In this document: positions 1-64,000 of the stretch, one piece after another
How positions within the stretch are numbered: the stretch's first letter is position 1
Layout: every line of letters begins with the position of its first letter
Origin: Phycisphaerae bacterium
GTDB taxonomy: Bacteria; Planctomycetota; Phycisphaerae; UBA1845; UTPLA1
DNA: 64,000 bases
Direction of reading: 5' to 3'
Assembly: GCA_035275405.1 (NCBI GenBank)
Contig: DATEMU010000012.1
Location: 434,001-498,000, forward strand
Translations under genes and position numbers: made by a program
Notes under the pieces: model-generated
Told to the model about the DNA's origin: nothing
Databases searched by the model: none
What the model saw: only the letters and a program-made list of their open reading frames with translations

Positions 1-242
1 ACCTGGTGGGCAACAACCGCAAAGAGCGGAGCAGCCGGCGAAAAGTCAAGTGCGTGGTCGTGCGGACTCGATCGCCGGTGCGGCGGCCGGACGGCAGCTA
101 CGTTCGGTTCGACACCAACGCGGCGGTGATTATCGACGAGGAAAAGAATCCCAAAGGGACGCGCATTTTCGGGGCGGTCGCCCGGGAGCTGCGGGACAAG
201 GGGTTCATGAAGATCGTTTCGTTGGCCACCGAGGTCGTTTAG
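1..242 (+). CDS. rplN: 50S ribosomal protein L14, C-terminal part (5' end outside window)
   Basis: This is the C-terminal two thirds of large-subunit protein L14, which binds 23S rRNA at the subunit interface. The frame is open from base 3 to a TAG at 240-242, and its start lies upstream of the window. The visible part carries the hallmark stretch VVVRT, RRPDGS, RFD.NA, GTRIFG and FMKI.SLA of the L14 family. A GTG at position 6 is an internal valine codon and not the true start. It is followed after about 25 bases by rplX, the usual spc-operon order. Confidence 0.97.
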
Positions 243-267
243 GGCCTCGGGCGGCGATAGGTGAATG

Positions 268-618
268 ATGGCGGCGAAGGTCAGAAAGAACGATCGAGTT
301 GAAGTGCTCTCCGGCGATCACAAGGGAGAGCAGGGGCGCGTCCTGCGCGTAGATCCGGTGAAGAACCGAGTGTTCATCGAGGGAGTGAACCTGGTTTACC
401 GGCACCTGCGGCCGAGCCGGACGAACCCGCAGGGCGGGCGTATCCGCAAGGAGGCGCCGGTGCATATCTCCAACGTCATGCCGGTTGATCCGAAGACCGG
501 GCGGGGGAGCCGGGTGCACTTCGAGGTTGACCGGGACAAGAGCGGGAAGGTGACGGGGAAGCGACGGGTGAGCAAGGGCGGTACGGCATTGGAAGAAGCG
601 AAGGCGGCGGCGAAGTAA
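268..618 (+). CDS. rplX: 50S ribosomal protein L24
   Basis: L24 is an assembly-initiating protein of the large subunit. The N-terminal KOW motif is clear (MAAKVRKNDRVEVL, then GDHKGEQGRV at about residues 17-26), followed by the conserved VFIEGVNLV segment and ISNV. The protein has 116 residues, slightly longer than the usual 100-105 because of a Lys/Arg/Ala-rich tail. There are two adjacent ATG codons at 265 and 268. I prefer 268 because it gives a normal spacing from the AGG of the ribosome binding site and a typical MAAK start. It lies between rplN and rplE in the standard order. Confidence 0.95.
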   Translation: MAAKVRKNDRVEVLSGDHKGEQGRVLRVDPVKNRVFIEGVNLVYRHLRPSRTNPQGGRIRKEAPVHISNVMPVDPKTGRGSRVHFEVDRDKSGKVTGKRRVSKGGTALEEAKAAAK

Positions 619-663
619 GGACGACGAGGCGCGCGGCGCGAACAGCCGCGGCGGGTAACGAAC

Positions 664-1218
664 ATGGCTCGGCTACTTGAGAAATACAAGACGCAGGTTC
701 TTCCGGAGCTGCAGAAGGAATTCGGACGGACGAACCGGCTTTCGATACCGAAACTGGAAAAGATCGTGGTGTCGATGGGTGTCGGCAAGGCGGTCGCGGA
801 AAAGAAGCGGATTGACTCGGCCCAGAAAGAGCTTTCGCAGATCACCGGCCAGAAGCCGGTTGTCTGCCGGGCCCGCAAGGCGGTGTCGAATTTCAAGCTG
901 CGCGAGGACATGCCGATCGGCGTGATGGTGACGCTTCGCGGGCAGCGGATGTACGAATTTCTGGACCGGGTGATCAGCATCGCGATCCCGCGTATTCGCG
1001 ACTTTCGGGGGTTGAACCCGAACAGCTTCGACGGTCGCGGGAACTACAACATGGGCCTGACGGAACAGACGGTGTTTCCGGAAGTGGACGCGGACAAGGT
1101 GGAGTTTCAGCAGGGGATGAACATCACCCTGGTGACGAGCGCGCGGAACGACGCGGAGAGCCGGCGGCTGTTGATGCTGATGGGCATGCCGTTCCGGCGG
1201 GATGAGAAGGAATCGTAG
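664..1218 (+). CDS. rplE: 50S ribosomal protein L5
   Basis: L5 binds 5S rRNA and helps form the central protuberance. The 184-residue product has the family features: an N-terminal helix with LLEKYK, then PKLEKIVVSMGVG, the GQKPVVCRARKAVSNFKLRE loop, the IPRIRDFRG motif and a C-terminal MGMPF. Its length matches the family. The ATG at 664 follows a 45-base spacer after rplX. The next gene (rpsN) is separated by a spacer holding a perfect palindrome at 1240-1260. Confidence 0.97.
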   Translation: MARLLEKYKTQVLPELQKEFGRTNRLSIPKLEKIVVSMGVGKAVAEKKRIDSAQKELSQITGQKPVVCRARKAVSNFKLREDMPIGVMVTLRGQRMYEFLDRVISIAIPRIRDFRGLNPNSFDGRGNYNMGLTEQTVFPEVDADKVEFQQGMNITLVTSARNDAESRRLLMLMGMPFRRDEKES

Positions 1219-1239
1219 GTTTATCCTGTAAGAGGATTT

Positions 1240-1260
1240 GCACCGGCTATTAGCCGGTGC
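1240..1260. repeat. Palindromic repeat, family A (perfect copy), before rpsN
   Basis: The perfect inverted repeat GCACCGGCTA / TAGCCGGTGC has arms of 10 bases around a single T. It is followed by CCACAC, then by the GAGGT ribosome binding site of rpsN. The distance from hairpin end to the rpsN ATG is 17 bases. Related copies stand before rplF, rpsE, rplO and pilC and inside two pilin-like genes. The arms are unlike a terminator because no T-run follows. Confidence 0.85.
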
Positions 1261-1277
1261 CACACGCGAGGTCGTTG

Positions 1278-1463
1278 ATGGCGAGAAAGTGCTGGAGGAT
1301 CAAGGCCGCGGCGAAGCCGAAATTCGCGGTGCGCGGCTATACGCGATGCCTGGTGTGCGGGCGGTCGCGCGCGGTTTACAAGAAGTTCAAGTTGTGCCGG
1401 TTGTGTTTCCGGTCCCTGGCGCTGGAAGGGAAGATCCCCGGCGTACGGAAGGCGAGCTGGTAA
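1278..1463 (+). CDS. rpsN: 30S ribosomal protein S14, zinc-binding type
   Basis: This is the short (61-residue) zinc-binding form of S14, a small-subunit head protein. Four cysteines at residues 24, 27, 40 and 43 (CLVC and CRLC) form the zinc knuckle, and the LCR.CFR and KASW ending is typical of the family. The start is the ATG at 1278, placed by the GAGGT site at 1268-1272. A GTG at 1257 would start inside the palindromic repeat and add residues no S14 has. It lies between rplE and rpsH as expected. Confidence 0.96.
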
Positions 1464-1481
1464 GCGAGGTAGAGAACGAGC

Positions 1482-1880
1482 ATGTGGAGTGACCCGATCG
1501 CCGATTTATTGACCCAGCTTCGGAACGGCCTGCGCAATCATGCGAAGCAGGTGACGCTGCCGTACAGCCGCGTGAAGATCGCCATCTGCAACGTGTTCAA
1601 GGAGGAGGGGTACGTTTCGGAGGTTGAAAAGATTCCGGGCACGGCCGGCCGGGACCTGCTGCGCGTGACGCTTAAGTATGGGCCGCGCGGCGAGCAGGTG
1701 TGGACGCACGTTCGGCGGGAGAGCAAGGTCGGATGCCGCAAGTACGTGGGCGCGAACGAGATTCCGCGGGTGCTCAACGGGATGGGCATCTCGGTGTTGT
1801 CTACGAGCCACGGCGTCATGAGCGATCGGAAGTGCCGGGAGAAGAAGATCGGCGGCGAGTTGATTTGCACGGCGTATTAG
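1482..1880 (+). CDS. rpsH: 30S ribosomal protein S8
   Basis: S8 is a primary 16S rRNA-binding protein and, in E. coli, the translational repressor of the spc operon. The 132-residue product shows DPIADLLTQLRNG at the N terminus, an internal LPYSRVK segment, and the C-terminal STSHGVMSDRKCREKKIGGE block that contacts rRNA helix 21. It starts 18 bases after rpsN. The length is normal. Confidence 0.97.
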   Translation: MWSDPIADLLTQLRNGLRNHAKQVTLPYSRVKIAICNVFKEEGYVSEVEKIPGTAGRDLLRVTLKYGPRGEQVWTHVRRESKVGCRKYVGANEIPRVLNGMGISVLSTSHGVMSDRKCREKKIGGELICTAY

Positions 1881-1881
1881 T

Positions 1882-1900
1882 CACCGGCGATTAGCCGGTA
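1882..1900. repeat. Palindromic repeat, family A (degenerate copy), before rplF
   Basis: CACCGGC at 1882-1888 and GCCGGTA at 1894-1900 form an inverted repeat with one mismatch, followed by CCAGACAGGG where other copies have CCACACAAGG. The AGGG at 1907-1910 is the rplF ribosome binding site. The hairpin ends 18 bases before the rplF ATG, matching the spacing of the other copies. Confidence 0.65.
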
Positions 1901-1918
1901 CCAGACAGGGTAGCGACG

Positions 1919-2509
1919 ATGTCACGTGTTGGAAAAAAACCGATTGCCTTGCCGACCGGGGTCAAGGTGGACGTCAAGGGCAGCGCCGTCAGCGTGACGG
2001 GCCCGAAGGGGACGCTGTCGTGGTCTCATGCGGCCGGGGTCAGCGTATCGCAGGCAGGCGGGTCGAGTTCGATCCAGGTGACGCGGGCGTCGGACAGCTC
2101 CAAGCATCGTGCCCTGCACGGGACGACGCGGGCGTTGATTCAAAACATGATCGTCGGCGTGTCGCAGGGCTACGAAGAGAAGATGGAGATTTACGGGACC
2201 GGTTACGGCTGCTCCGTGTCGGGTCAGACGCTGAATTTGACGGTGGGTTACTCGCACCCGATCGCGCTGCAGATCCCGGCGGGGGTCAAGGTGTCGATTG
2301 ATGTGCCGGCGACGAAAGGCGATGAGACGCCGGCGAAGCTGACGGTCACGGGGATCGACAAGCAGGTGGTGGGTCAGTTCGCGCGTTCGATCAAGGACGC
2401 TCGGCACCCCGAGCCGTACAAGGGCAAGGGCGTTCGTTATGCGGGTGAGCAGATCAAGCGGAAGGCGGGCAAGGCCTTCGCCGGCGCAGGCGGCGGGGCG
2501 GGCGGCTGA
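1919..2509 (+). CDS. rplF: 50S ribosomal protein L6
   Basis: L6 lies near the factor-binding site of the large subunit. The start MSRVGKKPIALP and the duplicated L6 fold are clear, including the C-terminal signature RYAGEQIKRKAGKA (family form: RY.gE.v..K.GK). The protein is 196 residues, about 15-20 longer than usual, because of a Gly/Ala-rich tail after that signature. The ATG at 1919 follows AGGG at 1907-1910. Confidence 0.96.
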   Translation: MSRVGKKPIALPTGVKVDVKGSAVSVTGPKGTLSWSHAAGVSVSQAGGSSSIQVTRASDSSKHRALHGTTRALIQNMIVGVSQGYEEKMEIYGTGYGCSVSGQTLNLTVGYSHPIALQIPAGVKVSIDVPATKGDETPAKLTVTGIDKQVVGQFARSIKDARHPEPYKGKGVRYAGEQIKRKAGKAFAGAGGGAGG

Positions 2510-2526
2510 TCGCCCAAGGTGAGATT

Positions 2527-2895
2527 GTGAACGCAAGAGCATTGAAAAAGACGAGATTGCAGCGGCGCAAGCGACACGTTCGCCATCGGATCTTCGGGAC
2601 GCCGGAGCGGCCGCGACTGTCCGTGAGCCGGAGTCTGCGGCACATCAGCGCGCAGCTGGTGGACGATACGACCGGACGAACGCTTTGCGCGGCGGGGACG
2701 AACACGAAGTCGCTGTCTGGGCAGGTGACGAACGGGGCGAATTGCAAGGCGGCGGCGCTGGTGGGGCAGGTCCTGGCGGAACAGGCGGTGATGCACGGGA
2801 TCAAGCAGGTGGCGTTCGACCGGAATGGGCGGCGGTATCACGGGCGGATCAAGGCGCTGGCGGACGCGGCTCGCAAGACGGGATTGGTATTTTAG
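2527..2895 (+). CDS. rplR: 50S ribosomal protein L18
   Basis: L18 binds 5S rRNA together with L5. The 122-residue product has the basic N terminus (KKTRLQRRKRHVRHRI), GTPERPRLSV, the HISAQLVDD segment, and the C-terminal FDRNGRRYHGRIKALADAAR signature. The start is GTG at 2527, 17 bases after rplF, with AAGGTGAG as the ribosome binding site. Confidence 0.96.
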   Translation: MNARALKKTRLQRRKRHVRHRIFGTPERPRLSVSRSLRHISAQLVDDTTGRTLCAAGTNTKSLSGQVTNGANCKAAALVGQVLAEQAVMHGIKQVAFDRNGRRYHGRIKALADAARKTGLVF

Positions 2896-2920
2896 GCGGA
2901 TGCCTAAAGGGTAAAGCAAT

Positions 2921-2941
2921 GCACCGGCAATTAGCCGGTGC
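2921..2941. repeat. Palindromic repeat, family A, before rpsE
   Basis: GCACCGGCAA and TAGCCGGTGC flank one T, with nine of ten arm positions paired. The tail CACACAAGG carries the AAGG that serves as the rpsE ribosome binding site. There are 20 bases from hairpin end to the rpsE ATG. Confidence 0.8.
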
Positions 2942-2961
2942 CACACAAGGCCGGGTGATTG

Positions 2962-3483
2962 ATGGCGAAAATGGGTAGAGGCCGGCAGCAGCAAAGCGGG
3001 GAAGCGCAAGAAGGCCCGTCGTACGACGACAACGTGGTCAAGGTTTATCGCTGCGCGAAAGTGGTCAAGGGCGGCCGACGGTTCAGCTTTGCGGCGCTGG
3101 TGGTGGTGGGGGATCGGAACGGCCGCGTAGGGTACGGCTACGGCAAGGCCAACGAAGTGCCCTCGGCGGTCGAAAAGGGCCGCAAACAGGCGACGCGGTC
3201 TATGCGACCGGTGCGTCTGAGCGGGTCGACGATTCCGCATACGGTGATGGGGCGGTTCGGATCGAGCAAGGTGCGGCTCCTGCCGGCGAGCGAGGGAACG
3301 GGCGTGATCGCGGGGACGAGCGTTCGGGCGGTGTTGGAGCTGGCGGGCGTCCATGATTGCCTGACGAAGGTGTACGGATCGACGAGCCCCAAGAACCTGG
3401 TTAAGGCGACGTTTGACGCGCTGGAGACGTTGCGGGATCGATCGATGATTGAGCAGTTGCGGGGCGTGAGCATAGCGGGTTAG
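2962..3483 (+). CDS. rpsE: 30S ribosomal protein S5
   Basis: S5 is a fidelity protein of the small subunit. The dsRNA-binding N domain (VVKVYRCAKVVKGGRRFSF, VVGDRNGRVGYGYGKA.EV) and the C domain (LPASEGTGVIAG, VLELAGV.D.LTK.YGS..P.N) are complete in 173 residues. The ATG at 2962 is preferred over the TTG just before it. Downstream, rplO follows directly, so rpmD (L30), which often lies here, is absent. Confidence 0.97.
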   Translation: MAKMGRGRQQQSGEAQEGPSYDDNVVKVYRCAKVVKGGRRFSFAALVVVGDRNGRVGYGYGKANEVPSAVEKGRKQATRSMRPVRLSGSTIPHTVMGRFGSSKVRLLPASEGTGVIAGTSVRAVLELAGVHDCLTKVYGSTSPKNLVKATFDALETLRDRSMIEQLRGVSIAG

Positions 3484-3490
3484 TGACATC

Positions 3491-3516
3491 GGCAGGTCTC
3501 GAAGGCTCGACCTGCC
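3491..3516. repeat. Inverted repeat, family B, rpsE-rplO spacer
   Basis: GGCAGGTC at 3491-3498 and GACCTGCC at 3509-3516 form a perfect 8-base stem with a 10-base loop. It lies directly against the family A palindrome at 3517, so the 70-base spacer is almost entirely two tandem hairpins. A partial copy of the left half (GGCAGGTC.CGA.GGCTCG) occurs at 56345, just after ygfZ. Confidence 0.75.
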
Positions 3517-3537
3517 GCACCGGCTATAAGCCGGTGC
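3517..3537. repeat. Palindromic repeat, family A, before rplO
   Basis: GCACCGGCTA and AAGCCGGTGC flank one T, with nine of ten positions paired. It is followed by CACACAAGAGGA, which contains the rplO ribosome binding site. The hairpin ends 16 bases before the rplO ATG. Confidence 0.8.
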
Positions 3538-3553
3538 CACACAAGAGGACGCG

Positions 3554-4207
3554 ATGAACATCACAGAAGTGACAACCCAGGTCGGCGCCCATCGGAAGCG
3601 TCGGCGCGTCGGGCGCGGCGAGGGGAGCGGCTGGGGCAAGACGTCGGGCCGCGGCCACAAGGGTCAGGGCGCGCGGAGCGGCGGGACCCAGGGCGGCCGG
3701 TTGATTGGCGAGGGCGGCGTGTTTCCGCTGTTTCGGCGATTGCCGAAGGTGGGGTTCAACAACAAGAACTTCCGGACGGAATATCAGATTGTCAACCTGG
3801 CGGACCTGGAGTCGCGGTTTGAGAGCGGCGGTCACGTGACGGCGGCGGCGCTTGCGGAGATTGGCCTGATTCGGGACGCGAAGGGGCCGGTGAAAGTGCT
3901 CGGCGACGGCGAGATCAAGAAGAAGCTGGTCGTGGAGGCGGAACGTTTCAGCGCGCAAGCGGCGGCGAAGATCGAGGCGTGCGGCGGGACCCTGAAGCGG
4001 CTCGGCCCGCAGCCGAAGAAGAAGTTCATCAAGCGGCCGAAGCCGGCGCCGGTCAAGACGGAAGGCAAGGCCGAGGGTGGGGCGAAAGACGCCGGCGCCA
4101 AGGATGAGACCGAGGCGCCCAAGAAGGCGAAGGCGAAAAAGAAGCCGGAGGCCGAGGGTCAGGCGGGCGGCGGCAAGGAAAAGAAAAAGGAAAAGAAACC
4201 AGACTAG
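3554..4207 (+). CDS. rplO: 50S ribosomal protein L15 with long basic/acidic tail
   Basis: L15 is a late-assembly protein of the large subunit. The first 145 residues are standard: the Gly/Arg-rich N terminus (RRRVGRGEGSGWGKTSGRG, GQGARSG), FEGGQ-like GTQGGRL, PKVGF and the C-terminal core. About 70 extra residues follow, made almost only of Lys, Ala, Glu, Gly and Pro, giving 217 residues against the usual 145-150. The tail has no domain I recognise and is likely disordered. Similar low-complexity tails end L24, L17 and RpoA in this operon. It is followed by secY after 50 bases. Confidence 0.95.
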   Translation: MNITEVTTQVGAHRKRRRVGRGEGSGWGKTSGRGHKGQGARSGGTQGGRLIGEGGVFPLFRRLPKVGFNNKNFRTEYQIVNLADLESRFESGGHVTAAALAEIGLIRDAKGPVKVLGDGEIKKKLVVEAERFSAQAAAKIEACGGTLKRLGPQPKKKFIKRPKPAPVKTEGKAEGGAKDAGAKDETEAPKKAKAKKKPEAEGQAGGGKEKKKEKKPD

Positions 4208-4257
4208 GCCGGCCGGTCTGCGGGAGTCGCAGCCGCCGAGCGGGATGATCGATCGAC

Positions 4258-5660
<1,403 letters not shown>

Positions 5661-5664
<4 letters not shown>

Positions 5665-6308
5665 ATGTGGTGCTCCTCGGCCCGCCGGGCGCCGGCAAGG
5701 GAACGCAGGCGGTGGGAATCGCGCAGGCTTTCAGCCTGGTGCATCTGTCGAGCGGCGACATTCTCCGGGCGGAGCGCAAGGCGAAGACGCCGCTCGGCCA
5801 GAAGGCGCAGGACTATATGGATCGCGGCGTCCTGGTGCCCGACGACTTGATCCTGGCGATGATGTCGGAGCACATCGGCCGGATCCCCGCAGGCGGCGGG
5901 TTTTTGTTGGACGGGTTTCCGCGGACGGTGGCGCAGGCGGAGGGCCTGGATGAGCGCCTTGCGGCGAAGGATCGGCGGATCGACGTGGTGGTGAACATGG
6001 AGATCGCGGATGAAGAAGTGACGCGGCGCCTGACAGGCCGCTGGTCCTGCCCGCAGGATGGCCGGATCTATCATGAGGAATTTTCCCCGCCGGCGTCGGC
6101 GGGTCGGTGTGACGATTGCGGAACGGCGCTGACGCGTCGCAAGGATGACGAGCCGGAGGTGGTTTCGCAAAGGCTGCGGACGTACCACGCGGAAACGAAG
6201 CCGCTGGTGGACTATTATCAAGATCGCGGCGTGCTACGCTCGGTGGATGCGAGCGGGGCCGTTTCGGCCGTGACCGCCGCCATCCAAAAGGTCTGTCAGG
6301 GCAGATGA
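5661..6308 (+). CDS. adk: Adenylate kinase
   Basis: Adenylate kinase interconverts ATP + AMP and 2 ADP. The P-loop GPPGAGKGTQA is at residues 7-17, and the AMP-binding SSGD...R and LDGFPRT motifs follow. The LID is the long type with a probable metal site: CPQD and CDDC supply three Cys and one Asp where many have four Cys. It has 215 residues, normal for the long form. The GTG start at 5661 overlaps the secY stop. Confidence 0.97.
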
Positions 6309-6361
6309 GAGAAACGGCAGCGTATGCCACGCGGAGGTCTTCTGACGAGGGCAGGCAGGTC

Positions 6362-7141
6362 ATGCCGGTCCTGAAAAGCGCGCGCGAGATCGGACTGATC
6401 CGCGATGCCGGCCGGGTGGTGTACCGGGTCTTGCAGGCGATGCGTGAGTTGACGCGGCCGGGCGTGACGACCGGCGAACTGGGCCGCGTGGCGGACGAGA
6501 TGATCACGGCGGCGGGCGGCGAGGCGCTCTTCAAGGGCGTCCAGACGAACGCGACGAAGTTTCCGTTTCCGGCGGCGATTTGCGCGAGCGTGAATGAACA
6601 GGTGGTGCACGGGATTCCCGGCGATCGCGTGCTCAAGCCGGGCGATGTGATCAGTATCGACTGCGGCGTCCGACTGCGAGGGTATTGCGGCGACTCGGCG
6701 ACGACGATTCCTGTGGGACGGGTATCGGCGGAGACGCAGCGGCTGTTGGATACGACGGCGTATTCGCTGGACATGGCGCTGTCGGAGATGCGGCCCGGGC
6801 GGATGTGGAGCGAGATTGCCGGACAGGTGCAGTCGTATGTGGAGTCGCACGGTTTTTCGGTGGTGCGAGAGTTCGTCGGCCACGGGATCGGGCAGCAGAT
6901 GCACGAGGAGCCGAAGGTCCCGAACTACACGGACCGGAAGCAGCGAAAGCAAGACTTCCGGCTGGTGCCGGGCCTGGTGATCGCGGTGGAGCCGATGGTG
7001 ACGATGGGCACGGCGCAGGTGAAGAACGGCGACTGGACGGGCTGGCCGCAGGTGACGAAGGATGGGCGCTGGGCGGCGCATTTTGAGCATACGGTGGCGA
7101 TCACGGAGACGGGGATCGACATCCTGACGGACGGCAATTAG
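6362..7141 (+). CDS. map: Methionine aminopeptidase, type I
   Basis: MetAP removes initiator methionine from nascent proteins. The pita-bread fold ligands are all present: Asp100 and Asp111 (SIDCG, GDSA), His174 (GHGIGQQMH), Glu210 (VAVEP) and Glu242 (FEHT), with His83 in the active site (VVHGIP). I start at the ATG 6362 because KSAREIGLIRDAG is where the family begins. An upstream in-frame ATG at 6305 overlaps the adk stop as ATGA and would add 19 residues that do not look conserved. It follows secY-adk in the common order. Confidence 0.95.
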   Translation: MPVLKSAREIGLIRDAGRVVYRVLQAMRELTRPGVTTGELGRVADEMITAAGGEALFKGVQTNATKFPFPAAICASVNEQVVHGIPGDRVLKPGDVISIDCGVRLRGYCGDSATTIPVGRVSAETQRLLDTTAYSLDMALSEMRPGRMWSEIAGQVQSYVESHGFSVVREFVGHGIGQQMHEEPKVPNYTDRKQRKQDFRLVPGLVIAVEPMVTMGTAQVKNGDWTGWPQVTKDGRWAAHFEHTVAITETGIDILTDGN

Positions 7142-7170
7142 CGGCGCGATGAGCGTCGGGAGCGACGGCG

Positions 7171-7287
7171 ATGAAAGTACGAAGCAGCGTGAAGCGGATA
7201 TGCGAGAATTGCAAGGTGATCAAGCGTCGAGGCGTGGTGCGCGTGATTTGTTCGTCGAATCCGCGGCACAAGCAGCGGCAGAGTTAG
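7171..7287 (+). CDS. rpmJ: 50S ribosomal protein L36
   Basis: This is a 38-residue zinc-ribbon ribosomal protein. It reads [19 protein letters not shown], then [17 protein letters not shown]. Cys11, Cys14, Cys27 and His33 are the zinc ligands, as in the common C+ form. It lies 29 bases after map and 29 before rpsM. The infA gene (IF-1), which often precedes it, is not here. Confidence 0.96.
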
Positions 7288-7316
7288 TCGGGGTTTTGCG
7301 ACGGGAGTAACGGCAG

Positions 7317-7703
7317 ATGCCACGTATCGCAGGCGTTGATATTCCGAATGAGAAGCGCGTGTTGATCGCGCTGCAGTACATTTACGGCATCGGGCCGCAC
7401 CACAGCCAGGCCATCCTCAAAGAGGCGGGGATCGGTCACGACGTGCGGGCGAAGAATCTGACGGAAGATGAGATCAGCCGCGTGGCGGGCATCATCGACC
7501 GCAATTACGTGGTGGAGGGTCAGCTTCGCCGGCAGACGACGCAGAATATTTCGCGGCTCAAGGACATTCAGTGCTACCGGGGAACCCGGCATCGGCGCGG
7601 GTTGCCCGTGCGCGGGCAGCGGACGCGGACGAATGCGCGGACGCGGAAAGGCCCGAAGAAGACGGTGGCCGGGAAGAAGGGCGTGAAGGAATTGCGGAGT
7701 TAA
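7317..7703 (+). CDS. rpsM: 30S ribosomal protein S13
   Basis: S13 is a head protein contacting the P-site tRNA and L5. It has 128 residues with [15 protein letters not shown], the IYGIG helix-hairpin-helix segment, and the basic C terminus [18 protein letters not shown] that reaches the tRNA. It starts at ATG 7317 and is followed by rpsK after 33 bases. Confidence 0.97.
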
Positions 7704-7736
7704 CCGGGACAGCGGCCCCTGAGGAGACGAGACGAC

Positions 7737-8129
7737 GTGGCAAAGACAGAAGAGAAAAAAGCGAAGCGCAAGACGCGGCGAAACGTGGCGAAGGGGATCG
7801 CGCACGTCAAGGCGACGTTTAACAACACGATGATCACCATCACCGATCTCAACGGCGAGACGCTGTGCTGGCAATCCGCCGGGACGGCGGGGTTCAAGGG
7901 GACGCGGAAGAGCACGCCGTTCGCGGCGCAGCGCGCCGGGGAGTCGGCGGCGAACGCGGCGCGGAAATTCGGCGTGACGGAGATCGAGGTTCGGGTGATG
8001 GGGCCGGGCAGCGGCCGGGAATCGGCGGTATCGGGATTGCAGTCGGGCGGGTTGCGGATTCAGTCCATTGAGGACGTGACGCCGCTGCCGCACAACGGCT
8101 GCCGTCCGGCGCGAAAACGAAGAGTTTAA
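7737..8129 (+). CDS. rpsK: 30S ribosomal protein S11
   Basis: S11 forms the platform of the small subunit. The 130-residue product has [28 protein letters not shown], the [20 protein letters not shown] block, and the C-terminal [13 protein letters not shown] ending. The start is GTG at 7737. The gene sits between rpsM and rpsD as usual. Confidence 0.97.
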
Positions 8130-8153
8130 CGGGAAGATAGTGCAGGAAACGAT

Positions 8154-8789
8154 ATGGGAAGAGATTTAGGTCCATCTTGTCGAAAATGTCGCCGCGAGGG
8201 CATCAAGCTGATGCTCAAGGGTTCGCGGTGCGAAACCGCCAAGTGCCCGATGGAAAAGCCGTCGCGAAACATGCCACCGGGGCAGTCGCGGGCGTTTCGG
8301 CGGGGACAGGCGAGCGAATACGGCAAGCGGCTGCGCGAGACACAGAAGGTCAAGCGGTACTACGGTCTGTGGGACAAACAGTTTCGGCGGTATTTTGAGC
8401 GTGCGCAGCACTCGACGGAGAACACGGGGCGGGCCCTGATGGGGCTGTTGGAACGGCGGTTGGACAACGTGCTGGTGAAGCTCGGGTTTTCGCCGTCGCG
8501 GAAGGCGGCGCGGATTGCGCTGGCGCACAAGCACTTCACGGTCAACGGGGAGTGCGTGAACAAGCCCGGTCTTCTGGTGAAGGTCGGCGATCGGATCAGC
8601 GTTCGTCGCAAGGAAGCGAGCCAGAAGATGGTGCGGGCATGCATGGATGTGGACCCCAACCGATCGGTGCAACCGTGGTTGAAGCTGGATCCGGCGAATC
8701 TGGAGGGGAGCGTGATGGCGCTGCCCAGCCGGGACGATGTGCAGATCCCGGTGGAAGAGCAGTTAATCGTGGAGTTTTGCAGCCGATGA
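8154..8789 (+). CDS. rpsD: 30S ribosomal protein S4, zinc-binding type
   Basis: S4 starts 16S rRNA assembly and in many bacteria represses the alpha operon. The N-terminal domain keeps a four-cysteine zinc site (C9, C12, C26 and C31), the C+ form. The S4 RNA-binding domain follows from about residue 101 (RRLDNVLVKLGF, HFTVNGECVNKP). Its 211 residues are normal. The stop overlaps an ATG as ATGA at 8786, which opens an in-frame extension of the rpoA frame, discussed under rpoA. Confidence 0.97.
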   Translation: MGRDLGPSCRKCRREGIKLMLKGSRCETAKCPMEKPSRNMPPGQSRAFRRGQASEYGKRLRETQKVKRYYGLWDKQFRRYFERAQHSTENTGRALMGLLERRLDNVLVKLGFSPSRKAARIALAHKHFTVNGECVNKPGLLVKVGDRISVRRKEASQKMVRACMDVDPNRSVQPWLKLDPANLEGSVMALPSRDDVQIPVEEQLIVEFCSR

Positions 8790-8911
8790 TGATCGCGGAG
8801 CCCGTCAATCTGGAGTTCCGCCCGTCGGTAGTGATGGACGAAATGCGGCGGCCGATTCCGGCCGGACGCTCTACGCGTGGATGCGGCGCGCATCCCCGGG
8901 AGGTAAGTGCG

Positions 8912-10084
8912 ATGCGAATTCGGTGGCGAGGATTGGAATTGCCCACTCGTGTGTTGCGGGATGAGTCTGCCTCTACGCCCACGTATGGACGGTTCATTAT
9001 CGAGCCCTTCGAGCGGGGCTTCGGCACGACGATCGGCAATAGTCTGCGCCGGATTCTCCTGTCGAGCCTGGAAGGGGCCGCCGTCACACACGTCAAGATC
9101 AAGAACGCCGAGCACGAGTTCACGACGCTGACCGGCGTGGTGGAGGACGTGACGGTCATTATCTTGAACATCAAGGCGTTGATCGTGAGACTCACGTCGG
9201 AGACGCCGAAGACGATGCGGCTGGCGGTGCGGGGTCAGGCGGGCAAGACGGTCGAGGTCCGCGCGGCGCAGATTGAATGCGATCCAGCGATCGAGATCAT
9301 CAACAGGGACCAGCTCATCGCCACACTGACGGACAGCGTGGATTTCGAGGTGGAGATGACGGTGGGTCACGGCCGGAGTTATGCGACGGCAGACGACCAC
9401 AAGCCGCAGGATCAGGACCAGATCATCGGGGTGATTCCGGTGGACTCGGTGTATTCGCCGGTGACGCGGGTGCGGTATCGCGTCGAGGATACGCGCGTCG
9501 GCCAGCGGACGAACTACGACCGGCTGGTGCTGGAAGTGTGGACGAACGGGACGATCCTTCCGGAGATGGCGTTGGTCGAGGCGGGCAAGATTCTACGGAA
9601 GCACCTGAACCCGATCGTGCAGTATTTCGAACTGGGGAGCGGACTGGCGGTGACGCCGAGCGATGCGGGCGGGGGCATGGTGGGCGGCATGGGGGGTATG
9701 GACGCGGCCAAGCTGGCGCGGCCGATTTCGGACCTGGATTTGTCGGTTCGGGCGAGCAACTGCCTGACTTCGGCGAATATGTCGACTATCGGTGATCTCG
9801 TGCAATGCGACGAGGCGGCGCTGCTGCGGCTGCGGAGCTTCGGGAAGACTTCGCTGCGGGAAGTGAAGCGGAAGCTGGCGGATCATGGATTGTCGCTGCG
9901 GGTCGATCCGAACGCCGTTCCGGTGGACATGGAAGGCGAAGAGGCCGCGGAGGACGAGGGGCTGGACGGCGCCGGGGCGGAGGAGTTTGGGAACGCGTCG
10001 ATGGGGACGAACCCTTTCGGCACGGTAACGCCGCCGCCCTTTGCGACGCCACCGCCTTCACAGACTGCGCATCATCCGAGTTAA
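8912..10084 (+). CDS. rpoA: DNA-directed RNA polymerase subunit alpha
   Basis: Alpha nucleates polymerase assembly through its N domain, and its C domain contacts UP elements and activators. The N domain has FIIEPFERGFGTTIGNSLRRILLSSLEG. The C domain is at about residues 270-335 (DLDLSVRASNCL, IGDLVQ, LLRLRSFGKTSLREVK). A Gly/Met-rich linker and a tail of about 50 residues bring it to 390. I start at ATG 8912, which has a strong GGGAGGT site at 8898-8904. The frame is also open upstream to an ATG at 8786 overlapping the rpsD stop, but those 42 residues do not resemble RpoA. The 122 bases of 8790-8911 therefore hold no other gene I can support. Confidence 0.95.
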   Translation: MRIRWRGLELPTRVLRDESASTPTYGRFIIEPFERGFGTTIGNSLRRILLSSLEGAAVTHVKIKNAEHEFTTLTGVVEDVTVIILNIKALIVRLTSETPKTMRLAVRGQAGKTVEVRAAQIECDPAIEIINRDQLIATLTDSVDFEVEMTVGHGRSYATADDHKPQDQDQIIGVIPVDSVYSPVTRVRYRVEDTRVGQRTNYDRLVLEVWTNGTILPEMALVEAGKILRKHLNPIVQYFELGSGLAVTPSDAGGGMVGGMGGMDAAKLARPISDLDLSVRASNCLTSANMSTIGDLVQCDEAALLRLRSFGKTSLREVKRKLADHGLSLRVDPNAVPVDMEGEEAAEDEGLDGAGAEEFGNASMGTNPFGTVTPPPFATPPPSQTAHHPS

Positions 10085-10114
10085 CCGCGAGAGATAATCG
10101 AGGGTTGAGATTCC

Positions 10115-10816
10115 ATGAGACATCGAAACGCAGGACGGCACCTGGCGCGGACGAGCGCCCATCGGATGGCGATGCGGCGCAACATGGCGCAGAGTCTGTT
10201 TCAATACGGGCAGATCACGACGACACTGATCAAGGCGAAGGAGGTCCGCCCGTTCGTGGAGCGAATCATTACTCTAGCGCGGGAGGGCACGCTGCGCAGC
10301 CGGCAGCGGGTGGTCGCTCTCCTGGGTGACCGGGCGGCGCTGTCGAAGGAGGAGCAGGAGCAGTACGATCCGATGAGCTACGCGCAGCGGCACCGCGTGC
10401 TGGTTTCGCGATCGGGGCGACATCATCGCACCGGCAAGGTCCCCGCGAGTTACAACAAGAAGGAGTATCCTTTCGTGGCCCGGTCGGTGGTGAACCGGTT
10501 GTTCGAGGACATCGCGCCGAAGTTCAAGGACCGTCCCGGCGGTTATACGCGGATCATTCGCCTGGCGGACCGGCGGATCGGCGATGCAGGGGATCTGGCG
10601 ATGCTGCAACTGGTCGGCAATGAAACCGCGCCGGCGGAGAGTTCCAAGAAGAGTTCCATTCGGCGGCGGCAGAAGACCGGCGATCGCATTCGCTATCTGG
10701 AAGGCAAGGAGTCGAAAAAGAAGTCCCGGCCTTCCGGCAAGAAAGCTGCCGAATCGAAAGCCGCCGCACCGAGCGATGAGGCCGCCGATTCGGGAACCGC
10801 TACGACCAAAGATTAG
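10115..10816 (+). CDS. rplQ: 50S ribosomal protein L17, enlarged
   Basis: L17 lines the nascent-peptide exit region. The start RHRNAGRHLARTSAHR.AMRRNMA and the later RPGGYTRIIRLADRRIGDAGDLAMLQLV are standard. Two features are unusual. An extra segment of about 50 residues sits between the two conserved halves (around residues 70-120, with YDPMSYAQRHR), and a Lys/Ser/Ala-rich tail of about 65 residues follows. The total is 233 residues against about 120-130 for E. coli-like L17. It closes the ribosomal operon. Confidence 0.94.
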   Translation: MRHRNAGRHLARTSAHRMAMRRNMAQSLFQYGQITTTLIKAKEVRPFVERIITLAREGTLRSRQRVVALLGDRAALSKEEQEQYDPMSYAQRHRVLVSRSGRHHRTGKVPASYNKKEYPFVARSVVNRLFEDIAPKFKDRPGGYTRIIRLADRRIGDAGDLAMLQLVGNETAPAESSKKSSIRRRQKTGDRIRYLEGKESKKKSRPSGKKAAESKAAAPSDEAADSGTATTKD

Positions 10817-10828
10817 GGGCGCGCGATC

Positions 10829-11257
10829 ATGCAGGCGGGGTCGTGCATTTTTTGTAAGATCGCCGCGGGGGAGATTCCAGCGCTGCGCGTGCTGGAGGCG
10901 AAGGACGCGGTCGCGTTTCTGGATATCGGGCCCCTCGCGCCCGGCCATCTGCTACTTATACCCAAGGCCCATTACACCAGCATTCTCGATGTACCTCCGC
11001 CCGCCCTCAGCGAGCTGGTCTCGCATTTGCCGGGCCTGGCGCGGGCCGTGCTGCAAGTGACCGGCGCCAGCGGGCTGAATATCCTTCAGAACACGGGGGA
11101 GTCGAGCGGTCAGGCGGTGTTTCATTTGCACTTCCATCTGATTCCGCGGACGGCTGGCGATCGATTGGGCTATCGGTGGAACGCGGGGAGCTATTCGGCG
11201 GGGCAGGGCGAAGCGCTGCAAGGGCGGATCGTCGAGACACTGAAGAGCCGCGTGTGA
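10829..11257 (+). CDS. HIT (histidine triad) family nucleotide hydrolase
   Basis: HIT proteins hydrolyse phosphoramidate or dinucleotide bonds on purine nucleotides. The N-terminal CIFCKIAAGEIPA and the catalytic triad HLHFHLIPR (HxHxHxx) are both present. The size (142 residues) fits the Hint/HinT branch. It lies 12 bases after rplQ, so it is probably read as the last gene of the ribosomal transcript. The substrate cannot be told from sequence. Confidence 0.92.
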   Translation: MQAGSCIFCKIAAGEIPALRVLEAKDAVAFLDIGPLAPGHLLLIPKAHYTSILDVPPPALSELVSHLPGLARAVLQVTGASGLNILQNTGESSGQAVFHLHFHLIPRTAGDRLGYRWNAGSYSAGQGEALQGRIVETLKSRV

Positions 11258-11274
11258 TAGACTTCTGGGTAGAG

Positions 11275-11293
11275 CGCCCGGTGAATCCGGGCG
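11275..11293. repeat. GC-rich hairpin between HIT gene and 11313 gene
   Basis: CGCCCGG at 11275-11281 and CCGGGCG at 11287-11293 form a perfect 7-base stem with loop TGAAT. There is no T-run, so it is not a classic intrinsic terminator. It may be one more dispersed palindrome, and it lies 19 bases before the next start codon, like the family A elements. Confidence 0.5.
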
Positions 11294-11312
11294 GCGCACC
11301 CCGGAGCGTATC

Positions 11313-14240
11313 ATGAAGCGAAGCATCCTTTTGTTAAGTTTCATCGCCGTCATCGGCATTCTTACAACGGAGTGGTCGGCCGCCGCGCCTGACACTCCGG
11401 CGACGCTGCCGACTGCGCCCGCGCCCAGCGTTTCCGCCGAGGGCCTGTTTGCCTATCACTTCGAGAAGGCGGGGATGCGGTACGTGGATTTGCTGACGCT
11501 GCGGGACGGCTCCAAGCGCCTGGGGAAGGTGATGGAGTGGGCCGATCAGGTGCTGGTCTATGACGCCCAGGGGCGGAGGCGTGCGTATGGGGTGGAGGAC
11601 GTACGGCAGATTGAGTTTCGGCGATTTCGTCGGCATCGCGCGCTGCCGGGCCAGCCAGATCTGACGGTCTCGTATGTCGAGCGGCTGCCACGCGATCCGA
11701 GCTGGCATGGGCGCGTGGCGGTGGAGGGGGGCACGGCGCTGGTGGAGATTGACCGGGCCAAGACGGCGTGGCGTCCCGATGAGGGCGCGACGGTCACGTT
11801 CAAGGTCCACGTGCTTAATAGCGGCCAGGCGGAATCGCAGGCGGGTCCGTGCAAGATCTCGGTGGACGGGGCGGAGATTGCCGCGCCGAGCGTGCCGGTT
11901 CTGAAGGCCGGAGAGGAGCACGTCGTGGAGGCGACGTGGAAGTGGAAATCGGGCGATCACACGCTACGCGTGGAAGTGCTACCGGACGGGCAGATTCCCG
12001 AGGTCGTGCGCTGGAACAACGAGTTTGAGGAGCCGGTGCAGGGGCTGGGCGTGGCGGTGGTGGTGGCGCGGGACCGGTATGGGGCGTTCGCCCGCGTGGC
12101 GAACATGGGGGATTCGTACGGATTCGCGGATTGGGTGCAGTATCAGCTTCGCGTGTTGAACGCGCTATTGGCGGCGTCGGTGTACCCGACGAGTCCCGGA
12201 GGCATTCTCGAGCGGGTGCGGTGCGATCGGATTATCGTAGTTGATGATCCATACGATGCGGACGACCGCGAGGTGTGGGAGGCGGCGCTGCGGCGCGGCG
12301 GGGCGGCGGACGGGCTCGCGGAGTATGCCGCGCTGATGGTGTTTGGACGTCTCGGGGAGGATGAAGATCCGCTGCACGATGCGTTGAAGGTCGATTGGCC
12401 GAGGCTCAAACAAATCGGAATCGATCTGGGTCTGGTCGATCTTCTGCAGCTCGATACGGAGCCGTGGCAGTGCCTCGCGGTGGATCCGCATGGCCGCTAC
12501 GTGGAGCGCGGTCATGTCTTTCCGTGGCAGAAGACCATGATGTATGCGCCGGGCCCGTTTCCATTCAGCGAGACCGAGGCGGCGTTTCTCAATCAGGTGC
12601 GGGGGCAGCCGCGCGGATCGCAGGGCGATTATCTCCTGCAATTGCCGGCGAAGGTCATCGTCGAGGTTCGCTCGACGACCGGACGGCCGCTGCCGAACGT
12701 GCAGGTGGATGCGTATCAGCTTCAGGGATTTGGGGAGTATGCGGGATATATTGCCGGTGCGGGGGGTGGAGAACCGATCTACTCCGCGACGACCGATGAA
12801 TCCGGGCGGCTGGCGCTGATCGACCAGGAAGCGCCGACGCAAACTTCGCCACTGGGGTACGAGGTGCGGCCGAATCCGTTCGGCGCGATCGCCCCGGACG
12901 GTTCGAATGCGCTGCTGCTACTGGCGATTCGCGACGGAGCGTCGGCGGAGTATCACTTTTTGCGGCTGAATGACTGCAACCTGGCCTACCTTCACGGGCA
13001 GAAAAAGGAGTACGTCCGGGAGATCGCGACGAGGCTGGGCGACGGGCAATCGCTGGTGCCGCCGGCGACGGCAGCGGTGATCGTAGAGGAGCGCAAGGAG
13101 GCCCAGCCGCCGATGTACATCAGTTGGACCGCCCCGCCGACCGTTCCGATCGGACTGGTGGAGGAGTTTCGGGTTTACAAGAAGACGAGCTTTGCGGGGG
13201 AAGATGAGCGGCCGTGGAATCTGGTTGCGGCGCTGAAGAAGGGACCGATGCGCTGGGCGATGCGGTACGACGGCGAGTATTTTGACGAGCCGGCGCCAGA
13301 GGCGGGCTTTTCGCGAGATACATTTTATGCGGTGTCGTCCGTGGATTACGAGGGGCGGGAAAGCGGTTTGTCGGGACCGGGGTATCTCGCGTACGGGAAG
13401 GAGGCGCTGAAGTTCGCCATCGACCGGGACGCGGGGTACATCACGCTGGCGGGAGTGGGTCCGGGTCGCCATGGCGACTCTTCGACGCGGATCCTTCGTT
13501 GGGACGGGCAATTCGGGACGCAGCCGTTCGGCGTACGGAGCGTGCGGTTTCCGGAGTATCGGCCGGGATTCGGCGGGATTGCGATCAGCGCGGATCATCG
13601 GCTCGTGATTGCGGATCCGGTGAACCATGTCCTGGCGTATTACGACGAGCAGGGGAACCTCGACGCGACGCTGCCGGAGCGGACGATGTGGCCCGGCTTC
13701 GCGAGCGACGAGCCGGGAGAATTCAATGTGCCGTTTGACGTCGCGGTCGATACGGGCGGCCAATATTACGTCGCGGATTTCGGGAATAACCGCGTGCAAA
13801 TCCTCGATTCAACGGGGCAGTTTGTGGGGCTGGTGGATGAGGAGTTTCGCTTTGTCGGCCCTCACGCGGTCGCGATTGCCAACGGGCATTTGTGCGTGAC
13901 AGATTCGGCGGGGACGCGGTGCCGCGTGTATGACTTGCGCGGCGAGCGGGTGAAGTTCGTTTGCGAGCTGCCGCCGTTAATTGACGCGGACCGGGGGCTG
14001 GTGAGCCGGACAGGGAAGGTGTACATCACCGGTCGGGCGACGAAGGCGACGGATCCGGGGCTCCTGGTTTATACGCCGACCATGGATCGCGCGTTGTACG
14101 ATCGCGCGATTTACGACATGGAGATGGGGAAGGTCTATTCTCCGCGGGGGATGTATCTGTACATCAACGCGCTGGATGAAGATTACGGGTATTGCGTGAA
14201 TAAGTTTCCGTTTGATATGCGAAGGTGCAGGTTGGAATGA
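11313..14240 (+). CDS. Secreted multidomain protein with CARDB-like and NHL/beta-propeller-like regions
   Basis: This is a 975-residue exported protein of unknown role. An N-terminal signal peptide (KR, then a hydrophobic run, cut near SAAAPD) is clear. Residues about 49-100 contain a small barrel-like region (LRDGSKRLGKVMEWADQ). Residues about 140-230 resemble a CARDB domain (VTFKVHVLNSGQ, KAGEEHVVEATWKW). The last third has NHL-like propeller strands (GGIAISADHRLVIADPVNHVLAYYDEQG, then FDVAVDTGGQYYVADFGNNRVQILDSTGQFVG). It ends just before an inverted-repeat element that separates it from the opposing operon. Function is not known. Extracytoplasmic binding is an inference. Confidence 0.8.
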   Translation: MKRSILLLSFIAVIGILTTEWSAAAPDTPATLPTAPAPSVSAEGLFAYHFEKAGMRYVDLLTLRDGSKRLGKVMEWADQVLVYDAQGRRRAYGVEDVRQIEFRRFRRHRALPGQPDLTVSYVERLPRDPSWHGRVAVEGGTALVEIDRAKTAWRPDEGATVTFKVHVLNSGQAESQAGPCKISVDGAEIAAPSVPVLKAGEEHVVEATWKWKSGDHTLRVEVLPDGQIPEVVRWNNEFEEPVQGLGVAVVVARDRYGAFARVANMGDSYGFADWVQYQLRVLNALLAASVYPTSPGGILERVRCDRIIVVDDPYDADDREVWEAALRRGGAADGLAEYAALMVFGRLGEDEDPLHDALKVDWPRLKQIGIDLGLVDLLQLDTEPWQCLAVDPHGRYVERGHVFPWQKTMMYAPGPFPFSETEAAFLNQVRGQPRGSQGDYLLQLPAKVIVEVRSTTGRPLPNVQVDAYQLQGFGEYAGYIAGAGGGEPIYSATTDESGRLALIDQEAPTQTSPLGYEVRPNPFGAIAPDGSNALLLLAIRDGASAEYHFLRLNDCNLAYLHGQKKEYVREIATRLGDGQSLVPPATAAVIVEERKEAQPPMYISWTAPPTVPIGLVEEFRVYKKTSFAGEDERPWNLVAALKKGPMRWAMRYDGEYFDEPAPEAGFSRDTFYAVSSVDYEGRESGLSGPGYLAYGKEALKFAIDRDAGYITLAGVGPGRHGDSSTRILRWDGQFGTQPFGVRSVRFPEYRPGFGGIAISADHRLVIADPVNHVLAYYDEQGNLDATLPERTMWPGFASDEPGEFNVPFDVAVDTGGQYYVADFGNNRVQILDSTGQFVGLVDEEFRFVGPHAVAIANGHLCVTDSAGTRCRVYDLRGERVKFVCELPPLIDADRGLVSRTGKVYITGRATKATDPGLLVYTPTMDRALYDRAIYDMEMGKVYSPRGMYLYINALDEDYGYCVNKFPFDMRRCRLE

Positions 14241-14259
14241 GAATGTGGAATTAAGAACG

Positions 14260-14373
14260 TTAACTACAGAGGCACAGAGACACAGAGACGACGAATTTGT
14301 GAGTATAGATTGGAATCTGTCCTGCCTTTTTCGATTTCGTTGTTTCTCTGAGTCTCTGTGTCTCTGTGGTGAA
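14260..14373. repeat. Long imperfect inverted repeat (MITE-like) between convergent genes
   Basis: The left arm at 14260-14296 (ACTACAGAGGCACAGAGACA...) and the right arm at 14336-14373 (...TGTCTCTGTGGTGAA) are near-perfect reverse complements over about 35 bases, with a 39-base centre. It fills the spacer between the + gene ending at 14240 and the - gene ending at 14385. CACAGAGA-type inverted repeats are, to my knowledge, common dispersed elements in planctomycetes and some cyanobacteria. Here it could act as a bidirectional terminator. Confidence 0.8.
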
Positions 14374-14384
14374 CCCTCCAGCGG

Positions 14385-15782
14385 TCATTCCTTGATGAGC
14401 CAGCCGTCTTTCATTTCTTTGGGCCAGGCGTCGCTGATCGGGCGGGATTGACCGGCTTTCCAGAGCATGATTTGGGCGGGGCCCTTGGGGTCGTTTTCGG
14501 GGTTGGGGAAAACTGCCGTGATTTCGGAATTATTCCGCCAGCTTGGAAGGGCGCGGGTTTCGCCTTTGGCATCGTCTTTGGCGACGATGGGGGTCTCCTC
14601 GCCGGAGGCGAATTCGTAGAGGCTGACGCGTCCTTTCTGGCCGGGCAGAAGGACTTTGGACTCGTCCGGGCTGAGTTCGAAGAGGGGCAGGGCCATGTCG
14701 CGAGGCTGTCCGAGGTCGCGGGCCAGGACGCGCGTGACGCTTGCGGGCATGCGCGGGTCGAGGACGAAGAGCGACCACTGCTGGGGCATGTCGCGCGGGG
14801 TGGCGGGCAGCGTGACTTCGACGGAGGAGAAGATCAGGCGACCGTCGCGAAGCCAACGAACGCCGAGGACGTCGTTGAAGAGGAGACCGACGCGATCCTG
14901 GCGTTGGGTCCATTCCTTGAGGAGCGCGCCGCTTTCGTCGGCAATATTGACGGTCGTCAGGGAACCTAACTGGATCATCCCTTTTTCATCGCCGCGCGGC
15001 GAGGGGCAATGGATGTAGGCGAGGTTGCGGCTGTCGGGGCTCCAGGAGTAGTCGATGGCGACGCGGTCGGCGACGATGCGCGAGGGGCCGCCGACGGCGG
15101 AGACGACATGGAGCGAGACGGTGTCCACGGGGAAATCCGCCGGACTCATGATGAAGGCGATGTTCTTGGCGTCGGGGGCGACGCGGGGTTGGCGGATTTC
15201 GTCGAGCGAGCGGATGATCACCGCTCCCGGGGCGAGGGCGTCGGCGCTTATCGTAAAGAATTGCAGCATCCAGATGGTAGCGTCGAGTTCGCGCAATTCC
15301 ACCCATTTGTCGCCGAGTTTCTCCGCCACGCCCTCGGCGTGTTCGTCGCGCATGCAGAGGAGGGTGGCTAACTGCATGCCGGAGGAGTATTGGTCGTGCG
15401 CATCGAGCTTGAAATCGAGCTTGAAGTCGTCCCACGCGCCGTCGTGGGCGAGAAGCTGGGTGCGGGCCCCTTTGGCGAGTTTGGTCAGCGTCTCGATTTG
15501 CTGGGGTGTAAATAGACCCTTGATTTCGTTCCAACCCTTCGCTTTCTGGGTGTGGACGACGGCCAGTTGCTTCCCGTCAGGGAACCAGTCGCAGCGCGCG
15601 GGGGTATTGGGGAGCTTGGGCGGCAGGACTTTTCCGTCGGCATCAATGAAGTAGAGTCCCTGGGGCGTGGCGACGGCGGCGCGCCGACCGTCGGGCGACC
15701 AGACGATGCGCTTTTCCGGCAGGCAGCCGGCCAGAAACGAGACGGTCAGGCAGAGTGACGCAGTGGTGGCCAACGATTTCAT
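14385..15782 (-). CDS. Beta-propeller (PD40/TolB-like) lipoprotein
   Basis: This is a 465-residue predicted lipoprotein. The start is set at ATG 15782 by a GGAG site and by the signal peptide that follows (MKSLATTASLCLTVSFLAGC, lipobox LAGC at residue 20). PD40-type blade motifs recur: VWSPDGRRAAVA, CDWFPDGKQLAVV, DYSWSPDSRNLAYI and FELSPDESKVLLPG. The start overlaps the stop of the anti-sigma-like gene (ATGA), so the sigma, anti-sigma and lipoprotein genes are probably co-translated. A sensor or ligand-binding role for the sigma pathway is possible but not shown. Confidence 0.85.
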   Translation of the reverse strand: MKSLATTASLCLTVSFLAGCLPEKRIVWSPDGRRAAVATPQGLYFIDADGKVLPPKLPNTPARCDWFPDGKQLAVVHTQKAKGWNEIKGLFTPQQIETLTKLAKGARTQLLAHDGAWDDFKLDFKLDAHDQYSSGMQLATLLCMRDEHAEGVAEKLGDKWVELRELDATIWMLQFFTISADALAPGAVIIRSLDEIRQPRVAPDAKNIAFIMSPADFPVDTVSLHVVSAVGGPSRIVADRVAIDYSWSPDSRNLAYIHCPSPRGDEKGMIQLGSLTTVNIADESGALLKEWTQRQDRVGLLFNDVLGVRWLRDGRLIFSSVEVTLPATPRDMPQQWSLFVLDPRMPASVTRVLARDLGQPRDMALPLFELSPDESKVLLPGQKGRVSLYEFASGEETPIVAKDDAKGETRALPSWRNNSEITAVFPNPENDPKGPAQIMLWKAGQSRPISDAWPKEMKDGWLIKE

Positions 15783-16348
15783 AATTTTTCTCCAGATTGA
15801 GGCCAAACAAGGGGGGACGTCCATTCGATGCGGGTCTGGTCCGCCCCGACCGATTGACGATCGGCAGATTGAGGTCGCGCGCGATTCGCGGCGTATCTTG
15901 CGACGGACCAAAACTCGGCGTCGACGAGGCTTGGGGCTTGAGGCTTGAGGCTTGAGGAAGATAAAGCATCGGCGATCTGGATTTTGCGGTCCATCGGCGC
16001 GTCCGGCTGTTGCACCCATCGAGTTCCGAGGAGGAATGCGAGGACTATGGACGCGGCGAGGGCGAGCGGGCGGGCCCGGGAGGCTTGAGGCTTGAGGCTC
16101 GCCGCGTCGAGTCTTCGACTTGAGGCTTGAGGAGCGGAAAGAGAAAGTGGCGGCAATTCCTCCGGCGTCGGCGGCGGTTCAGCGCGCAGGGCCTGGGAGG
16201 CGACATCGATGACCGCGTGGATTTCTTCCGATGTGCCGGCGTCGGCGGGCGAGAGCTGCATGTAGGCTTCGAGGAGGCGTTGCGTGTCGGGAGGGAGTTC
16301 GCCGAGTTGTCGGTCGATGAGGAGTCGTTCCAGAGTTTCGTGGTCCAT
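15779..16348 (-). CDS. Putative single-pass anti-sigma factor
   Basis: The 189-residue product has a helical N-terminal domain (HETLERLLIDRQLGELP), one membrane segment near residues 95-115 (ARPLALAASIVLAFLLGTRWV) and an extracytoplasmic tail. It lies directly downstream of an ECF sigma factor and overlaps the lipoprotein gene. That context, more than sequence, suggests an anti-sigma role. No HxxxCxxC zinc motif is seen. The start is ATG 16348 with GGAG upstream. Two patches of a heptamer DNA repeat (TCAAGCC units) lie in frame on both sides of the membrane segment and encode SLKPQAS-like peptides. Confidence 0.7.
   Translation of the reverse strand: MDHETLERLLIDRQLGELPPDTQRLLEAYMQLSPADAGTSEEIHAVIDVASQALRAEPPPTPEELPPLSLSAPQASSRRLDAASLKPQASRARPLALAASIVLAFLLGTRWVQQPDAPMDRKIQIADALSSSSLKPQAPSLVDAEFWSVARYAANRARPQSADRQSVGADQTRIEWTSPLVWPQSGEKL
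15927..15957. repeat. Tandem GGCTTGA heptamers inside the anti-sigma-like gene (copy 1)
   Basis: About four units of AGGCTTG/AGGCTTGG lie in tandem here. On the minus strand they read in frame as SSSLKPQAPSL after the membrane segment of the anti-sigma-like protein. A related cluster lies at 16081-16132. Confidence 0.75.
16081..16132. repeat. GGCTTGA heptamer cluster inside the anti-sigma-like gene (copy 2)
   Basis: There are two short runs of the AGGCTTG unit (16081-16099 and 16117-16132) separated by a 17-base unrelated stretch. They are read in frame as PQASS and ASLKPQAS just before the membrane segment. They are the same unit as at 15927. Confidence 0.7.
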
Positions 16349-16376
16349 GGGCAAATCTCCGATTCAACGGTCCTCA

Positions 16377-16904
16377 CTATCCACGGCCGGCTCGCCTCGG
16401 CGGGTCTTCGACACGGGCGCCGGCCGCTACGGTTGGTGCGCCAGACGAAATAAGTGCGGTGCGGAGCGCGGCGATGGCGTGGTGCAGGCGCGAGCGGACT
16501 GTGCCAATCGGGATGGCGAGGGCCTCGGCGATTTCCGCGTAGCTCAGGTCATCCGCGAGGCGGATTTCGAGGACTTCGCGCTGTGCGATCGGCAGACCGC
16601 GGATCGCGGAGCGCATGGCATCGAGACGGTCGTCGGTCTCGATTGCCGCCGCGGCGGGATCGCCGTCGAGCGAGGCCATGTCGCGGTAGGCCCGCCGTCG
16701 CAGATTTTGGCGGGCGAGGTTGCGAGCGATTCCGAAGAGCCAGGCCCGCGGCGAGTCCGCGGCGACCAGGGCGTCGGGTTGACGGGCGGCGATCACGAAC
16801 GTCTCCTGCAAGAGTTCCTCGGCATCGCCGCGTCCGACGTGACGGCGGAGATATGCGAGCAGTACGGGGCCGACGCGGCGGTAGAGTTCTTCGAGGCGAT
16901 CCAT
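16377..16904 (-). CDS. ECF-type RNA polymerase sigma factor
   Basis: The 175-residue product has sigma region 2 (EELLQETFVIAARQPDAL, PRAWLFGIARNLARQNLRRR) and region 4 (LPIAQREVLEIRLADDLSYAEIAEALAIPIGTVRSRLHHAIAALR). It would direct polymerase to a small regulon, probably including its own operon with the anti-sigma-like gene and the lipoprotein. The last 18 or so residues (Ala/Gly/Arg/Pro-rich) are encoded by a dispersed DNA repeat at 16388-16413, so the tail may be a late addition. The start is ATG 16904. Confidence 0.93.
   Translation of the reverse strand: MDRLEELYRRVGPVLLAYLRRHVGRGDAEELLQETFVIAARQPDALVAADSPRAWLFGIARNLARQNLRRRAYRDMASLDGDPAAAAIETDDRLDAMRSAIRGLPIAQREVLEIRLADDLSYAEIAEALAIPIGTVRSRLHHAIAALRTALISSGAPTVAAGARVEDPPRRAGRG
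16388..16413. repeat. Dispersed repeat, family C (copy 1), in 3' end of sigma factor gene
   Basis: It shares 21 of 26 bases with 36909-36934 (core GGCGGGTCTT.GACA). It lies in frame at the end of the sigma factor and encodes part of its tail. The flanks CGGCCGG and CCGGCCG add a longer palindrome around this copy. Confidence 0.6.
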
Positions 16905-17040
16905 GGGGCTTTTCCGCGTCCCATGGTACTAGTGGGTTGAGGAGGGGGGAAAGTTCATGCGAATCGGGAATATTTTTTTGGAGGAGTGGATCTGCACCCA
17001 CACGGGATAACGTCGGGCAGTCGGCGAGCGAATTGGGTAG

Positions 17041-17088
17041 GCGAAGAGGCTCGGCAGGAGCCTCGCCCTCCCGGGGAGCCTCGGCTTC
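17041..17088. repeat. GC-rich palindromic element just after the kinase-like gene
   Basis: GAGGCTC and GAGCCTC (17046-17052 and 17058-17064) form a perfect stem with loop GGCAG, followed by GCCCTCCCGGGGAGCC. It starts two bases after the stop codon of the minus-strand kinase-like gene (stop at 17090-17092). GCTCGGCAGGAGCCTCGCCC is, to my knowledge, a frequent planctomycete dispersed repeat. It may form the transcript end, although no T-run is present. The rest of the 185-base spacer up to 16905 holds no gene and presumably carries the sigma operon promoter. Confidence 0.7.
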
Positions 17089-17089
17089 T

Positions 17090-19756
17090 CTATTCGCCGT
17101 TGGGTCGCGAGGAGGTTGGGTAGGGTGATTTGGCGTTTTCGATGCGGGCCTGGATTTCCGAATCGTCGCGGAGGTCCTGGGCGGCGTCGTAAGCTTTGAG
17201 GGCTTTCTGGCGATCTCCGCGCTTGAGCGCCACGTCGCCTTCCTTGATGAGGCGGGCGCGCTGGACTTCGACAATCTTCTGTTTGGCCCCGGCGTCGGCG
17301 GGGGCGGGGAGTTTGGGGATGGCCTCGTTGTAGAGTCGGACGGCCTCGTCGAAGTCCTCGCGTTCGAGGGCCTGGTCGCCGCGGCGCACGATGCGGGCGG
17401 CGTCGAAGTCGCCGGACATGCCGTCGAGCATTGACTTGGCTTCGGAGGTGTAGGCGTTCCAGATCGAACTCTTGAGCTTCTGCTCGGCGAGGAGCAGTTC
17501 GCCCTCTTTGACCGCCTGGCGGGCTTCCTGGATGAGGATATAGGAGCGGGCCGCCCGGCTTCTCTGTTCAATGTCGGGGGAGGCGAGGATCTGGTTGGCC
17601 TGTACAAAGGCGGCCTCGGCGGCGGCGAAGTCGCGGTCCACCATGGCCTGGTCGCCGCGGGTCACCAGATCCTTGCGCTGCCGAAGATCGATGATTCGTT
17701 TGCGCAATTCACGGGTCGCGGTCGTGATGCGGATGGCCTCCGCCTCCCCGCAAGAGGCCAGCGCGCCGTTGAAGTCTTCCTTCCGCAGGGCGGCGAAGGC
17801 GAGCTTCATGGACTGTTCGTACTTCTGGTCCTTCTTGGTCTGGTCGACGCTGTCCTGGAGCTGCTTCGGGTCCATCCCGGCTTCGATGGCCTTTTTCTCG
17901 TACTCCTCGAGATTGGCTTCGACGATGGGGACATTCCCCGCTGAGAGTTCCTGCATCCCGATCGCGGCCAACCGTGCAGCGTCCTGCTTGCTCCAGGCCA
18001 ACTGTTGGAGCACCTCGACGCGAGCCGGATTGATTCCGCGGCGCTCGGCCTTGGTCAGGAGGCGCTGGACTTCTTCGTATTGATCCAGGGAGAGGGCTTT
18101 CTGGGCGGCGATCATCTCCAGCCAGAAATCGGCCTTGTTCTGCAAAGCCTGGAGGCTCTGGTCGCCGTCGGAGAGATCTTTCACGGTGAAGAACTTGGAC
18201 TTGGCGGATTCCAACTGGCCGGCATCGTAGGCGGCGACGGCTTCAAAGAGGAGTTTCTCCGTGGCGTTCGGTCCGATCCAACGATCGGAATAGAGCCAGG
18301 CGAGGACGCCGGCGCCGATGACTGCCAGGACGAGGACGAAGCTGAAGCTCCACGTGACGGCGCGCGGCGTGTGCTTTTTGAACGTCTCGACGGCGGGCGG
18401 AAGCAGGGGAATGGCGGCGAGCTGCGCCGGGCGCGGCGGCACATGGCCCATCGTCCGGCGGCGACGGCGACTGGAAAACCGTCGGGACTCCGGTGAGAAC
18501 CGGCCGGATGCGTAACCGGCGTCTTCGGCTTCGCGAGGCGGTTTCCATTCCCAGCGATCCGATTCGATGGGGCTGCGGCCGGGCATTTCGACGGGTTGGG
18601 TGCGGGTGAGGCGCTGATTCCAAGGCGAGGATGGCGCGGCCCCGGGCGCGGCGGCGGCGGGCCGACCGGGGTCAAAAGCCGCCGCTGGGGGCGCGGGCAA
18701 CAAATGATCAGATTTCCAACTGGGCGGCGTGACATCCGGGAGGCGGATGGGGCTGTGCAGCGCATCCCGCGAGGATTCGATCGATGGCGTGAAGTATCGA
18801 CCGACGGCGTCGAGGACCTGATCGATGGAGGTGTAGCGTTCGTCCAGGTTTTTCGCGGTCATCTGGCGGAGGATGGCGGCGAGCGGGGCAGGGACGAAGG
18901 GGTTGAGTTCGGTGGCGTCGGGCAGCCGGGCGTCGAAGTTGGTGTGCCAGTCGATCCATCCGGCGACCGCCGCGATCCCCTCGCCGATGAAGTTGGCGAA
19001 GTAGCGATCCATGGCCTGGCGACCGACGCAGACTTCGTAGAGGGAAAAGCCGAGTCCGTAGATGTCGATGCGGTCGTCGTATTTTTTTTCCAGGAGCAGT
19101 TCCGGGGCAGCGTACTTGGGGGTGATGACGGGCGGGGCGCTGAGTTCGCCTTCGTGCGAGGCGGAGGCGAGGTTGGCGATCTTGGCCGCGCCGTTCTTGG
19201 TGACCATGATGTTGCCGGGCTGGATATCGCGGTGGACGATCGTGTGCGAATGAAGAGTCTTGAGCCCCCAGGCGGCGGTTTTGAGGAGCTTGAACGCGTT
19301 GCGGTGGTCGATCTGTCGTTTGAAGATCAGAGATTCGAGCCAGTGGCCGACGACGAATTCCTCGACGATGAAGAGGCCGATTTCGTCCTCGATGAGTTCG
19401 TGGATGTTGATGATGTTGCGGGCATCCTTGGGGATGCGGGCGAGGAGCTGAGCTTCGCGCTTGAAATTGCCGCATGCGATGGGATTGTCAATCAAGTCCG
19501 GGGACATCTGCTTGACGGCCACGAGGCGATCGAGCATGGCATCGCGGGCCTTGTAGACGACGGCGTTGTGGTAGGTGCGGATGCGTTCGAGGATGCGGTA
19601 TTTGCCGAGACCCGTTCCGCTGGGCAGACCCGGGTAGAGCGGCTTGGCCCGTTCGGTGGAGTCCGCCGCGACGGGATCGGCCAGATGCTGCGCCGAGACC
19701 GGGCCTGGGGTTGGTGATTCCTCTTGTGACTCAGGCATGGACAATTCCACCGGCAT
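17090..19756 (-). CDS. Membrane Ser/Thr protein kinase-like protein, probable pseudokinase, with C-terminal helical repeats
   Basis: The 888-residue product has a kinase fold at about residues 50-315. The VAVK lysine (Lys82), HRD (175-177), the Asn of the catalytic loop and an APE-like motif (217-219) are present. The glycine loop has no glycines (LERIRTYHNAVV), the catalytic-loop Lys is Gln (HRDIQPGN), and DFG is replaced by Asn-Leu-Ala (195-197), so the Mg-binding Asp is lost. A Pro-rich linker, one membrane helix near 462-485 and a TPR-like helical region to the end follow. The start is uncertain: ATG 19756 is used, and ATG 19738 and TTG 19789 are also possible. It is divergent from the efflux operon. 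Confidence 0.88.
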   Translation of the reverse strand: MPVELSMPESQEESPTPGPVSAQHLADPVAADSTERAKPLYPGLPSGTGLGKYRILERIRTYHNAVVYKARDAMLDRLVAVKQMSPDLIDNPIACGNFKREAQLLARIPKDARNIINIHELIEDEIGLFIVEEFVVGHWLESLIFKRQIDHRNAFKLLKTAAWGLKTLHSHTIVHRDIQPGNIMVTKNGAAKIANLASASHEGELSAPPVITPKYAAPELLLEKKYDDRIDIYGLGFSLYEVCVGRQAMDRYFANFIGEGIAAVAGWIDWHTNFDARLPDATELNPFVPAPLAAILRQMTAKNLDERYTSIDQVLDAVGRYFTPSIESSRDALHSPIRLPDVTPPSWKSDHLLPAPPAAAFDPGRPAAAAPGAAPSSPWNQRLTRTQPVEMPGRSPIESDRWEWKPPREAEDAGYASGRFSPESRRFSSRRRRRTMGHVPPRPAQLAAIPLLPPAVETFKKHTPRAVTWSFSFVLVLAVIGAGVLAWLYSDRWIGPNATEKLLFEAVAAYDAGQLESAKSKFFTVKDLSDGDQSLQALQNKADFWLEMIAAQKALSLDQYEEVQRLLTKAERRGINPARVEVLQQLAWSKQDAARLAAIGMQELSAGNVPIVEANLEEYEKKAIEAGMDPKQLQDSVDQTKKDQKYEQSMKLAFAALRKEDFNGALASCGEAEAIRITTATRELRKRIIDLRQRKDLVTRGDQAMVDRDFAAAEAAFVQANQILASPDIEQRSRAARSYILIQEARQAVKEGELLLAEQKLKSSIWNAYTSEAKSMLDGMSGDFDAARIVRRGDQALEREDFDEAVRLYNEAIPKLPAPADAGAKQKIVEVQRARLIKEGDVALKRGDRQKALKAYDAAQDLRDDSEIQARIENAKSPYPTSSRPNGE

Positions 19757-19873
19757 GAGGGTTGGGGGAGTATCCAACCCGTTGAACAAGTATATGCAGG
19801 CATGTCAATGAAATGGGTGCTCAAATTGGCGAAAAAAGCCTGCATTTTGGGGTGTTGTGGGTGGGCCCAAAAA

Positions 19874-19902
19874 TTGCCGTATCCGCCGATAACCACTAAT
19901 AT
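19874..19902 (+). promoter_or_regulatory. Candidate promoter of the RND efflux operon, possibly leaderless
   Basis: TTGCCG (19874-19879) and TAATAT (19897-19902) are spaced by 17 bases. The expected transcription start, about 7 bases downstream, falls on the ATG at 19909, and no ribosome binding site precedes that ATG. The 150-base divergent spacer 19757-19908 also holds TATACT (19794-19789, minus strand) that could serve the kinase-like gene. Confidence 0.4.
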
Positions 19903-19908
19903 TATCTA

Positions 19909-21138
19909 ATGAAACCGCTTCCAAATCGGCAGGGGTCGCCACGGCGACCGTTTTTTTGGCGGTCGGCCAGCCGGCTGGGTGCCTCCGCGTCCGTGGTGCC
20001 GTTGCTGATGATGGCGGCTCGGTCGTCCGGGCAGATGCCGCCGACGCAGGTGGAGGTGGCGGAGGTGGTCCGCCGCGAGGTCGCGCCGACGCTGCGGCTG
20101 GTGGGGACGGTTCGACCGCGGCTAAGGACGATTGTGGCGGCGGAGGTGGCGGGGCAGGTCGCGGAGATGCCGATTGACGACGGGGATGCGGTGGAGCAGG
20201 GACAGGTCTTGTGCAAGCTGAGGGCTGAACCGCGGCGATTGGCGCGGGATGAGGCAGTGGCGCGGTTGGCGCAGCTGGAGAGCGTGAAGGCGGAGCGGCA
20301 GGCGGAGTTGAGCAAGACGGAATTTGAGAGCCGGCGGATGTCGGCGTTATGGGAAGGCCAGCGGTGCTCGGAGAAGGAATATCGCGATGCGCTGGCGGAT
20401 CATCAGGCGGCGCAGGGGCGGGCGAAGCAGGCGGAGCACGCGGTGGTTTCGCAGAAGGCGGTGTGCGACAAGCTGGCGGACGATCTGGCGCGGACGGAGA
20501 TTCGGGCGCCATGCGCGGGATTCATTACGATGCGGCGGACGCAGATCGGATCGTGGGTGGAACTCGGCGGACCGATCGTGGAGATGGTGGATTTGTCGGT
20601 GGCGCGGGTGCGGGTGTCCGTGCCGGAAGGGATCATCGGGTTTTGTGCGGTGGGTGAGCCGGGGCAGGTGACGGTGGAGGCGATTGGAAAGACGTATGCC
20701 GGAAAGATCGCGCGATTGATTCCGGACGCCGACGAGCGGGCGCGGACGTTTCCGGTGGATATTGACGTGAAGAATCCTAACGGCGAGCTTCGGGCGGGCA
20801 TGTTCGTGCGGGCGGAGGTGCCGGCGGGTCCGAAGGGGGCGCGGCTGGTGGTGCCGAAGGACGCCGTGTTGTTACGGGGTAATGAGCGAACCGCGTATGT
20901 CGTGCGCGAAGGAGCGGCGGGTGCGCAGGCGGAAGTGGTGACGGTCGAGGTGTTGGCGGAGTTGGCGGATGAAGTGGCGGTCGCGGCGGAGGGGCTGACC
21001 GCGGGCGACAAGGTCGTGGTCCGGGGGAATGAGAACATGTTTGGCCCGAGTCCGGTCGTGGTGACGAAGGTGCATTCCCGCGCGGTGGAACCGATGACAC
21101 CCGACCCTGCCACTACGCAGCCCGCAACGAGCGGATGA
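19909..21138 (+). CDS. RND efflux periplasmic adaptor (membrane fusion protein)
   Basis: This is a 409-residue HlyD/AcrA-type adaptor that would bridge the inner-membrane RND pump to an outer-membrane channel. After a basic N terminus and a hydrophobic stretch (residues 24-38), it has the first lipoyl half (VAAEVAGQVAEMPIDDGDAVEQGQVL), a coiled hairpin (about 100-165), the second lipoyl half (IRAPCAGFITMRRTQIGSWVELGGPI), a beta-barrel domain and a membrane-proximal domain. The pump gene follows after 10 bases. No outer-membrane TolC-like gene is in the window. Confidence 0.93.
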   Translation: MKPLPNRQGSPRRPFFWRSASRLGASASVVPLLMMAARSSGQMPPTQVEVAEVVRREVAPTLRLVGTVRPRLRTIVAAEVAGQVAEMPIDDGDAVEQGQVLCKLRAEPRRLARDEAVARLAQLESVKAERQAELSKTEFESRRMSALWEGQRCSEKEYRDALADHQAAQGRAKQAEHAVVSQKAVCDKLADDLARTEIRAPCAGFITMRRTQIGSWVELGGPIVEMVDLSVARVRVSVPEGIIGFCAVGEPGQVTVEAIGKTYAGKIARLIPDADERARTFPVDIDVKNPNGELRAGMFVRAEVPAGPKGARLVVPKDAVLLRGNERTAYVVREGAAGAQAEVVTVEVLAELADEVAVAAEGLTAGDKVVVRGNENMFGPSPVVVTKVHSRAVEPMTPDPATTQPATSG

Positions 21139-21148
21139 GCACGATTCC

Positions 21149-24100
21149 ATGCGTTTAGTCGATGCGTTCATCGAGAATCCCGTCAAGGTCGCGGTCTGCG
21201 TGATCCTGCTGGTGCTGTTCGGACTGCTGACGATCACGCCGCCGTCGATCGCGCCGTCGCCGATCCGACTGCCGGTGCAACTCACGCCCAACCTGGACGA
21301 GCCGATCGTCTCGGTCTCGACGACGTGGGAGGGGGCGAGCCCGGAGGAGATTGAGCGCGAGATCGTCGATCCACAGGAGGATGTGCTGAAGAGCATTACC
21401 AACCTGCGGAAGATGACGAGCAGTTCCGATCACAGCAGCGCGACGATCACGCTGGAATTTCTGGTGGGGACGGACCAGGACGTCGCGAAGCAGGACGTTT
21501 CCGATGCACTTCGCCGGGTCAAGTACCAGATCCCGCTGAATGAGTTTGACAACCCGACGGTAAAGTCGGGATTGCCGTGGGGCGAAGAGGCGATCGCGTG
21601 GATGATCCTCAAGAGCGATCGGCCGGAGGTGAAGACGCCGGAGTTGTTCACGTTCGTAGACGAGCACGTCAAGCCGATGCTGGAGCGGGTGGACGGGGTG
21701 TCGTCGATCATGATTTTCGGCGGGCGGGAGCGGGAGATTCAGGTGGTCGTCGATGCGCTCAAGCTGGCGCAGGCAGGTATTACCTTTACCGAGCTTCAAA
21801 CGGCGTTGCAATCGCAGAACACCAACGTCTCGGCGGGGAACTTGGCGCAGGGGAAGCGCGACGTCGTGATTCGCACGATGGGGCAGTTCACGTCGCTGGA
21901 AGACGTTCGCAAGACGGTGATCAAGACGGGGCCCGGGGGACCGATCCGCGTCGAGGCCGTGGCCGAGGTCAAGGACGGGTTCAAGAAGCAGTATGAGTTC
22001 GTGCGGAGCGAGGGGCAGGAAGTCATCGCGGCGGCGGCGTTTCGCGAGACGGGCAGCAATGTGATCGAGGTCATGGAGGGGCTGCGCGAGGCGATCGGGC
22101 GGGTGAATCGGGAGGTGCTGTCGCATCGGAACATGAAGCTGGAGCTGACGCAGGTCTACGACGAGACGTATTACGTTTCGGCGGCCATCGACCTGGTGCG
22201 GAGCAATATCTGGTACGGCGGGGCACTGGCGATCGCCGTACTGCTCTTGTTCCTGCGGAGCATCAGCGGGACGGCGGTGGTGGCGATATCCATCCCGATC
22301 TGCGTGATCGGCACGTTTCTGGTGATTCCGCTGGCGGGGCGGAACATCAACGTGGTGATGCTGGCCGGACTGGCGTTCGCGGTCGGGATGGTGGTGGATA
22401 ACGCCATCGTCGTGCTGGAGAACATTTTCCGGCATCGGGAGATGGGCAAGTCGAAGCGGCAGGCGGCGGCGGACGGAGCGTCGGAGGTGTGGGGGGCGGT
22501 CTTCGCCAACACGCTGACGACGATGATCGTGTTCATCCCCATCATTTTTGTGAAGGAGGAGGCGGGGCAGCTTTTTCGGGACATTGCCATCGCCATCAGC
22601 GGGGCGGTCGGGCTGTCCATGATCGTGTCTATTACCGTAGTGCCGGCACTGGCATCGCGGATTCTCGGCGAGCCGAAGGTGAAGGAGGCGGAGGGCGGCG
22701 GGCGGTTCGCGGAGCTGGTTTCGCGGCTGGTCGGGCTGATCAATCGGAAGGTGTGGCGGCGCCTCGTACTGGTCGTGGGGATGACGGGCCTGTCGGTCCT
22801 GCTGAGCGTGAAATTAGCGCCGGAGCCGAGCTATCTGCCGTCAGGTAATCAGAATCTGATTTTCGGGTTCTTGCTCACGCCGCCGGGGTACAACGTTCAT
22901 GAGTTTCGCCAGATCGGGGAACGCCTGGAGCGCGGTGATCCGGCGAAGGGGCAGGTAGGGATTCAACCCTTCTGGGAGGCGGAGGCCGGTACGCCGCAAT
23001 ACGAGAAGTTGATGAAGGACTGGTCGGCGTTCGTGGAGCGAGTGGTTGTGCCGATGAAGCAGGCGCAGATCGCGGCAGAGGAGAAATCGGCCGCGGACCC
23101 GGAATCGACGCGGTCGCATCGAAAAAAAGCCAAGAAGCGAGTGCGCGAACTGGAGCGGGAGATCGCGCAATGGCGGGTGCCGCCGCCGCCCATCGATAAT
23201 TTCTTTTACGTGGCGTTCGGCGGCGGCGTTTTCATGGGCTGTTCGAGCAAGGACCCGGAGGTGGTCAAACCGCTGGAGAACGTGCTCAATTCGACGGGAT
23301 TCTCCGTGCCCGACGCCTTTGCCATTTTCTTTCAGTCGTCGATCTTCCGGCTGGGGTCTACCAACACGCTGGACGTGGAGATTCGCGGGGACAATCTCGA
23401 CGAGGTCGTCGATGCCGCGAACAAGATCAAGAACGCGTGCATCGCACGGTTCGGGGCGCGGCCCGAATCGAATCCCCGAAACTTCGACATGGAGCGGCGC
23501 GAGGACCGGCTGGTGCCCGATCGGGTGAAGGCGGGGGACTTGGGGCTGAATGTCGCGGACATCGGCTCGATCGTTCGGGCCTGCGGCGATGGGCGAATTG
23601 TCGGAAAGTACCGGGAATCCGGGCGAAGCATCGATCTGGCGCTCAAGTTCGCGGGGACGCAGGATGAGACGTCGGTGGGCAACATGACGGAACAGATCGC
23701 GCAGACGCCGGTGTACACTCCGGCGGGGCAAGTCGTGCCGCAGGGGGGGGTCTATACCGCGGCGGGTCAGATCGTGCCGCTGGGGGCGGTGTGCCGGTTG
23801 GAGCATACAACGTCTCCGCAGCAGATCAGCCACATCGAGACGCAGCGGGCGGTGAAGCTGACGTTGCGACCGCCGGAGTCGATTGCGCTGCCGGAGGTCA
23901 TCAACATTGTGCAGGACGAGATCGTGGGGGAGATGCGCGGGGCGGGATACGGCCCGGGCAAGGCGAAGATTTCGCCAAACGTGATCGTCGGGATGGCGGG
24001 GAACGCGGACAAGCTGAAGAGCACGTGGGATGCGCTGAAGTGGCTGCTCGCGTTGTCGTTATTGATCTGCTATCTGTTAATGGCTGGGTTGTTTGAGTCT

Positions 24101-24682
24101 TTTGCGTATCCGTTTGTGATTATCTTCACCGTGCCGTTCGCGGTGGTCGGGGGGTTCATTGGCCTGTGGATGATCCACGAGTGGACGTGGCTTGATCCGA
24201 CGACGGCCATTCAGCAGATGGATATTCTGACGATCCTGGGGTTCGTGATTCTTTTGGGGATCGTCGTGAACAACGGTATTTTGATCGTCCATCAGTCGTT
24301 GAACTTCATGAGCTATGGAATGCCGTCGGGTCCGGCCATCGTGGAGTCGGTGCGGACGCGGATGCGGCCGATCATGATGACGGTGTTGACGACACTGGTG
24401 GGATTGATTCCTCTCGTCGTGCGACCGGGTTCGGGAGCGGAGATGTATCGCGGGCTGGGGGCGGTCGTGCTCGGGGGGTTGGCGGTTTCGACGGTGTTTT
24501 CGCTGATTGTGGTTCCGGCCGTGTTTTCTCTCTTTGTGAGTTCGCGGGCGCGGCTGAGCCGGCTCCTTTTCAAGACGGGCGGATCGGTGTATTGCCCACC
24601 GCTTCCGGAGGAGTTGGCGTTGCCGGCGACGGCGCGTACGGCGGAGGCGGTGGAAGTGGCGGCATCGTCCGGGGTGAATTGA
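21149..24682 (+). CDS. RND family efflux transporter permease
   Basis: This is a 1177-residue proton-driven inner-membrane pump of the HAE-1-like group. The helix 1 region, the two large porter loops and the helix 4 signature GMVVDNAIVVLENI (proton-relay Asp) are present. So are GLALFLRS-like VLLLFLRS and the C-terminal half with ILGFVILLGIVVNNGILIV. It is longer than AcrB (about 1050) because of a Lys/Glu-rich charged insertion at about residues 595-690 in the second periplasmic loop. At about residues 853-879 a 13-residue unit ending in AGQ.VP.G occurs twice in tandem. It is co-transcribed with the adaptor. The substrate is unknown. Confidence 0.94.
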   Translation: MRLVDAFIENPVKVAVCVILLVLFGLLTITPPSIAPSPIRLPVQLTPNLDEPIVSVSTTWEGASPEEIEREIVDPQEDVLKSITNLRKMTSSSDHSSATITLEFLVGTDQDVAKQDVSDALRRVKYQIPLNEFDNPTVKSGLPWGEEAIAWMILKSDRPEVKTPELFTFVDEHVKPMLERVDGVSSIMIFGGREREIQVVVDALKLAQAGITFTELQTALQSQNTNVSAGNLAQGKRDVVIRTMGQFTSLEDVRKTVIKTGPGGPIRVEAVAEVKDGFKKQYEFVRSEGQEVIAAAAFRETGSNVIEVMEGLREAIGRVNREVLSHRNMKLELTQVYDETYYVSAAIDLVRSNIWYGGALAIAVLLLFLRSISGTAVVAISIPICVIGTFLVIPLAGRNINVVMLAGLAFAVGMVVDNAIVVLENIFRHREMGKSKRQAAADGASEVWGAVFANTLTTMIVFIPIIFVKEEAGQLFRDIAIAISGAVGLSMIVSITVVPALASRILGEPKVKEAEGGGRFAELVSRLVGLINRKVWRRLVLVVGMTGLSVLLSVKLAPEPSYLPSGNQNLIFGFLLTPPGYNVHEFRQIGERLERGDPAKGQVGIQPFWEAEAGTPQYEKLMKDWSAFVERVVVPMKQAQIAAEEKSAADPESTRSHRKKAKKRVRELEREIAQWRVPPPPIDNFFYVAFGGGVFMGCSSKDPEVVKPLENVLNSTGFSVPDAFAIFFQSSIFRLGSTNTLDVEIRGDNLDEVVDAANKIKNACIARFGARPESNPRNFDMERREDRLVPDRVKAGDLGLNVADIGSIVRACGDGRIVGKYRESGRSIDLALKFAGTQDETSVGNMTEQIAQTPVYTPAGQVVPQGGVYTAAGQIVPLGAVCRLEHTTSPQQISHIETQRAVKLTLRPPESIALPEVINIVQDEIVGEMRGAGYGPGKAKISPNVIVGMAGNADKLKSTWDALKWLLALSLLICYLLMAGLFESFAYPFVIIFTVPFAVVGGFIGLWMIHEWTWLDPTTAIQQMDILTILGFVILLGIVVNNGILIVHQSLNFMSYGMPSGPAIVESVRTRMRPIMMTVLTTLVGLIPLVVRPGSGAEMYRGLGAVVLGGLAVSTVFSLIVVPAVFSLFVSSRARLSRLLFKTGGSVYCPPLPEELALPATARTAEAVEVAASSGVN

Positions 24683-25477
24683 ATGCGGATCGTCCGCTAT
24701 GTGAATGAGGCGGGGGCGGCGCAGTGGGGGGAGGCCGTCGATAAGGGTCACGCGCGGCCGATCCCGGGGGATGTATTCGGTGCGCGGGACGTCGGCGGTG
24801 CGCCGGAGCAGGTTATTCGGCGACTTGCGCCGGTTGAGCCGCCCAATATCATCGCCATCGGACGCAATTACGCCGAACATGCCAAAGAGATGAAGTCGGA
24901 GTCGCGGACGTCCGAACCGCTCGTTTTCTTGAAGGCCACGACCACGGTGATCGGTCCGGAGGAGCCGATTGTCCTGCCGAACTCGGCGCCTCGGGAAGTG
25001 GATTTCGAGGCGGAGTTGGCGATCGTCATCGGGTGTCGGGCCAAAGAGATTTCCGAGCAGGATGCGCTGGCTTATGTTTTAGGGTTTACGTGCGCGAACG
25101 ATGTCTCCGCCCGCGACTGTCAGAAGGGCGACAAACAGTGGGCGCGGGGCAAGAGCTTTGACACGTTTTGTCCGCTGGGGCCGGAGGTCGTGACGGCGGA
25201 TGCGTTGGATGCGAGCGGGTTGGCGATTCGCTCGACCTTGAATGGCGAAGTGATGCAATCGGGCAACACAGGGGACATGATCTTTTCGGTCCCGCGCCTG
25301 GTTAGTTATCTGTCATTTCAATTCACGCTTCTGCCAGGGACGGTGATTCTTACGGGGACGCCGCCGGGCGTCGGGGCCGCGCGGACGCCGCCGGTCTTTC
25401 TCAAGGACGGCGACACGATCACCATAGAGATCGAAGGTATCGGACGGCTGACCAATCGGGTACAGGCCGCCCGATAA
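24683..25477 (+). CDS. Fumarylacetoacetate hydrolase (FAH) family protein
   Basis: The 264-residue product fits the C-terminal FAH fold, which covers hydrolases and decarboxylases of beta-keto or oxo acids. Visible motifs are IGRNYAEHAKE, PLVFLKA, DFEAELAIVIG (two metal Glu), NDVSARDCQ (metal Asp region), KSFDTFCPLGP and PGTVILTGTPPGVG. It starts on the base after the RND stop codon, so it is translated with the efflux operon. Whether it has a link to efflux or is a passenger is unknown. 25478-25548 is a short spacer without a recognised signal. Confidence 0.93.
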   Translation: MRIVRYVNEAGAAQWGEAVDKGHARPIPGDVFGARDVGGAPEQVIRRLAPVEPPNIIAIGRNYAEHAKEMKSESRTSEPLVFLKATTTVIGPEEPIVLPNSAPREVDFEAELAIVIGCRAKEISEQDALAYVLGFTCANDVSARDCQKGDKQWARGKSFDTFCPLGPEVVTADALDASGLAIRSTLNGEVMQSGNTGDMIFSVPRLVSYLSFQFTLLPGTVILTGTPPGVGAARTPPVFLKDGDTITIEIEGIGRLTNRVQAAR

Positions 25478-25548
25478 GCGATCGCGCCCCGGCGCGGCGG
25501 GGGTCACACATCTGAATCGCAAAGACGCGATGACCGATATCGAGGTGC

Positions 25549-25986
25549 ATGAACTCGGATGCGATCAACGCAGCGTCCCGGCTCTTCGTCCGCCATGAGG
25601 CGCGGTACGAGGCGGCGGTGGAGGTGCATTCCGATCACGCGGAGCAATTTCGGCTGAGTTTTCCGGACACGCAGTCGAACATGGCGGTGATCGACGTGAG
25701 CAAGGGGGGGCTGGGGCTGTGCAGTCCGATTTTCATGCCCAAGAACCTGCGCGTCACCCTGACGATTGCGAATTTCGGCGCGGCGGAAGGGAAGCACGGT
25801 CTGGACCTCAAGATTCGGGCGATCGTCCGCCGGTGCATCATGCTCGATCACAAGCCCACCTATCAACTGGGATTGCAATTCGTTGATCCGGCCGGGCGCG
25901 ATGAACAGCTCCTGGTGGTCGCCGCGGCGCAAGCCAAGGCAGCGAAGTCCGCGGCCGGGGCGGGGGGCGTCCAACGTGGCACTTAG
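25549..25986 (+). CDS. PilZ-domain protein (putative c-di-GMP receptor)
   Basis: The 145-residue product has the two PilZ signatures: RxxxR at residues 15-19 and DxSxxG at 50-55 (DVSKGG), followed by a beta-barrel ending in YQLGLQF. Such domains bind cyclic di-GMP. The Ala/Lys-rich C terminus overlaps the start of pilB by 11 bases. As first gene of the pilus locus it may tie assembly to c-di-GMP. That link is inferred from position. Confidence 0.85.
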   Translation: MNSDAINAASRLFVRHEARYEAAVEVHSDHAEQFRLSFPDTQSNMAVIDVSKGGLGLCSPIFMPKNLRVTLTIANFGAAEGKHGLDLKIRAIVRRCIMLDHKPTYQLGLQFVDPAGRDEQLLVVAAAQAKAAKSAAGAGGVQRGT

Positions 25987-27643
25987 CACCTGCGACGAAC
26001 TTCGCGGCCAGCTCCTGGCCGGAAAGATCCTGCCGCCCGCCCAAATCGAGCAACTCGAGCAGGTGGCGCGGGATGGCGGGTTCGATCTGGAGACGGCGAT
26101 TCGTAAGAACCGCGTCCTGACCGAGACGAACCTGCAGGCGCTGCGGGCGATGCGTCTAGAGGCGACCTATTGCAACGTCTCGGAGTTCCTGCCGCGTCTA
26201 AGCAATTCCGAACTGATCCCGGAGGAGCTGGCGCGGCGGCACCTGATGTTCCCCATGTTCGTCCTTGACGGGGTTATCACGCTGGCGATGGAAAACCCGG
26301 GGGATCTGGCGGGGATCGACCAGGTACGGCGGCAGACGCGGCAGGAAGTGGAGGTTTGCGCGGGCAGCCGTAGCGAGATTCTGGGGCTGATCGAGCGGGC
26401 GTATGGGGCGAGCAAGTATCTGGAACAATCGTCGGTGGCCGACTCGCTGCTGGAGGCGGCGGAGGCGGTGGGCGGCGACGAGACGCAGCCGGTCATCCGG
26501 CTGGTGGATGAACTGATTAACGAGGCGGTTCGTCAGGGTGCGTCGGACATTCATATCGAGCCGGGGGAGCGGGAATTGCGGATTCGGATTCGGGTGGACG
26601 GCGTCTTGCGTGAAGTGGCGGCGCCGCCGCTGGGCTTGCACAAGGCGCTCGTATCGCGAGTCAAGGTCATCTCGAAGCTGGATATTTCGAAGACGCGGTC
26701 GCCGCAGGACGGGGCGTATCATCATCGCAACGGCGAGACGGAGGTGATGCTGCGGATTTCGGTATTGCCGTCGGTGTTCGGCGAGGCGCTGGTGATGCGA
26801 ATTTTGCGCAACGCTTCGGAGTCGATCACGTTGTCAGAGCTGGGAATGCGCGAGGCGATGCTGCAGCGGTTCCACGCGGTCATTACGAACGCACACGGCA
26901 TGATTCTGGTCTCCGGGCCGACGGGATCGGGGAAGTCCACGACGTTGTACGCGGCCATCAAGTGCATCGTCTCGCCGCAGAAAAACATCATTGCCATTGA
27001 GGACCCCGTGGAATATCGCACGAGCGCGATCCGGCAGGTGCAGGTGAACACCGAGGCCAATCTGACGTTCGCGGGCGGGTTGCGGTCCATCCTGCGACAG
27101 GACCCGGACGTCATCATGGTGGGCGAGATTCGCGACAAGGAGACGGCGCAGATCGCGGTGCAGGCGGCGTTGACGGGACACTTGCTGCTTTCCACGGTGC
27201 ATACCAACGATTCGATCGGGGCCATTGCGCGGATGCGCGATCTGGGGGTGGCCGAGTATCTGATTTCATCTTCATTGTTGGCGGTTCTGGCGCAGCGCTT
27301 GTGCCGGAAGATCTGCCCGGACTGCCAGGAGCCGGATGCGCCGCCGGAATTCCTGCTGCGGGCGGTAGGGCTGGAGCCGGGCAAACTGGACTTTCAACCG
27401 ATGCGCGGGAAGGGATGCCGGCGATGCGTCGGAGCGGGCTATGTGGGGCGCGTGGGGCTGTTCGAGCTGTTCGAGCTGACGGAGCAATTCGGCGCGATGA
27501 TTGTGAAGATGGAGCCGATGGAGGTGATCCGGGCGGCGGCGCGCGAGGCGGGGATGAAGTTTCTCGTCAATGATGGGGTCGAGAAGATTCGGGCGGGGTT
27601 GACGACGGTGGAGGAAGTGGCGCGCGTGGCGGGTCGGGCGTAG
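25976..27643 (+). CDS. pilB: Type IV pilus / type II secretion assembly ATPase (PilB/GspE)
   Basis: This is a 555-residue hexameric ATPase that drives pilin polymerisation. An N-terminal GspE N domain (about 1-150) is followed by the ATPase with Walker A GPTGSGKSTTLY, the Asp box, Walker B (LRQDPDVIMVGEIRD), the His box (LSTVHTND), and a CxxC...CxxC metal site (CRKICPDC, GCRRCVGAGY). The GTG at 25976 is the first start giving the normal N terminus. The frame is open further upstream but would run through the PilZ gene. It is followed by pilC after 74 bases holding a family A repeat. Confidence 0.94.
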   Translation: MALSTCDELRGQLLAGKILPPAQIEQLEQVARDGGFDLETAIRKNRVLTETNLQALRAMRLEATYCNVSEFLPRLSNSELIPEELARRHLMFPMFVLDGVITLAMENPGDLAGIDQVRRQTRQEVEVCAGSRSEILGLIERAYGASKYLEQSSVADSLLEAAEAVGGDETQPVIRLVDELINEAVRQGASDIHIEPGERELRIRIRVDGVLREVAAPPLGLHKALVSRVKVISKLDISKTRSPQDGAYHHRNGETEVMLRISVLPSVFGEALVMRILRNASESITLSELGMREAMLQRFHAVITNAHGMILVSGPTGSGKSTTLYAAIKCIVSPQKNIIAIEDPVEYRTSAIRQVQVNTEANLTFAGGLRSILRQDPDVIMVGEIRDKETAQIAVQAALTGHLLLSTVHTNDSIGAIARMRDLGVAEYLISSSLLAVLAQRLCRKICPDCQEPDAPPEFLLRAVGLEPGKLDFQPMRGKGCRRCVGAGYVGRVGLFELFELTEQFGAMIVKMEPMEVIRAAAREAGMKFLVNDGVEKIRAGLTTVEEVARVAGRA

Positions 27644-27673
27644 ACCCTCGGGGGGCCGGCGCATTCGAGATTC

Positions 27674-27694
27674 GCACCGGCTAAGAGCCGGTGC
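27674..27694. repeat. Palindromic repeat, family A, before pilC
   Basis: GCACCGGCTA and GAGCCGGTGC flank one A, with nine of ten positions paired. The tail CCACATAG is near the CCACAC of the ribosomal copies. AGGAG at 27705-27709 and the GTG start at 27718 follow. The spacing hairpin-to-start is 23 bases. Confidence 0.8.
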
Positions 27695-27717
27695 CACATA
27701 GTTCAGGAGCGGTACTC

Positions 27718-28956
27718 GTGCCAAAGTTCGTTGTTCAATATGCCGGGCCCAGTGGGAAGCTGGGGACGATGACCATGGAGGCAGCTTCGCAACGGGCCGC
27801 GGCGGTGCAGATGGAGGCGTCGGGGAAAATCCCCGTCAGCATTAAGGCCGCGGGCGGCGGGGAAGCGAAGGGCGGAGTCGGCGAGCGGTCGCGGTTACGG
27901 CGGACCAAAGGTGGGCGGGGGCTTCGACGGGCGGTGCTGGATTTTACGCATCAGATGGCGGCGGTGTCGGAAAGCGGGATTCCGATTATCGCCGGTCTCA
28001 AGGCGGTGGGCGATCAGACGCGGCATCCCTTGTTGCGGTCGGCGATCGCACGAATCGTGGGGCGGATCGAGGGCGGGCGAAGTCTGGCGGATGCGCTGGA
28101 TGCCGAGCCCGAGATTTTTGCACCGCTTTTCGTGAAGACGATTGCGGCGGGAGAGGCGGCGGGCAAGGTCTCGGAAGTCCTGCAGGCGCTGGCGCGCTAT
28201 CAGGAGCAGGAGGCGGAGACGCGCGGTCAGATCAAGTCGGCGCTGACCTACCCGGCGCTGGTGGTGGTGGTGCTGATCATCGCTACGATTTTTCTCCTGA
28301 CGTTCGTGGTGCCGCAATTTGTGGTCATGTTTGAAAAATTCGAGGGGAGCCTGCCGCTGCCGACGCGGATCATCATGGGGGCGAGCGCGGCGATCACGCA
28401 GCACTATTTGTGGGTGATCGGGGCAATGCTCGCGGTGTTTTACACGTGCCGTCGGGTATTCAGTTATCGAAGACCACGGGCGTGGCTGGATGAGAAGGTG
28501 CTCCGACTGCCGGTGTTCGGGGAGCTGTTGCTCGGGGTGTACATGGTGCGGTTCATCGAGTTATTGGATCTGCTCATGGACGCGGCACTTCCGATCACGC
28601 AATCGCTGCGCGTGACGGCGGATAGCATGACCAATAGTGCGTTGCGGCAGGACGTTCGCGGGATGTTGCGGTCGGTGGAGGGGGGGCGGTCGCTGACGGA
28701 GGCGTTCAATGAAACGCGGTGGCTAACGCCGCTGGTGAAGCGGATGCTGGCGATCGGCGAGTATGCGGGGCGGACGGACCAGATCTTTGTCTACCTCCGA
28801 AAATATTATGCGATTCAGACGCAACGGAGCGTGAAGCTATTATCGACCCTGATTGAGCCGGTAATGGTGACCAGCCTGGCGGCGGTCGTTCTTTTCTTTG
28901 CGCTGGCCATCTTTTTACCGATGTGGAAGCTGCTGAAACTCGTCGGCACCGCGTGA
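27718..28956 (+). CDS. pilC: Type IV pilus / type II secretion inner-membrane platform protein (PilC/GspF)
   Basis: This is a 412-residue platform protein with two homologous T2SSF domains. Each has the FTHQMAAVSESGIPII or FIELLDLLMDAALPI type motif and the KRM/VKTI...GE..G pattern (FVKTIAAGEAAGKVSE and LVKRMLAIGEYAGRTD). Three membrane segments lie near residues 175, 225 and 385. The GTG start at 27718 is fixed by AGGAG at 27705-27709. It works with the ATPase in pilin extraction and assembly. Confidence 0.94.
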   Translation: MPKFVVQYAGPSGKLGTMTMEAASQRAAAVQMEASGKIPVSIKAAGGGEAKGGVGERSRLRRTKGGRGLRRAVLDFTHQMAAVSESGIPIIAGLKAVGDQTRHPLLRSAIARIVGRIEGGRSLADALDAEPEIFAPLFVKTIAAGEAAGKVSEVLQALARYQEQEAETRGQIKSALTYPALVVVVLIIATIFLLTFVVPQFVVMFEKFEGSLPLPTRIIMGASAAITQHYLWVIGAMLAVFYTCRRVFSYRRPRAWLDEKVLRLPVFGELLLGVYMVRFIELLDLLMDAALPITQSLRVTADSMTNSALRQDVRGMLRSVEGGRSLTEAFNETRWLTPLVKRMLAIGEYAGRTDQIFVYLRKYYAIQTQRSVKLLSTLIEPVMVTSLAAVVLFFALAIFLPMWKLLKLVGTA

Positions 28957-29038
28957 CGGCATTTGCCTTGACGCGAAAACGTATCGTAGGGTTGTTGTCT
29001 TGCGGAATGGTTCCCGCGAACTTGGAGGAACTGAAACA

Positions 29039-29485
29039 ATGAATTGGAAGTACATGAATCGGAATCGGGCTGGCTTTACGCTGATCGAACTGGTTACGGT
29101 CATCGTGATCCTGGGCATTCTGTCGGCGGTCGCACTGCCGGTCTATCTGGATTATCGCACCGACGCGAAGATCGCGGCCACGAAGGGCGCGCTGGGCGGC
29201 GTTCGGGCGGCCATTGCCAACTATTACGCGAAGTCCGCGACCGACAGCGGCGGCGGGATCCTCACGTATCCGGCCCTGACCGACCTGACAACGGTCGGCA
29301 GCGTCATGCTCGACACGTTTCCGGACAATCCTTTCGACACGGATGCGACAAAGAATAACGTCGCGGCATCGGCGGCGGCCAAGGGCACCGTGAGCGGCGG
29401 CGCCGGCGGCTGGCTGTACAACGCGGCCAACGGGCAGTTCTGGGCCAATACCAATACCAGCGGCGTCGGCGAGAACGGGTTCTAA
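29039..29485 (+). CDS. Major pseudopilin / type IV pilin-like protein (GspG-like)
   Basis: The 148-residue prepilin has a 14-residue basic leader ending in RAG, then FTLIELVTVIVILGILSAVALP, the class III signal with Glu5. Cleavage by a prepilin peptidase (not in this window) is expected after Gly. The C-terminal half is Gly/Asn/Thr-rich, with a GWLYNAANGQFWANT motif reminiscent of major pseudopilins. A GGAGGA site at 29024-29029 gives a strong start. A perfect terminator hairpin follows at 29533, so this gene probably has its own abundant message. TTGACG at 28968 could be a -35 box but has no convincing -10. Confidence 0.9.
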   Translation: MNWKYMNRNRAGFTLIELVTVIVILGILSAVALPVYLDYRTDAKIAATKGALGGVRAAIANYYAKSATDSGGGILTYPALTDLTTVGSVMLDTFPDNPFDTDATKNNVAASAAAKGTVSGGAGGWLYNAANGQFWANTNTSGVGENGF

Positions 29486-29532
29486 GCCATGCGGCAAGTA
29501 TGGGCGAGATGACTTGCCTGTGCGCGAACTTC

Positions 29533-29570
29533 AAAGCCCCGGCCGCGCCAACGGCCGGGGCTTTCGCGCT
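29533..29570 (+). terminator. Intrinsic terminator-like hairpin after the major pseudopilin gene
   Basis: AAAGCCCCGGCCG at 29533-29545 and CGGCCGGGGCTTT at 29552-29564 form a perfect 13-base stem with a 6-base loop, followed by TCGCGCTTT. The weak T-tract suggests partial termination, which would set a high pilin to downstream ratio while letting the rest of the operon be read. Confidence 0.8.
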
Positions 29571-29584
29571 TTAGGAGTGATGGA

Positions 29585-30148
29585 ATGTCGGCGTCAGACG
29601 CCATGACAATCAGGTATTCGCACCGGCCAGGAGCCGGCGCCCCACGGGCCGGGTTCACCCTGGTGGAGATGGTGACCGTCATGGTGATTCTCGGCGTCGT
29701 GGCCGCGGCGGTGGGGACGCCGACGCTGGCGTATATGGGGTTGGTTCGTTCGCGAGCCGCGTCGGCGCGGATCACGACGGACGTACGGTTCATGCAGCGG
29801 CTGGCGCTGTCGTCGGGGTTGCGGACGTGGGTGGTTCTGAGCACCACGACGAATGACTATCGGTTGTACGTGGAGGACCCGGCGAACCCGGGAAAAGCCG
29901 GGCGTCAGGCGGTGATGCATCCGTTCGATCAAACGACGGCGCCGATTCAATTCGGTTCCGGGGCATATCAGAATGTGTCGATCTCGGCGGTAAACATCAA
30001 CTCGACGAGCGAGATTGAGTTTGACAACTTTGGGGTTCCGTACGATGGGTCCGGGGTCGCGCTGACGGCGATTGGGACGATCAGTCTTTCCAATGGAGTG
30101 ACGATCACGCTGTACCCGGAGACGGGGTTCGTGGAGCGCGCGGGATGA
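29585..30148 (+). CDS. Minor pseudopilin (GspH/FimT-like)
   Basis: The 187-residue product has a long leader, then AGFTLVEMVTVMVILGVVAAA. The later VRFMQRLALSSG segment and a beta-rich C terminus fit GspH/FimT. The ATG at 29585 is set by AGGAG at 29573-29577. Residues 12-20 of the leader (SHRPGAGAP) are encoded by a degenerate family A palindrome. The stop overlaps the next start (ATGA). Confidence 0.85.
   Translation: MSASDAMTIRYSHRPGAGAPRAGFTLVEMVTVMVILGVVAAAVGTPTLAYMGLVRSRAASARITTDVRFMQRLALSSGLRTWVVLSTTTNDYRLYVEDPANPGKAGRQAVMHPFDQTTAPIQFGSGAYQNVSISAVNINSTSEIEFDNFGVPYDGSGVALTAIGTISLSNGVTITLYPETGFVERAG
29620..29640. repeat. Palindromic repeat, family A, inside pseudopilin leader coding sequence
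   Basis: GCACCGGCCA and GAGCCGGCGC flank one G, a degenerate copy. It is read in frame as part of the leader peptide of the GspH-like protein, immediately before the AGFTLVE cleavage region. Confidence 0.65.
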
Positions 30149-30609
30149 ACAGCCACCTTGAAGCTACACCGGCTATTCGCCGGTGCCGCACACGAAACGG
30201 CGTGACGATCATTGAGGTCGTTATGGCGCTGGTGATTCTCTCGGTTGCGCTGCCGCCGATGGTGGCGTCGTTCGCGGATGCGTCGAGGCAGTCCATTCGT
30301 CCGTCCAATTCGACGGTGGCATCGTTGCTGGCGATTGACCGGATGGAAGCGGTTGTCGCGCGGCGGTACCAGGGGACGGATGGGTACGACCAACTGGGCT
30401 CGATGGCCGGGACGGAGCCGGCGGTAACGGGATTTCCACTTTTCTCGCGGACGACGGTCGTGGAGACGGTGGCGGTGGATTATGGAACGGGCGCGATCAC
30501 GACTTCCGGGAGTGATGTGGGTTACAAGCGCGTGCGGGTGAGCGTGGGCTGGAACGGCGGGGCGGAGCGGATGGTGGTCGAGCATTTGTTCGCGGATTTC
30601 CAGTTATGA
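30145..30609 (+). CDS. Minor pseudopilin (GspI/PilV-like)
   Basis: The 154-residue product carries the prepilin motif NGVTIIEVVMALVILSVALP, with Val in place of Phe at position +1. The remainder has SNSTVASLLAIDRMEAVVARRY and a short beta-rich domain, fitting GspI/PilV. The start overlaps the previous stop, and the end overlaps the next start (both ATGA), so four-base overlaps link this series. The leader segment TPAIRRCR is encoded by a family A palindrome. Confidence 0.82.
   Translation: MNSHLEATPAIRRCRTRNGVTIIEVVMALVILSVALPPMVASFADASRQSIRPSNSTVASLLAIDRMEAVVARRYQGTDGYDQLGSMAGTEPAVTGFPLFSRTTVVETVAVDYGTGAITTSGSDVGYKRVRVSVGWNGGAERMVVEHLFADFQL
30166..30186. repeat. Palindromic repeat, family A, inside pseudopilin leader coding sequence
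   Basis: ACACCGGCTA and TCGCCGGTGC flank one T, with arms nearly as in the ribosomal copies, followed by CGCACAC. In the GspI-like frame it gives TPAIRRCR, supplying the positive charges of the prepilin leader. Confidence 0.75.
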
Positions 30610-31208
30610 AGAAAAGAACAGGACCCATGGGACGAATAGGACCTATGACGGGTCGCGGGTTTACGCTAATCGAACTCGTTGTATGCATCGTGGTCGGCTC
30701 GATCATCAGCGGAACGGCGGGGATGCTGCTGTGGACGGCTTCGTCGCAGCGTGGGGACGTCGCGGCGCGCGGGGAGCTGGCTGATGAGGGCGCCATGGCG
30801 ATGGAAGTCATGGCGCGGTACGTGCGGGAAATCGAACAAGGCGATGATTGCCCCGCTAATCCTACTCCGTGTCTCAATGGGAATGCGCAGATCAGCACGG
30901 CGTCCGCGAGTCAGATCAGCTTCGGAAACACCGGGTTTCGTTACGTTTCCGGGGGCGGGATGGTGGAGATGACGACGGACAACGGGACGACATGGCGCCC
31001 GTTGGTGAAGGATGTGTCGGGGTTCGGCCTGGCCTATTACGAGCGCACCGGTTTGGCCATGATGCCGCTGCCGCTGGGGGCGGTGGATCGAGAGGATGTC
31101 CGGCGCGTTCAGATTACCCTGGATCTCGCGCGAGGCACGCAGCGCGTCAAACTGAGAACTTCCCTTTATTTGCGGAGTTTCATGGATGAGGTCACGACCG
31201 ATCCCTAG
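30606..31208 (+). CDS. Minor pseudopilin (GspJ/PilW-like)
   Basis: The 200-residue product has leader MKKRTGPMGRIGPMTGRG, then FTLIELVVCIVVGSIISG. The LWTASSQRGDVAARGELADEGAMAMEVMARYVREIEQ region and long beta-rich C domain resemble GspJ/PilW. The leader is largely encoded by a second repeat family (GGACCCATGGGAC..ATAGGACCTATG). It overlaps its neighbours by 4 and 23 bases. Confidence 0.83.
   Translation: MKKRTGPMGRIGPMTGRGFTLIELVVCIVVGSIISGTAGMLLWTASSQRGDVAARGELADEGAMAMEVMARYVREIEQGDDCPANPTPCLNGNAQISTASASQISFGNTGFRYVSGGGMVEMTTDNGTTWRPLVKDVSGFGLAYYERTGLAMMPLPLGAVDREDVRRVQITLDLARGTQRVKLRTSLYLRSFMDEVTTDP
30621..30650. repeat. Palindromic repeat, family D (copy 1), inside pseudopilin leader
   Basis: GGACCCATGGGACGAATAGG followed by ACCTATG. 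The near-palindrome ATAGGACCTAT also occurs twice at 31639-31670 together with GGACCCA. It is read in frame as TGPMGRIGPMTG in the GspJ-like leader. Confidence 0.7.
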
Positions 31209-31635
31209 CAGAACCCAAAGCGTTCATTCGCCGTCTCGCCGTGGGGTGGCAATTGTTGCGTTTGTGGCCGCGCTGTTGATTATCGGAACGATGTCTCTCT
31301 GGCTGTTCCAACTAACGGCCGTCACGAACAGCGCCAGCCTGAGTTACTTCTACAGCACGGGCGCATTTTATGCCGCGGAGAGCGGGGTGGAGATGACGCT
31401 GGCGGAATTGAACGGCGTCGGCACGGGCTCGCCGGGTGATTACGACAGTGACCTCGCTATTGGGACGATATCGAATAACGGTAATGGGACCGACGACCCG
31501 ACGATGGCGACGGGAATCGTTTTCGTCGAAAAGACCGGCTCGAATCCGGACACTTATAAGGCGTGGGGCCGGCCGGTGCAGACGACGCTTCCGTGGAGCA
31601 CCTATCGGCGGGTGATCCAGTTCGAGTTGCAGTAG
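31186..31635 (+). CDS. Minor pseudopilin / PilX- or GspK-like protein
   Basis: The 149-residue product has a basic N terminus (RSRPIPSR...SRRGVAI) and one hydrophobic segment (VAFVAALLIIGTMSLWLF), then FYSTGAFYAAESGVEMTLAELNG, a pattern shared by PilX N-terminal and GspK proteins. It lacks the G-F-T-x-x-E motif, having RRGVAIVAF instead. It is much shorter than classic GspK (about 300). It overlaps the previous gene by 23 bases. Confidence 0.72.
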   Translation: MRSRPIPSRTQSVHSPSRRGVAIVAFVAALLIIGTMSLWLFQLTAVTNSASLSYFYSTGAFYAAESGVEMTLAELNGVGTGSPGDYDSDLAIGTISNNGNGTDDPTMATGIVFVEKTGSNPDTYKAWGRPVQTTLPWSTYRRVIQFELQ

Positions 31636-31638
31636 GAA

Positions 31639-31670
31639 ATAGGACCTATTGGTGGACCCATAGGACCTAT
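31639..31670. repeat. Palindromic repeat, family D (copy 2), before the PilM-PilN gene
   Basis: Two ATAGGACCTAT near-palindromes flank TGGTGGACCC. It fills most of the 52-base spacer before the next start codon at 31688. It is the same family as the copy at 30621. Confidence 0.7.
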
Positions 31671-31687
31671 GTTGATCGGAGACAAGG

Positions 31688-33355
31688 ATGTCAACGAGCC
31701 GCGAGATACTAGTTCTGCAAGTCTTTGCGGATGAACTCCGGCTGGTCCCGGCGACGATCCTGCCCGACCTCGTCGAAATCGGCACACCTTGCTCGTTCAA
31801 ATCCAACCAAAAGAACGCCGACCAGACCGCACTGTCGGATCAGTTGACCGTCGACGCCCTCGCCGCGCACGTCAGGGAGCAGCAATGGGAGGGACGGGAG
31901 CTGGTTTGCGTCGTTAGCGGCTCATTGACGGCGTGTCAGTATTTTGACCTGCCGCAGATGGCCAAGGCGGCGATGCGGCAGGCGGTGATGCTCAAGCTCG
32001 GCCAGCAGCTTCACTTTCCGATCGCCGAGGCGATTGTGGCCATGCGGACCGTGGGGTATTCCGTCGAGGGGGACACAAAGAACCTGCGAATTCAGTCGAC
32101 GGCGGTTCACCGGGACCTGGCCATGGCGGCGACACGGGCGGCCGAAATGTGCGGACTCCGTCTGGCGGCCGTGTGTGCCGGGCCGGATGTCCTGGCGTCG
32201 TGCACGGAGCGGCTGCGTCGCGGCGATCCGGCGATCCAGGCGGTTCTACACATCGATGAGCGAATCGGAACGCTGGTGATTCACGGGAGCCACTCGGTGA
32301 GCGTGGCGACGGAGCTGCCGGTCGCGGCGGGGGATCTGACGTCGGCCTTGATGCGGCCGATCATCTCTGGCGAAGAGGTGATTCAACTGGACGAGGCCCG
32401 GGCCCTACGGCTGCGGGCGGAGATCGGGATTCCCGGGGCGGACGAAACGATCGCCTCACTGAATGTAACGGGAGACCGGCTGCTGCCGCTTTTGGAGCCG
32501 CCGCTGCAGAAGATCGTCAAGCAACTGACGCAGTGGATCACCTTTTCGACGACGTGCGCGGGGAGCGGCGCCGTGCAGTCGATCCGGCTGGTGGGTCCGG
32601 GGGCGTCCATCAAGGGGCTGGCGGAGGCGATTGCCGCGAGGATCAGCATTCCGGTCCAACGGGAGCAGGGCGCTCGTGCGTTCATTGCCCTGTCCGATGG
32701 GGGAACGACCGATGAGCCGGATTCGTTCGCCATCAGCGCGGTCGCGGCGCTGGATTGGGCGGGGCTTCCGAACGCGATTCCTCCGGAGATTCTTCGTGAG
32801 CGAACGGTCCATCGCGTGCGGCGATCGATGGCGATCTGCGGGCCGGCGGTGGCGGCGGCGATCCTGGTCATGGCGTTTCTCTTCAGCCGGGTGGATCGAA
32901 ACATGCAGACGCGCGTTGCAGCGCAGCAAACGGCGCTGGCGGACATGCAGAAGCTGGTCGGGGATCGCCAGAAATGGACGGCCCTTCAGGCATCGGAGCA
33001 GACTTTGCAGCGCGGGATCGATGAGTTCGCGATGGCCACACCGCATTGGGTGGGGATTTTCAAGGAATTATCGTTACTGCTGCCCCGCGAGGTGCAGGCG
33101 ACCGAGTACGTCGCACGAAGCGAGGGAGAGGGGTTGGCCCTGACGGTCCATGCGAAAGTGTATGTTGGAAGCGGGGGCCGGTCGTTTGACGAAGTGGCGA
33201 CGCAGACTCTATTGATGCTCCAACGCAGCAGTTTCTTTGAGCGCGTGGAGATGATGTCGGCCAACCAGTCGCATCGTTCGGAAGATCCACAGGCGATCGG
33301 GACGATTTCGGTCCGGCTGGACCTGGCCTATCCGCAGGAGAAGCCGAGGGCTTAA
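31688..33355 (+). CDS. PilM-PilN fusion protein of the pilus/secretion alignment complex
   Basis: The 555-residue product seems to join two proteins that are usually separate. Residues 1-370 resemble cytoplasmic actin-like PilM (LPQMAKAAMRQAVMLKLGQQLHFPIAEA, VLHIDERIGTLVIHG, RLVGPGASIKGLAEAIA). A membrane segment near 378-398 (SMAICGPAVAAAILVMAFLF) and a periplasmic coiled region plus PilN-like beta domain follow. GspL of type II secretion has the same overall order, so a GspL label would be equally fair. It is followed after 3 bases by the PilO-like gene. Confidence 0.8.
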   Translation: MSTSREILVLQVFADELRLVPATILPDLVEIGTPCSFKSNQKNADQTALSDQLTVDALAAHVREQQWEGRELVCVVSGSLTACQYFDLPQMAKAAMRQAVMLKLGQQLHFPIAEAIVAMRTVGYSVEGDTKNLRIQSTAVHRDLAMAATRAAEMCGLRLAAVCAGPDVLASCTERLRRGDPAIQAVLHIDERIGTLVIHGSHSVSVATELPVAAGDLTSALMRPIISGEEVIQLDEARALRLRAEIGIPGADETIASLNVTGDRLLPLLEPPLQKIVKQLTQWITFSTTCAGSGAVQSIRLVGPGASIKGLAEAIAARISIPVQREQGARAFIALSDGGTTDEPDSFAISAVAALDWAGLPNAIPPEILRERTVHRVRRSMAICGPAVAAAILVMAFLFSRVDRNMQTRVAAQQTALADMQKLVGDRQKWTALQASEQTLQRGIDEFAMATPHWVGIFKELSLLLPREVQATEYVARSEGEGLALTVHAKVYVGSGGRSFDEVATQTLLMLQRSSFFERVEMMSANQSHRSEDPQAIGTISVRLDLAYPQEKPRA

Positions 33356-33358
33356 GCC

Positions 33359-33934
33359 ATGCCGCAAGCATTCAAGCATTTCAGAGCGTGGTTGCCGCCC
33401 CTGGCGGGATTGTGCGTTGTTTTTGTCAGCGCCGGGTATGCCTGGTCGCTGAAGACGAGCGCCGCGCAAGAGATCCACCAGCTTCACGAACTGGGAACGA
33501 CTCTGGACTCGGCCATCCAAAGCGCGCAAGGGGTGATGTTGTCGCCGGAAGATTGTCGCAAGCTTGAAGAGCGAGAAAGCCACCTGCGACAGAGGATGGA
33601 GGATGTTCGGAAGCCGGCCCTGGTGCAGGCGGAATTAATGGCGTCGGCGCGCAAGGCGCAGCTCAATGTCCGTGAAATTCAACCGATTGCCGCCGCCAGG
33701 ACACCTGGCGCGGCGGAACCATCCTGCGCGAATTACCGCGTCTCCGTCGTTGGCTCCTATCGCCAGATCGCTGAGTACCTGCACTTGTGCAGGAGCCAGC
33801 GGCTGCCGGTGCGCGTCGTGGGGCTGCGCATGGGGCGGGCCGCGGATCAAAACGGTCAACCCATCGATACTTTGTCCGCCGACATTACGGTGGAAGCGTT
33901 TGAGCCGCCGGTGGCGAAAAAAGAGGGTGCCTGA
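33359..33934 (+). CDS. PilO-like inner-membrane alignment protein
   Basis: The 191-residue bitopic protein has one membrane helix at about 12-30, a coiled coil (about 35-85), then a PilO/GspM-like ferredoxin fold (YRVSVVGSYRQIAEYLHLCRSQRLPVRVVGLRM). It sits between the PilM-PilN fusion and the PilP-like gene, the canonical PilMNOP order. Its stop shares one base with the next start (TGATG). Confidence 0.82.
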   Translation: MPQAFKHFRAWLPPLAGLCVVFVSAGYAWSLKTSAAQEIHQLHELGTTLDSAIQSAQGVMLSPEDCRKLEERESHLRQRMEDVRKPALVQAELMASARKAQLNVREIQPIAAARTPGAAEPSCANYRVSVVGSYRQIAEYLHLCRSQRLPVRVVGLRMGRAADQNGQPIDTLSADITVEAFEPPVAKKEGA

Positions 33935-34479
33935 TGGACGCACGCAAGAAAAAAGTCGTGACCGTCCTGTGTGCGGCGAGCGTCATCCTCGTGTGGCGTG
34001 TGTATGTGGTAGTGACGACGTACCTGCCGTCGGCGGCGAAGGCTGAAACGCCCGTGGCCGAGGCGGGGCCACTGCCCACCGAAGTGGCGGCCGCGACGGT
34101 GGCAAAGGCGCGGGAGCGTGAATCGGCGGCGCTGAGGACGGCGCAAGATCAGGCCGCGCGCCAACCGTGGGGCCGCGACCCGTTTGCGAGCCTGATGGTC
34201 GAGATGAAGGGCAGCGCGCCGGCGGCGTCCGAGAATTCGCCTCCTCCCGAGGCGCCGACGGCACCGCGGCTCAGTTTCACGGGAGTGGCGAGGGTCGATG
34301 AGGAATGGCGGGCCATTGTCTCCGGACAGTTCGTGGGGATCGGCGACTTTGTGGAAACGGACTTTAGGGTAAGTCAGATCACGAAACGCTCGATAACGTT
34401 TCAGTCGAGGGGATGGTCGCTGCGCTACGAGCTGGGCCAGGACGTGCCAGTCGTGCAACCGATAACGGAGAACCCATGA
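33934..34479 (+). CDS. PilP-like (GspC-like) protein
   Basis: The 181-residue protein has an N-terminal hydrophobic segment (VVTVLCAASVILVWRVYVVV), an Ala/Pro linker with GRDPF, and a small beta domain (LSFTGVARVDEEWRAIVSGQFVGIGDFV, ITFQSRGWSLRYEL) like the HR/PilP domain that contacts the secretin. PilP proper is a lipoprotein, and no lipobox is seen here, so GspC-like anchoring is more likely. It overlaps the secretin gene by four bases. Confidence 0.8.
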   Translation: MDARKKKVVTVLCAASVILVWRVYVVVTTYLPSAAKAETPVAEAGPLPTEVAAATVAKARERESAALRTAQDQAARQPWGRDPFASLMVEMKGSAPAASENSPPPEAPTAPRLSFTGVARVDEEWRAIVSGQFVGIGDFVETDFRVSQITKRSITFQSRGWSLRYELGQDVPVVQPITENP

Positions 34480-36377
34480 TCAGGGGAGATGTGACATTGC
34501 TAGGGATGGCGGTGTTTTTCGCGGGGAGTTCGATCCCGGCGAATGGACAGGCGACCACACCGGCGCCCGCACTGCCGGACAGACAGATTACGATGCAGAC
34601 CGCCAAGAGCGAGATCTCCGACGTGCTTCGCCTGGTCGCGGAGCAGGGGGGCCTGAACCTTGTGGTGGGACCGGAGGTCAAGGGCCAGGTGTCCGTGTAC
34701 CTCGAAAAGGTGCCGGTTCAGGTGGCGCTGAAGTCGATCGCGCTGAACAACGGATTTGATTACACGGTCGAAGAAGATGTTATTACCGTTTCCCGGCCGC
34801 CGGAGGCGACGGGAGAAGCGATTGTTCCGCCGCTGGAAACACGGGTCTTCGAGCTTCGTTCACAGGATGCCGAGCGGGTGAAGGACGCGCTTGAATTCGC
34901 CCTGTCGCGGTTCGGGAAGATGAAGGTTCTGAACGAGAACAGCAGCGGGAACTATGGAGTTCAGCGGCTTTCCAATCTCTCCGGTGACTTCACCGATTCG
35001 GGCTCGAACAACGGCGCCACGACGCCCGGCCAGGCCGGCGCGGGCGCGAACGGCGGCTCGACGACCGGTCCGATGCGCGGGCAGCCCGGTATGGAACAGC
35101 CGCGAAACTCCCGCAAGCTCGTGGTCACGGATCTGGCGGAAAATATCGATTCGATCTCCGAATTGATCGCCGATCTGGACAAACTCCCGCCGCAGGTTCT
35201 GATCGAGGCTCGGATCGTGGAGATGAGCACGGATTTGCAGCGGCAACTGGGCATTGACTGGAATATTAATGTCCTGGCGAACGGGCCGATCCTTAATCAC
35301 GAGTGGCCGCTCAATAACCGCGCGGGGTTCGCGTCGGGCGATCAGATTCGACGGACGCACCTGGGCAATCCGATTCAATCCGCCGGTATCGCCATGGGGG
35401 CGATTGACTTCTCCCAATTCACGGCGCTGCTGCAGGCCAATCAGTCGGATAATGCGATCCGGCTTCTGGCCAATCCGCGAATGCTGGTCTACAACAACCA
35501 CAGTGCGAGCATCCTCGTTGGAGAACGATATCCGATCCTCCAGGCCAGCATCTCCAACTTCGGCACGGTGACGGAGGCGTTCAGCACGTACATTCCCGTG
35601 GGCGTCCAACTTGAAGTGACTCCGACGATCATGGCGGATGGGACGGTGAGCATGTTGATCCATCCCGCGACCAGCACGCTGGGAGACGACGTTGTCGGCA
35701 CAACGGGGCTGCGCATCGCGAGGATTCGAACCAGGGAACTGGACACCCGCGTGATTCTGCGCGACGGACAGACGATTGTCCTGGGCGGGCTGATCAGCGA
35801 CCGGAAGGCGCACCAGGCGAACAAGGTTCCGGGTCTTGGGGATGTCCCGATCCTGGATATCTTTTTCCGGCAGGAGAATCCGGGGTCGGAACGGGTTGAT
35901 CTCCTGATCTTTCTGACGGCGCATATCGAGTGCGCGTCGGAGATCAGCGAGCGCGACCAGCGGGTGTTCGAGATGTACAAACCGCACTTCAAGCAGGTGG
36001 AGCGGTTGCAGGACGTGCCGCTGCATTTTGAGATTCCGACCGAATACGAGCCGCCCAAGCCCATGTTCAGCGACCCGCCGGAGGAGACGGAGTATGATGA
36101 GCCCCTGCCGCAGGAACCGGCGGCGTGCCCGGAATTGCCCAGTCCGACGACGGCGCCGAAGACGATGAAGTCGGTGCGATCGCCGGGTCCCGCGCCCAAT
36201 GAGCCGCGCACTCTGGAGATGGAGGGCGAGACGGTGATCGATACGCGTCCCCCAGAAGCGAATCCGATGGGACCTCCTGCCGACGAGGAAGCGGTACCCA
36301 AGCCGAAACCCGCAAGAAAAGCGGCGTCGAAGGGCACGATCTGCGATTCAGGGACGAATACTGATGTTGCTCCTTAA
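34476..36377 (+). CDS. Secretin (PilQ/GspD family)
   Basis: The 633-residue outer-membrane pore has a short signal peptide (cut near ANGQA) and an N0/STN-like domain (LRLVAEQGGLNLVVGPEVKGQVSVYL). A second N domain with VFELRSQDAERVKDALEFAL follows. The secretin core has LIEARIVEMSTDLQRQLGIDWN, the VGERYPI and PTIMADGTVSMLI strands, and VPGLGDVPILDIFFRQ. The last 90 residues are Pro/Glu/Ala-rich. Start ATG 34476 overlaps the PilP-like stop. Confidence 0.93.
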   Translation: MIRGDVTLLGMAVFFAGSSIPANGQATTPAPALPDRQITMQTAKSEISDVLRLVAEQGGLNLVVGPEVKGQVSVYLEKVPVQVALKSIALNNGFDYTVEEDVITVSRPPEATGEAIVPPLETRVFELRSQDAERVKDALEFALSRFGKMKVLNENSSGNYGVQRLSNLSGDFTDSGSNNGATTPGQAGAGANGGSTTGPMRGQPGMEQPRNSRKLVVTDLAENIDSISELIADLDKLPPQVLIEARIVEMSTDLQRQLGIDWNINVLANGPILNHEWPLNNRAGFASGDQIRRTHLGNPIQSAGIAMGAIDFSQFTALLQANQSDNAIRLLANPRMLVYNNHSASILVGERYPILQASISNFGTVTEAFSTYIPVGVQLEVTPTIMADGTVSMLIHPATSTLGDDVVGTTGLRIARIRTRELDTRVILRDGQTIVLGGLISDRKAHQANKVPGLGDVPILDIFFRQENPGSERVDLLIFLTAHIECASEISERDQRVFEMYKPHFKQVERLQDVPLHFEIPTEYEPPKPMFSDPPEETEYDEPLPQEPAACPELPSPTTAPKTMKSVRSPGPAPNEPRTLEMEGETVIDTRPPEANPMGPPADEEAVPKPKPARKAASKGTICDSGTNTDVAP

Positions 36378-36900
36378 ACCAACCTGGTTCGCCATGATGA
36401 CGATCGCCGGCGCGGTCGTCTTCGCGCCTGCGGGGTGCGGGTCGAGATACAAGACACCGCCCGTGGCGTCGCGCGTCGAGATTCAGGACGAGAGCCCCAA
36501 GGCACTGACACCGGCGGAGAAAGACCAGCGTTTCAAATCGCTTTTCGATCAGGGAATAGCGCACATTCGCGGAGAACAGTACGGGCCGGCGCTGGCGTCG
36601 TTCGAGGAGGCCGTTCGGTTGAAGCCGGAGGACCCCGATGCGCTGTTCAACCTCGGCGCTTGTCATGAGGCGGTCGGCGATCCCCTGGCGGCGATCAACC
36701 TCTATCGCGACGTGCTCACCATCCGGCCCGACGATGCGGACTGCTACGCCAATCTCGGGACGAGCTTCATCAAGATGTACCATCGGGAAAAGCGGGCGGC
36801 GTGGAAGAGGATGGCAACGGCGGCGTGGGAGCGGTCGCTGGCGCTCAATCCCCAGCAACCTCGCGTGCAGGGCTACCTCGCGAGCTGTCGTGCGCCTTAG
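36364..36900 (+). CDS. TPR lipoprotein (pilotin-like position)
   Basis: The 178-residue predicted lipoprotein has a lipobox near APAGC (Cys25). Three TPR units follow at about residues 58-165 (SLFDQGIAHIRGEQYGPAL, DALFNLGACHEAVGDPLAAI, DCYANLGTSFIK). It overlaps the secretin gene by 14 bases. By position it could act as PilF/PilW-type secretin pilotin, but that is inferred only. Confidence 0.8.
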   Translation: MLLLKPTWFAMMTIAGAVVFAPAGCGSRYKTPPVASRVEIQDESPKALTPAEKDQRFKSLFDQGIAHIRGEQYGPALASFEEAVRLKPEDPDALFNLGACHEAVGDPLAAINLYRDVLTIRPDDADCYANLGTSFIKMYHREKRAAWKRMATAAWERSLALNPQQPRVQGYLASCRAP

Positions 36901-36908
36901 GCGAACTT

Positions 36909-36934
36909 CGGCCCACCCAGGCGGGTCTTGGACA
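36909..36934. repeat. Dispersed repeat, family C (copy 2), just before the HDOD gene
   Basis: It matches 21 of 26 bases of the copy at 16388-16413. The last base is the A of the HDOD start codon, so the short spacer after the TPR gene is mostly this element and no ribosome binding site is left. Confidence 0.6.
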
Positions 36935-37905
36935 TGCCGACGCCGGACCAGATTCTGAGGACGATTCGTGAAAACCCCCGGGTACCGGCCCCGTCGCAGG
37001 CCGTGGCCAAGATCTTGTCGCTCAGCAAGGATCCGAACTGCGACACGCGAAAAATCGCGGAGTCGATCAGCCGGGACGGCGCACTGACGCTTCAGCTACT
37101 GCGCGAAGTGAACAGCGCCCTATACGCCGGGACGCGGACGACGTCGTCTGTTCAGGAGGCGTGCGTGCGGCTGGGGCTCAAGCGCGTGCGCGCCGCGGTG
37201 ATCAATCAGCAAGTGGTGAGCGGTCTGGGGAAGGCGTGCCCGCCGGGATTTCATCCGCATCGGTATTGGCAATCGGCGCTGGCGATCAGCGTCGCGGCGC
37301 ACGACCTTTGCAAGCAACTGCTGCCGGCGTCGGCCGAGGATGCGGGCACGGCGGGGCTGCTTTGCGACATCGGGATCGGACTCTTGGCGTATGGGATCAC
37401 CGATACGTATCGACCGTTATTGAAGGAGTGGTATGCGGCCCCGCAGGCGGATCTTGAGCGAATCGAGCACCGCGCGCTGGGCATTACGCACGCGCAGGTC
37501 GGAGCGGCGATCCTGACGGACTGGAAGCTGGATCCGCATCTAATTTCGGCAGTCGAGCATCATCATGACGAGCCGCCGGTGGCCGCGCCGGGCGCGGAGG
37601 ACCGGTTTGAGCGCATTGTTGCCGCGGCCGTCACCATCTCGCGGATCGCGCTGAACGGGTCGGATATGGAGTATGTCGGACGGCTGTATGGGCAAATGGA
37701 GGTGTTGACGCCGAACGCCGATGGGGTCATCAACAAGCTTCTCGACACACTCGTCGGGCACATTCAGGCGAGCGCGGAGTCGCTGGCCGTGGAGATCGGG
37801 GGGACGGAGGAGATGGCGTCCAACTTCGAGGAGATGGGGGAAAGGATGCCCAATCTCGCACATTGTTTTTCTCACAAGCCCATGTCGCGGCAGGACCTCG
37901 ATTGA
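36934..37905 (+). CDS. HDOD-domain protein
   Basis: HDOD proteins are catalytically dead relatives of HD phosphohydrolases and act in signalling. The 323-residue product has the PAPSQAVAKILSL start, SISRDGALTLQLLREVNSALYA, TSSVQEACVRLGLKRVRAAV, the HRYWQSALAISVAAHDL helix and GLLCDIGIGLLAY, where HDIG has become CDIG. The second half keeps HAQVGAAILTDWKL and VEHHHDEP. The start is ATG 36934 (TTG 36928 is possible). It closes the pilus locus. Confidence 0.88.
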   Translation: MPTPDQILRTIRENPRVPAPSQAVAKILSLSKDPNCDTRKIAESISRDGALTLQLLREVNSALYAGTRTTSSVQEACVRLGLKRVRAAVINQQVVSGLGKACPPGFHPHRYWQSALAISVAAHDLCKQLLPASAEDAGTAGLLCDIGIGLLAYGITDTYRPLLKEWYAAPQADLERIEHRALGITHAQVGAAILTDWKLDPHLISAVEHHHDEPPVAAPGAEDRFERIVAAAVTISRIALNGSDMEYVGRLYGQMEVLTPNADGVINKLLDTLVGHIQASAESLAVEIGGTEEMASNFEEMGERMPNLAHCFSHKPMSRQDLD

Positions 37906-37930
37906 GGTGGGGGGCCGAACGATCGAATCC

Positions 37931-37976
37931 TTGCAATCCGAAGCAATTATCGGGTAATATGGACCTCTGAGGTCCA
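37931..37976 (+). promoter_or_regulatory. Candidate promoter with palindromic operator-like site before 38091 gene
   Basis: TTGCAA (37931-37936) and TAATAT (37955-37960) are 18 bases apart. A perfect inverted repeat TGGACCT-CTG-AGGTCCA (37960-37976) lies over the expected transcription start. The remaining spacer to 38090 has no gene. Confidence 0.35.
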
Positions 37977-38090
37977 TCGGACTTTATGCAATATCGATGC
38001 GGAGTTCCCGCTGCGCGCGGGCCACCGCGCGAACGGTAGGGGAGCCCGGAACCGTCCTCGCATCCGGGCGATTATTGAAGGGAGATCTCT

Positions 38091-40898
38091 GTGCGTTATC
38101 CATCGCGTTCGACGGCGGTGTTGTTCTGCGCTGTCAGTTTCCAACTGGTTGTTTCCACGACGGCTTTCGCTCAAGAATCGAGAACCCAGACACCACGGAC
38201 ACCGGTCGTATTGGAACGGCCTGGCGATCCCTACGCCCCGCGCGGGACAGTAGCTCCCGTGGGCGTCAGCGTGATTCCGCGGGCGCCGGCGGGCAGCGTG
38301 CAAGTCAATGTGGATGGGGCCGGGATGAACATCCCCGGCGATGCGGCCAATGAGCCCTCTATCGCGGTTGATCCGAGCGACCCCAGCCGCATGGCGATCG
38401 GCTGGCGGCAATTTGACACCATTGCGTCGAATTTTCGGCAGGCGGGCAACGCGTACACGGCGGACGGCGGCACGACGTGGACGTTTCCCGGCGTGCTGAA
38501 CCCCGGCGTTTTTCGGAGTGATCCGGTTCTGCGTGCGGACGGGTTCGGACGGATTTTCTATTGCAGCCTGCAAGGCACCTTCTGCATGGACTCGTATCGT
38601 TCGCTGGACGGTGGGGTGACCTATCCGCTGAGCACGAACATGCTCGGTGGGGACAAGGCGTGGATGGAGGTGGATCGTCGCACGAGCGGGATGGGTGCGG
38701 GGAATATCTATTCCGCGTGGAGCTTCGGGGCCCCGTGCGTGGCGGAGGTGGGCCTGTTCACGCGCTCGACGGACGCCGGGCTGACCTGGATGACGCCGAT
38801 CGATACCCCGGTGCCTTCGGTGTTCGGGACGCTGGCGGTGGGCCCGGACGGCGAAGTGTACATCGCGGGTGTCGATTTTCCGTCGTTCAGTAATTCGACA
38901 TTTGTGGTGGTGCGGTCCTCGGATGCGCGCAACCCGAACGTCACGCCGACGTGGGACGCGTTGGCGGTGGGTAATCTGCTCGGCGGGTCTTTGCAGGGCG
39001 CGGGCGCGCCGAATCCGGGGGGATTGCTGGGGCAGGTGTGGGTCGGTGTCAACCATGCCGCCGGGCCCAATCGCGGCCATGTATACCTGCTCAGTTCGGT
39101 CGACCCGCCGGGGGCCGATCCGCTGGATGTGATGTTTTCTCGAAGCATCGATGGGGGTCAGACGTGGAGCGCGCCCGTTCGGGTGAACGACGACCCGACG
39201 AATAATGGCGCATGGCAATGGTTTGCGACGATGGGAGTGGCTCCGAACGGACGGATCGACGTGATCTGGAACGATACGCGGGACAACCCGGGTGGGAGCA
39301 ATCTATCGAGTGTGTACTATTCCTATTCGATCGACGAGGGCACGACGTGGACGGCCAACGTCGCCAAGACGCCGCAGTTCGATTCCTTGATCGGCTGGCC
39401 GAACCAGAACAAGATCGGCGACTATTACGACGTGTATTCGGATCTCGGCGGGACGCACGTCACTTATTCCGCGACCTTCAACGGCGAGCAGGATGTCTAT
39501 TACATGCATATAGACATTGACGACTGCGATACGGATGGCATCTCGGACGCGGATGAGATTGCCGGCGGGTCGGACGACTGCAACTCGAACGACATTCCTG
39601 ACGAATGCGAGCCGGATTGCAACGGCAACGATATTGCCGATGAATGCGAAGTGCCGCCGCTCGGCGCGGGGGTGGACTGCAACTCCAATCTTGTGCCCGA
39701 TGAGTGCGAGCCGGACTGCAACAATAACGACGTGCCGGACGTCTGCGACGTTCCGCCGATCGGTCCGGGTCCGGACTGCGATTCCAACGGTATCCCCGAT
39801 GCCTGCGATCCGCAGGACGACTGCAATACCAACGGCATCCTGGATATCTGCGATCTGGCGAGCGGATCGAGTCCGGATTGCAACAACAATGGCATTCCGG
39901 ATGAGTGTGAGGTTCCACCGCTGGGTGCGGGCGCAGATTGCAACACCAACCTGATTCCAGACGAATGCGAGTCGCAGGCGGATTGCAACACCAATTCGGT
40001 CCTCGACATCTGCGATGTGGCGACGGGGACCAGCGACGACTGCGATTCGAACGGTGTGCCGGACGAGTGCCAATTTGACGGCGTGTTCGCGCTGGTTTCG
40101 GCAGACTTTGAGGGCGGGATGCCGGTAGGATGGAGCGCGACCGGCCTGTGGCACGCGACGTCGGCCTGTCCGCGTTCCAATACGTGCGACCCCACACAAT
40201 GGGCGTATTACGGCATTGACGCGCAGTGCAACTTCAATACCGGGGCGCTTACCCTGGGTTCGATGACGGCGCCGCCGGTGGCGGTCCATCCGGATACCGC
40301 TTCGCTGACACTGACCTATTGCTCGGCGTATTCGGGGCAACAGGGTAATTCGAATGTCAGCGGCCGCGACTGGGCCTGGGTAACCGTGAACGGCGTTGAG
40401 GTGGACGACATCAGCCTGGGCGGCAACCAGTCGACGTGGGAGACGCGGACGGTCAACCTCGTGGGTTATGCCGGCCAGACGATCACGCTCGCCTGGAAGT
40501 TCGATTCCCGCGATGCCGTTTCCAATACGACGTTCGGTTGCCAGATTGACCAAATCGTTCTGACGGCCGTGGTGACGAATTCGGACGACTGCAATCTGAA
40601 CGAGACACTGGACGAATGCGAGATCGCGGCCGGTACGGCGGGCGACTGCAACAACAACGGCACCCTTGATGAATGTGAGCCGTCGCCGGTCGTTTGTCCG
40701 TGTCCCAGCGTACTCGGAAACGTCGACGCGATCGTTCCCGTGGACGGCCAGGATATCGACGATTTCGTCGGCTGTTTCCTCGCCGGGCCGGGCGTGCTGC
40801 CGCCTTGCGGATGCGCGGACATGGACCAGAACGGCGTGATCAACCAGGCGGACGTGGACCTGTTTGCCGACTGTCTGGTCGGCGCGGGATGTCCGTAA
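38091..40898 (+). CDS. Secreted BNR-repeat protein with TSP3-like calcium repeats and C-terminal dockerin-like module
   Basis: This is a 935-residue exported protein. The signal peptide is cut near AFAQES. Residues about 80-480 form a sialidase/BNR-type propeller with Asp-box-like turns (SADGGTTW-type: TADGGTTWTF, STDAGLTWMT, SIDGGQTWSA, SIDEGTTWTA). Residues about 496-662 hold ten short units of the form DCN.N.IPDECE. A jelly-roll-like domain follows at about 665-825, then two more units. The last 65 residues (VDGQDIDDFVGCF, DMDQNGVINQADVDLFADCL) match a type I dockerin pair. The start is GTG 38091 after AGGGAGA. Whether it cleaves sialosides is doubtful. Cell-surface or extracellular location is likely. 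Confidence 0.85.
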   Translation: MRYPSRSTAVLFCAVSFQLVVSTTAFAQESRTQTPRTPVVLERPGDPYAPRGTVAPVGVSVIPRAPAGSVQVNVDGAGMNIPGDAANEPSIAVDPSDPSRMAIGWRQFDTIASNFRQAGNAYTADGGTTWTFPGVLNPGVFRSDPVLRADGFGRIFYCSLQGTFCMDSYRSLDGGVTYPLSTNMLGGDKAWMEVDRRTSGMGAGNIYSAWSFGAPCVAEVGLFTRSTDAGLTWMTPIDTPVPSVFGTLAVGPDGEVYIAGVDFPSFSNSTFVVVRSSDARNPNVTPTWDALAVGNLLGGSLQGAGAPNPGGLLGQVWVGVNHAAGPNRGHVYLLSSVDPPGADPLDVMFSRSIDGGQTWSAPVRVNDDPTNNGAWQWFATMGVAPNGRIDVIWNDTRDNPGGSNLSSVYYSYSIDEGTTWTANVAKTPQFDSLIGWPNQNKIGDYYDVYSDLGGTHVTYSATFNGEQDVYYMHIDIDDCDTDGISDADEIAGGSDDCNSNDIPDECEPDCNGNDIADECEVPPLGAGVDCNSNLVPDECEPDCNNNDVPDVCDVPPIGPGPDCDSNGIPDACDPQDDCNTNGILDICDLASGSSPDCNNNGIPDECEVPPLGAGADCNTNLIPDECESQADCNTNSVLDICDVATGTSDDCDSNGVPDECQFDGVFALVSADFEGGMPVGWSATGLWHATSACPRSNTCDPTQWAYYGIDAQCNFNTGALTLGSMTAPPVAVHPDTASLTLTYCSAYSGQQGNSNVSGRDWAWVTVNGVEVDDISLGGNQSTWETRTVNLVGYAGQTITLAWKFDSRDAVSNTTFGCQIDQIVLTAVVTNSDDCNLNETLDECEIAAGTAGDCNNNGTLDECEPSPVVCPCPSVLGNVDAIVPVDGQDIDDFVGCFLAGPGVLPPCGCADMDQNGVINQADVDLFADCLVGAGCP

Positions 40899-40953
40899 GC
40901 GCCTGCCCGAGCGACTTGTTGCACGGGTGGGGGGGTCCTATGATGGGCCTGTC

Positions 40954-41706
40954 GTGTCGGATGCCGTAGACATTCTCTTTACCGCTCCCCACCCGGACGA
41001 CCTGGAGATCGGCTGCGGTGGGACGATCGCCCTGCTCGTCAAGCAGGGCTATCGCGTCGCGATGGTCCACCTGACCAACGGCGAGCCGACACCGCTGGGG
41101 GACCCCGAGACGCGGGTGAAGGAGATGCGGGCCGCGGCGGATATTCTCGGCGCGCAGGTCGTCGAGATCGTCGGACTCACCAATCGCGTGCTCATGGACG
41201 GTCCCGAGGCGCGGTACGCGCTGGCCAGCGTCGTACGGAAGCACCGACCGCGGGTGCTGGTCGGGATCGCCGGACGCACGGTCGCGGCATCGCCGGACCA
41301 TTACCAGGCGCAGCTCATCACCGAGGCGACGCGGTTCTATTCTCAGCTTACGAAATGGGACGATCGGTTCGGCGGAACGCCGCCGCACCGGGTCGATCAC
41401 CTCGTTTACCGGGCCATTCCGCGATCGGCGGAGATTCCGCACTTCCATGCACAGTTTGTCGTGGACATCAGCAGCACGATCGAGCAGAAGATTGCCGCGG
41501 TGGAGTGCTACCGGTCGCAGTTCCCATCGAAGCGGTTCGCCAACCTGAAGCACTACATGCTTTCCACGGCCGGCTATGAGGGTGCGGGCGGGGGTTACGA
41601 TTACGGCGAGTTGTATTGCATGCCGCGACCGCTGGGGGTGACGGACATGATGTCGCTGTTTGGGAAGTGGCCGTTGCCATCGCCGATTGACCCGCCGAAG
41701 GTTTAG
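40954..41706 (+). CDS. PIG-L/LmbE family deacetylase (BshB1-like)
   Basis: The 250-residue zinc-dependent N-deacetylase family member has the metal site PHPDDLEIGCGG at its N terminus and DHYQAQ later. The family includes the bacillithiol deacetylase BshB1 and GlcNAc-PI deacetylase. PIPRSAEIPHFHA-like text and KH.PR.L.GI.GRTVAASPDH support the BshB1-like branch, but the substrate is not proven. The start is GTG 40954. An upstream frame extension would enter the previous gene. Confidence 0.88.
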   Translation: MSDAVDILFTAPHPDDLEIGCGGTIALLVKQGYRVAMVHLTNGEPTPLGDPETRVKEMRAAADILGAQVVEIVGLTNRVLMDGPEARYALASVVRKHRPRVLVGIAGRTVAASPDHYQAQLITEATRFYSQLTKWDDRFGGTPPHRVDHLVYRAIPRSAEIPHFHAQFVVDISSTIEQKIAAVECYRSQFPSKRFANLKHYMLSTAGYEGAGGGYDYGELYCMPRPLGVTDMMSLFGKWPLPSPIDPPKV

Positions 41707-41707
41707 C

Positions 41708-42322
41708 ATGTCGTCCGAAGCGATTGTTCAGGGTTACTATTTCGCGCGTACGGAGGCACCGGTTGGCGCTATCGTCATTGCGGCGGTCGTGCTGGTGCCG
41801 GTCGTGTGGTTCATCGCCACGCTCAATCGGTTCATTCGCCTGGGGAATCTGATCAAAGAGAGCTGGTCGAACGTCGATGTCGTGCTCAAGCGGCGGTATG
41901 ACCTGATTCCGAATCTGGTCGAGACGGTGCGAGGGTATGCGAAGCACGAGCGGGAAGTGCTGGCGGAGGTGATCGCGGCGCGGGATCGGGCGGCGGCGTC
42001 GAATGGGCGCGCGGCGGAGCAGGCCGCCGATGAGAACCGGCTGGTGCATTCGGTCAATACGCTTCTGGCGCGGGCGGAGGCGTATCCGGAGTTGAAGGCG
42101 AATCAGAATTTCCTGGCGCTTCAGCAGGAGCTGGTGAATACGGAAGACCGGATTGCGGCGGCGCGGCGGTTCTACAACGCGAACGTGCGGGAGCACAACA
42201 CGCTGGTGGATCAGTTTCCGTCGATGTTCGTGGCGCGGATGATGGGGCGGCAGAAGGTCGATTTCTTCGAGGTGGAGGACCTGGCGATTCGGATGGCGCC
42301 GAAGGTGGCGCTGGGTGTTTAA
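41708..42322 (+). CDS. LemA family protein
   Basis: The 204-residue product has an N-terminal membrane segment (IVIAAVVLVPVVWFIATLN) and the LemA helical domain: LIKESWSNVDVVLKRRYDLIPNLVETVRGYAKHEREVL, LKANQNFLALQQELVNTEDRIAAARRFYNANVREHNT and FFEVED. The function of the family is not settled. It starts one base after the deacetylase stop codon. Confidence 0.94.
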   Translation: MSSEAIVQGYYFARTEAPVGAIVIAAVVLVPVVWFIATLNRFIRLGNLIKESWSNVDVVLKRRYDLIPNLVETVRGYAKHEREVLAEVIAARDRAAASNGRAAEQAADENRLVHSVNTLLARAEAYPELKANQNFLALQQELVNTEDRIAAARRFYNANVREHNTLVDQFPSMFVARMMGRQKVDFFEVEDLAIRMAPKVALGV

Positions 42323-42344
42323 GGCAGCGAGCTTGGTTATCGTT

Positions 42345-42764
42345 TCATACGGGGGCACGCTCGACTATTTCAAGTAACTGGGACGGCGTTACGATCTCGG
42401 CATGGGCAAACCTCTTCAACGGCAAGAGGTGTCGGCGGTCGCCGGTCACAATATGCGTCGCTTCGCCGACGAGCGAACATTCGAGAACTTTGTCGTCCCC
42501 CCGGTGCGCCTGTGGGCCCATGAAATCGCCGGAGATTCTCACAACTTCAAAAATGGAAAGGAGCGCAGCCAGGACCGTATCGATTTCGGAATCCGAGTAT
42601 TGGAGCTTCGCAGTGAGATTAGTCGCCAATTCGTCGAGGATTTCAGGGCAGGTGATGCCTCGGATGCGACCAGCTTTCACGAATTCGACGCATCGGCCCG
42701 GTGTCCCACCCCAGCCGACGGCCGAAAACAGAACATTCGTGTCGAAGACGACGCGATGACTCAC
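42345..42764 (-). CDS. PIN-domain toxin-like ribonuclease
   Basis: The 139-residue PIN domain opens with VVFDTNVLFSA (first acidic residue) and has DELATNL, HRGDDKVLECSLVGEATHIVTGD (acidic cluster) near residues 89-110, typical of the PIN_3/VapC-like nucleases. It overlaps the upstream small gene by four bases (ATGA), as toxin-antitoxin pairs do. Base composition is less GC-rich than the neighbours, which fits acquisition. Confidence 0.85.
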   Translation of the reverse strand: MSHRVVFDTNVLFSAVGWGGTPGRCVEFVKAGRIRGITCPEILDELATNLTAKLQYSDSEIDTVLAALLSIFEVVRISGDFMGPQAHRGDDKVLECSLVGEATHIVTGDRRHLLPLKRFAHAEIVTPSQLLEIVERAPV

Positions 42765-43006
42765 CGCAGGTCACCATCGACTAATTCCTCGATGAAGTCC
42801 TGGCGTTGATCGTCGTTCAAGCGGTCCCAATCCAGCCCTTTTTCGCGAGCAAGTTCTCGTAGTCGGGATTCGCCCTTGGCCTGGTACTGTTTCCACCCAT
42901 TAGAGTCGGCCTGAGCCATTTCAAAGAGCACTGCACGTCGGCGGCCGGGATCAAGCTGGCGGAAAAGTTCAACGACCTGTTTTTCTTGTTGCGTAAACGA
43001 AATCAT
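42761..43006 (-). CDS. Putative antitoxin partner of the PIN protein
   Basis: The 81-residue acidic and helical protein (MISFTQQEKQVVELFRQLD, GESRLRELAREKGLDWDRL, FIEELVDGDLR) lies immediately upstream of the PIN gene with a four-base overlap. I do not recognise a DNA-binding motif with certainty. The antitoxin label comes from size, order and coupling. The ribosome binding site is AGGAAA upstream of ATG 43006. Confidence 0.7.
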   Translation of the reverse strand: MISFTQQEKQVVELFRQLDPGRRRAVLFEMAQADSNGWKQYQAKGESRLRELAREKGLDWDRLNDDQRQDFIEELVDGDLR

Positions 43007-43052
43007 ATTCGAAGTTTCCTACATCCCTACGCCTGGCGAAGACTCATAGGTT

Positions 43053-43081
43053 ATTATACGCGTCACTAAGGCCGGTGCCAT
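43053..43081 (-). promoter_or_regulatory. Candidate promoter of the PIN toxin-antitoxin pair
   Basis: On the minus strand, ATGGCA (43081-43076) and a perfect TATAAT (43058-43053) are spaced by 17 bases. Transcription would begin near 43046, about 40 bases before the antitoxin ATG. The -35 part lies within the end of the upstream gene. Confidence 0.45.
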
Positions 43082-44718
43082 TCATCACATTTCGAACAGA
43101 GCGGGGCGCTGTCGAAGCAATTTCCGCGAATAGCGTTGATTTTGGCCGAGTGCCATAACTCCGACAGCGGCGATTCGTCGAGGCGGCCGATGGTCTGGCG
43201 GGCGGCGAAGTCTTGGTCGCAGGTGGTGAGGCGGCCGTCGGCGAGGATCATCGCGCGGGAGAGCGTTCGGCGGCAGACGGTGCGTTTGGGCGGGGCCATC
43301 AAGCTGAGGGCGCGGGGCTGGCGCTGACCGGCGTAGTGCGAGTGCCCGGTGACGAGGCAGGCGCCGAGGCGGCGTTGCCAGTGGTCGTAGAAGGCCTCCA
43401 TTTCGTGGATGTTGTCTTCGGATTTGACGAATGATGGCACGATGAAGGGCGCGACCGAGCCCGAGGATTGGCGCCGGGCGAGCCAGCTTTCCACACGGCC
43501 CGTGGCAGATTCGAACGCGTCGAGGCCGTGGACCTTTTGGTAGGTCTCGGCGGTCATGGCATCGAGGGTGACTTCGATGACGTCGACGGGCGCTTGGAAG
43601 AGCGCGTTCTCGATGGCGGCATCGTCGCAGAGGGCGGGGGTGCGGACGGCGATGGTGGCGGCGGTGGACTCGCGAAGGACGCGGCATATCGCTGCGAATT
43701 GAGGGTGCAGGAGCGGGTCGCCGAAACCGGCGAGGACTATTCGCACGTCGTCGTGGTCCGCGATGGATTCGGCGATGGAGCGGATGGTGTCCAGCTTGAG
43801 CGGGCCGCGCTTGCCCACGGTTGCACCGCGCGGGCGAAGCAGCGACGCTTCGGGGAGGCGGTCGTCCGTGGTCAGTTCGATTTCGATTTCCTGGGGGACC
43901 GGCTCGAGATGACGCTCGGCGCGATCCAGCAGCCAGCGGCCGATGCGCGCGGCGTCCCAAGCGTCCGCGCCGGCCTCGATTAATTCGCGTAGTCGGCGGA
44001 GGCTGCGCTCGGTGTCGGCGATCAGTCGGCCGCGGGCCTCGATCACCTCGGAGGGAGGCCGATAGCACGGCTCCTTGCCGGACAGGTCGGCGAAGGCGCG
44101 GTCGGGGTGGTAGAGCAGGAGCATTCCGGGGGGTTGGTTGGCGGTCGCAAGTTCGTCGACGAGTTCGCGGTGCAGGATGACGCCGGACAGGCCGGGCGGG
44201 GTTTGGGCGAAAGTCATGCGGAAGCCGGCCGCGATGTTTTCGAAGTGATCGATCATGGCGTCGATCATGGAGGGCTCGATCAGGCACGCGGAAGCGGGGA
44301 TGGAGATGATTGCGCTGGCGAGGGCGCGCTGTGCGGTTTCCGCCACGGCGGCGGCGTTGTAGTCCTCGTCGAAGCAGCAGAGGCCGCCGATCCCGCCACG
44401 CCAGCCGTCGAGGCCCCATAGGCGACCGGCGCGGACGAGGGGGGAATATGAAGGCGTTTGATCAACGGTCTGAATTTTGATGCGCGAGAGTGCGTCGTCC
44501 GCATTGGTTGGAAGCGGCAGGCCGGCCAGGAGCGTAGCGACCGCCGGTTTTTGGTCGGTGGGTGTTAGCAAGTAGATTTCGTCAACGTGTTTGGCAATCA
44601 AGACGCGCTCGACGGTGCGGCGGAGGACCGGTTTACCGCAGAGGTTTTCGGCGAGGCGGGAGCGCATGCCCAGGGGCGATCGGGCGAGGTCTACGGCGAT
44701 CGTGGCGATGGTTTTCAT
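43066..44718 (-). CDS. Nucleotidyltransferase / degenerate radical-SAM / SPASM protein
   Basis: This is a 550-residue fusion. Residues 1-230 resemble a cytidylyltransferase of the SpsF/KdsB type (MRSRLAENLCGKPVLRRTVERVL, IYLLTP). Residues 278-420 align by eye with a radical-SAM core: IEIELTT, GFGDPLLHP at 331-339, VIEVTLDAMTAETYQKVHG. The CxxxCxxC cluster site is missing where it should be (residues 284-294 contain no Cys). The C-terminal part keeps SPASM-like cysteines (482, 500, 534, 541, 544). It overlaps the Maf-like gene by four bases, so the two probably act in one pathway of surface glycan or flagellin-type modification. No radical-SAM chemistry is expected if the cluster is absent. 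Confidence 0.8.
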   Translation of the reverse strand: MKTIATIAVDLARSPLGMRSRLAENLCGKPVLRRTVERVLIAKHVDEIYLLTPTDQKPAVATLLAGLPLPTNADDALSRIKIQTVDQTPSYSPLVRAGRLWGLDGWRGGIGGLCCFDEDYNAAAVAETAQRALASAIISIPASACLIEPSMIDAMIDHFENIAAGFRMTFAQTPPGLSGVILHRELVDELATANQPPGMLLLYHPDRAFADLSGKEPCYRPPSEVIEARGRLIADTERSLRRLRELIEAGADAWDAARIGRWLLDRAERHLEPVPQEIEIELTTDDRLPEASLLRPRGATVGKRGPLKLDTIRSIAESIADHDDVRIVLAGFGDPLLHPQFAAICRVLRESTAATIAVRTPALCDDAAIENALFQAPVDVIEVTLDAMTAETYQKVHGLDAFESATGRVESWLARRQSSGSVAPFIVPSFVKSEDNIHEMEAFYDHWQRRLGACLVTGHSHYAGQRQPRALSLMAPPKRTVCRRTLSRAMILADGRLTTCDQDFAARQTIGRLDESPLSELWHSAKINAIRGNCFDSAPLCSKCDEWHRP

Positions 44719-46709
44719 TTGGTGGCCTCGATGGCGGCGTCGAAGCGATGCAGGGAATGGTCGAGGATGCCGCCGAGTTCTTTGCAGCCTTCGAGCATGG
44801 CGTCGATGAACTGGATGTCGCGTTGGATTTGGCGCTGGGCGCGGGCCTGGTCTCCGCCCTCAGGGGCGTGGAGCTTTCGATCGGCGGCTAATCTTTGCAA
44901 CTCGCCGAGCTGGGAGACGTCGCGGACCATGGCGAAGATCGTTTCGTGGTCCTGCACGAGGGTGCGCAGTTCATCGACGCGGGCGATGCGGCGGTTGAAG
45001 GCGGAGGAGTCTCCGACGAGGTCGGTTAGTTCATTAAGGATGTCGCGGGTTTCGCGGCAGAGGGATTCAAACTTGTCCAGTTCCTTGCGGCGGGCAGCGA
45101 GGGCGTCGCGAGCGGGATGCAATTGACCGGCATCGCCCCACGGGTGGCGCAGGTAATCGAACTTGGCGGCGTCGATCGTTGAGCGGCAAAATTGGCCGGC
45201 GGCGTCCGCGAGCTTCATGATCGTGGTGCCCGCCTTTCGGGCGCCGCCTTCGGTGGCGTCGATGACGCGGGCGGCGGATTTGGCGAAGTCGCGCTCGAAT
45301 TGTTCCAGATAGGTGAACATCTGGTCGTCGGTGTAGATGTCTCGACCATTGATGTCCTTCACCTTGCGGAGGATCGCGCGGTGGCGGGCGATGCGCTCCC
45401 ATTCCTTCATTTCCAGCGTGGTGAAGCGGCCGAGTTCGGGGGCCCAGGCGCGGTGCATGGCGACGCCGGGCGTGTAATAGCAGTGACCGCCGAACGCGAG
45501 GTCCTGGCCGACGAAGATGATCGGGTCGCAGCCGAGCCACTGAGCGAGATAGAAGGCGAGGTGCATGACGGTCGCGCCTGCCTCAAGCGGAGAGCGCTGG
45601 GCAAGACCGTCGCCGACGCAGCGGCGGGCGAAGGCGTTGTCGAGGAGGATGAGGCGGCGGTTTTTTCGGAGGGAATGAGGGATTGAGGGATTAAGGGATT
45701 GAGGGTCTTGTTTCACGGTCCCTGGTACGTCGGCGCGAAAAGCGTCGATGACGTGCCAGGAGGCCTTGGGTTCGGCGACGAGGACGAGGTCGCCGGGGAT
45801 TTCGAGGTTTTCGAAGAATTGGCGCGAGAGGTCGCTGAAGTCGAGCGAGGTGACGAAATGGGGGCGAATGCCGCGCTCGAGGAGCGGACGAAGGGTCGTC
45901 TGGGCGGCGATAATGATGGCCTTGTCCTGCAAGGCGACGAGTTGATCGATGTTGCGGGCAAGCGACGGACCGGCCGCGACGAGAATGGCGGGGCAGCCGG
46001 CGAACCGGTTGCGCAAGATGTCAATCGGGGGCGTCGAGACGTACGTCGGCAGATTGGCGGCGATGTTGCGGCAGGTGATCGAGGCGTTGCGGACGAGCGT
46101 GACGAGCGACATCTTTGCGAAGGCGGCGAAGTCGAGCAGGGCGGTGCGGCAGGCGGCGTGGAATTCAGACTGATGATCCCTTGCGACCGGCGGGACGGCG
46201 AAGAGCGTGCCGAGCATGAGGATCGTGCTGAAGTGCATGATACGCTCGTGGAGAAATCCCTTGTCGAGCCGGTTGATGAAGGCGATGCGACCGGCGGCGA
46301 GGGGGGCGGAGAGGTCGGTCTGCTCCAGGGCGGTCTTGATGGTGACGAGGTCGGGCTCGCTGATGAGATAGACAACGTCGGGACCGAAGGCGTCGAAGAG
46401 GGCCTGCAGGTGATAGCCGAGGCCGAGACCGCAGAGGATGACGCAGGCGGCATCGGTTTTTTCCAGGGTATCGCAGAATTCGCGGGCCTCGCGGTGCGGG
46501 TCATAGCGGCTGTGCAGATAGAGGGTGCGACCGTCGGCGGTGGAGACGCGGGCGGTCGGCGGACCGGCTTTGGAGGGCTGAAGGTCGAGGGCCGCATCGA
46601 GGGGGAGTTCATCGATCTGCTGGGCGAGGCGGGCATCGAGCCGCCAGAGCTGCGCCATGTTGCGCAGGAAGACCGGATTGGGTTCAAGGTGGGCGGTCAC
46701 GGCGGGCAT
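44715..46709 (-). CDS. Motility-associated factor (Maf/DUF115) glycosyltransferase-like protein
   Basis: The 664-residue product matches the DUF115/6-hydroxymethylpterin-diphosphokinase-like fold of Maf flagellin glycosyltransferases. Visible features are VILCGLGLGYHLQAL, the core PAILVAAGPSLARNIDQL, IIAAQTTLRPLLERGIRPHFVTSLDF, QWLGCDPIIFVGQDLAFGG and a helical C terminus. Start ATG 46709 gives the expected N terminus. The frame stays open further upstream but that part does not look coding. At residues about 332-346 a CTCAATCCC-type repeat is read in frame. Maf proteins transfer nonulosonic acids, which need CMP activation, and this fits the coupled cytidylyltransferase-like gene. Confidence 0.85.
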   Translation of the reverse strand: MPAVTAHLEPNPVFLRNMAQLWRLDARLAQQIDELPLDAALDLQPSKAGPPTARVSTADGRTLYLHSRYDPHREAREFCDTLEKTDAACVILCGLGLGYHLQALFDAFGPDVVYLISEPDLVTIKTALEQTDLSAPLAAGRIAFINRLDKGFLHERIMHFSTILMLGTLFAVPPVARDHQSEFHAACRTALLDFAAFAKMSLVTLVRNASITCRNIAANLPTYVSTPPIDILRNRFAGCPAILVAAGPSLARNIDQLVALQDKAIIIAAQTTLRPLLERGIRPHFVTSLDFSDLSRQFFENLEIPGDLVLVAEPKASWHVIDAFRADVPGTVKQDPQSLNPSIPHSLRKNRRLILLDNAFARRCVGDGLAQRSPLEAGATVMHLAFYLAQWLGCDPIIFVGQDLAFGGHCYYTPGVAMHRAWAPELGRFTTLEMKEWERIARHRAILRKVKDINGRDIYTDDQMFTYLEQFERDFAKSAARVIDATEGGARKAGTTIMKLADAAGQFCRSTIDAAKFDYLRHPWGDAGQLHPARDALAARRKELDKFESLCRETRDILNELTDLVGDSSAFNRRIARVDELRTLVQDHETIFAMVRDVSQLGELQRLAADRKLHAPEGGDQARAQRQIQRDIQFIDAMLEGCKELGGILDHSLHRFDAAIEATK
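45671..45705. repeat. Simple GGGATTGAG-type repeat inside the Maf-like gene
   Basis: Four imperfect units of GGGATTGA/GGGATTAA lie in tandem. The minus strand reads in frame as DPQSLNPSIPHSL in the middle of the Maf-like protein. Confidence 0.65.
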
Positions 46710-46829
46710 AGTAACGTATCGGCGGCGATTACTTTCCGCTCGAAATGCCAATACAATGCGCCATTGCCAGAAGGGGTAGAAACTCAGGCGATTGGCGGGA
46801 GGGCGGTCGCCGCAAATTTGGAGCGAACC
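46710..46829. promoter_or_regulatory. Divergent promoter spacer, Maf-like gene / endonuclease-like gene
   Basis: This is a 120-base spacer between two divergent starts. TACAAT at 46752-46757 on the plus strand is a good -10 box, but no clear -35 accompanies it. GGAG upstream of 46830 is the ribosome binding site of the plus-strand gene. Confidence 0.3.
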
Positions 46830-48071
46830 ATGCACGGTTTCAAGATGAGCATCTGGGCGATCTTGGTGGCGGCGGCCATGGCATCGCCCGCGGCGGGACA
46901 GATCCTCCCCAAGGATGCGGGCATTCCGGTCGTCGATTGGAAGGATGCACCCAAGCATGTTGATCATGAGATCATTGTGCAGGGGCGGATCGTTCAGGCG
47001 CGGAACATTGGGAAGATCACATTTTTGAATTTCGATACGGCCCGCAGCTTCACGGCGGTGGTGCATCAGCCGAATTACAAGAATTTTCCCACACCGCCGC
47101 ACACCCTGTATGCGCACAAGCTGGTGCGGATTCGGGGCGAGGTTACGACCTATCAGGGCAAGCCGCAGATAGAGGTGACGAAGCCCGACCAGGTGACGAT
47201 ATTGGAAGAGGAGTTGCCGATTCCGCCGAAGGCCGAACCCAAGGCGCGGGCGTTTGACGGGACGGTCACGATCGGCACGTTCAATATCCTGAATTTCTTT
47301 GACGAACACGATTGTCCGTACCATTCGGACGAAGGGACGCCGGCCAAGCCGAAGGAGCAGTTGGAAAAGGTAGCGGAGCGGATTCGCGCCGCGGATGCGG
47401 ACGTCCTGGCGCTGGAAGAAGTGGAGAGCCGGTTTTACCTGCAGCAGTTCGTTGCGGCGATGCTACCGGACATGGGCTATCAGCACGTTGTGTGTTTTGA
47501 GGGCAACGATAAGCGGGGGATCGACGTGGCCCTGCTCTCGCGTTTACCGGTCGGGCCGGTCACGTCGCACATGTATGAGCGGTTCAGCGATGGGTCGGGC
47601 AGCGAGACGTGGTTCCAGCGCGACCTTTTGCAGGTGCGGATCGATCCGCCCGATGCCCCGTCGTTCCAAGTCTTCGTGGTGCATTTCAAGAGCAAGCGGG
47701 GCGGCGGGGATACGGAAAAAACCCGGCTCGCGGAGTGCCGGCAGGCGAGGAAGGTCCTCGATCAGGAGCTGACGAAGGACAAAGACGGACTGTTCGTCAT
47801 TTGCGGGGATTTCAACGACACTTTCGAGAGCAATCCGCTCAAGGCGATCCGCGGGACTGGGCCGACGGCGCTGGTCGATTTCATGAAGGACTTTGCCAAG
47901 GATGCGGTGACGTACAACAAGGCCCCCCATCGCAGCAGCATCGATTACATCCTGGCGTCGCCGGCCATGGGCGGACGCTACGTTGACAAGTCGTATCGCG
48001 TGATCGAAGGGTCGATTGAGACGGGGGGTTCGGACCACAACCCGGTCGTGGCGACGTTCAAATTGAAATAG
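46830..48071 (+). CDS. Exported endonuclease/exonuclease/phosphatase-fold protein with N-terminal OB-like domain
   Basis: The 413-residue product has an N-terminal signal peptide (SIWAILVAAAMASPAAGQ). An OB-fold-like region follows at about 45-125 (HEIIVQGRIVQARNIGKITFLNF, LVRIRGEVTTYQGKPQIEV). The EEP catalytic domain has GTFNILNFF (Asn), LALEEVE (Glu), VVHFKSK (His), ICGDFND (Asp/Asn), SSIDYIL and GGSDHNPV (Asp-His). The active-site set is complete, so a metal-dependent nuclease or phosphodiesterase is likely. Substrate is unknown. The start is ATG 46830 with GGAG. The frame remains open upstream across the Maf-like gene but that is antisense to it. It lies 29 bases before pilT. Confidence 0.88.
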   Translation: MHGFKMSIWAILVAAAMASPAAGQILPKDAGIPVVDWKDAPKHVDHEIIVQGRIVQARNIGKITFLNFDTARSFTAVVHQPNYKNFPTPPHTLYAHKLVRIRGEVTTYQGKPQIEVTKPDQVTILEEELPIPPKAEPKARAFDGTVTIGTFNILNFFDEHDCPYHSDEGTPAKPKEQLEKVAERIRAADADVLALEEVESRFYLQQFVAAMLPDMGYQHVVCFEGNDKRGIDVALLSRLPVGPVTSHMYERFSDGSGSETWFQRDLLQVRIDPPDAPSFQVFVVHFKSKRGGGDTEKTRLAECRQARKVLDQELTKDKDGLFVICGDFNDTFESNPLKAIRGTGPTALVDFMKDFAKDAVTYNKAPHRSSIDYILASPAMGGRYVDKSYRVIEGSIETGGSDHNPVVATFKLK

Positions 48072-48100
48072 GGCGGGCTCGGACCGCGGCGAGGCCAACC

Positions 48101-49186
48101 ATGGATTTCAACCAACTGCTCAAGTTCGCGGTGGATAACAACGCCTCCGACCTGCACGTTCAGGCGGGCTCGCCGCCAATGATGCGGATTGCCGGTCAGA
48201 CGCGGTTTGTGAACTCGCCCGCCTTGTCAAACGAGGACGCCCGGAACTTCGTGATGTCCGTGCTGCCCGAGAGCCGCAAGGCGGAAGCGGACCGGGCGAT
48301 CATCGCGGGGATTGATTTTTCGTATCAGCACCCGAACTCCGCTCGGTTTCGGTGCAGCGCGTATTCGCAAGTCGGGCGCTATGGCATCGTGATGCGGGTC
48401 ATCAAGGGAAAGCTGCCGTCGATTGCGGACCTGAAGCTGCCGCAGGTGATCCACGAGATCGCCCTGTCGCAGCGCGGGTTGACGCTGGTGACCGGTACGA
48501 CGGGGAGCGGGAAGAGCACGACGCTGGCGACGATGATCGACCTGATCAACGAGACGTACCGGACGAAGATCATCACGATCGAGGACCCGATCGAGTTCAT
48601 GCACGTGAACAAGAAGGCGCTGGTCTCGCAGCTCGAGGTGGGGACGGACACGCCGTCGTTCGAGCAGGCCCTGCGACAGGCGCTGCGACAGGACCCGGAC
48701 GTGATTCTCGTCGGAGAGATGCGCGACGTGGAGACACTGCGGATGGCGCTCCGCGCGGCGGATACGGGGCACCAGGTCTTTTCGACGCTGCACTCGTCCA
48801 ACGCCCCGCAGGCGATCGAGCGGATCGTGGCCATGTTCCCGCCGGGCGAGTACGACACGCTCCTGTCGCAGCTTTCGGCGTCGATCGAGGCGATTATCTC
48901 GCAGCGGCTGGTCGTCGCGACGGGCGGCACGCGGCGACCAGCGGTCGAGGTGCTGCGGGGCACGCCGGTGACGGAGAAGTTCATCCGCGAGAAGCGGCTG
49001 GGCGAACTCTTGACGTACATCGAGACGGGGGAGTCGGGGATGCAGAGCTTCGATCAGCATCTCTTGAAGATGTATCAGGAGCAGGCAATCAGCGGGACGG
49101 AGGCGATGCGCTGGGCGACGAACCCGGAGGCGCTGGGGATGGGGCTAAGGGGGATACGACGGATTGGGGGCGGGGCGAAGGCGTAA
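48101..49186 (+). CDS. pilT: Type IV pilus retraction ATPase PilT
   Basis: This is a 361-residue hexameric ATPase for pilus retraction. The N domain with NNASDLHVQAGSPPMMRI, Walker A GTTGSGKSTTLA, the Asp box (EDPIEFMH), Walker B (LRQDPDVILVGEMRD), the His box (STLHSSNAPQAIERIV) and the PilT-type AIRE-like region are present. It is separated from the main pil locus by about 10 kb. Its presence favours a retractile pilus over pure type II secretion. Confidence 0.95.
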   Translation: MDFNQLLKFAVDNNASDLHVQAGSPPMMRIAGQTRFVNSPALSNEDARNFVMSVLPESRKAEADRAIIAGIDFSYQHPNSARFRCSAYSQVGRYGIVMRVIKGKLPSIADLKLPQVIHEIALSQRGLTLVTGTTGSGKSTTLATMIDLINETYRTKIITIEDPIEFMHVNKKALVSQLEVGTDTPSFEQALRQALRQDPDVILVGEMRDVETLRMALRAADTGHQVFSTLHSSNAPQAIERIVAMFPPGEYDTLLSQLSASIEAIISQRLVVATGGTRRPAVEVLRGTPVTEKFIREKRLGELLTYIETGESGMQSFDQHLLKMYQEQAISGTEAMRWATNPEALGMGLRGIRRIGGGAKA

Positions 49187-49221
49187 CACCTCGCTTGCGC
49201 TTTGGGCTGGCAGTTCACCAT

Positions 49222-49887
49222 TCACAGATTAGCGAGCCTCGTGCGCATCATTCGTAAGGCCTGGCCACGATGGCTGAGGCGGTTTTTTTCTTCGGCGGGG
49301 AGTTCGGCGACGGTCCGGCCGAGTTCCGGCACGAGAAAATAGGGGTCGTAGCCGAAGCCGCCTGCGCCGCGGGGGGTGTCGATGATGCGGCCTTCGAAGA
49401 CACCGTCGGCGGTGGCGAGGATGCGGTCGGCGTCGGCGAGGACGAGGATGCAGTGGTAGCGGGCGGTGCGTTTTTCCGGCGGGATGGTGGTTAACTCGGC
49501 GATGAGTTTCGCGTTGTTGGCGCGGTCGCGGGCTTCGCGGGGCAGATGGGCCGCGGCGTGGTCAAAGTACGCGGAGTGGACGCCGGGTTTGCCGCCGAGG
49601 GCGTCGACCTCCAGACCGGAGTCGTCGGCGAGGGCCCACATGCCGGCGGCCTTGGAGTAATACGTGGCCTTCAGCGTGGCGTTGCCGAGAAAGGTTGATT
49701 GATCTTCGTGCGGTTCGGGGATGGGTTGGGGAAGGTCGGCGAGAGAGAGCCAGCGGATTGCGCCGAGTGAAGAATCCCGTCGCTGGCGCTCGGGGCTCGG
49801 ATCAGAGTTCTCCGTCAGGAGGGCGACAATCTCGCGGAATTTTCCGGGGTTGTTGGTGGCGATGAGGATGTCGCGGGGAGTGGGCAT
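49222..49887 (-). CDS. rdgB: dITP/XTP pyrophosphatase (RdgB/HAM1 family)
   Basis: It hydrolyses non-canonical purine triphosphates to monophosphates. The 221-residue product has ILIATNNPGKFREI, TFLGNATLKATYYSK, ADDSGLEVDALGG.PGVHSAYF, FEGRI, GFGYDPYF and LSHRGQAL. It is longer than the usual 195-205 because of a segment at about residues 27-42 (SDPSPERQRRDSSLG) encoded by a dispersed DNA repeat. rph lies upstream with only one gene between, a common partner. The end is convergent with pilT. Confidence 0.95.
   Translation of the reverse strand: MPTPRDILIATNNPGKFREIVALLTENSDPSPERQRRDSSLGAIRWLSLADLPQPIPEPHEDQSTFLGNATLKATYYSKAAGMWALADDSGLEVDALGGKPGVHSAYFDHAAAHLPREARDRANNAKLIAELTTIPPEKRTARYHCILVLADADRILATADGVFEGRIIDTPRGAGGFGYDPYFLVPELGRTVAELPAEEKNRLSHRGQALRMMRTRLANL
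49765..49804. repeat. Dispersed repeat inside rdgB (SPERQRR-encoding)
   Basis: GAGTGAAGAATCCCGTCGCT followed by GGCGCTCGGGGCTCGGATC. It is read in frame on the minus strand as SDPSPERQRRDSSL near the N terminus of RdgB. To my knowledge this sequence is a widespread dispersed repeat in planctomycete genomes. Confidence 0.7.
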
Positions 49888-49905
49888 CGGGTAAGTGTCG
49901 CTCCT

Positions 49906-50010
49906 CCGCCCCTCTGGGGCGGCAGGAAATAAACTCGTCCTCTATCCACGGGTTCCGGTCGCCAAGGGCGACCTCCACCCGTGGCTACGGTCATTTGCCC
50001 TTCCGGGGCA
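49906..50010. repeat. Composite palindromic region between rdgB and the 50082 lipoprotein gene
   Basis: There are three hairpins in a row. CCGCCCC-TCT-GGGGCGG is at 49906-49922. A two-tier hairpin is at 49946-49984 (outer CCACGGGT/ACCCGTGG, inner GGTCGCC/GGCGACC). GCCC-TT-CCGGGGC is at 49998-50010. It fills most of the 194-base spacer in front of rdgB. No gene is seen in the rest of the spacer. Confidence 0.7.
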
Positions 50011-50081
50011 TATGAGTCAGTTCATCGCGCTTGTTTAAGGAGGGCAAATATACTGTTCCTTGAGAGCAGTGGCACAATCGA

Positions 50082-51041
50082 TCAGCCGCCGGAGCCGGTG
50101 GGGATCGTTTGCAGGTCGCTTGACTCGCCGGTGCGCGGAATTCTTACGAGGAACGACCAGTTGGGGATACGGCCCTTTTGACCGGCTTCATTGACGGCGC
50201 TGCGGTAGATGATGTGGCCGTTTTCGAGGTTGTACTTGAACTCCTCCTTATTGCGCAGCTCGATGACGGCGGGGCTCATTCGCTTCTTGCCTTGACCGTC
50301 GTCGACGAGGGCGTCTTCGCCGAAGGTGCCGACGCAGATGCTGCTGAGGGGGCGGTCGGGGTCGTGGTAGTAGTAGGCGTCGTAGCCGCGGTTGCGGAGG
50401 TCGCGGACCCATTCGACGGCCGCTTCTTTGTAGTTGTGGAGCGTTTCGGTGTTGTACGTGACGCCGATGTTGAGCGTGTATACGCCGCGGGCGCTCTGCA
50501 GGTCCCATTCCGGCGGGCCGACGTGCTCGGTGGGCATGACGGTCGGCCGGGCGCTGAAGAAGGGGTATTTGTCGCCGAGGGCGAGCTTGCGGATGAAATC
50601 GAGGTCACGTCGGATTTCTTCGTTCAATTCGATGATCACGTCGCCCTGGGCATGGTCGTCGGTGTCGGTCCTGGCCTCCACGTATTTGAGAGGGTACTGG
50701 CCGTAGAAGATGCGGCTGCGGTCGGCTTCGTTCTGCACCCAGACGTCGTCGGCGCGAAGTTCGCGGCGTTTTTTCAGGAGCCGCGCCATGTTGTCGGCCA
50801 TCTGCTCGCGTTCCTCGCGGCTGGCGCTGCGGTAATCGTTGCACTCGATGGTCCAGATTTCCGCGTCACCGACCTGCTTGCCGAAAAGGGGGCGGTTCGA
50901 GTCCACCTTCCAGAACTCGTCCCACTTTTTTTGATCTTGTTGTTGACAGGCGGCGAGGAGGAGGAAGGGGACCGAGTAACACGTCGTCCGGCAGAAGCGG
51001 CGGGCAGAACCCGCCCTACGAAATTGCGATCCGAATGTCAT
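50082..51041 (-). CDS. Lipoprotein of unknown function, SPOR-like C-terminal region
   Basis: The 319-residue predicted lipoprotein has an N-terminal signal (RRFCRTTCYSVPFLLLAAC, lipobox near LLAAC at residue 32). The C-terminal part (YNTETLHNYKEAAVEWVRDLRNRGYDAYYYHD, SICVGTFGEDAL) resembles a SPOR-type repeat, suggesting peptidoglycan association, though I am not sure. The basic part of the signal peptide is encoded by a palindromic repeat (50999-51015 and flanks). It starts three bases after the rph stop codon. Confidence 0.72.
   Translation of the reverse strand: MTFGSQFRRAGSARRFCRTTCYSVPFLLLAACQQQDQKKWDEFWKVDSNRPLFGKQVGDAEIWTIECNDYRSASREEREQMADNMARLLKKRRELRADDVWVQNEADRSRIFYGQYPLKYVEARTDTDDHAQGDVIIELNEEIRRDLDFIRKLALGDKYPFFSARPTVMPTEHVGPPEWDLQSARGVYTLNIGVTYNTETLHNYKEAAVEWVRDLRNRGYDAYYYHDPDRPLSSICVGTFGEDALVDDGQGKKRMSPAVIELRNKEEFKYNLENGHIIYRSAVNEAGQKGRIPNWSFLVRIPRTGESSDLQTIPTGSGG
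50999..51015. repeat. Palindromic repeat inside a lipoprotein signal-peptide coding sequence
   Basis: GGCGGG and CCCGCC flank CAGAA, followed by CTACG. On the minus strand it reads as GTAGGGCGGGTTCTGCCCGC and encodes RRAGSAR in the n-region of the lipoprotein signal. To my knowledge the sequence GGGCGGGTTCTGCCCGCC is a dispersed repeat in planctomycetes. Confidence 0.75.
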
Positions 51042-51044
51042 AGG

Positions 51045-51791
51045 TCACGCTCGGCGTTTTCCCAGCGTCTTCTGTTGAATCGTACGTAGCTGGCGGATGC
51101 CTTTCTCGGCGAGGGAGATGATCCGCGAAAGCTGGCCCCGGCTGAAGGCCCCGCCCTCGGCGGTGCCCTGGACCTCGATAAACCGGCCTCGACCGGTCTG
51201 CACGACATTGAAATCGACCTCGGCGTCCTTGTCCTCGACGTAGTTGAGGTCGAGGAGGGGCCGACCAGCGACCAGGCCGACGCTGATGGCGGCGACGGAG
51301 TCGATGATGGGACTGGCCGTCAGGAGTTTGCTCCGCCGGAGGCCCGAGACCGCGTCGATGAGGGCGATGTAAGCCCCCGTAATGCTGGCCGTTCGCGTTC
51401 CGCCGTCAGCCTGGAGGACGTCGCAGTCGATCCAGATGGACCGCTGGCCGAGCTTTTTCATATCGACAATGGCGCGGAGCGAGCGGCCAACGAGGCGCTG
51501 GATTTCCTGGGCGCGGCCATCGACGCCTTTGCCGCGGCTGCGCGGGCGGCGCTCGCCGGTGCTGGCGGGGAGCATGTCGTATTCGGCGGTGACCCAGCCG
51601 AGACCCGAGTCCTTTCGCCATGGAGGCACGGATTCTTCGACCGAAGCGGTGCAGAGGACGTGCGTCTCGCCGAATTTAATGAGGACCGAACCCGCGGCGG
51701 ACCTGGTGAAGCCGCGGATGATTCGGATCGGTCGGAGTTCGTCGGGTCGGCGACCGTCGGTTCGGGGGCTGCGGGAGGGGCGTTTGGGCAT
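51045..51791 (-). CDS. rph: Ribonuclease PH
   Basis: RNase PH trims tRNA 3' ends phosphorolytically. The 248-residue product has [81 protein letters not shown] and [17 protein letters not shown]. The length is normal. It is 9 bases from tsaE, in an operon thiL-tsaE-rph-lipoprotein. Confidence 0.97.
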
Positions 51792-51800
51792 GGGGTTACG

Positions 51801-52286
51801 TTACCGCAGGCGCGCGCGGTTGGCCAGCCGTGCAGCGAGGTCGGCAGAAGTAGTGCGCAGGGTCAGTCGGCGTTCGTTGTCGCTGACGACGGAGAGTTCG
51901 ATCCAAAGGGCTGCGGCAGGGATCGCGCCGGTGACGCGGTCGGCCCATTCAACGAGGACGACGGTATTGCCGGCGCACATTTCGTCAAAGCCAAGGGCTT
52001 CCAATTCAGAGGCGCTCGTGAGTCGGTAGGCGTCAAGGTGGTGGATGGGAAATCGTCCGGCGTATTCGTTGACGAGGACGAAGGTGGGGCTGTTGACGAG
52101 CCGCGAATCGGGCACGCCCAGGCCGAGGGCGATGCCTTTGACGAGTTGGGTCTTGCCCGCGCCGAGAGGACCGACGAGGGCGACGACGTCGCCGGGGGAG
52201 AGGCAGGCGGCGAGGTCGCGGCCGATGCGGAGGGTGTCGTCGGGCGACGACGAGCGCAGTTCAAGGTTCGTCGGGGGCGCAGTCAT
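51801..52286 (-). CDS. tsaE: tRNA threonylcarbamoyladenosine biosynthesis ATPase TsaE
   Basis: TsaE supports t6A37 synthesis with TsaB and TsaD. Its 161 residues include the P-loop LVGPLGAGKTQLVKG, then SPTFVLVNEY, IHHLDAYRL and LVEWADR. It overlaps thiL by four bases (ATGA). TsaB and TsaD are not in the window. Confidence 0.95.
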   Translation of the reverse strand: MTAPPTNLELRSSSPDDTLRIGRDLAACLSPGDVVALVGPLGAGKTQLVKGIALGLGVPDSRLVNSPTFVLVNEYAGRFPIHHLDAYRLTSASELEALGFDEMCAGNTVVLVEWADRVTGAIPAAALWIELSVVSDNERRLTLRTTSADLAARLANRARLR

Positions 52287-53254
52287 TTAAAGTGTTGCCA
52301 TCCGCGGGGTTCGATGACGGATATTGTCGCGTTCGATCGTTTGAGTCGAACGCCAGGCTCTTTCTCTGCGATTCCGATTGTTCGATAGCGAGGTGTTACT
52401 TTCTGGTCGAGCAGCCACTGGCCCTCGGAAGATTCTCCAAGTCGAATCCACGCTGCAGGTTCCACCGCAAATAACAGCTCAAAATCCTCTCCATCGTTTA
52501 GCACATGGTCGAGAACGGTTCGACCATCGTCCTTTGACGTCTTGATCGCAGCCTTCGACGCGAGCAATTCAATCGAGAATTCGCCAAATTCAATTCCACG
52601 GTTCGACGCCTTCGCCAGTCGGTGGGCGTCTGTGGACAGACCGTCGGACAGGTCGATCATTGCGTGCAGGTCGGAGCCTAATTTCTCCGCTAACCACTTT
52701 GCCTCGCGGACGCGGGGTTCGAAGTCGATGTGATGACCTGCGAGGCTGCCACCCAACTCGCCGGTGACGATTATCAGGTCGTGAGCCTTCATGCCGCTGC
52801 GTTGCACCGGCTTGACTCCCGGCCAGGGTTCAGCGACGAGCGTCACATCGACGGCGAGGGGCTGGTTCCAGCTATTGGTGTCGCCGCCGATGATGGCGAC
52901 CTCGTAGCGCTGGGCAAACGACTCTATTCCATCATAGAGCCGTTGGGCCTGTTCCATTGTCCAGGTGTTGGGCAAGGCGACGCTGACCAGCGCCCAGCGC
53001 GGACGGACGGCCATCGCGGCGCAATCAGACAAGCTGACCGCCAAGGCTTTGCGACCGATCTGTTCGGGGGTGTGTTTGGAGGTGTCGAAGTCGACGCCGT
53101 CCATGAGCATGTCGCAGGTGAGGAGGACTTCGCCGACAGGCGTGCGGATCATGGCCATGTCGTCGCCGATGCCGATGGGGATGTCGGAGGTGCCGGGTTG
53201 GGAGCGAGTTCGCTCAGAGATCCAGGCGATCAAGTTGTCTTCGCTTTTTTCCAT
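52283..53254 (-). CDS. thiL: Thiamine-monophosphate kinase
   Basis: ThiL phosphorylates thiamine monophosphate to the diphosphate cofactor. The 323-residue product has IPIGIGDDMAMI, LTCDMLMDGVDF, KALAVSLSDCAAMA, IIGGDTNSW, TGELGGSLAG and MIDLSDGLSTDAHRLA. The ATG at 53254 has no clear ribosome binding site. It is divergent from ispD across 89 bases. Confidence 0.95.
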   Translation of the reverse strand: MEKSEDNLIAWISERTRSQPGTSDIPIGIGDDMAMIRTPVGEVLLTCDMLMDGVDFDTSKHTPEQIGRKALAVSLSDCAAMAVRPRWALVSVALPNTWTMEQAQRLYDGIESFAQRYEVAIIGGDTNSWNQPLAVDVTLVAEPWPGVKPVQRSGMKAHDLIIVTGELGGSLAGHHIDFEPRVREAKWLAEKLGSDLHAMIDLSDGLSTDAHRLAKASNRGIEFGEFSIELLASKAAIKTSKDDGRTVLDHVLNDGEDFELLFAVEPAAWIRLGESSEGQWLLDQKVTPRYRTIGIAEKEPGVRLKRSNATISVIEPRGWQHFK

Positions 53255-53293
53255 TGCGCGAATGAAAAAAGAATCAGGAACCAGCTCGCCGCC

Positions 53294-53322
53294 TTGTACG
53301 GCGTGACTATCCTTATTGTAAT
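53294..53322 (+). promoter_or_regulatory. Candidate promoter of ispD
   Basis: TTGTAC (53294-53299) and TGTAAT (53317-53322) are spaced by 17 bases. The ispD ribosome binding site GGAGG is at 53333-53337, giving a very short leader. The minus-strand -10 for thiL (TACAAT, 53320-53315) overlaps this one, so the two genes may compete for polymerase. Confidence 0.4.
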
Positions 53323-53343
53323 AGGACGTAGCGGAGGTGCTGT

Positions 53344-54096
53344 ATGGGCAAGATGAGCGCGATCGTGGTCGCTGCGGGGAGCGGTGAGCGGTTTGGCGGG
53401 GGGGAGAACAAGGTCTTCGCCGTGCTGGATGGCCAGCCGATCTTTCTGCGGGCCCTCCAGCTCTTCGTCAATCGCGAGGATGTTGCCCAGACCATCCTCG
53501 TCGTGGCTCCGGCGGATATGGAGCAGATGAAGAACAAATTCGGGGCCAACCTTGGGTTCATGGGGGTCAAGTTGGTTGAAGGCGGGGCCGAACGGCATGA
53601 CTCCGTGGCCAATGCCCTGGCGGCCGTCAGCGAGGATGCGGAGTTTGTCGCCGTTCATGACGCGGTGCGGGTTTGCGTCGCGGTTGAGTGGATCGATCAA
53701 GTCTTCGAGGCGGCGGTCAACACCGGGGCGGCCGCGCCCATCTGTCCCGTAACCTCGACCCTTAAGCGCGTGGATAAGGACGGGATCATCACCGAGACCG
53801 TCAGCCGCGAGGGGCTACACATGGCCCAGACGCCGCAGGTTTTTCGCAAGGATTGGCTGGTCGGGGCCTATGACGATTTCAAGTCGGGGGCGATCGGGAT
53901 TCCCGAGGGCGTACCGCTGACGGACGACGCGCAATTGGTGGCCGCCGCCGGTCATCCGGTCGCAGGCGTTCGGGGCGATCCGCGCAACATCAAGATCACG
54001 ACGAAGGGGGACCTGGTGCTGGCCTCGGCGGTACTGAAAGCCCTGCCTCAAAAACCCGTCGCCCGTCGCGGTGCGTTTGAGGAGGCGAAGTGGTAG
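53344..54096 (+). CDS. ispD: 2-C-methyl-D-erythritol 4-phosphate cytidylyltransferase
   Basis: IspD makes CDP-methylerythritol in the MEP isoprenoid pathway. The 250-residue product has IVVAAGSGERFGGG.NKVFAVLDG, EGGAERHDSVANAL, VHDAVRVCV, P.TSTLKRVD, QTPQVFRKDWL and LTDDAQLV. It is at the long end of the family. The ATG at 53344 follows GGAGG. IspF is not next to it. Confidence 0.93.
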   Translation: MGKMSAIVVAAGSGERFGGGENKVFAVLDGQPIFLRALQLFVNREDVAQTILVVAPADMEQMKNKFGANLGFMGVKLVEGGAERHDSVANALAAVSEDAEFVAVHDAVRVCVAVEWIDQVFEAAVNTGAAAPICPVTSTLKRVDKDGIITETVSREGLHMAQTPQVFRKDWLVGAYDDFKSGAIGIPEGVPLTDDAQLVAAAGHPVAGVRGDPRNIKITTKGDLVLASAVLKALPQKPVARRGAFEEAKW

Positions 54097-54177
54097 TTGG
54101 CAACCGCCAGATTCGAAGCCGCCAACAAATCACAGCCCCAAAGCGTACTTTCAACGTCGCATATTACGAACTTTCGC

Positions 54178-54206
54178 TTGACCAGCGGGCCGAGGACTGG
54201 TGCAAT
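54178..54206 (+). promoter_or_regulatory. Candidate promoter of the 54287 lipoprotein gene
   Basis: TTGACC (54178-54183) and TGCAAT (54201-54206) are spaced by 17 bases, giving a leader of about 75 bases. The spacer 54097-54286 is otherwise less GC-rich and without a gene. Confidence 0.4.
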
Positions 54207-54286
54207 AGCGAAGACCTGTCTCAACGGACGAGAAGGCAGGGAGGGTTCCGCGGACCTGCCGCGGCACGATCCAAGGGATTGGTTCA

Positions 54287-55234
54287 ATGGATTCCACACG
54301 CATTCACCGATCGGTCGCCACGTTTCTCATCGCCGCATGTCTCATCGCCGTCTACGGATGTGAAGGGTTGGACCGCAAACACGACTATACCGTAGTCGAT
54401 GTGAAGCCGCCGCCCGAGGACGCGGAGATTGTCAAGGCACGTTCCGGCGACATCGCCAACTTTGCGGACAAGGTTGAGGCGTTGATGGAGACTCGCGAGC
54501 ACTACCTGGGCCAGCTCCGGGAACTAGAGAAGCTCTATTTGCAGGCGGGCGACAGTACGAAGGCGGATTGGGCGCGTCGGCAGCGCGCGCTGACCGAGGC
54601 GGTCGAAGTTTATCCTTATCTGACGGCCGCGACGACGGAACATCGCGCCGAAGTCTCTCCGCAGGAGTCGATTCCCGAGGCGGATGCAATTTTCAACAAG
54701 GCCCTGGCCATCCACAACCAGGTCAAATTGATCCCGCTGGCCGGGGCGCTGCCGAACAACAAGAAGAAGGCGCGGGATGCCTTGGGGATGTTCAAGAAAG
54801 TGCTCAAGGAATACCCGACGTCGGACAAGGTGGACGATTGCGCGTTCTACTGCGGAGAAATCTACAAAGAGTATCTGCGCGAGGACGATCCGAACGACGA
54901 GCTTTCGATTCGCTACTATCAATGGGCGGCGGCACTGGATCCGAAGACGCCGCACGCTGCGCGGTTCCAATGCGCGGTGGTGTACGACTTTCGCCGGCAC
55001 GATCGGGCGCGGGCCATCGAACTTTACAATCAGGTGCTCGACACCGAGGAGAACGGCAACCAATCGAACCTGCGTTTTTCGGCGTCCCGGATTGAACAGC
55101 TTACCGATGAGCAGTACAGCCATCTGAAACCGAATGCTCCCAAGAGCTCGGTGGCCGGTGAACCGCGCGGCGAGCCAGGAGCCGGCGACGCTGAAATCCA
55201 GCCCGCGGCGGATCGAGAGCCGACCGGCGAATAA
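54287..55234 (+). CDS. TPR-like lipoprotein of unknown function
   Basis: The 315-residue predicted lipoprotein has a signal peptide with lipobox near AVYGC (Cys25). A coiled-coil stretch lies at about 50-110, and helical-repeat sequence follows at about 165-270 (ALGMFKKVLKEYPTSDKVDDCAFYCGEIYKEYL, SIRYYQWAAALDPKTPHAARFQCAVVYDFRRHDRARAIELYNQVLD), much like YfiO/BamD-type TPRs. The last 35 residues are Gly/Pro/Glu-rich. It could be an envelope assembly factor, but that is uncertain. Confidence 0.8.
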   Translation: MDSTRIHRSVATFLIAACLIAVYGCEGLDRKHDYTVVDVKPPPEDAEIVKARSGDIANFADKVEALMETREHYLGQLRELEKLYLQAGDSTKADWARRQRALTEAVEVYPYLTAATTEHRAEVSPQESIPEADAIFNKALAIHNQVKLIPLAGALPNNKKKARDALGMFKKVLKEYPTSDKVDDCAFYCGEIYKEYLREDDPNDELSIRYYQWAAALDPKTPHAARFQCAVVYDFRRHDRARAIELYNQVLDTEENGNQSNLRFSASRIEQLTDEQYSHLKPNAPKSSVAGEPRGEPGAGDAEIQPAADREPTGE

Positions 55235-55327
55235 GCGTTCAATTCGGCGGCTTCCCTATAATTTCAAAGCGGCCAGCCTGCCCTGGCCTTCGCTACAATT
55301 CCGTGCGCCCGCGGCGTCGATACTGCC

Positions 55328-56335
55328 ATGCCCAATCCACCGGAGATTCAACAGCAATACCGCGCGGCGATGACCGCCGGCGGGGTTTATGCACGCGCGG
55401 ATCGAGGATTGATCGAGGTTCGCGGCAAGGATCGGGCAACCTGGCTGAATAATCTCGTCACCAACGTGGTCAAGACGCTCCAGCCGGGCGAGGGGAACTA
55501 CGCCTTCGCCACCAGCGTCAAGGGTCGGGCCGTCTTCGATATGAACATCCTGATTCTGGACGATCGCTTGTGGTTAGATGTGGACCGCCGCCAGATCGAA
55601 ACGGCAACCAAGCATCTGGAACGGTACGTGATCACCGAGGATGTTCAGCTTGCCGACGTCTCCTCGACCGTCGAGCGTCACGCGGTCATGGGGCCGCGAG
55701 CGGGCGACGCGGGGGGCCGGCTGGGCCTGGGCAATTTTTCGCCGATGAGCCAGTTGCAGCACGTCGCGGGGCGAATCGGTGCATCGGAGGCCCGTTTTGT
55801 CCGCCATGATTTCGCGGGTGTTCCGGCGTTCGAGATCATCGTGTGCGGCGAAGACCGTGCCGCGGCGCGAGCGGCGCTTGACGCACTGGCCGGCGAACTC
55901 CACCTGGCCACCTTGTCCGCGGCGACGGTTCAGATCCTGCGAATGGAAGCGGGGATCCCGGCATCGGTGGATGACATTGATGAAGAGGTCGTTCCACCGG
56001 AGACGGGCCAGGTCGAACGCGGGATCAGCTATCACAAGGGCTGCTATCTTGGACAGGAGGTGATCGAGCGGATGCGCTCGCACGGTATCCTCGCCCGCAA
56101 GCTGGCGGGACTTCGTGTGAGCGGCGAGGCGATCATCGAGAGAGGGGCGGAGATATTGTCGAATTCGACCGTAGTGGGGCGAGTGACCAGTAGCTGCTTC
56201 AGCGAGGCGATGGGCGCCGTGCTTTGTCTGGGATATGTGAAGTCGGCTCTGGCCAAGGTGGGTACGCCCGTCCGCGTTGTCGTCAGCGGCGACGAGTTTT
56301 CGGGCGAAGTCGTTCCACTTCCGGTGAATGCGTAG
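55328..56335 (+). CDS. ygfZ: Folate-binding YgfZ/GcvT-like protein
   Basis: The 335-residue protein of the GcvT fold is linked to Fe-S cluster enzyme repair. The diagnostic motif KGCYLGQEVIERMRSHG is at about residues 238-254. Upstream, the W.NNLVTN and DMNILILDD.LWLD features fit. True aminomethyltransferase lacks this Cys motif, so YgfZ is preferred. It precedes the tRNA-Lys gene by 82 bases. Confidence 0.9.
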   Translation: MPNPPEIQQQYRAAMTAGGVYARADRGLIEVRGKDRATWLNNLVTNVVKTLQPGEGNYAFATSVKGRAVFDMNILILDDRLWLDVDRRQIETATKHLERYVITEDVQLADVSSTVERHAVMGPRAGDAGGRLGLGNFSPMSQLQHVAGRIGASEARFVRHDFAGVPAFEIIVCGEDRAAARAALDALAGELHLATLSAATVQILRMEAGIPASVDDIDEEVVPPETGQVERGISYHKGCYLGQEVIERMRSHGILARKLAGLRVSGEAIIERGAEILSNSTVVGRVTSSCFSEAMGAVLCLGYVKSALAKVGTPVRVVVSGDEFSGEVVPLPVNA

Positions 56336-56417
56336 GACGAGAGGGGCAGGTCCCGAGGCTCGGCGGCCGTGCCGGCGTTGTCAGAGACAGGAAATCAGGC
56401 TAAAGTCGAGGTCTCCA

Positions 56418-56490
56418 GGGAGCGTAGCTCAGTCGGTAGAGCAACGGCCTTTTAAGCCGTGGGTCCTGGGTTCGAGTCCCAGCGCTCCCA
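56418..56490 (+). tRNA. tRNA-Lys (anticodon TTT)
   Basis: The 73-base cloverleaf has acceptor GGGAGCG/CGCTCCC with discriminator A, D arm GCTC..GAGC, anticodon stem ACGGC/GCCGT with loop CTTTTAA, and T arm CTGGG/CCCAG around TTCGAGT. The 3' CCA is not encoded (TCT follows). It is decoded as Lys, for AAA and AAG. Confidence 0.97.
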
Positions 56491-57062
56491 TCTCCATTTT
56501 ATTGCCGGTGCTCCTTTTTTCGGTTCTTTCGTGCCGCGCGGGATTGGGCACACGACTACCGTGCAGAGAAAGCCCTATCGCCACGCCGAGCAAAATCGTT
56601 CATTCTCACGCTTAAGTTATTTCCCAGCCTGTACCTTATAAGCCCCATTCGAGGGCCATGGCGGCTGGAGAGGACCTAATGACCTGTGTGTTTGGCATCA
56701 CATAGACAGGGTATTTTCACCCCAATCAAGGTACCTGTCGGTCACGGATTGCCGTTGAAGCGAGCGGTAATATTGCGGTCCGAAGTCGCGAAAACCGCCT
56801 TAAATGACAGGGGTTTGCAACCGATACCCCTTGACTCGGGAGCGCCATTTTTGGTAGCATCGTGTGTTATTGGGTGAAAGTGGATCACGGGCGGGGTACT
56901 TCTCTATCCGCCCTAGGACGTGGGAGCGAAAAATCAGCCCGCCTTAATCGAGGCAGGAAAGCAGCGTCCAAGTAGAAAACGTCTTCCTTCGCGTTCCTTC
57001 ACGCGAGGAAGGATTATCGTCCTTGTTTCGACCTTTTTTGCAAAGGGTAAGGAGTAGGATCG
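56491..57062 (+). other. Intergenic region before the giant exported protein gene
   Basis: These 572 bases have no gene I can support; short open frames here look like chance. The region is less GC-rich than its surroundings and contains a promoter candidate at 56831-56860, a hairpin in the leader at 56983-57011 (CTTCCTTCGCG against CGCGAGGAAG, one bulge), and an AAGGAG site near 57049 just before the ATG at 57063. It gives about 200 bases of 5' leader, enough for regulation, but I do not recognise a known riboswitch. Confidence 0.6.
56831..56860 (+). promoter_or_regulatory. Candidate promoter of the giant exported protein gene
   Basis: TTGACT (56831-56836) and TAGCAT (56855-56860) are spaced by 18 bases. 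The predicted leader of about 195 bases contains a stem-loop at 56983-57011. Confidence 0.4.
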
Positions 57063-60000
57063 ATGGGTAAGCGAACCACAGTAGCACTGGGTTTGACGGT
57101 GTCGGCGTGCATGTGTTGGGCGATCGCGACCGCGACGGCGGGCGAAGGCGCTCAACCGGCCGGTAAGAAAGTCGTGGATCCGCGATCGCGATTCACGGTA
57201 ACGCCCAATAAGATTCAGTTGAGTGAAGAGCAGTTGCGGATCAACGAAAGCGCGGTCGACACGCGCGATCGGAGCTATCTGATCCAGAGCCGCCCACGCG
57301 ATATTTCGGACGTCCTTCCGACGTGGCCGGCGGTCGCGCCGTTGGGCACGCGGGAACAGCAGTTGCTGGGTGGTCCCCGGAACGTCGGCACCCTGCACTG
57401 CCAGTTTGAGCCCTGTACGAATCAGATTTACGAGAACACCGGCGGCAACTCGATCGGTTCCTTCGGCGACCCCGACAACATTCCCCTTTGCGACGACGTG
57501 AACTTCCTGCCCTCGTCGACGGACCGGTTTGTCTGCCGCATCAACGTTTCGGTCGGTGGCATCACCGGCGGCGGCGCGACCGATTCCTTTACCATGTCCA
57601 TGCGGTCCGGAAACTTTCTGCCGATTTGCCCGGACGATCCGGCCTCTCTGGTGTTGTTCTGCGAGACGCGCAACTTCCAATTGGTCAACCCGCCCGTCAT
57701 CGTGACGTTTGACATGGATCCGCCGATCCTGATCGATTCCAATTTTGTGTGGATTTGCATGCAATCGGAGAACGGCGACGCGGCGTGGAGCATTTCCACG
57801 ACCGCCGAGCAGGGCTTTACCGAGGACGACATTGTCATTCCCAATACGGTGAGAGTGTGGCCGGATTGCGAGCCCGGCAACGGCGGTACCGGATTCTGCG
57901 AGGATTTGGGCGCGGGCCAGACGGACGACTACTTCTTCTACGGCGGGCCTCCTACGATCGCCGGTATGTACATTGAAATTTTTGCGAACCCCGGCCCATT
58001 GGGAGCTTGCTGCAATCGTGACAATGAGCCCGCGACCTGCGCGGACAGTGTCACGCGAGCGGCGTGTATCGCGTTGAGCAGTACGGCCAAGTGGAAAGAA
58101 GGGGTTTGTGCCGATTTCGATGACACGACGCCCCTCTGTACGACTTGTTTGACGGAAGCTGATTGTCTGACGGCCGATCCGGGCGGGTCCGCTGAGCCGA
58201 ATTGCGGCCCTGGCTACGTCGATGTCACCAACCAAGGTTGCGAGGCGGCTCCGAACGCATTTGAGGCGCTGGCCTGCGGTGAGTCCGTGTGCGGCACGGC
58301 GGGGACTTTCCAGTCCTTCTGCACCGCCGACACCGATTGCAATCAGGGTGTCACCTGCGTGAGCAGCGTCTGTCAGGGCTCTGATGACGCGCGGGACAGC
58401 GATTGGTATCAGATCGTCCTGACGCAGGATACCGCCGTCACCGTAACGATCGAAGCCCGCTTCGACGTTGAAGCCATCCTGGTTCAGAACGGCGGCGACC
58501 CGCAGAACTGTGTCGCCGACCCGACCTTTTTGAACTTTGCCACGGGCAAGGCCTGCGATGTGGTAACGATTAATCGCTGTCTGCCTGCCGGCACGTGGTG
58601 GGTCCGTGTCCGACCGGATGCGTTCTCGGGCGTGGCGTGCAGCACTCGGTACTTGATCACATTATCCTGCGGCAGTTGTTCGTTGCCGACCGGTGCGTGT
58701 TGCGAAGAGAGCGAGGCGGGCTGCGCGCAACTCGCTCAGATCGCCTGCGAAGGCCGCGGCGGCCAATACCTGGGCGACAACACGACGTGCGGCGTCGAAG
58801 GCGCGGACTGCCCCGGTATCCCTTCGAACGATGCTTGCGAAGACAAGATTTCGTTGACGGCGCTGGCCGTATCCCTGACGTTTGATACGTCTTTTGCCAA
58901 TGATACGGATCTGCCTCCCGCCGGACAGGACGTTCCCGCGGCATGTGAATTCGGAAACAACACGGCCCCGTTGCCTGCGATTCGTCAGGACGTTTTCTAC
59001 AACTACCGAATCCCGACGGTGTACAACGGCGTTGCGGTTCAGTCGGGCGTCCTTGTTATCAGTACGTTTGGGTTTGAGGCCGAAAACGAGGGCGGCGGCG
59101 GTCTGGATACCTTCGTCGTGGTCTATGGCGACGCGGTGGCGCAGGGCGGAGGCCAGGCGTGCGGAGCGACGCTTTGCGAAGAGGCTCAGATCGCGTGCAG
59201 CGACGACCGACTCAATGACGGGACGGAGTTCAAGCGGAACAGCCTTTCCCACCTGGAACTCCCCGTCGAAATCAACAGCAACCAGTTTTTCGATCCGGGC
59301 GATTGCATCAAGATTCGCGTGGGACGCGGCCGCGCAGGCGTGGTCCCCAGCCGGCCATTGGGCGGCCCCGGGTTCTTGAACATTGACTTTATCCCGACGA
59401 GTCCCGCGCCGTTCGTACAGGGCGCCGGCGGTACGGGTCGGTGCTGCTTCTATGACTCCGGCACCGAAGCCGTTGCCTGTCAGATCTCCAATGTCGATAC
59501 GGATTGTAACAATGCCGGCGGTTTCTACCGCCAGTTCACCGACTTCAACCAGGGCGATCCGCTTGGACTTGAAGATTACGCAGGTTGCAAGTCCGATCCG
59601 TGTCCGGAGACGGGCGATGCCTGCTATACCGCCATCAACCTGAACGCGGAGTTCGGCGGCGGATCGGGTGTATTGACCCGCGATACGCACGGAATTTTGT
59701 GGTGCAAGTACACGGTTCCGGTGGGCGTGACGGGCGTCCTCTTCGAAAGCTGCGGCAGCGACGGGTTCTTTAACCCGTTTGTCGGCGTCTTCACGGCGTC
59801 GGCGTTCAATGCCTCGACGGGTGACTGTGTTATTCCCGCGAGTACGCAAACCTGGCCGGACAATCCGACGGCGCTGGCCTTGCAAGACGACTGCACCGCG
59901 GACCAGGCGGACTCTTCCATACAGTCGTCCTGCATCGGCCCCATCAACTTTACGGGCAACTTCTGTGCCTGTATCCCGGTTGGCGCCGCCGATCCCACCG

Positions 60001-63000
60001 GTGAAGCCGGCGAGGGAGACACGATTTATATCGCGTGTGGAAATTCGAACGTGGCCGGCGGGCAATTTGAATTCACGGGTTCGCCCCGGCCGGTCATCGT
60101 ACCGGCGACGGACCCGTTGGATGAACCCTTGCATTATGTGCTGACGGTGACTTCGTTCACCACAGGTTGCATCAGCTGTCCGGCGACTTGTCCCGGCGGT
60201 TCAAACGCTGAAGGCGAGGCCATTTGCGAGGATTCCAACGATCCTGGAACGGTGGACGCCCTGGGTCCCCAGGATACTTTTAACGGCGGCTGCTTCGCGG
60301 TTCCCCCGACCTTTAACTACCCGTTGATTACGTGCAGCACGACGCCGTACGTCATTTGCGGCAAGGCCGGAAACTTCCGAAATCCGTTCCCGTGCGACGC
60401 ACCGGCGGATTGTCCAAATACCGAGCCTTGTGCCGGTGGTGCGTGCGAAGACGCTTCGTTCATTAATCGCGATACCGACTGGTATAAAGTGGAGGTGTTG
60501 ACGGCAGCGACCATCCGCTGGCGCGCCGTGTCCATGGAATTTGCGCCGGAAATGGCGATCATCGGTGACCCGTCGGGCGATTGCCAGAACGCGGTGACCC
60601 TGGCCTTCGACTCTATTACGTTCCCCTGTGAGCCGCCGACCGGCACCGCGAACACGCTGGAAGTGACGGCCGCGGTGTGCGCCGGGACGTACTACGTGTA
60701 CGTCGCTCCGAACGTGTTCGGAGGCGTCGGCGAGGCGCCGTGCAGCGCGGACTACACCGTGGAATTGTCGTGCGAGCCGTTCGTGCAACTTGCCGAATGC
60801 TGTCCGGGCGACATGAATAACGACGGTAAGGTCAACGGTCGCGATATTTCCAAGTGGATCGACACGTTGTTCTTCCCGCCGACGATCTTTGACGAATTCC
60901 AGGGATGTTTCGCGGCGAACTTCTGCCGCGGAGACCTTTCGAACGATGGTCAGATCACGCTGGCCGGCGATCTCAACCCGTTCGTGAACCTGCTGGTTCA
61001 ATTGAGCAAGCCGGTTTGTACTCCGGTCGGGGCGGATTGCTTCGATCCAGCCTCGGGCCAGCCTCCGGGTCCGCTGGAGACCGGCGAGGTCGGCGCGGTG
61101 CAAAGCGACATTGATACGAGCAATGACCGCCGCGCGGCCGATTGCTTCTGTCCAACTGAGAATGGCGTCATCACCAATATTTGTTGGTGGGGCACCTATC
61201 TGAACGTGGCGGGTGATGAGTGCGGACCTGAACCGGATTGCTTCAAGGTGACGTTCCGCAACAACAATAACGGCGCGGGCCGCTGCCCTGGCACGGTTCT
61301 CGCTCCCGGCGCCCTCGCTCCGGATGGGTGGCAATTCCTCGACTCCGGCACCGGCGCGGTGACGCGGACGGCGACCGGTGGGACGATCGCTCCGACCGGC
61401 ACGACCGAGGGCGGTACCGTTACGGAATATGCCTACACGGCAACGCTGGCGGTTCCGATTGCGGTAACAGCCGGCCAATGCCTGTGGATTGAAATCGTCA
61501 ACGATACTCCGGTCAGCGATTGCAAGTGGTATTGGGAGACGTCGCCGCTGGGCGATTCCCTCCACGCGGAAATCGATGTCGACACGGCCCCGCCGGAAGG
61601 CGATCCGCCGTCGGGAACCCTGCCGACCGATTACAGCGCGTGCAGCAGCGTAAATGTCGTCGCCTTGGATATGGCGTTCAGCCTCGGCGTCCGCATCGAC
61701 AAGGAAGGCTGCGGGCCGCCCCCGGGCCGGTGCTGCTACGACATCGCGCCGCTCGGCACGCTCGATTGTCTCGTTACTACGAAGGATCGCTGCGAGGCGA
61801 TTTACTTCGGCGAGTGGGTCGAAGGCGGAAGCTGTCCGCCGAGTCCGGCGTGCACCGTGGGCCGGTGCTGTTATATCAATCCGGCGAATCCGACGCAGAC
61901 CCTCTGCGCGAATACCATGAAGTCCACATGCGACAATCTCGACCAAACATCGCCGCAGCTTTCGCCGCGACCGGGCCTCTGGACGGCCGCCACGACCTGT
62001 GCGACGGCGTGCCCGACCGGTCACTGCTGCTCGGGTGATCCGGCGGCGTGCACGATCGAGACCGAGATTCGCTGTCTGGACCTGGGCGGGACCGCCTGGT
62101 CCGCCGGGACGAACTGCACCGGCTTCACCTGCCCGACGGCGATTTGCGACGACGGCGCTCGATGCCAGACGCCGCACGTTCTCAGCAACGTGCAGCAGGG
62201 CGGCTACGTGAGCGACGCCGACAATTCAACGTTGACGGCGGATGATTTCCGGCCCAATGCCAATGGGACCATCAGTCAGATTTGCTGGCGCGGGTTCCAT
62301 TCGTCCAACGGCTGCGACGGCGGCGTCGGCGGTGCGGAAACCTTCCGCGTCAGGTTCTTCCGAACGACCGGCAGCCTCCCCGATATCACTCAACAACTCG
62401 GCGGGGATTACAACGTGACTCCGGCCAAGACGATTCCGATCCCGAACGAGGCGTCGGGCGGTACGCTCAACAGCCAGCAGTACAAATACGATGCGTTCCT
62501 CAATCCACCGATCAGCGTGAGCGCCGGCCAGTGTTACTGGGTAGAGATCCAGAACACGACGGTCGCTGCTTCGTGCGTCTGGTTGTGGGCCACATCGACC
62601 GAGGGCAATAACCGCGCGGCCATCCGCAACACGGGCGGAGGCGCGTTTAACTATCAGCTCCTCGATCGCGACCTGGCGTTCTGCCTTGGATTGGTGAGCG
62701 TGAACGCGGCGAGTTGTGCATACACCCCGGCGGTCCCGACGAACAACGCTTGTGCGTCGGCGATCCTCATTAGCACCAACGTGACGGTGGTCGGTACGAC
62801 CATTGGCGCGACGCGTGACGGAACGGCACAGTGTGGAAATTCCAACACGACTGCCGGCGACGTCTGGTATCGAGTCAATTCCGGCCCCGATATCGGAATT
62901 AGCCCGAATAGAACGATGACCATCGCGCTATGCGGCATCGGAACGACGTATGACTCGGTGATCTCGGCCCACCAAACCGTTCCGGCGGTCCCGGTGGAAT

Positions 63001-63239
63001 GTCCGGGAACCACGGGTACATCGACGCTTCCGACGACGCAACATTGCGACGATGAGGGCTGCACGACGGGCTTGGGAACCAACCAGCTCTTCTTCCCGAA
63101 CCGCCAGGCCCGCAAAGTCCTGCCCGATGCGTCCATCAACCCGAACACGGATTACCTTATTCGTGTCGCGGGCAAGGAAGCTACCGGGAACCAAGGGCCG
63201 GCGAAGGGTGTCTTCAGGCTCATTGTGACCCGACCGTAA
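57063..63239 (+). CDS. Giant Cys-rich exported protein with PPC-like, repeated beta and dockerin-like modules
   Basis: This is a 2058-residue exported protein of unknown role. The signal peptide (KRTTVALGLTVSACMCWAIATATA) is clear. Short Cys modules recur (GACCNRD, TGACCEES, GRCCFYD, GRCCYDI, GRCCYIN, GHCCSGD, each followed by a further set of Cys). Two regions resemble PPC domains (about 440-540 with SDWYQIVL, and 1135-1235 with TDWYKVEV). A dockerin-like pair lies inside the chain, not at the end (about 1246-1310, GDMNNDGKVNGRD and GDLSNDGQITLAG). Two long homologous domains follow at about 1355-1540 and 1700-1880 (ICWWGTY/ICWRGFH, QCLWIEI/QCYWVEI). No LPxTG or PEP-CTERM anchor is seen. It probably forms an extracellular or surface layer. 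Confidence 0.85.
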   Translation: MGKRTTVALGLTVSACMCWAIATATAGEGAQPAGKKVVDPRSRFTVTPNKIQLSEEQLRINESAVDTRDRSYLIQSRPRDISDVLPTWPAVAPLGTREQQLLGGPRNVGTLHCQFEPCTNQIYENTGGNSIGSFGDPDNIPLCDDVNFLPSSTDRFVCRINVSVGGITGGGATDSFTMSMRSGNFLPICPDDPASLVLFCETRNFQLVNPPVIVTFDMDPPILIDSNFVWICMQSENGDAAWSISTTAEQGFTEDDIVIPNTVRVWPDCEPGNGGTGFCEDLGAGQTDDYFFYGGPPTIAGMYIEIFANPGPLGACCNRDNEPATCADSVTRAACIALSSTAKWKEGVCADFDDTTPLCTTCLTEADCLTADPGGSAEPNCGPGYVDVTNQGCEAAPNAFEALACGESVCGTAGTFQSFCTADTDCNQGVTCVSSVCQGSDDARDSDWYQIVLTQDTAVTVTIEARFDVEAILVQNGGDPQNCVADPTFLNFATGKACDVVTINRCLPAGTWWVRVRPDAFSGVACSTRYLITLSCGSCSLPTGACCEESEAGCAQLAQIACEGRGGQYLGDNTTCGVEGADCPGIPSNDACEDKISLTALAVSLTFDTSFANDTDLPPAGQDVPAACEFGNNTAPLPAIRQDVFYNYRIPTVYNGVAVQSGVLVISTFGFEAENEGGGGLDTFVVVYGDAVAQGGGQACGATLCEEAQIACSDDRLNDGTEFKRNSLSHLELPVEINSNQFFDPGDCIKIRVGRGRAGVVPSRPLGGPGFLNIDFIPTSPAPFVQGAGGTGRCCFYDSGTEAVACQISNVDTDCNNAGGFYRQFTDFNQGDPLGLEDYAGCKSDPCPETGDACYTAINLNAEFGGGSGVLTRDTHGILWCKYTVPVGVTGVLFESCGSDGFFNPFVGVFTASAFNASTGDCVIPASTQTWPDNPTALALQDDCTADQADSSIQSSCIGPINFTGNFCACIPVGAADPTGEAGEGDTIYIACGNSNVAGGQFEFTGSPRPVIVPATDPLDEPLHYVLTVTSFTTGCISCPATCPGGSNAEGEAICEDSNDPGTVDALGPQDTFNGGCFAVPPTFNYPLITCSTTPYVICGKAGNFRNPFPCDAPADCPNTEPCAGGACEDASFINRDTDWYKVEVLTAATIRWRAVSMEFAPEMAIIGDPSGDCQNAVTLAFDSITFPCEPPTGTANTLEVTAAVCAGTYYVYVAPNVFGGVGEAPCSADYTVELSCEPFVQLAECCPGDMNNDGKVNGRDISKWIDTLFFPPTIFDEFQGCFAANFCRGDLSNDGQITLAGDLNPFVNLLVQLSKPVCTPVGADCFDPASGQPPGPLETGEVGAVQSDIDTSNDRRAADCFCPTENGVITNICWWGTYLNVAGDECGPEPDCFKVTFRNNNNGAGRCPGTVLAPGALAPDGWQFLDSGTGAVTRTATGGTIAPTGTTEGGTVTEYAYTATLAVPIAVTAGQCLWIEIVNDTPVSDCKWYWETSPLGDSLHAEIDVDTAPPEGDPPSGTLPTDYSACSSVNVVALDMAFSLGVRIDKEGCGPPPGRCCYDIAPLGTLDCLVTTKDRCEAIYFGEWVEGGSCPPSPACTVGRCCYINPANPTQTLCANTMKSTCDNLDQTSPQLSPRPGLWTAATTCATACPTGHCCSGDPAACTIETEIRCLDLGGTAWSAGTNCTGFTCPTAICDDGARCQTPHVLSNVQQGGYVSDADNSTLTADDFRPNANGTISQICWRGFHSSNGCDGGVGGAETFRVRFFRTTGSLPDITQQLGGDYNVTPAKTIPIPNEASGGTLNSQQYKYDAFLNPPISVSAGQCYWVEIQNTTVAASCVWLWATSTEGNNRAAIRNTGGGAFNYQLLDRDLAFCLGLVSVNAASCAYTPAVPTNNACASAILISTNVTVVGTTIGATRDGTAQCGNSNTTAGDVWYRVNSGPDIGISPNRTMTIALCGIGTTYDSVISAHQTVPAVPVECPGTTGTSTLPTTQHCDDEGCTTGLGTNQLFFPNRQARKVLPDASINPNTDYLIRVAGKEATGNQGPAKGVFRLIVTRP

Positions 63240-63264
63240 TAGCGGTCCGAACAGTTAAGTTTTC

Positions 63265-63305
63265 ACCGGCCTCCGAAGTGACATGCTTCGGAGGCCGGTT
63301 TTTTT
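63265..63305 (+). terminator. Intrinsic terminator after the giant exported protein gene
   Basis: ACCGGCCTCCGAAG (63265-63278) and CTTCGGAGGCCGGT (63286-63299) form a perfect 14-base stem with a 7-base loop, followed directly by a run of Ts to 63305. It lies 25 bases after the stop codon and in front of a convergent gene. Confidence 0.92.
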
Positions 63306-63357
63306 GGCGAAAATCGCGCGGCAGGAGATTGGTCGGGGGCGGAAACGAGAATTCGGC

Positions 63358-64000
63358 TCAGCGTGTTCGCCCGGCGACCACGTCGAATTGCCAGAGCGCT
63401 TTGACGTCGCGGAGTCGATCGAGCGACCACATCTGGTCCAGGAGCCGGTCCTGGGCTCGGGCGGACACAACGCCTTCGGCAAGAGTGCGGAACTTTCGCT
63501 CGACCTCGTCGTCGGACATGGGGTTGCCGGCGTGGCCGCGCGGGTATTTGACGGTTTTTTCGTAGACCCTGCCGTCCGCCATGCGGACCTTGAGCCGGTT
63601 GGGGATGCCGTCGGGGTAACCGCGATTGAGGTCGGCGGCTTCAACAATGGTCGTGTGGTCGAGGAGCTTGAGGTACTTCTTGTCGGTGAACTTTTTCGGC
63701 GAGAAGGTCTCCCGCGTGACGTCGCCGTCGATCAGGGCGGCGACGGTCATGTAGCCCATGCTATGGTCGGCCGTCTCGCGGCTGGTAGGGCGCCATTTTT
63801 CAGGCTCGCTACCGATGATGGAGACGGCGGCCTCGAAAGACTCCATTTCCAGCTTGCGGATGTCCTTCCAGGTGTAGCCGTCGTCGAGAAAGCGGCGGCG
63901 GATCTGGAGGGCCGCGTCGATCGAACTTTGGGCGTGGTATTCCGCGGGCCAAAACTTGATGTAGGTCTTGTTGATCATGTAGCCGGTCGATTTGGAGCCG
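63358..64000 (-). CDS. MmgE/PrpD family protein, C-terminal part (5' end outside window)
   Basis: MmgE/PrpD proteins include 2-methylcitrate dehydratase and relatives. The frame enters from the right edge (reading GSKSTGY) and continues MINKTYIKFWPAEYHAQSSI, the family block KxxP.. .HA...ID.A. Later SMGYMTVAALIDGDVT and NRLKVRMADGRVYEK match the C-terminal domain. The visible 214 residues are about half of the usual 450-500. The real start lies beyond the window, so an ATG at 63978 should not be taken as it. Substrate cannot be inferred. Confidence 0.88.
   Translation of the reverse strand, partial: GSKSTGYMINKTYIKFWPAEYHAQSSIDAALQIRRRFLDDGYTWKDIRKLEMESFEAAVSIIGSEPEKWRPTSRETADHSMGYMTVAALIDGDVTRETFSPKKFTDKKYLKLLDHTTIVEAADLNRGYPDGIPNRLKVRMADGRVYEKTVKYPRGHAGNPMSDDEVERKFRTLAEGVVSARAQDRLLDQMWSLDRLRDVKALWQFDVVAGRTR

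Follow-up and report, generated by a model that had tools for sequence, protein, structure and literature searches.

Dispersed Junction Repeats Read in Frame in the Leaders of Three Adjacent Prepilin-Like Genes of a Phycisphaerae Bacterium

Introduction

Two groups of short repeats provide the closest precedents for the elements described here. Tagged REPs are defined by a GTAG or GTGG lying 0-2 nt 5' of a hairpin that has a basal stem of 7-20 fully paired nucleotides and a loop of 2-5 nt, and they are high-copy and largely extragenic (PMC6006769). REPs within ORFs, their N-termini included, have already been described, as have REPs in repair polymerases, with the caution that many of the N-terminal cases are misannotated starts (Di Nocera et al. 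2013, PMC3733652). The Rickettsia palindromic elements (Ogata et al. 2002), in the account that cites them (PMC3733652), are palindromes in coding genes that are in frame and translated.

The locus to which these precedents are compared is in a Phycisphaerae bacterium with a 5.29 Mb genome in 19 contigs, within a stretch of 64,000 nucleotides (C12:434001-498000) that is called the window below. An earlier note on the window had proposed that dispersed palindromes encode part of the leaders of three consecutive prepilin-like proteins, and our analysis followed that proposal into the rest of the genome and into related genomes.

The Operon and Its Repeats

The three genes belong to a type II secretion/pilus operon that comprises genes for an ATPase, a gspF-like protein, four prepilin-like proteins (G, H, I and J), a gspK-like protein, which had no match in a Pfam scan, and a secretin. 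The gspF-like protein is 65-70% identical to its named relatives, which come from MAGs of Planctomycetota and Phycisphaerae. In each of gspH, gspI and gspJ the Pfam scan placed the N_methyl domain (PF07963, the type IV pilin-like N-terminal methylation/cleavage motif) after the repeat, above the cut-off in gspH and gspJ and on either side of it in gspI (20.5 bits in one scan and 22.6 bits in the genome scan, with the cut-off at 21.2). The leaders translate as MSASDAMTIRYSHRPGAGAPRAG before FTLVE in gspH, MNSHLEATPAIRRCRTRNG before VTIIE in gspI and MKKRTGPMGRIGPMTGRG before FTLIE in gspJ (Table 1).

Table 1. Prepilin-like genes and repeat elements; positions are those of the window unless a genome and contig are named.
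Feature	Position	Strand	Details
gspH-like prepilin gene	29585..30148	+	leader 23 aa; N_methyl PF07963 29.1 bits; AGGAG 7 nt before ATG
gspI-like prepilin gene	30145..30609	+	N_methyl; ATG overlaps gspH stop (ATGA)
gspJ-like prepilin gene	30606..31208	+	N_methyl 27.7 bits; ATG overlaps gspI stop
Family A, gspE-gspF-like spacer	27675..27698	-	exact match
Family A in gspH leader (diverged)	29621..29644	-	read as HRPGAGAP; 2 mismatches over tag + stem; hairpin without tag 29621-29639, one stem mismatch
Family A in gspI leader	30167..30190	-	read as TPAIRRCR; 1 tag mismatch; hairpin without tag 30167-30185, perfect 7-bp stem
Family D in gspJ leader	30621..30646	+	read as GPM GRI GPM; 2 mismatches to GGNCCYATNGGNCCYATNGGNCCYAT
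Family D, spacer 3' of gspK-like gene	31639..31670	+	two exact ATAGGACCTAT sites
A-type DNA at relatives' prepilin 5' ends	G014 C1:3125619; G010 C76:18648; G010 C63:866

Family A, written with its flank on the minus strand, is TGTGG-CACCGGC-N5-GCCGGTG. A search of the bacterium's own genome with TGTGGCACCGGC-N5-GCCGGTG at ≤2 mismatches produced 51 matches, which represent 49 elements (two were read on both strands), versus none for the reversed pattern used as a control. TGTGG abuts the stem in 26 exact copies, and the stems vary compensatorily on both sides, e.g., CACAGGC/GCCTGTG and CACCGGT/ACCGGTG. Within the bacterium's own taxonomic family, 14 of 17 genomes carry A, with up to 426 matches in a single genome. 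The copies in the leaders of gspH and gspI, where the DNA includes CACCGGCCAGGAGCCGGCG and CACCGGCTATTCGCCGGTG, respectively, have GGGG and GCGG as their tags, and both are in frame and yield the peptides that had been reported for them.

The repeat in gspJ, family D, was also described in the earlier note as a palindrome, and here only the claim of membership in an in-frame dispersed family held: D consists of three tandem 9-mers (NGGNCCNAT), which in the gspJ leader are AGGACCCAT-GGGACGAAT-AGGACCTAT. The 27-bp pattern gave 24 overlapping matches in the genome, at about a dozen loci, versus one for the control, and the family also occurs in two relatives (G003 and G008). In at least three copies the TAG of the element itself ends the upstream reading frame, which marks D as an element of the spacer after a stop codon rather than a palindrome. 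D is recognisable only as the triple 9-mer; a search for it as a variable-gap pattern returned nothing, and as an 11-mer at one mismatch it did no better than the control. Both families are short dispersed junction elements, and A is a GTGG-tagged REP.

Placement at Gene Junctions

Most of the 49 A elements lie outside genes and within ~60 bp of a gene end (31), while 9 are farther away, 4 are inside reading frames, 3 are in prepilin leaders and 2 are at ambiguous 5' ends, tallies that were counted by hand on genes called by a simple codon-usage script and are approximate. A cluster of A copies occupies short spacers between co-directional genes near the start of the window (1241-3541; C12:431632-437541), one of them just 5' of what reads in translation as a ribosomal protein S14-like frame.

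This preference has consequences for how unusual the leader placement is. For three elements in prepilin leaders, random placement in the genome gives P≈2e-6, placement limited to non-coding DNA (assumed to be 8%) gives P≈0.003, and placement at gene junctions (4,500 genes assumed) gives P≈0.008, which rises to 0.06 when the operon is counted once. Since A elements favour gene junctions, their location in leaders is partly a consequence of where they land, and the excess under the junction null is modest. Moreover, the three adjacent leader cases are not independent, since the same operon carries a further copy of A upstream of gspF and one of D downstream of the gspK-like gene; the argument that three such cases are unlikely to be chance stands for membership in the families, but for the placement it is weakened accordingly. 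The placement is best explained by a preference for junctions acting on genes that overlap and have tolerant leaders.

The reading that we favour, at a probability of roughly 70%, is that A and D are junction elements, that copies falling in frame at overlapping genes are translated, and that they persist where the leader is tolerant and cleaved. The usual landing sites of both families would be the DNA immediately behind a stop codon or the gap between co-directional genes, and because of the ATGA overlaps of gspH with gspI and of gspI with gspJ, the DNA past the upstream stop doubles as the leader of the downstream gene. Elements that arrived there in frame would be translated, and they may have persisted because neither the length nor the sequence of a prepilin leader is constrained and prepilin peptidase removes it. 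Near-neutrality of the inserts and actual cleavage of these leaders are presumed in this scheme. So is mobility by transposition: a search around Y1 transposase genes (RAYT, tnpA-REP type; 5 matches in the own genome and 30 loci in relatives) found no A copy nearby, other than one next to a partial Y1 match in G010.

A different explanation is that the elements are retained at junctions as RNA or DNA regulators, acting on mRNA stability or on the translational coupling of overlapping cistrons, with translation as a side effect. REPs are thought to function as RNA elements (PMC3733652), most A elements do sit at gene ends, and a position just past a stop codon would suit coupling or a role at the 3' end. 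However, the three junctions fold unremarkably (z of -0.23, -1.69 and +0.09), the gspI hairpin is absent from the minimum-energy structure, and the orthologous junctions manage without an element, all of which makes regulation an improbable, albeit the strongest, competitor to junction insertion.

Start Codons and Translation of the Repeats

Given the precedent of Di Nocera et al. (2013), in which many N-terminal REPs proved to be misannotated starts, the repeats might be 5' untranslated DNA with the true starts downstream. In gspJ there is something to be said for this, as in-frame ATGs follow at 30627 and 30645, of which the latter, favoured by the codon-usage gene caller, would leave the leader MTGRG; some doubt therefore attaches to the gspJ start. 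Its upstream start nevertheless gives the N-terminus MKKR, typical of leaders, and overlaps the gspI stop in an arrangement shared by several orthologues. The gspI ATGA overlap with the gspH stop likewise recurs in orthologues (e.g., in G015, G008, G013 and G011), which puts the gspI start upstream of its repeat, and no start codon occurs 3' of the repeat in that leader. In gspH the stretch from the repeat to the cleavage site has none, and the ATG has the upstream AGGAG listed in Table 1. The C13 prepilin described below also lacks a start codon after its repeats. Comparative evidence of this kind supports starts upstream of the repeats, and untranslated repeats are a very unlikely explanation for the set as a whole.

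Insertion and the Orthologous Leaders

The gspH orthologues have 45-58% identity in 12 genomes of the same family, and in a thirteenth genome a truncated copy matches at 49%. When the leaders were aligned, as the earlier note had advised, those of the orthologues proved to differ in sequence and to be devoid of the repeat. From the gspH stop to the gspI cleavage site the distance is 53 bp here versus 11-29 bp in most relatives (20, 23, 26 and 29 in several), and the alignment against four relatives resolves the gspI difference as a single, clean 30-nt insertion. Three relatives of one genus have distances of 53-57 bp and 18-aa leaders with no repeat, which means that a long leader is not in itself a sign of insertion. 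For gspJ the distance of 50 bp lies inside the range of most relatives (39-72 bp), so the leader is not lengthened and D cannot be demonstrated there as an added insert. Support for insertion is thus good in gspI and in the C13 prepilin; in gspH insertion is likely, and in gspJ the matter is undecided. In the orthologous operon of one relative, an inverted A-type pair lies in the gspG-gspH spacer (L218 5749-5800).

The frame or orientation of the element differs among the three leaders with A copies, as expected from insertion and not from selection of a peptide. It had been suggested that the repeats supply positive charge, and although each does add at least one Arg, selection for charge or some other leader function is the least credible explanation, for the encoded peptides are unrelated and missing from orthologues, whose short leaders are more charge-dense (the 9-aa MTRRARKQG is already +4), such that the repeat dilutes charge.

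Other Prepilin Leaders and Other Translated Copies

A survey of prepilin leaders throughout the genome, also advised at the outset, was made by reading every leader among 40 N_methyl matches at E ≤1, and it revealed a fourth repeat-bearing leader, on another contig (G000 C13:25196). This A-bearing leader has 38 aa, almost wholly repeat-derived, from three tandem A-type copies, two of them degenerate; it starts just after the upstream stop codon, and no start codon lies downstream of the A copies. In two REP-rich relatives, A-type elements occur 5' of, or in, long possible prepilin leaders with uncertain starts (Table 1). At one prepilin 5' end (L195, G010 C76:18500-19200) there is a REP pair in which the tag makes ATGTGG, a possible start (MWHRRPACDPTGETPVP...).

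Cleaved leaders are not the only hosts. A is translated in a polymerase of the ImuB/impB-mucB family (PF00817; L005 1498-1521, G000 C3:428608-428631), in agreement with the published REPs in repair polymerases, and the loop that contains it is ~3-4 residues longer than that of the closest relatives (WW plus 6-7 residues before RDYY). The repeats are translated in leaders, as had been proposed, but their translation inside uncleaved proteins as well means that cleavage is not the sole route to tolerance. In-frame A copies also occur within two more proteins, an O-antigen-ligase-like membrane protein and one with FG-GAP repeats (L012 1501-1524 and L017 1501-1524). A diverged A (L209 1548-1571, G000 C8:199647-199670) has a GTG that is a possible amidohydrolase start, and as such would encode an n-region ahead of a hydrophobic, signal-like stretch (VPSAISRCGPFRFFFGIVIGILLVSTHFGC). 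A palindrome resembling A in a Ser/Thr kinase (C15:593962) brought no gain in length relative to PknB, may be chance and carries no weight here.

A broader and more tentative idea, which we consider possible but doubtful, is that cleaved N-terminal sorting sequences, i.e., prepilin leaders and perhaps the n-regions of lipoprotein or Sec signals, are general landing pads in this planctomycete family. If so, junction repeats turned coding would be a recurrent source of new leaders.

Comparison with Known Elements

The locus neatly illustrates a phenomenon that is already known, and is not a new system. It offers a concrete comparative case in which repeats of a mobile type have become coding in a part of a protein that can be dispensed with, and with it a suggested reason, namely that overlapping genes put junction DNA into a removable leader, and with the caution that such leader peptides should not be read as conserved or functional.

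As in the Rickettsia elements, insofar as the citing account describes them, a palindromic repeat is in frame and translated in a coding gene, the 30-nt insertion in gspI being the example here. The taxon is a different one, and the inserts here are ~24-30 bp and lie at gene junctions or in leaders. The Rickettsia elements are longer.

The likeness to the GTAG/GTGG-tagged REPs, which have already been reported from this phylum, is closer. Like them, family A has GTGG immediately next to the base of its hairpin, whose 7-bp stem is paired throughout and whose loop has 5 nt, and many dispersed copies that are mostly at gene ends (31 of the 49), with some within ORFs. It differs from the RAYT-associated REPs in that no RAYT neighbour was found here. 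In-frame N-terminal REPs have been published before, and what is new is the placement in leaders that are probably cleaved, with starts backed by comparison; a limited literature search found no description of palindromic repeats in prepilin leaders, and the cited REP literature does not include that placement.
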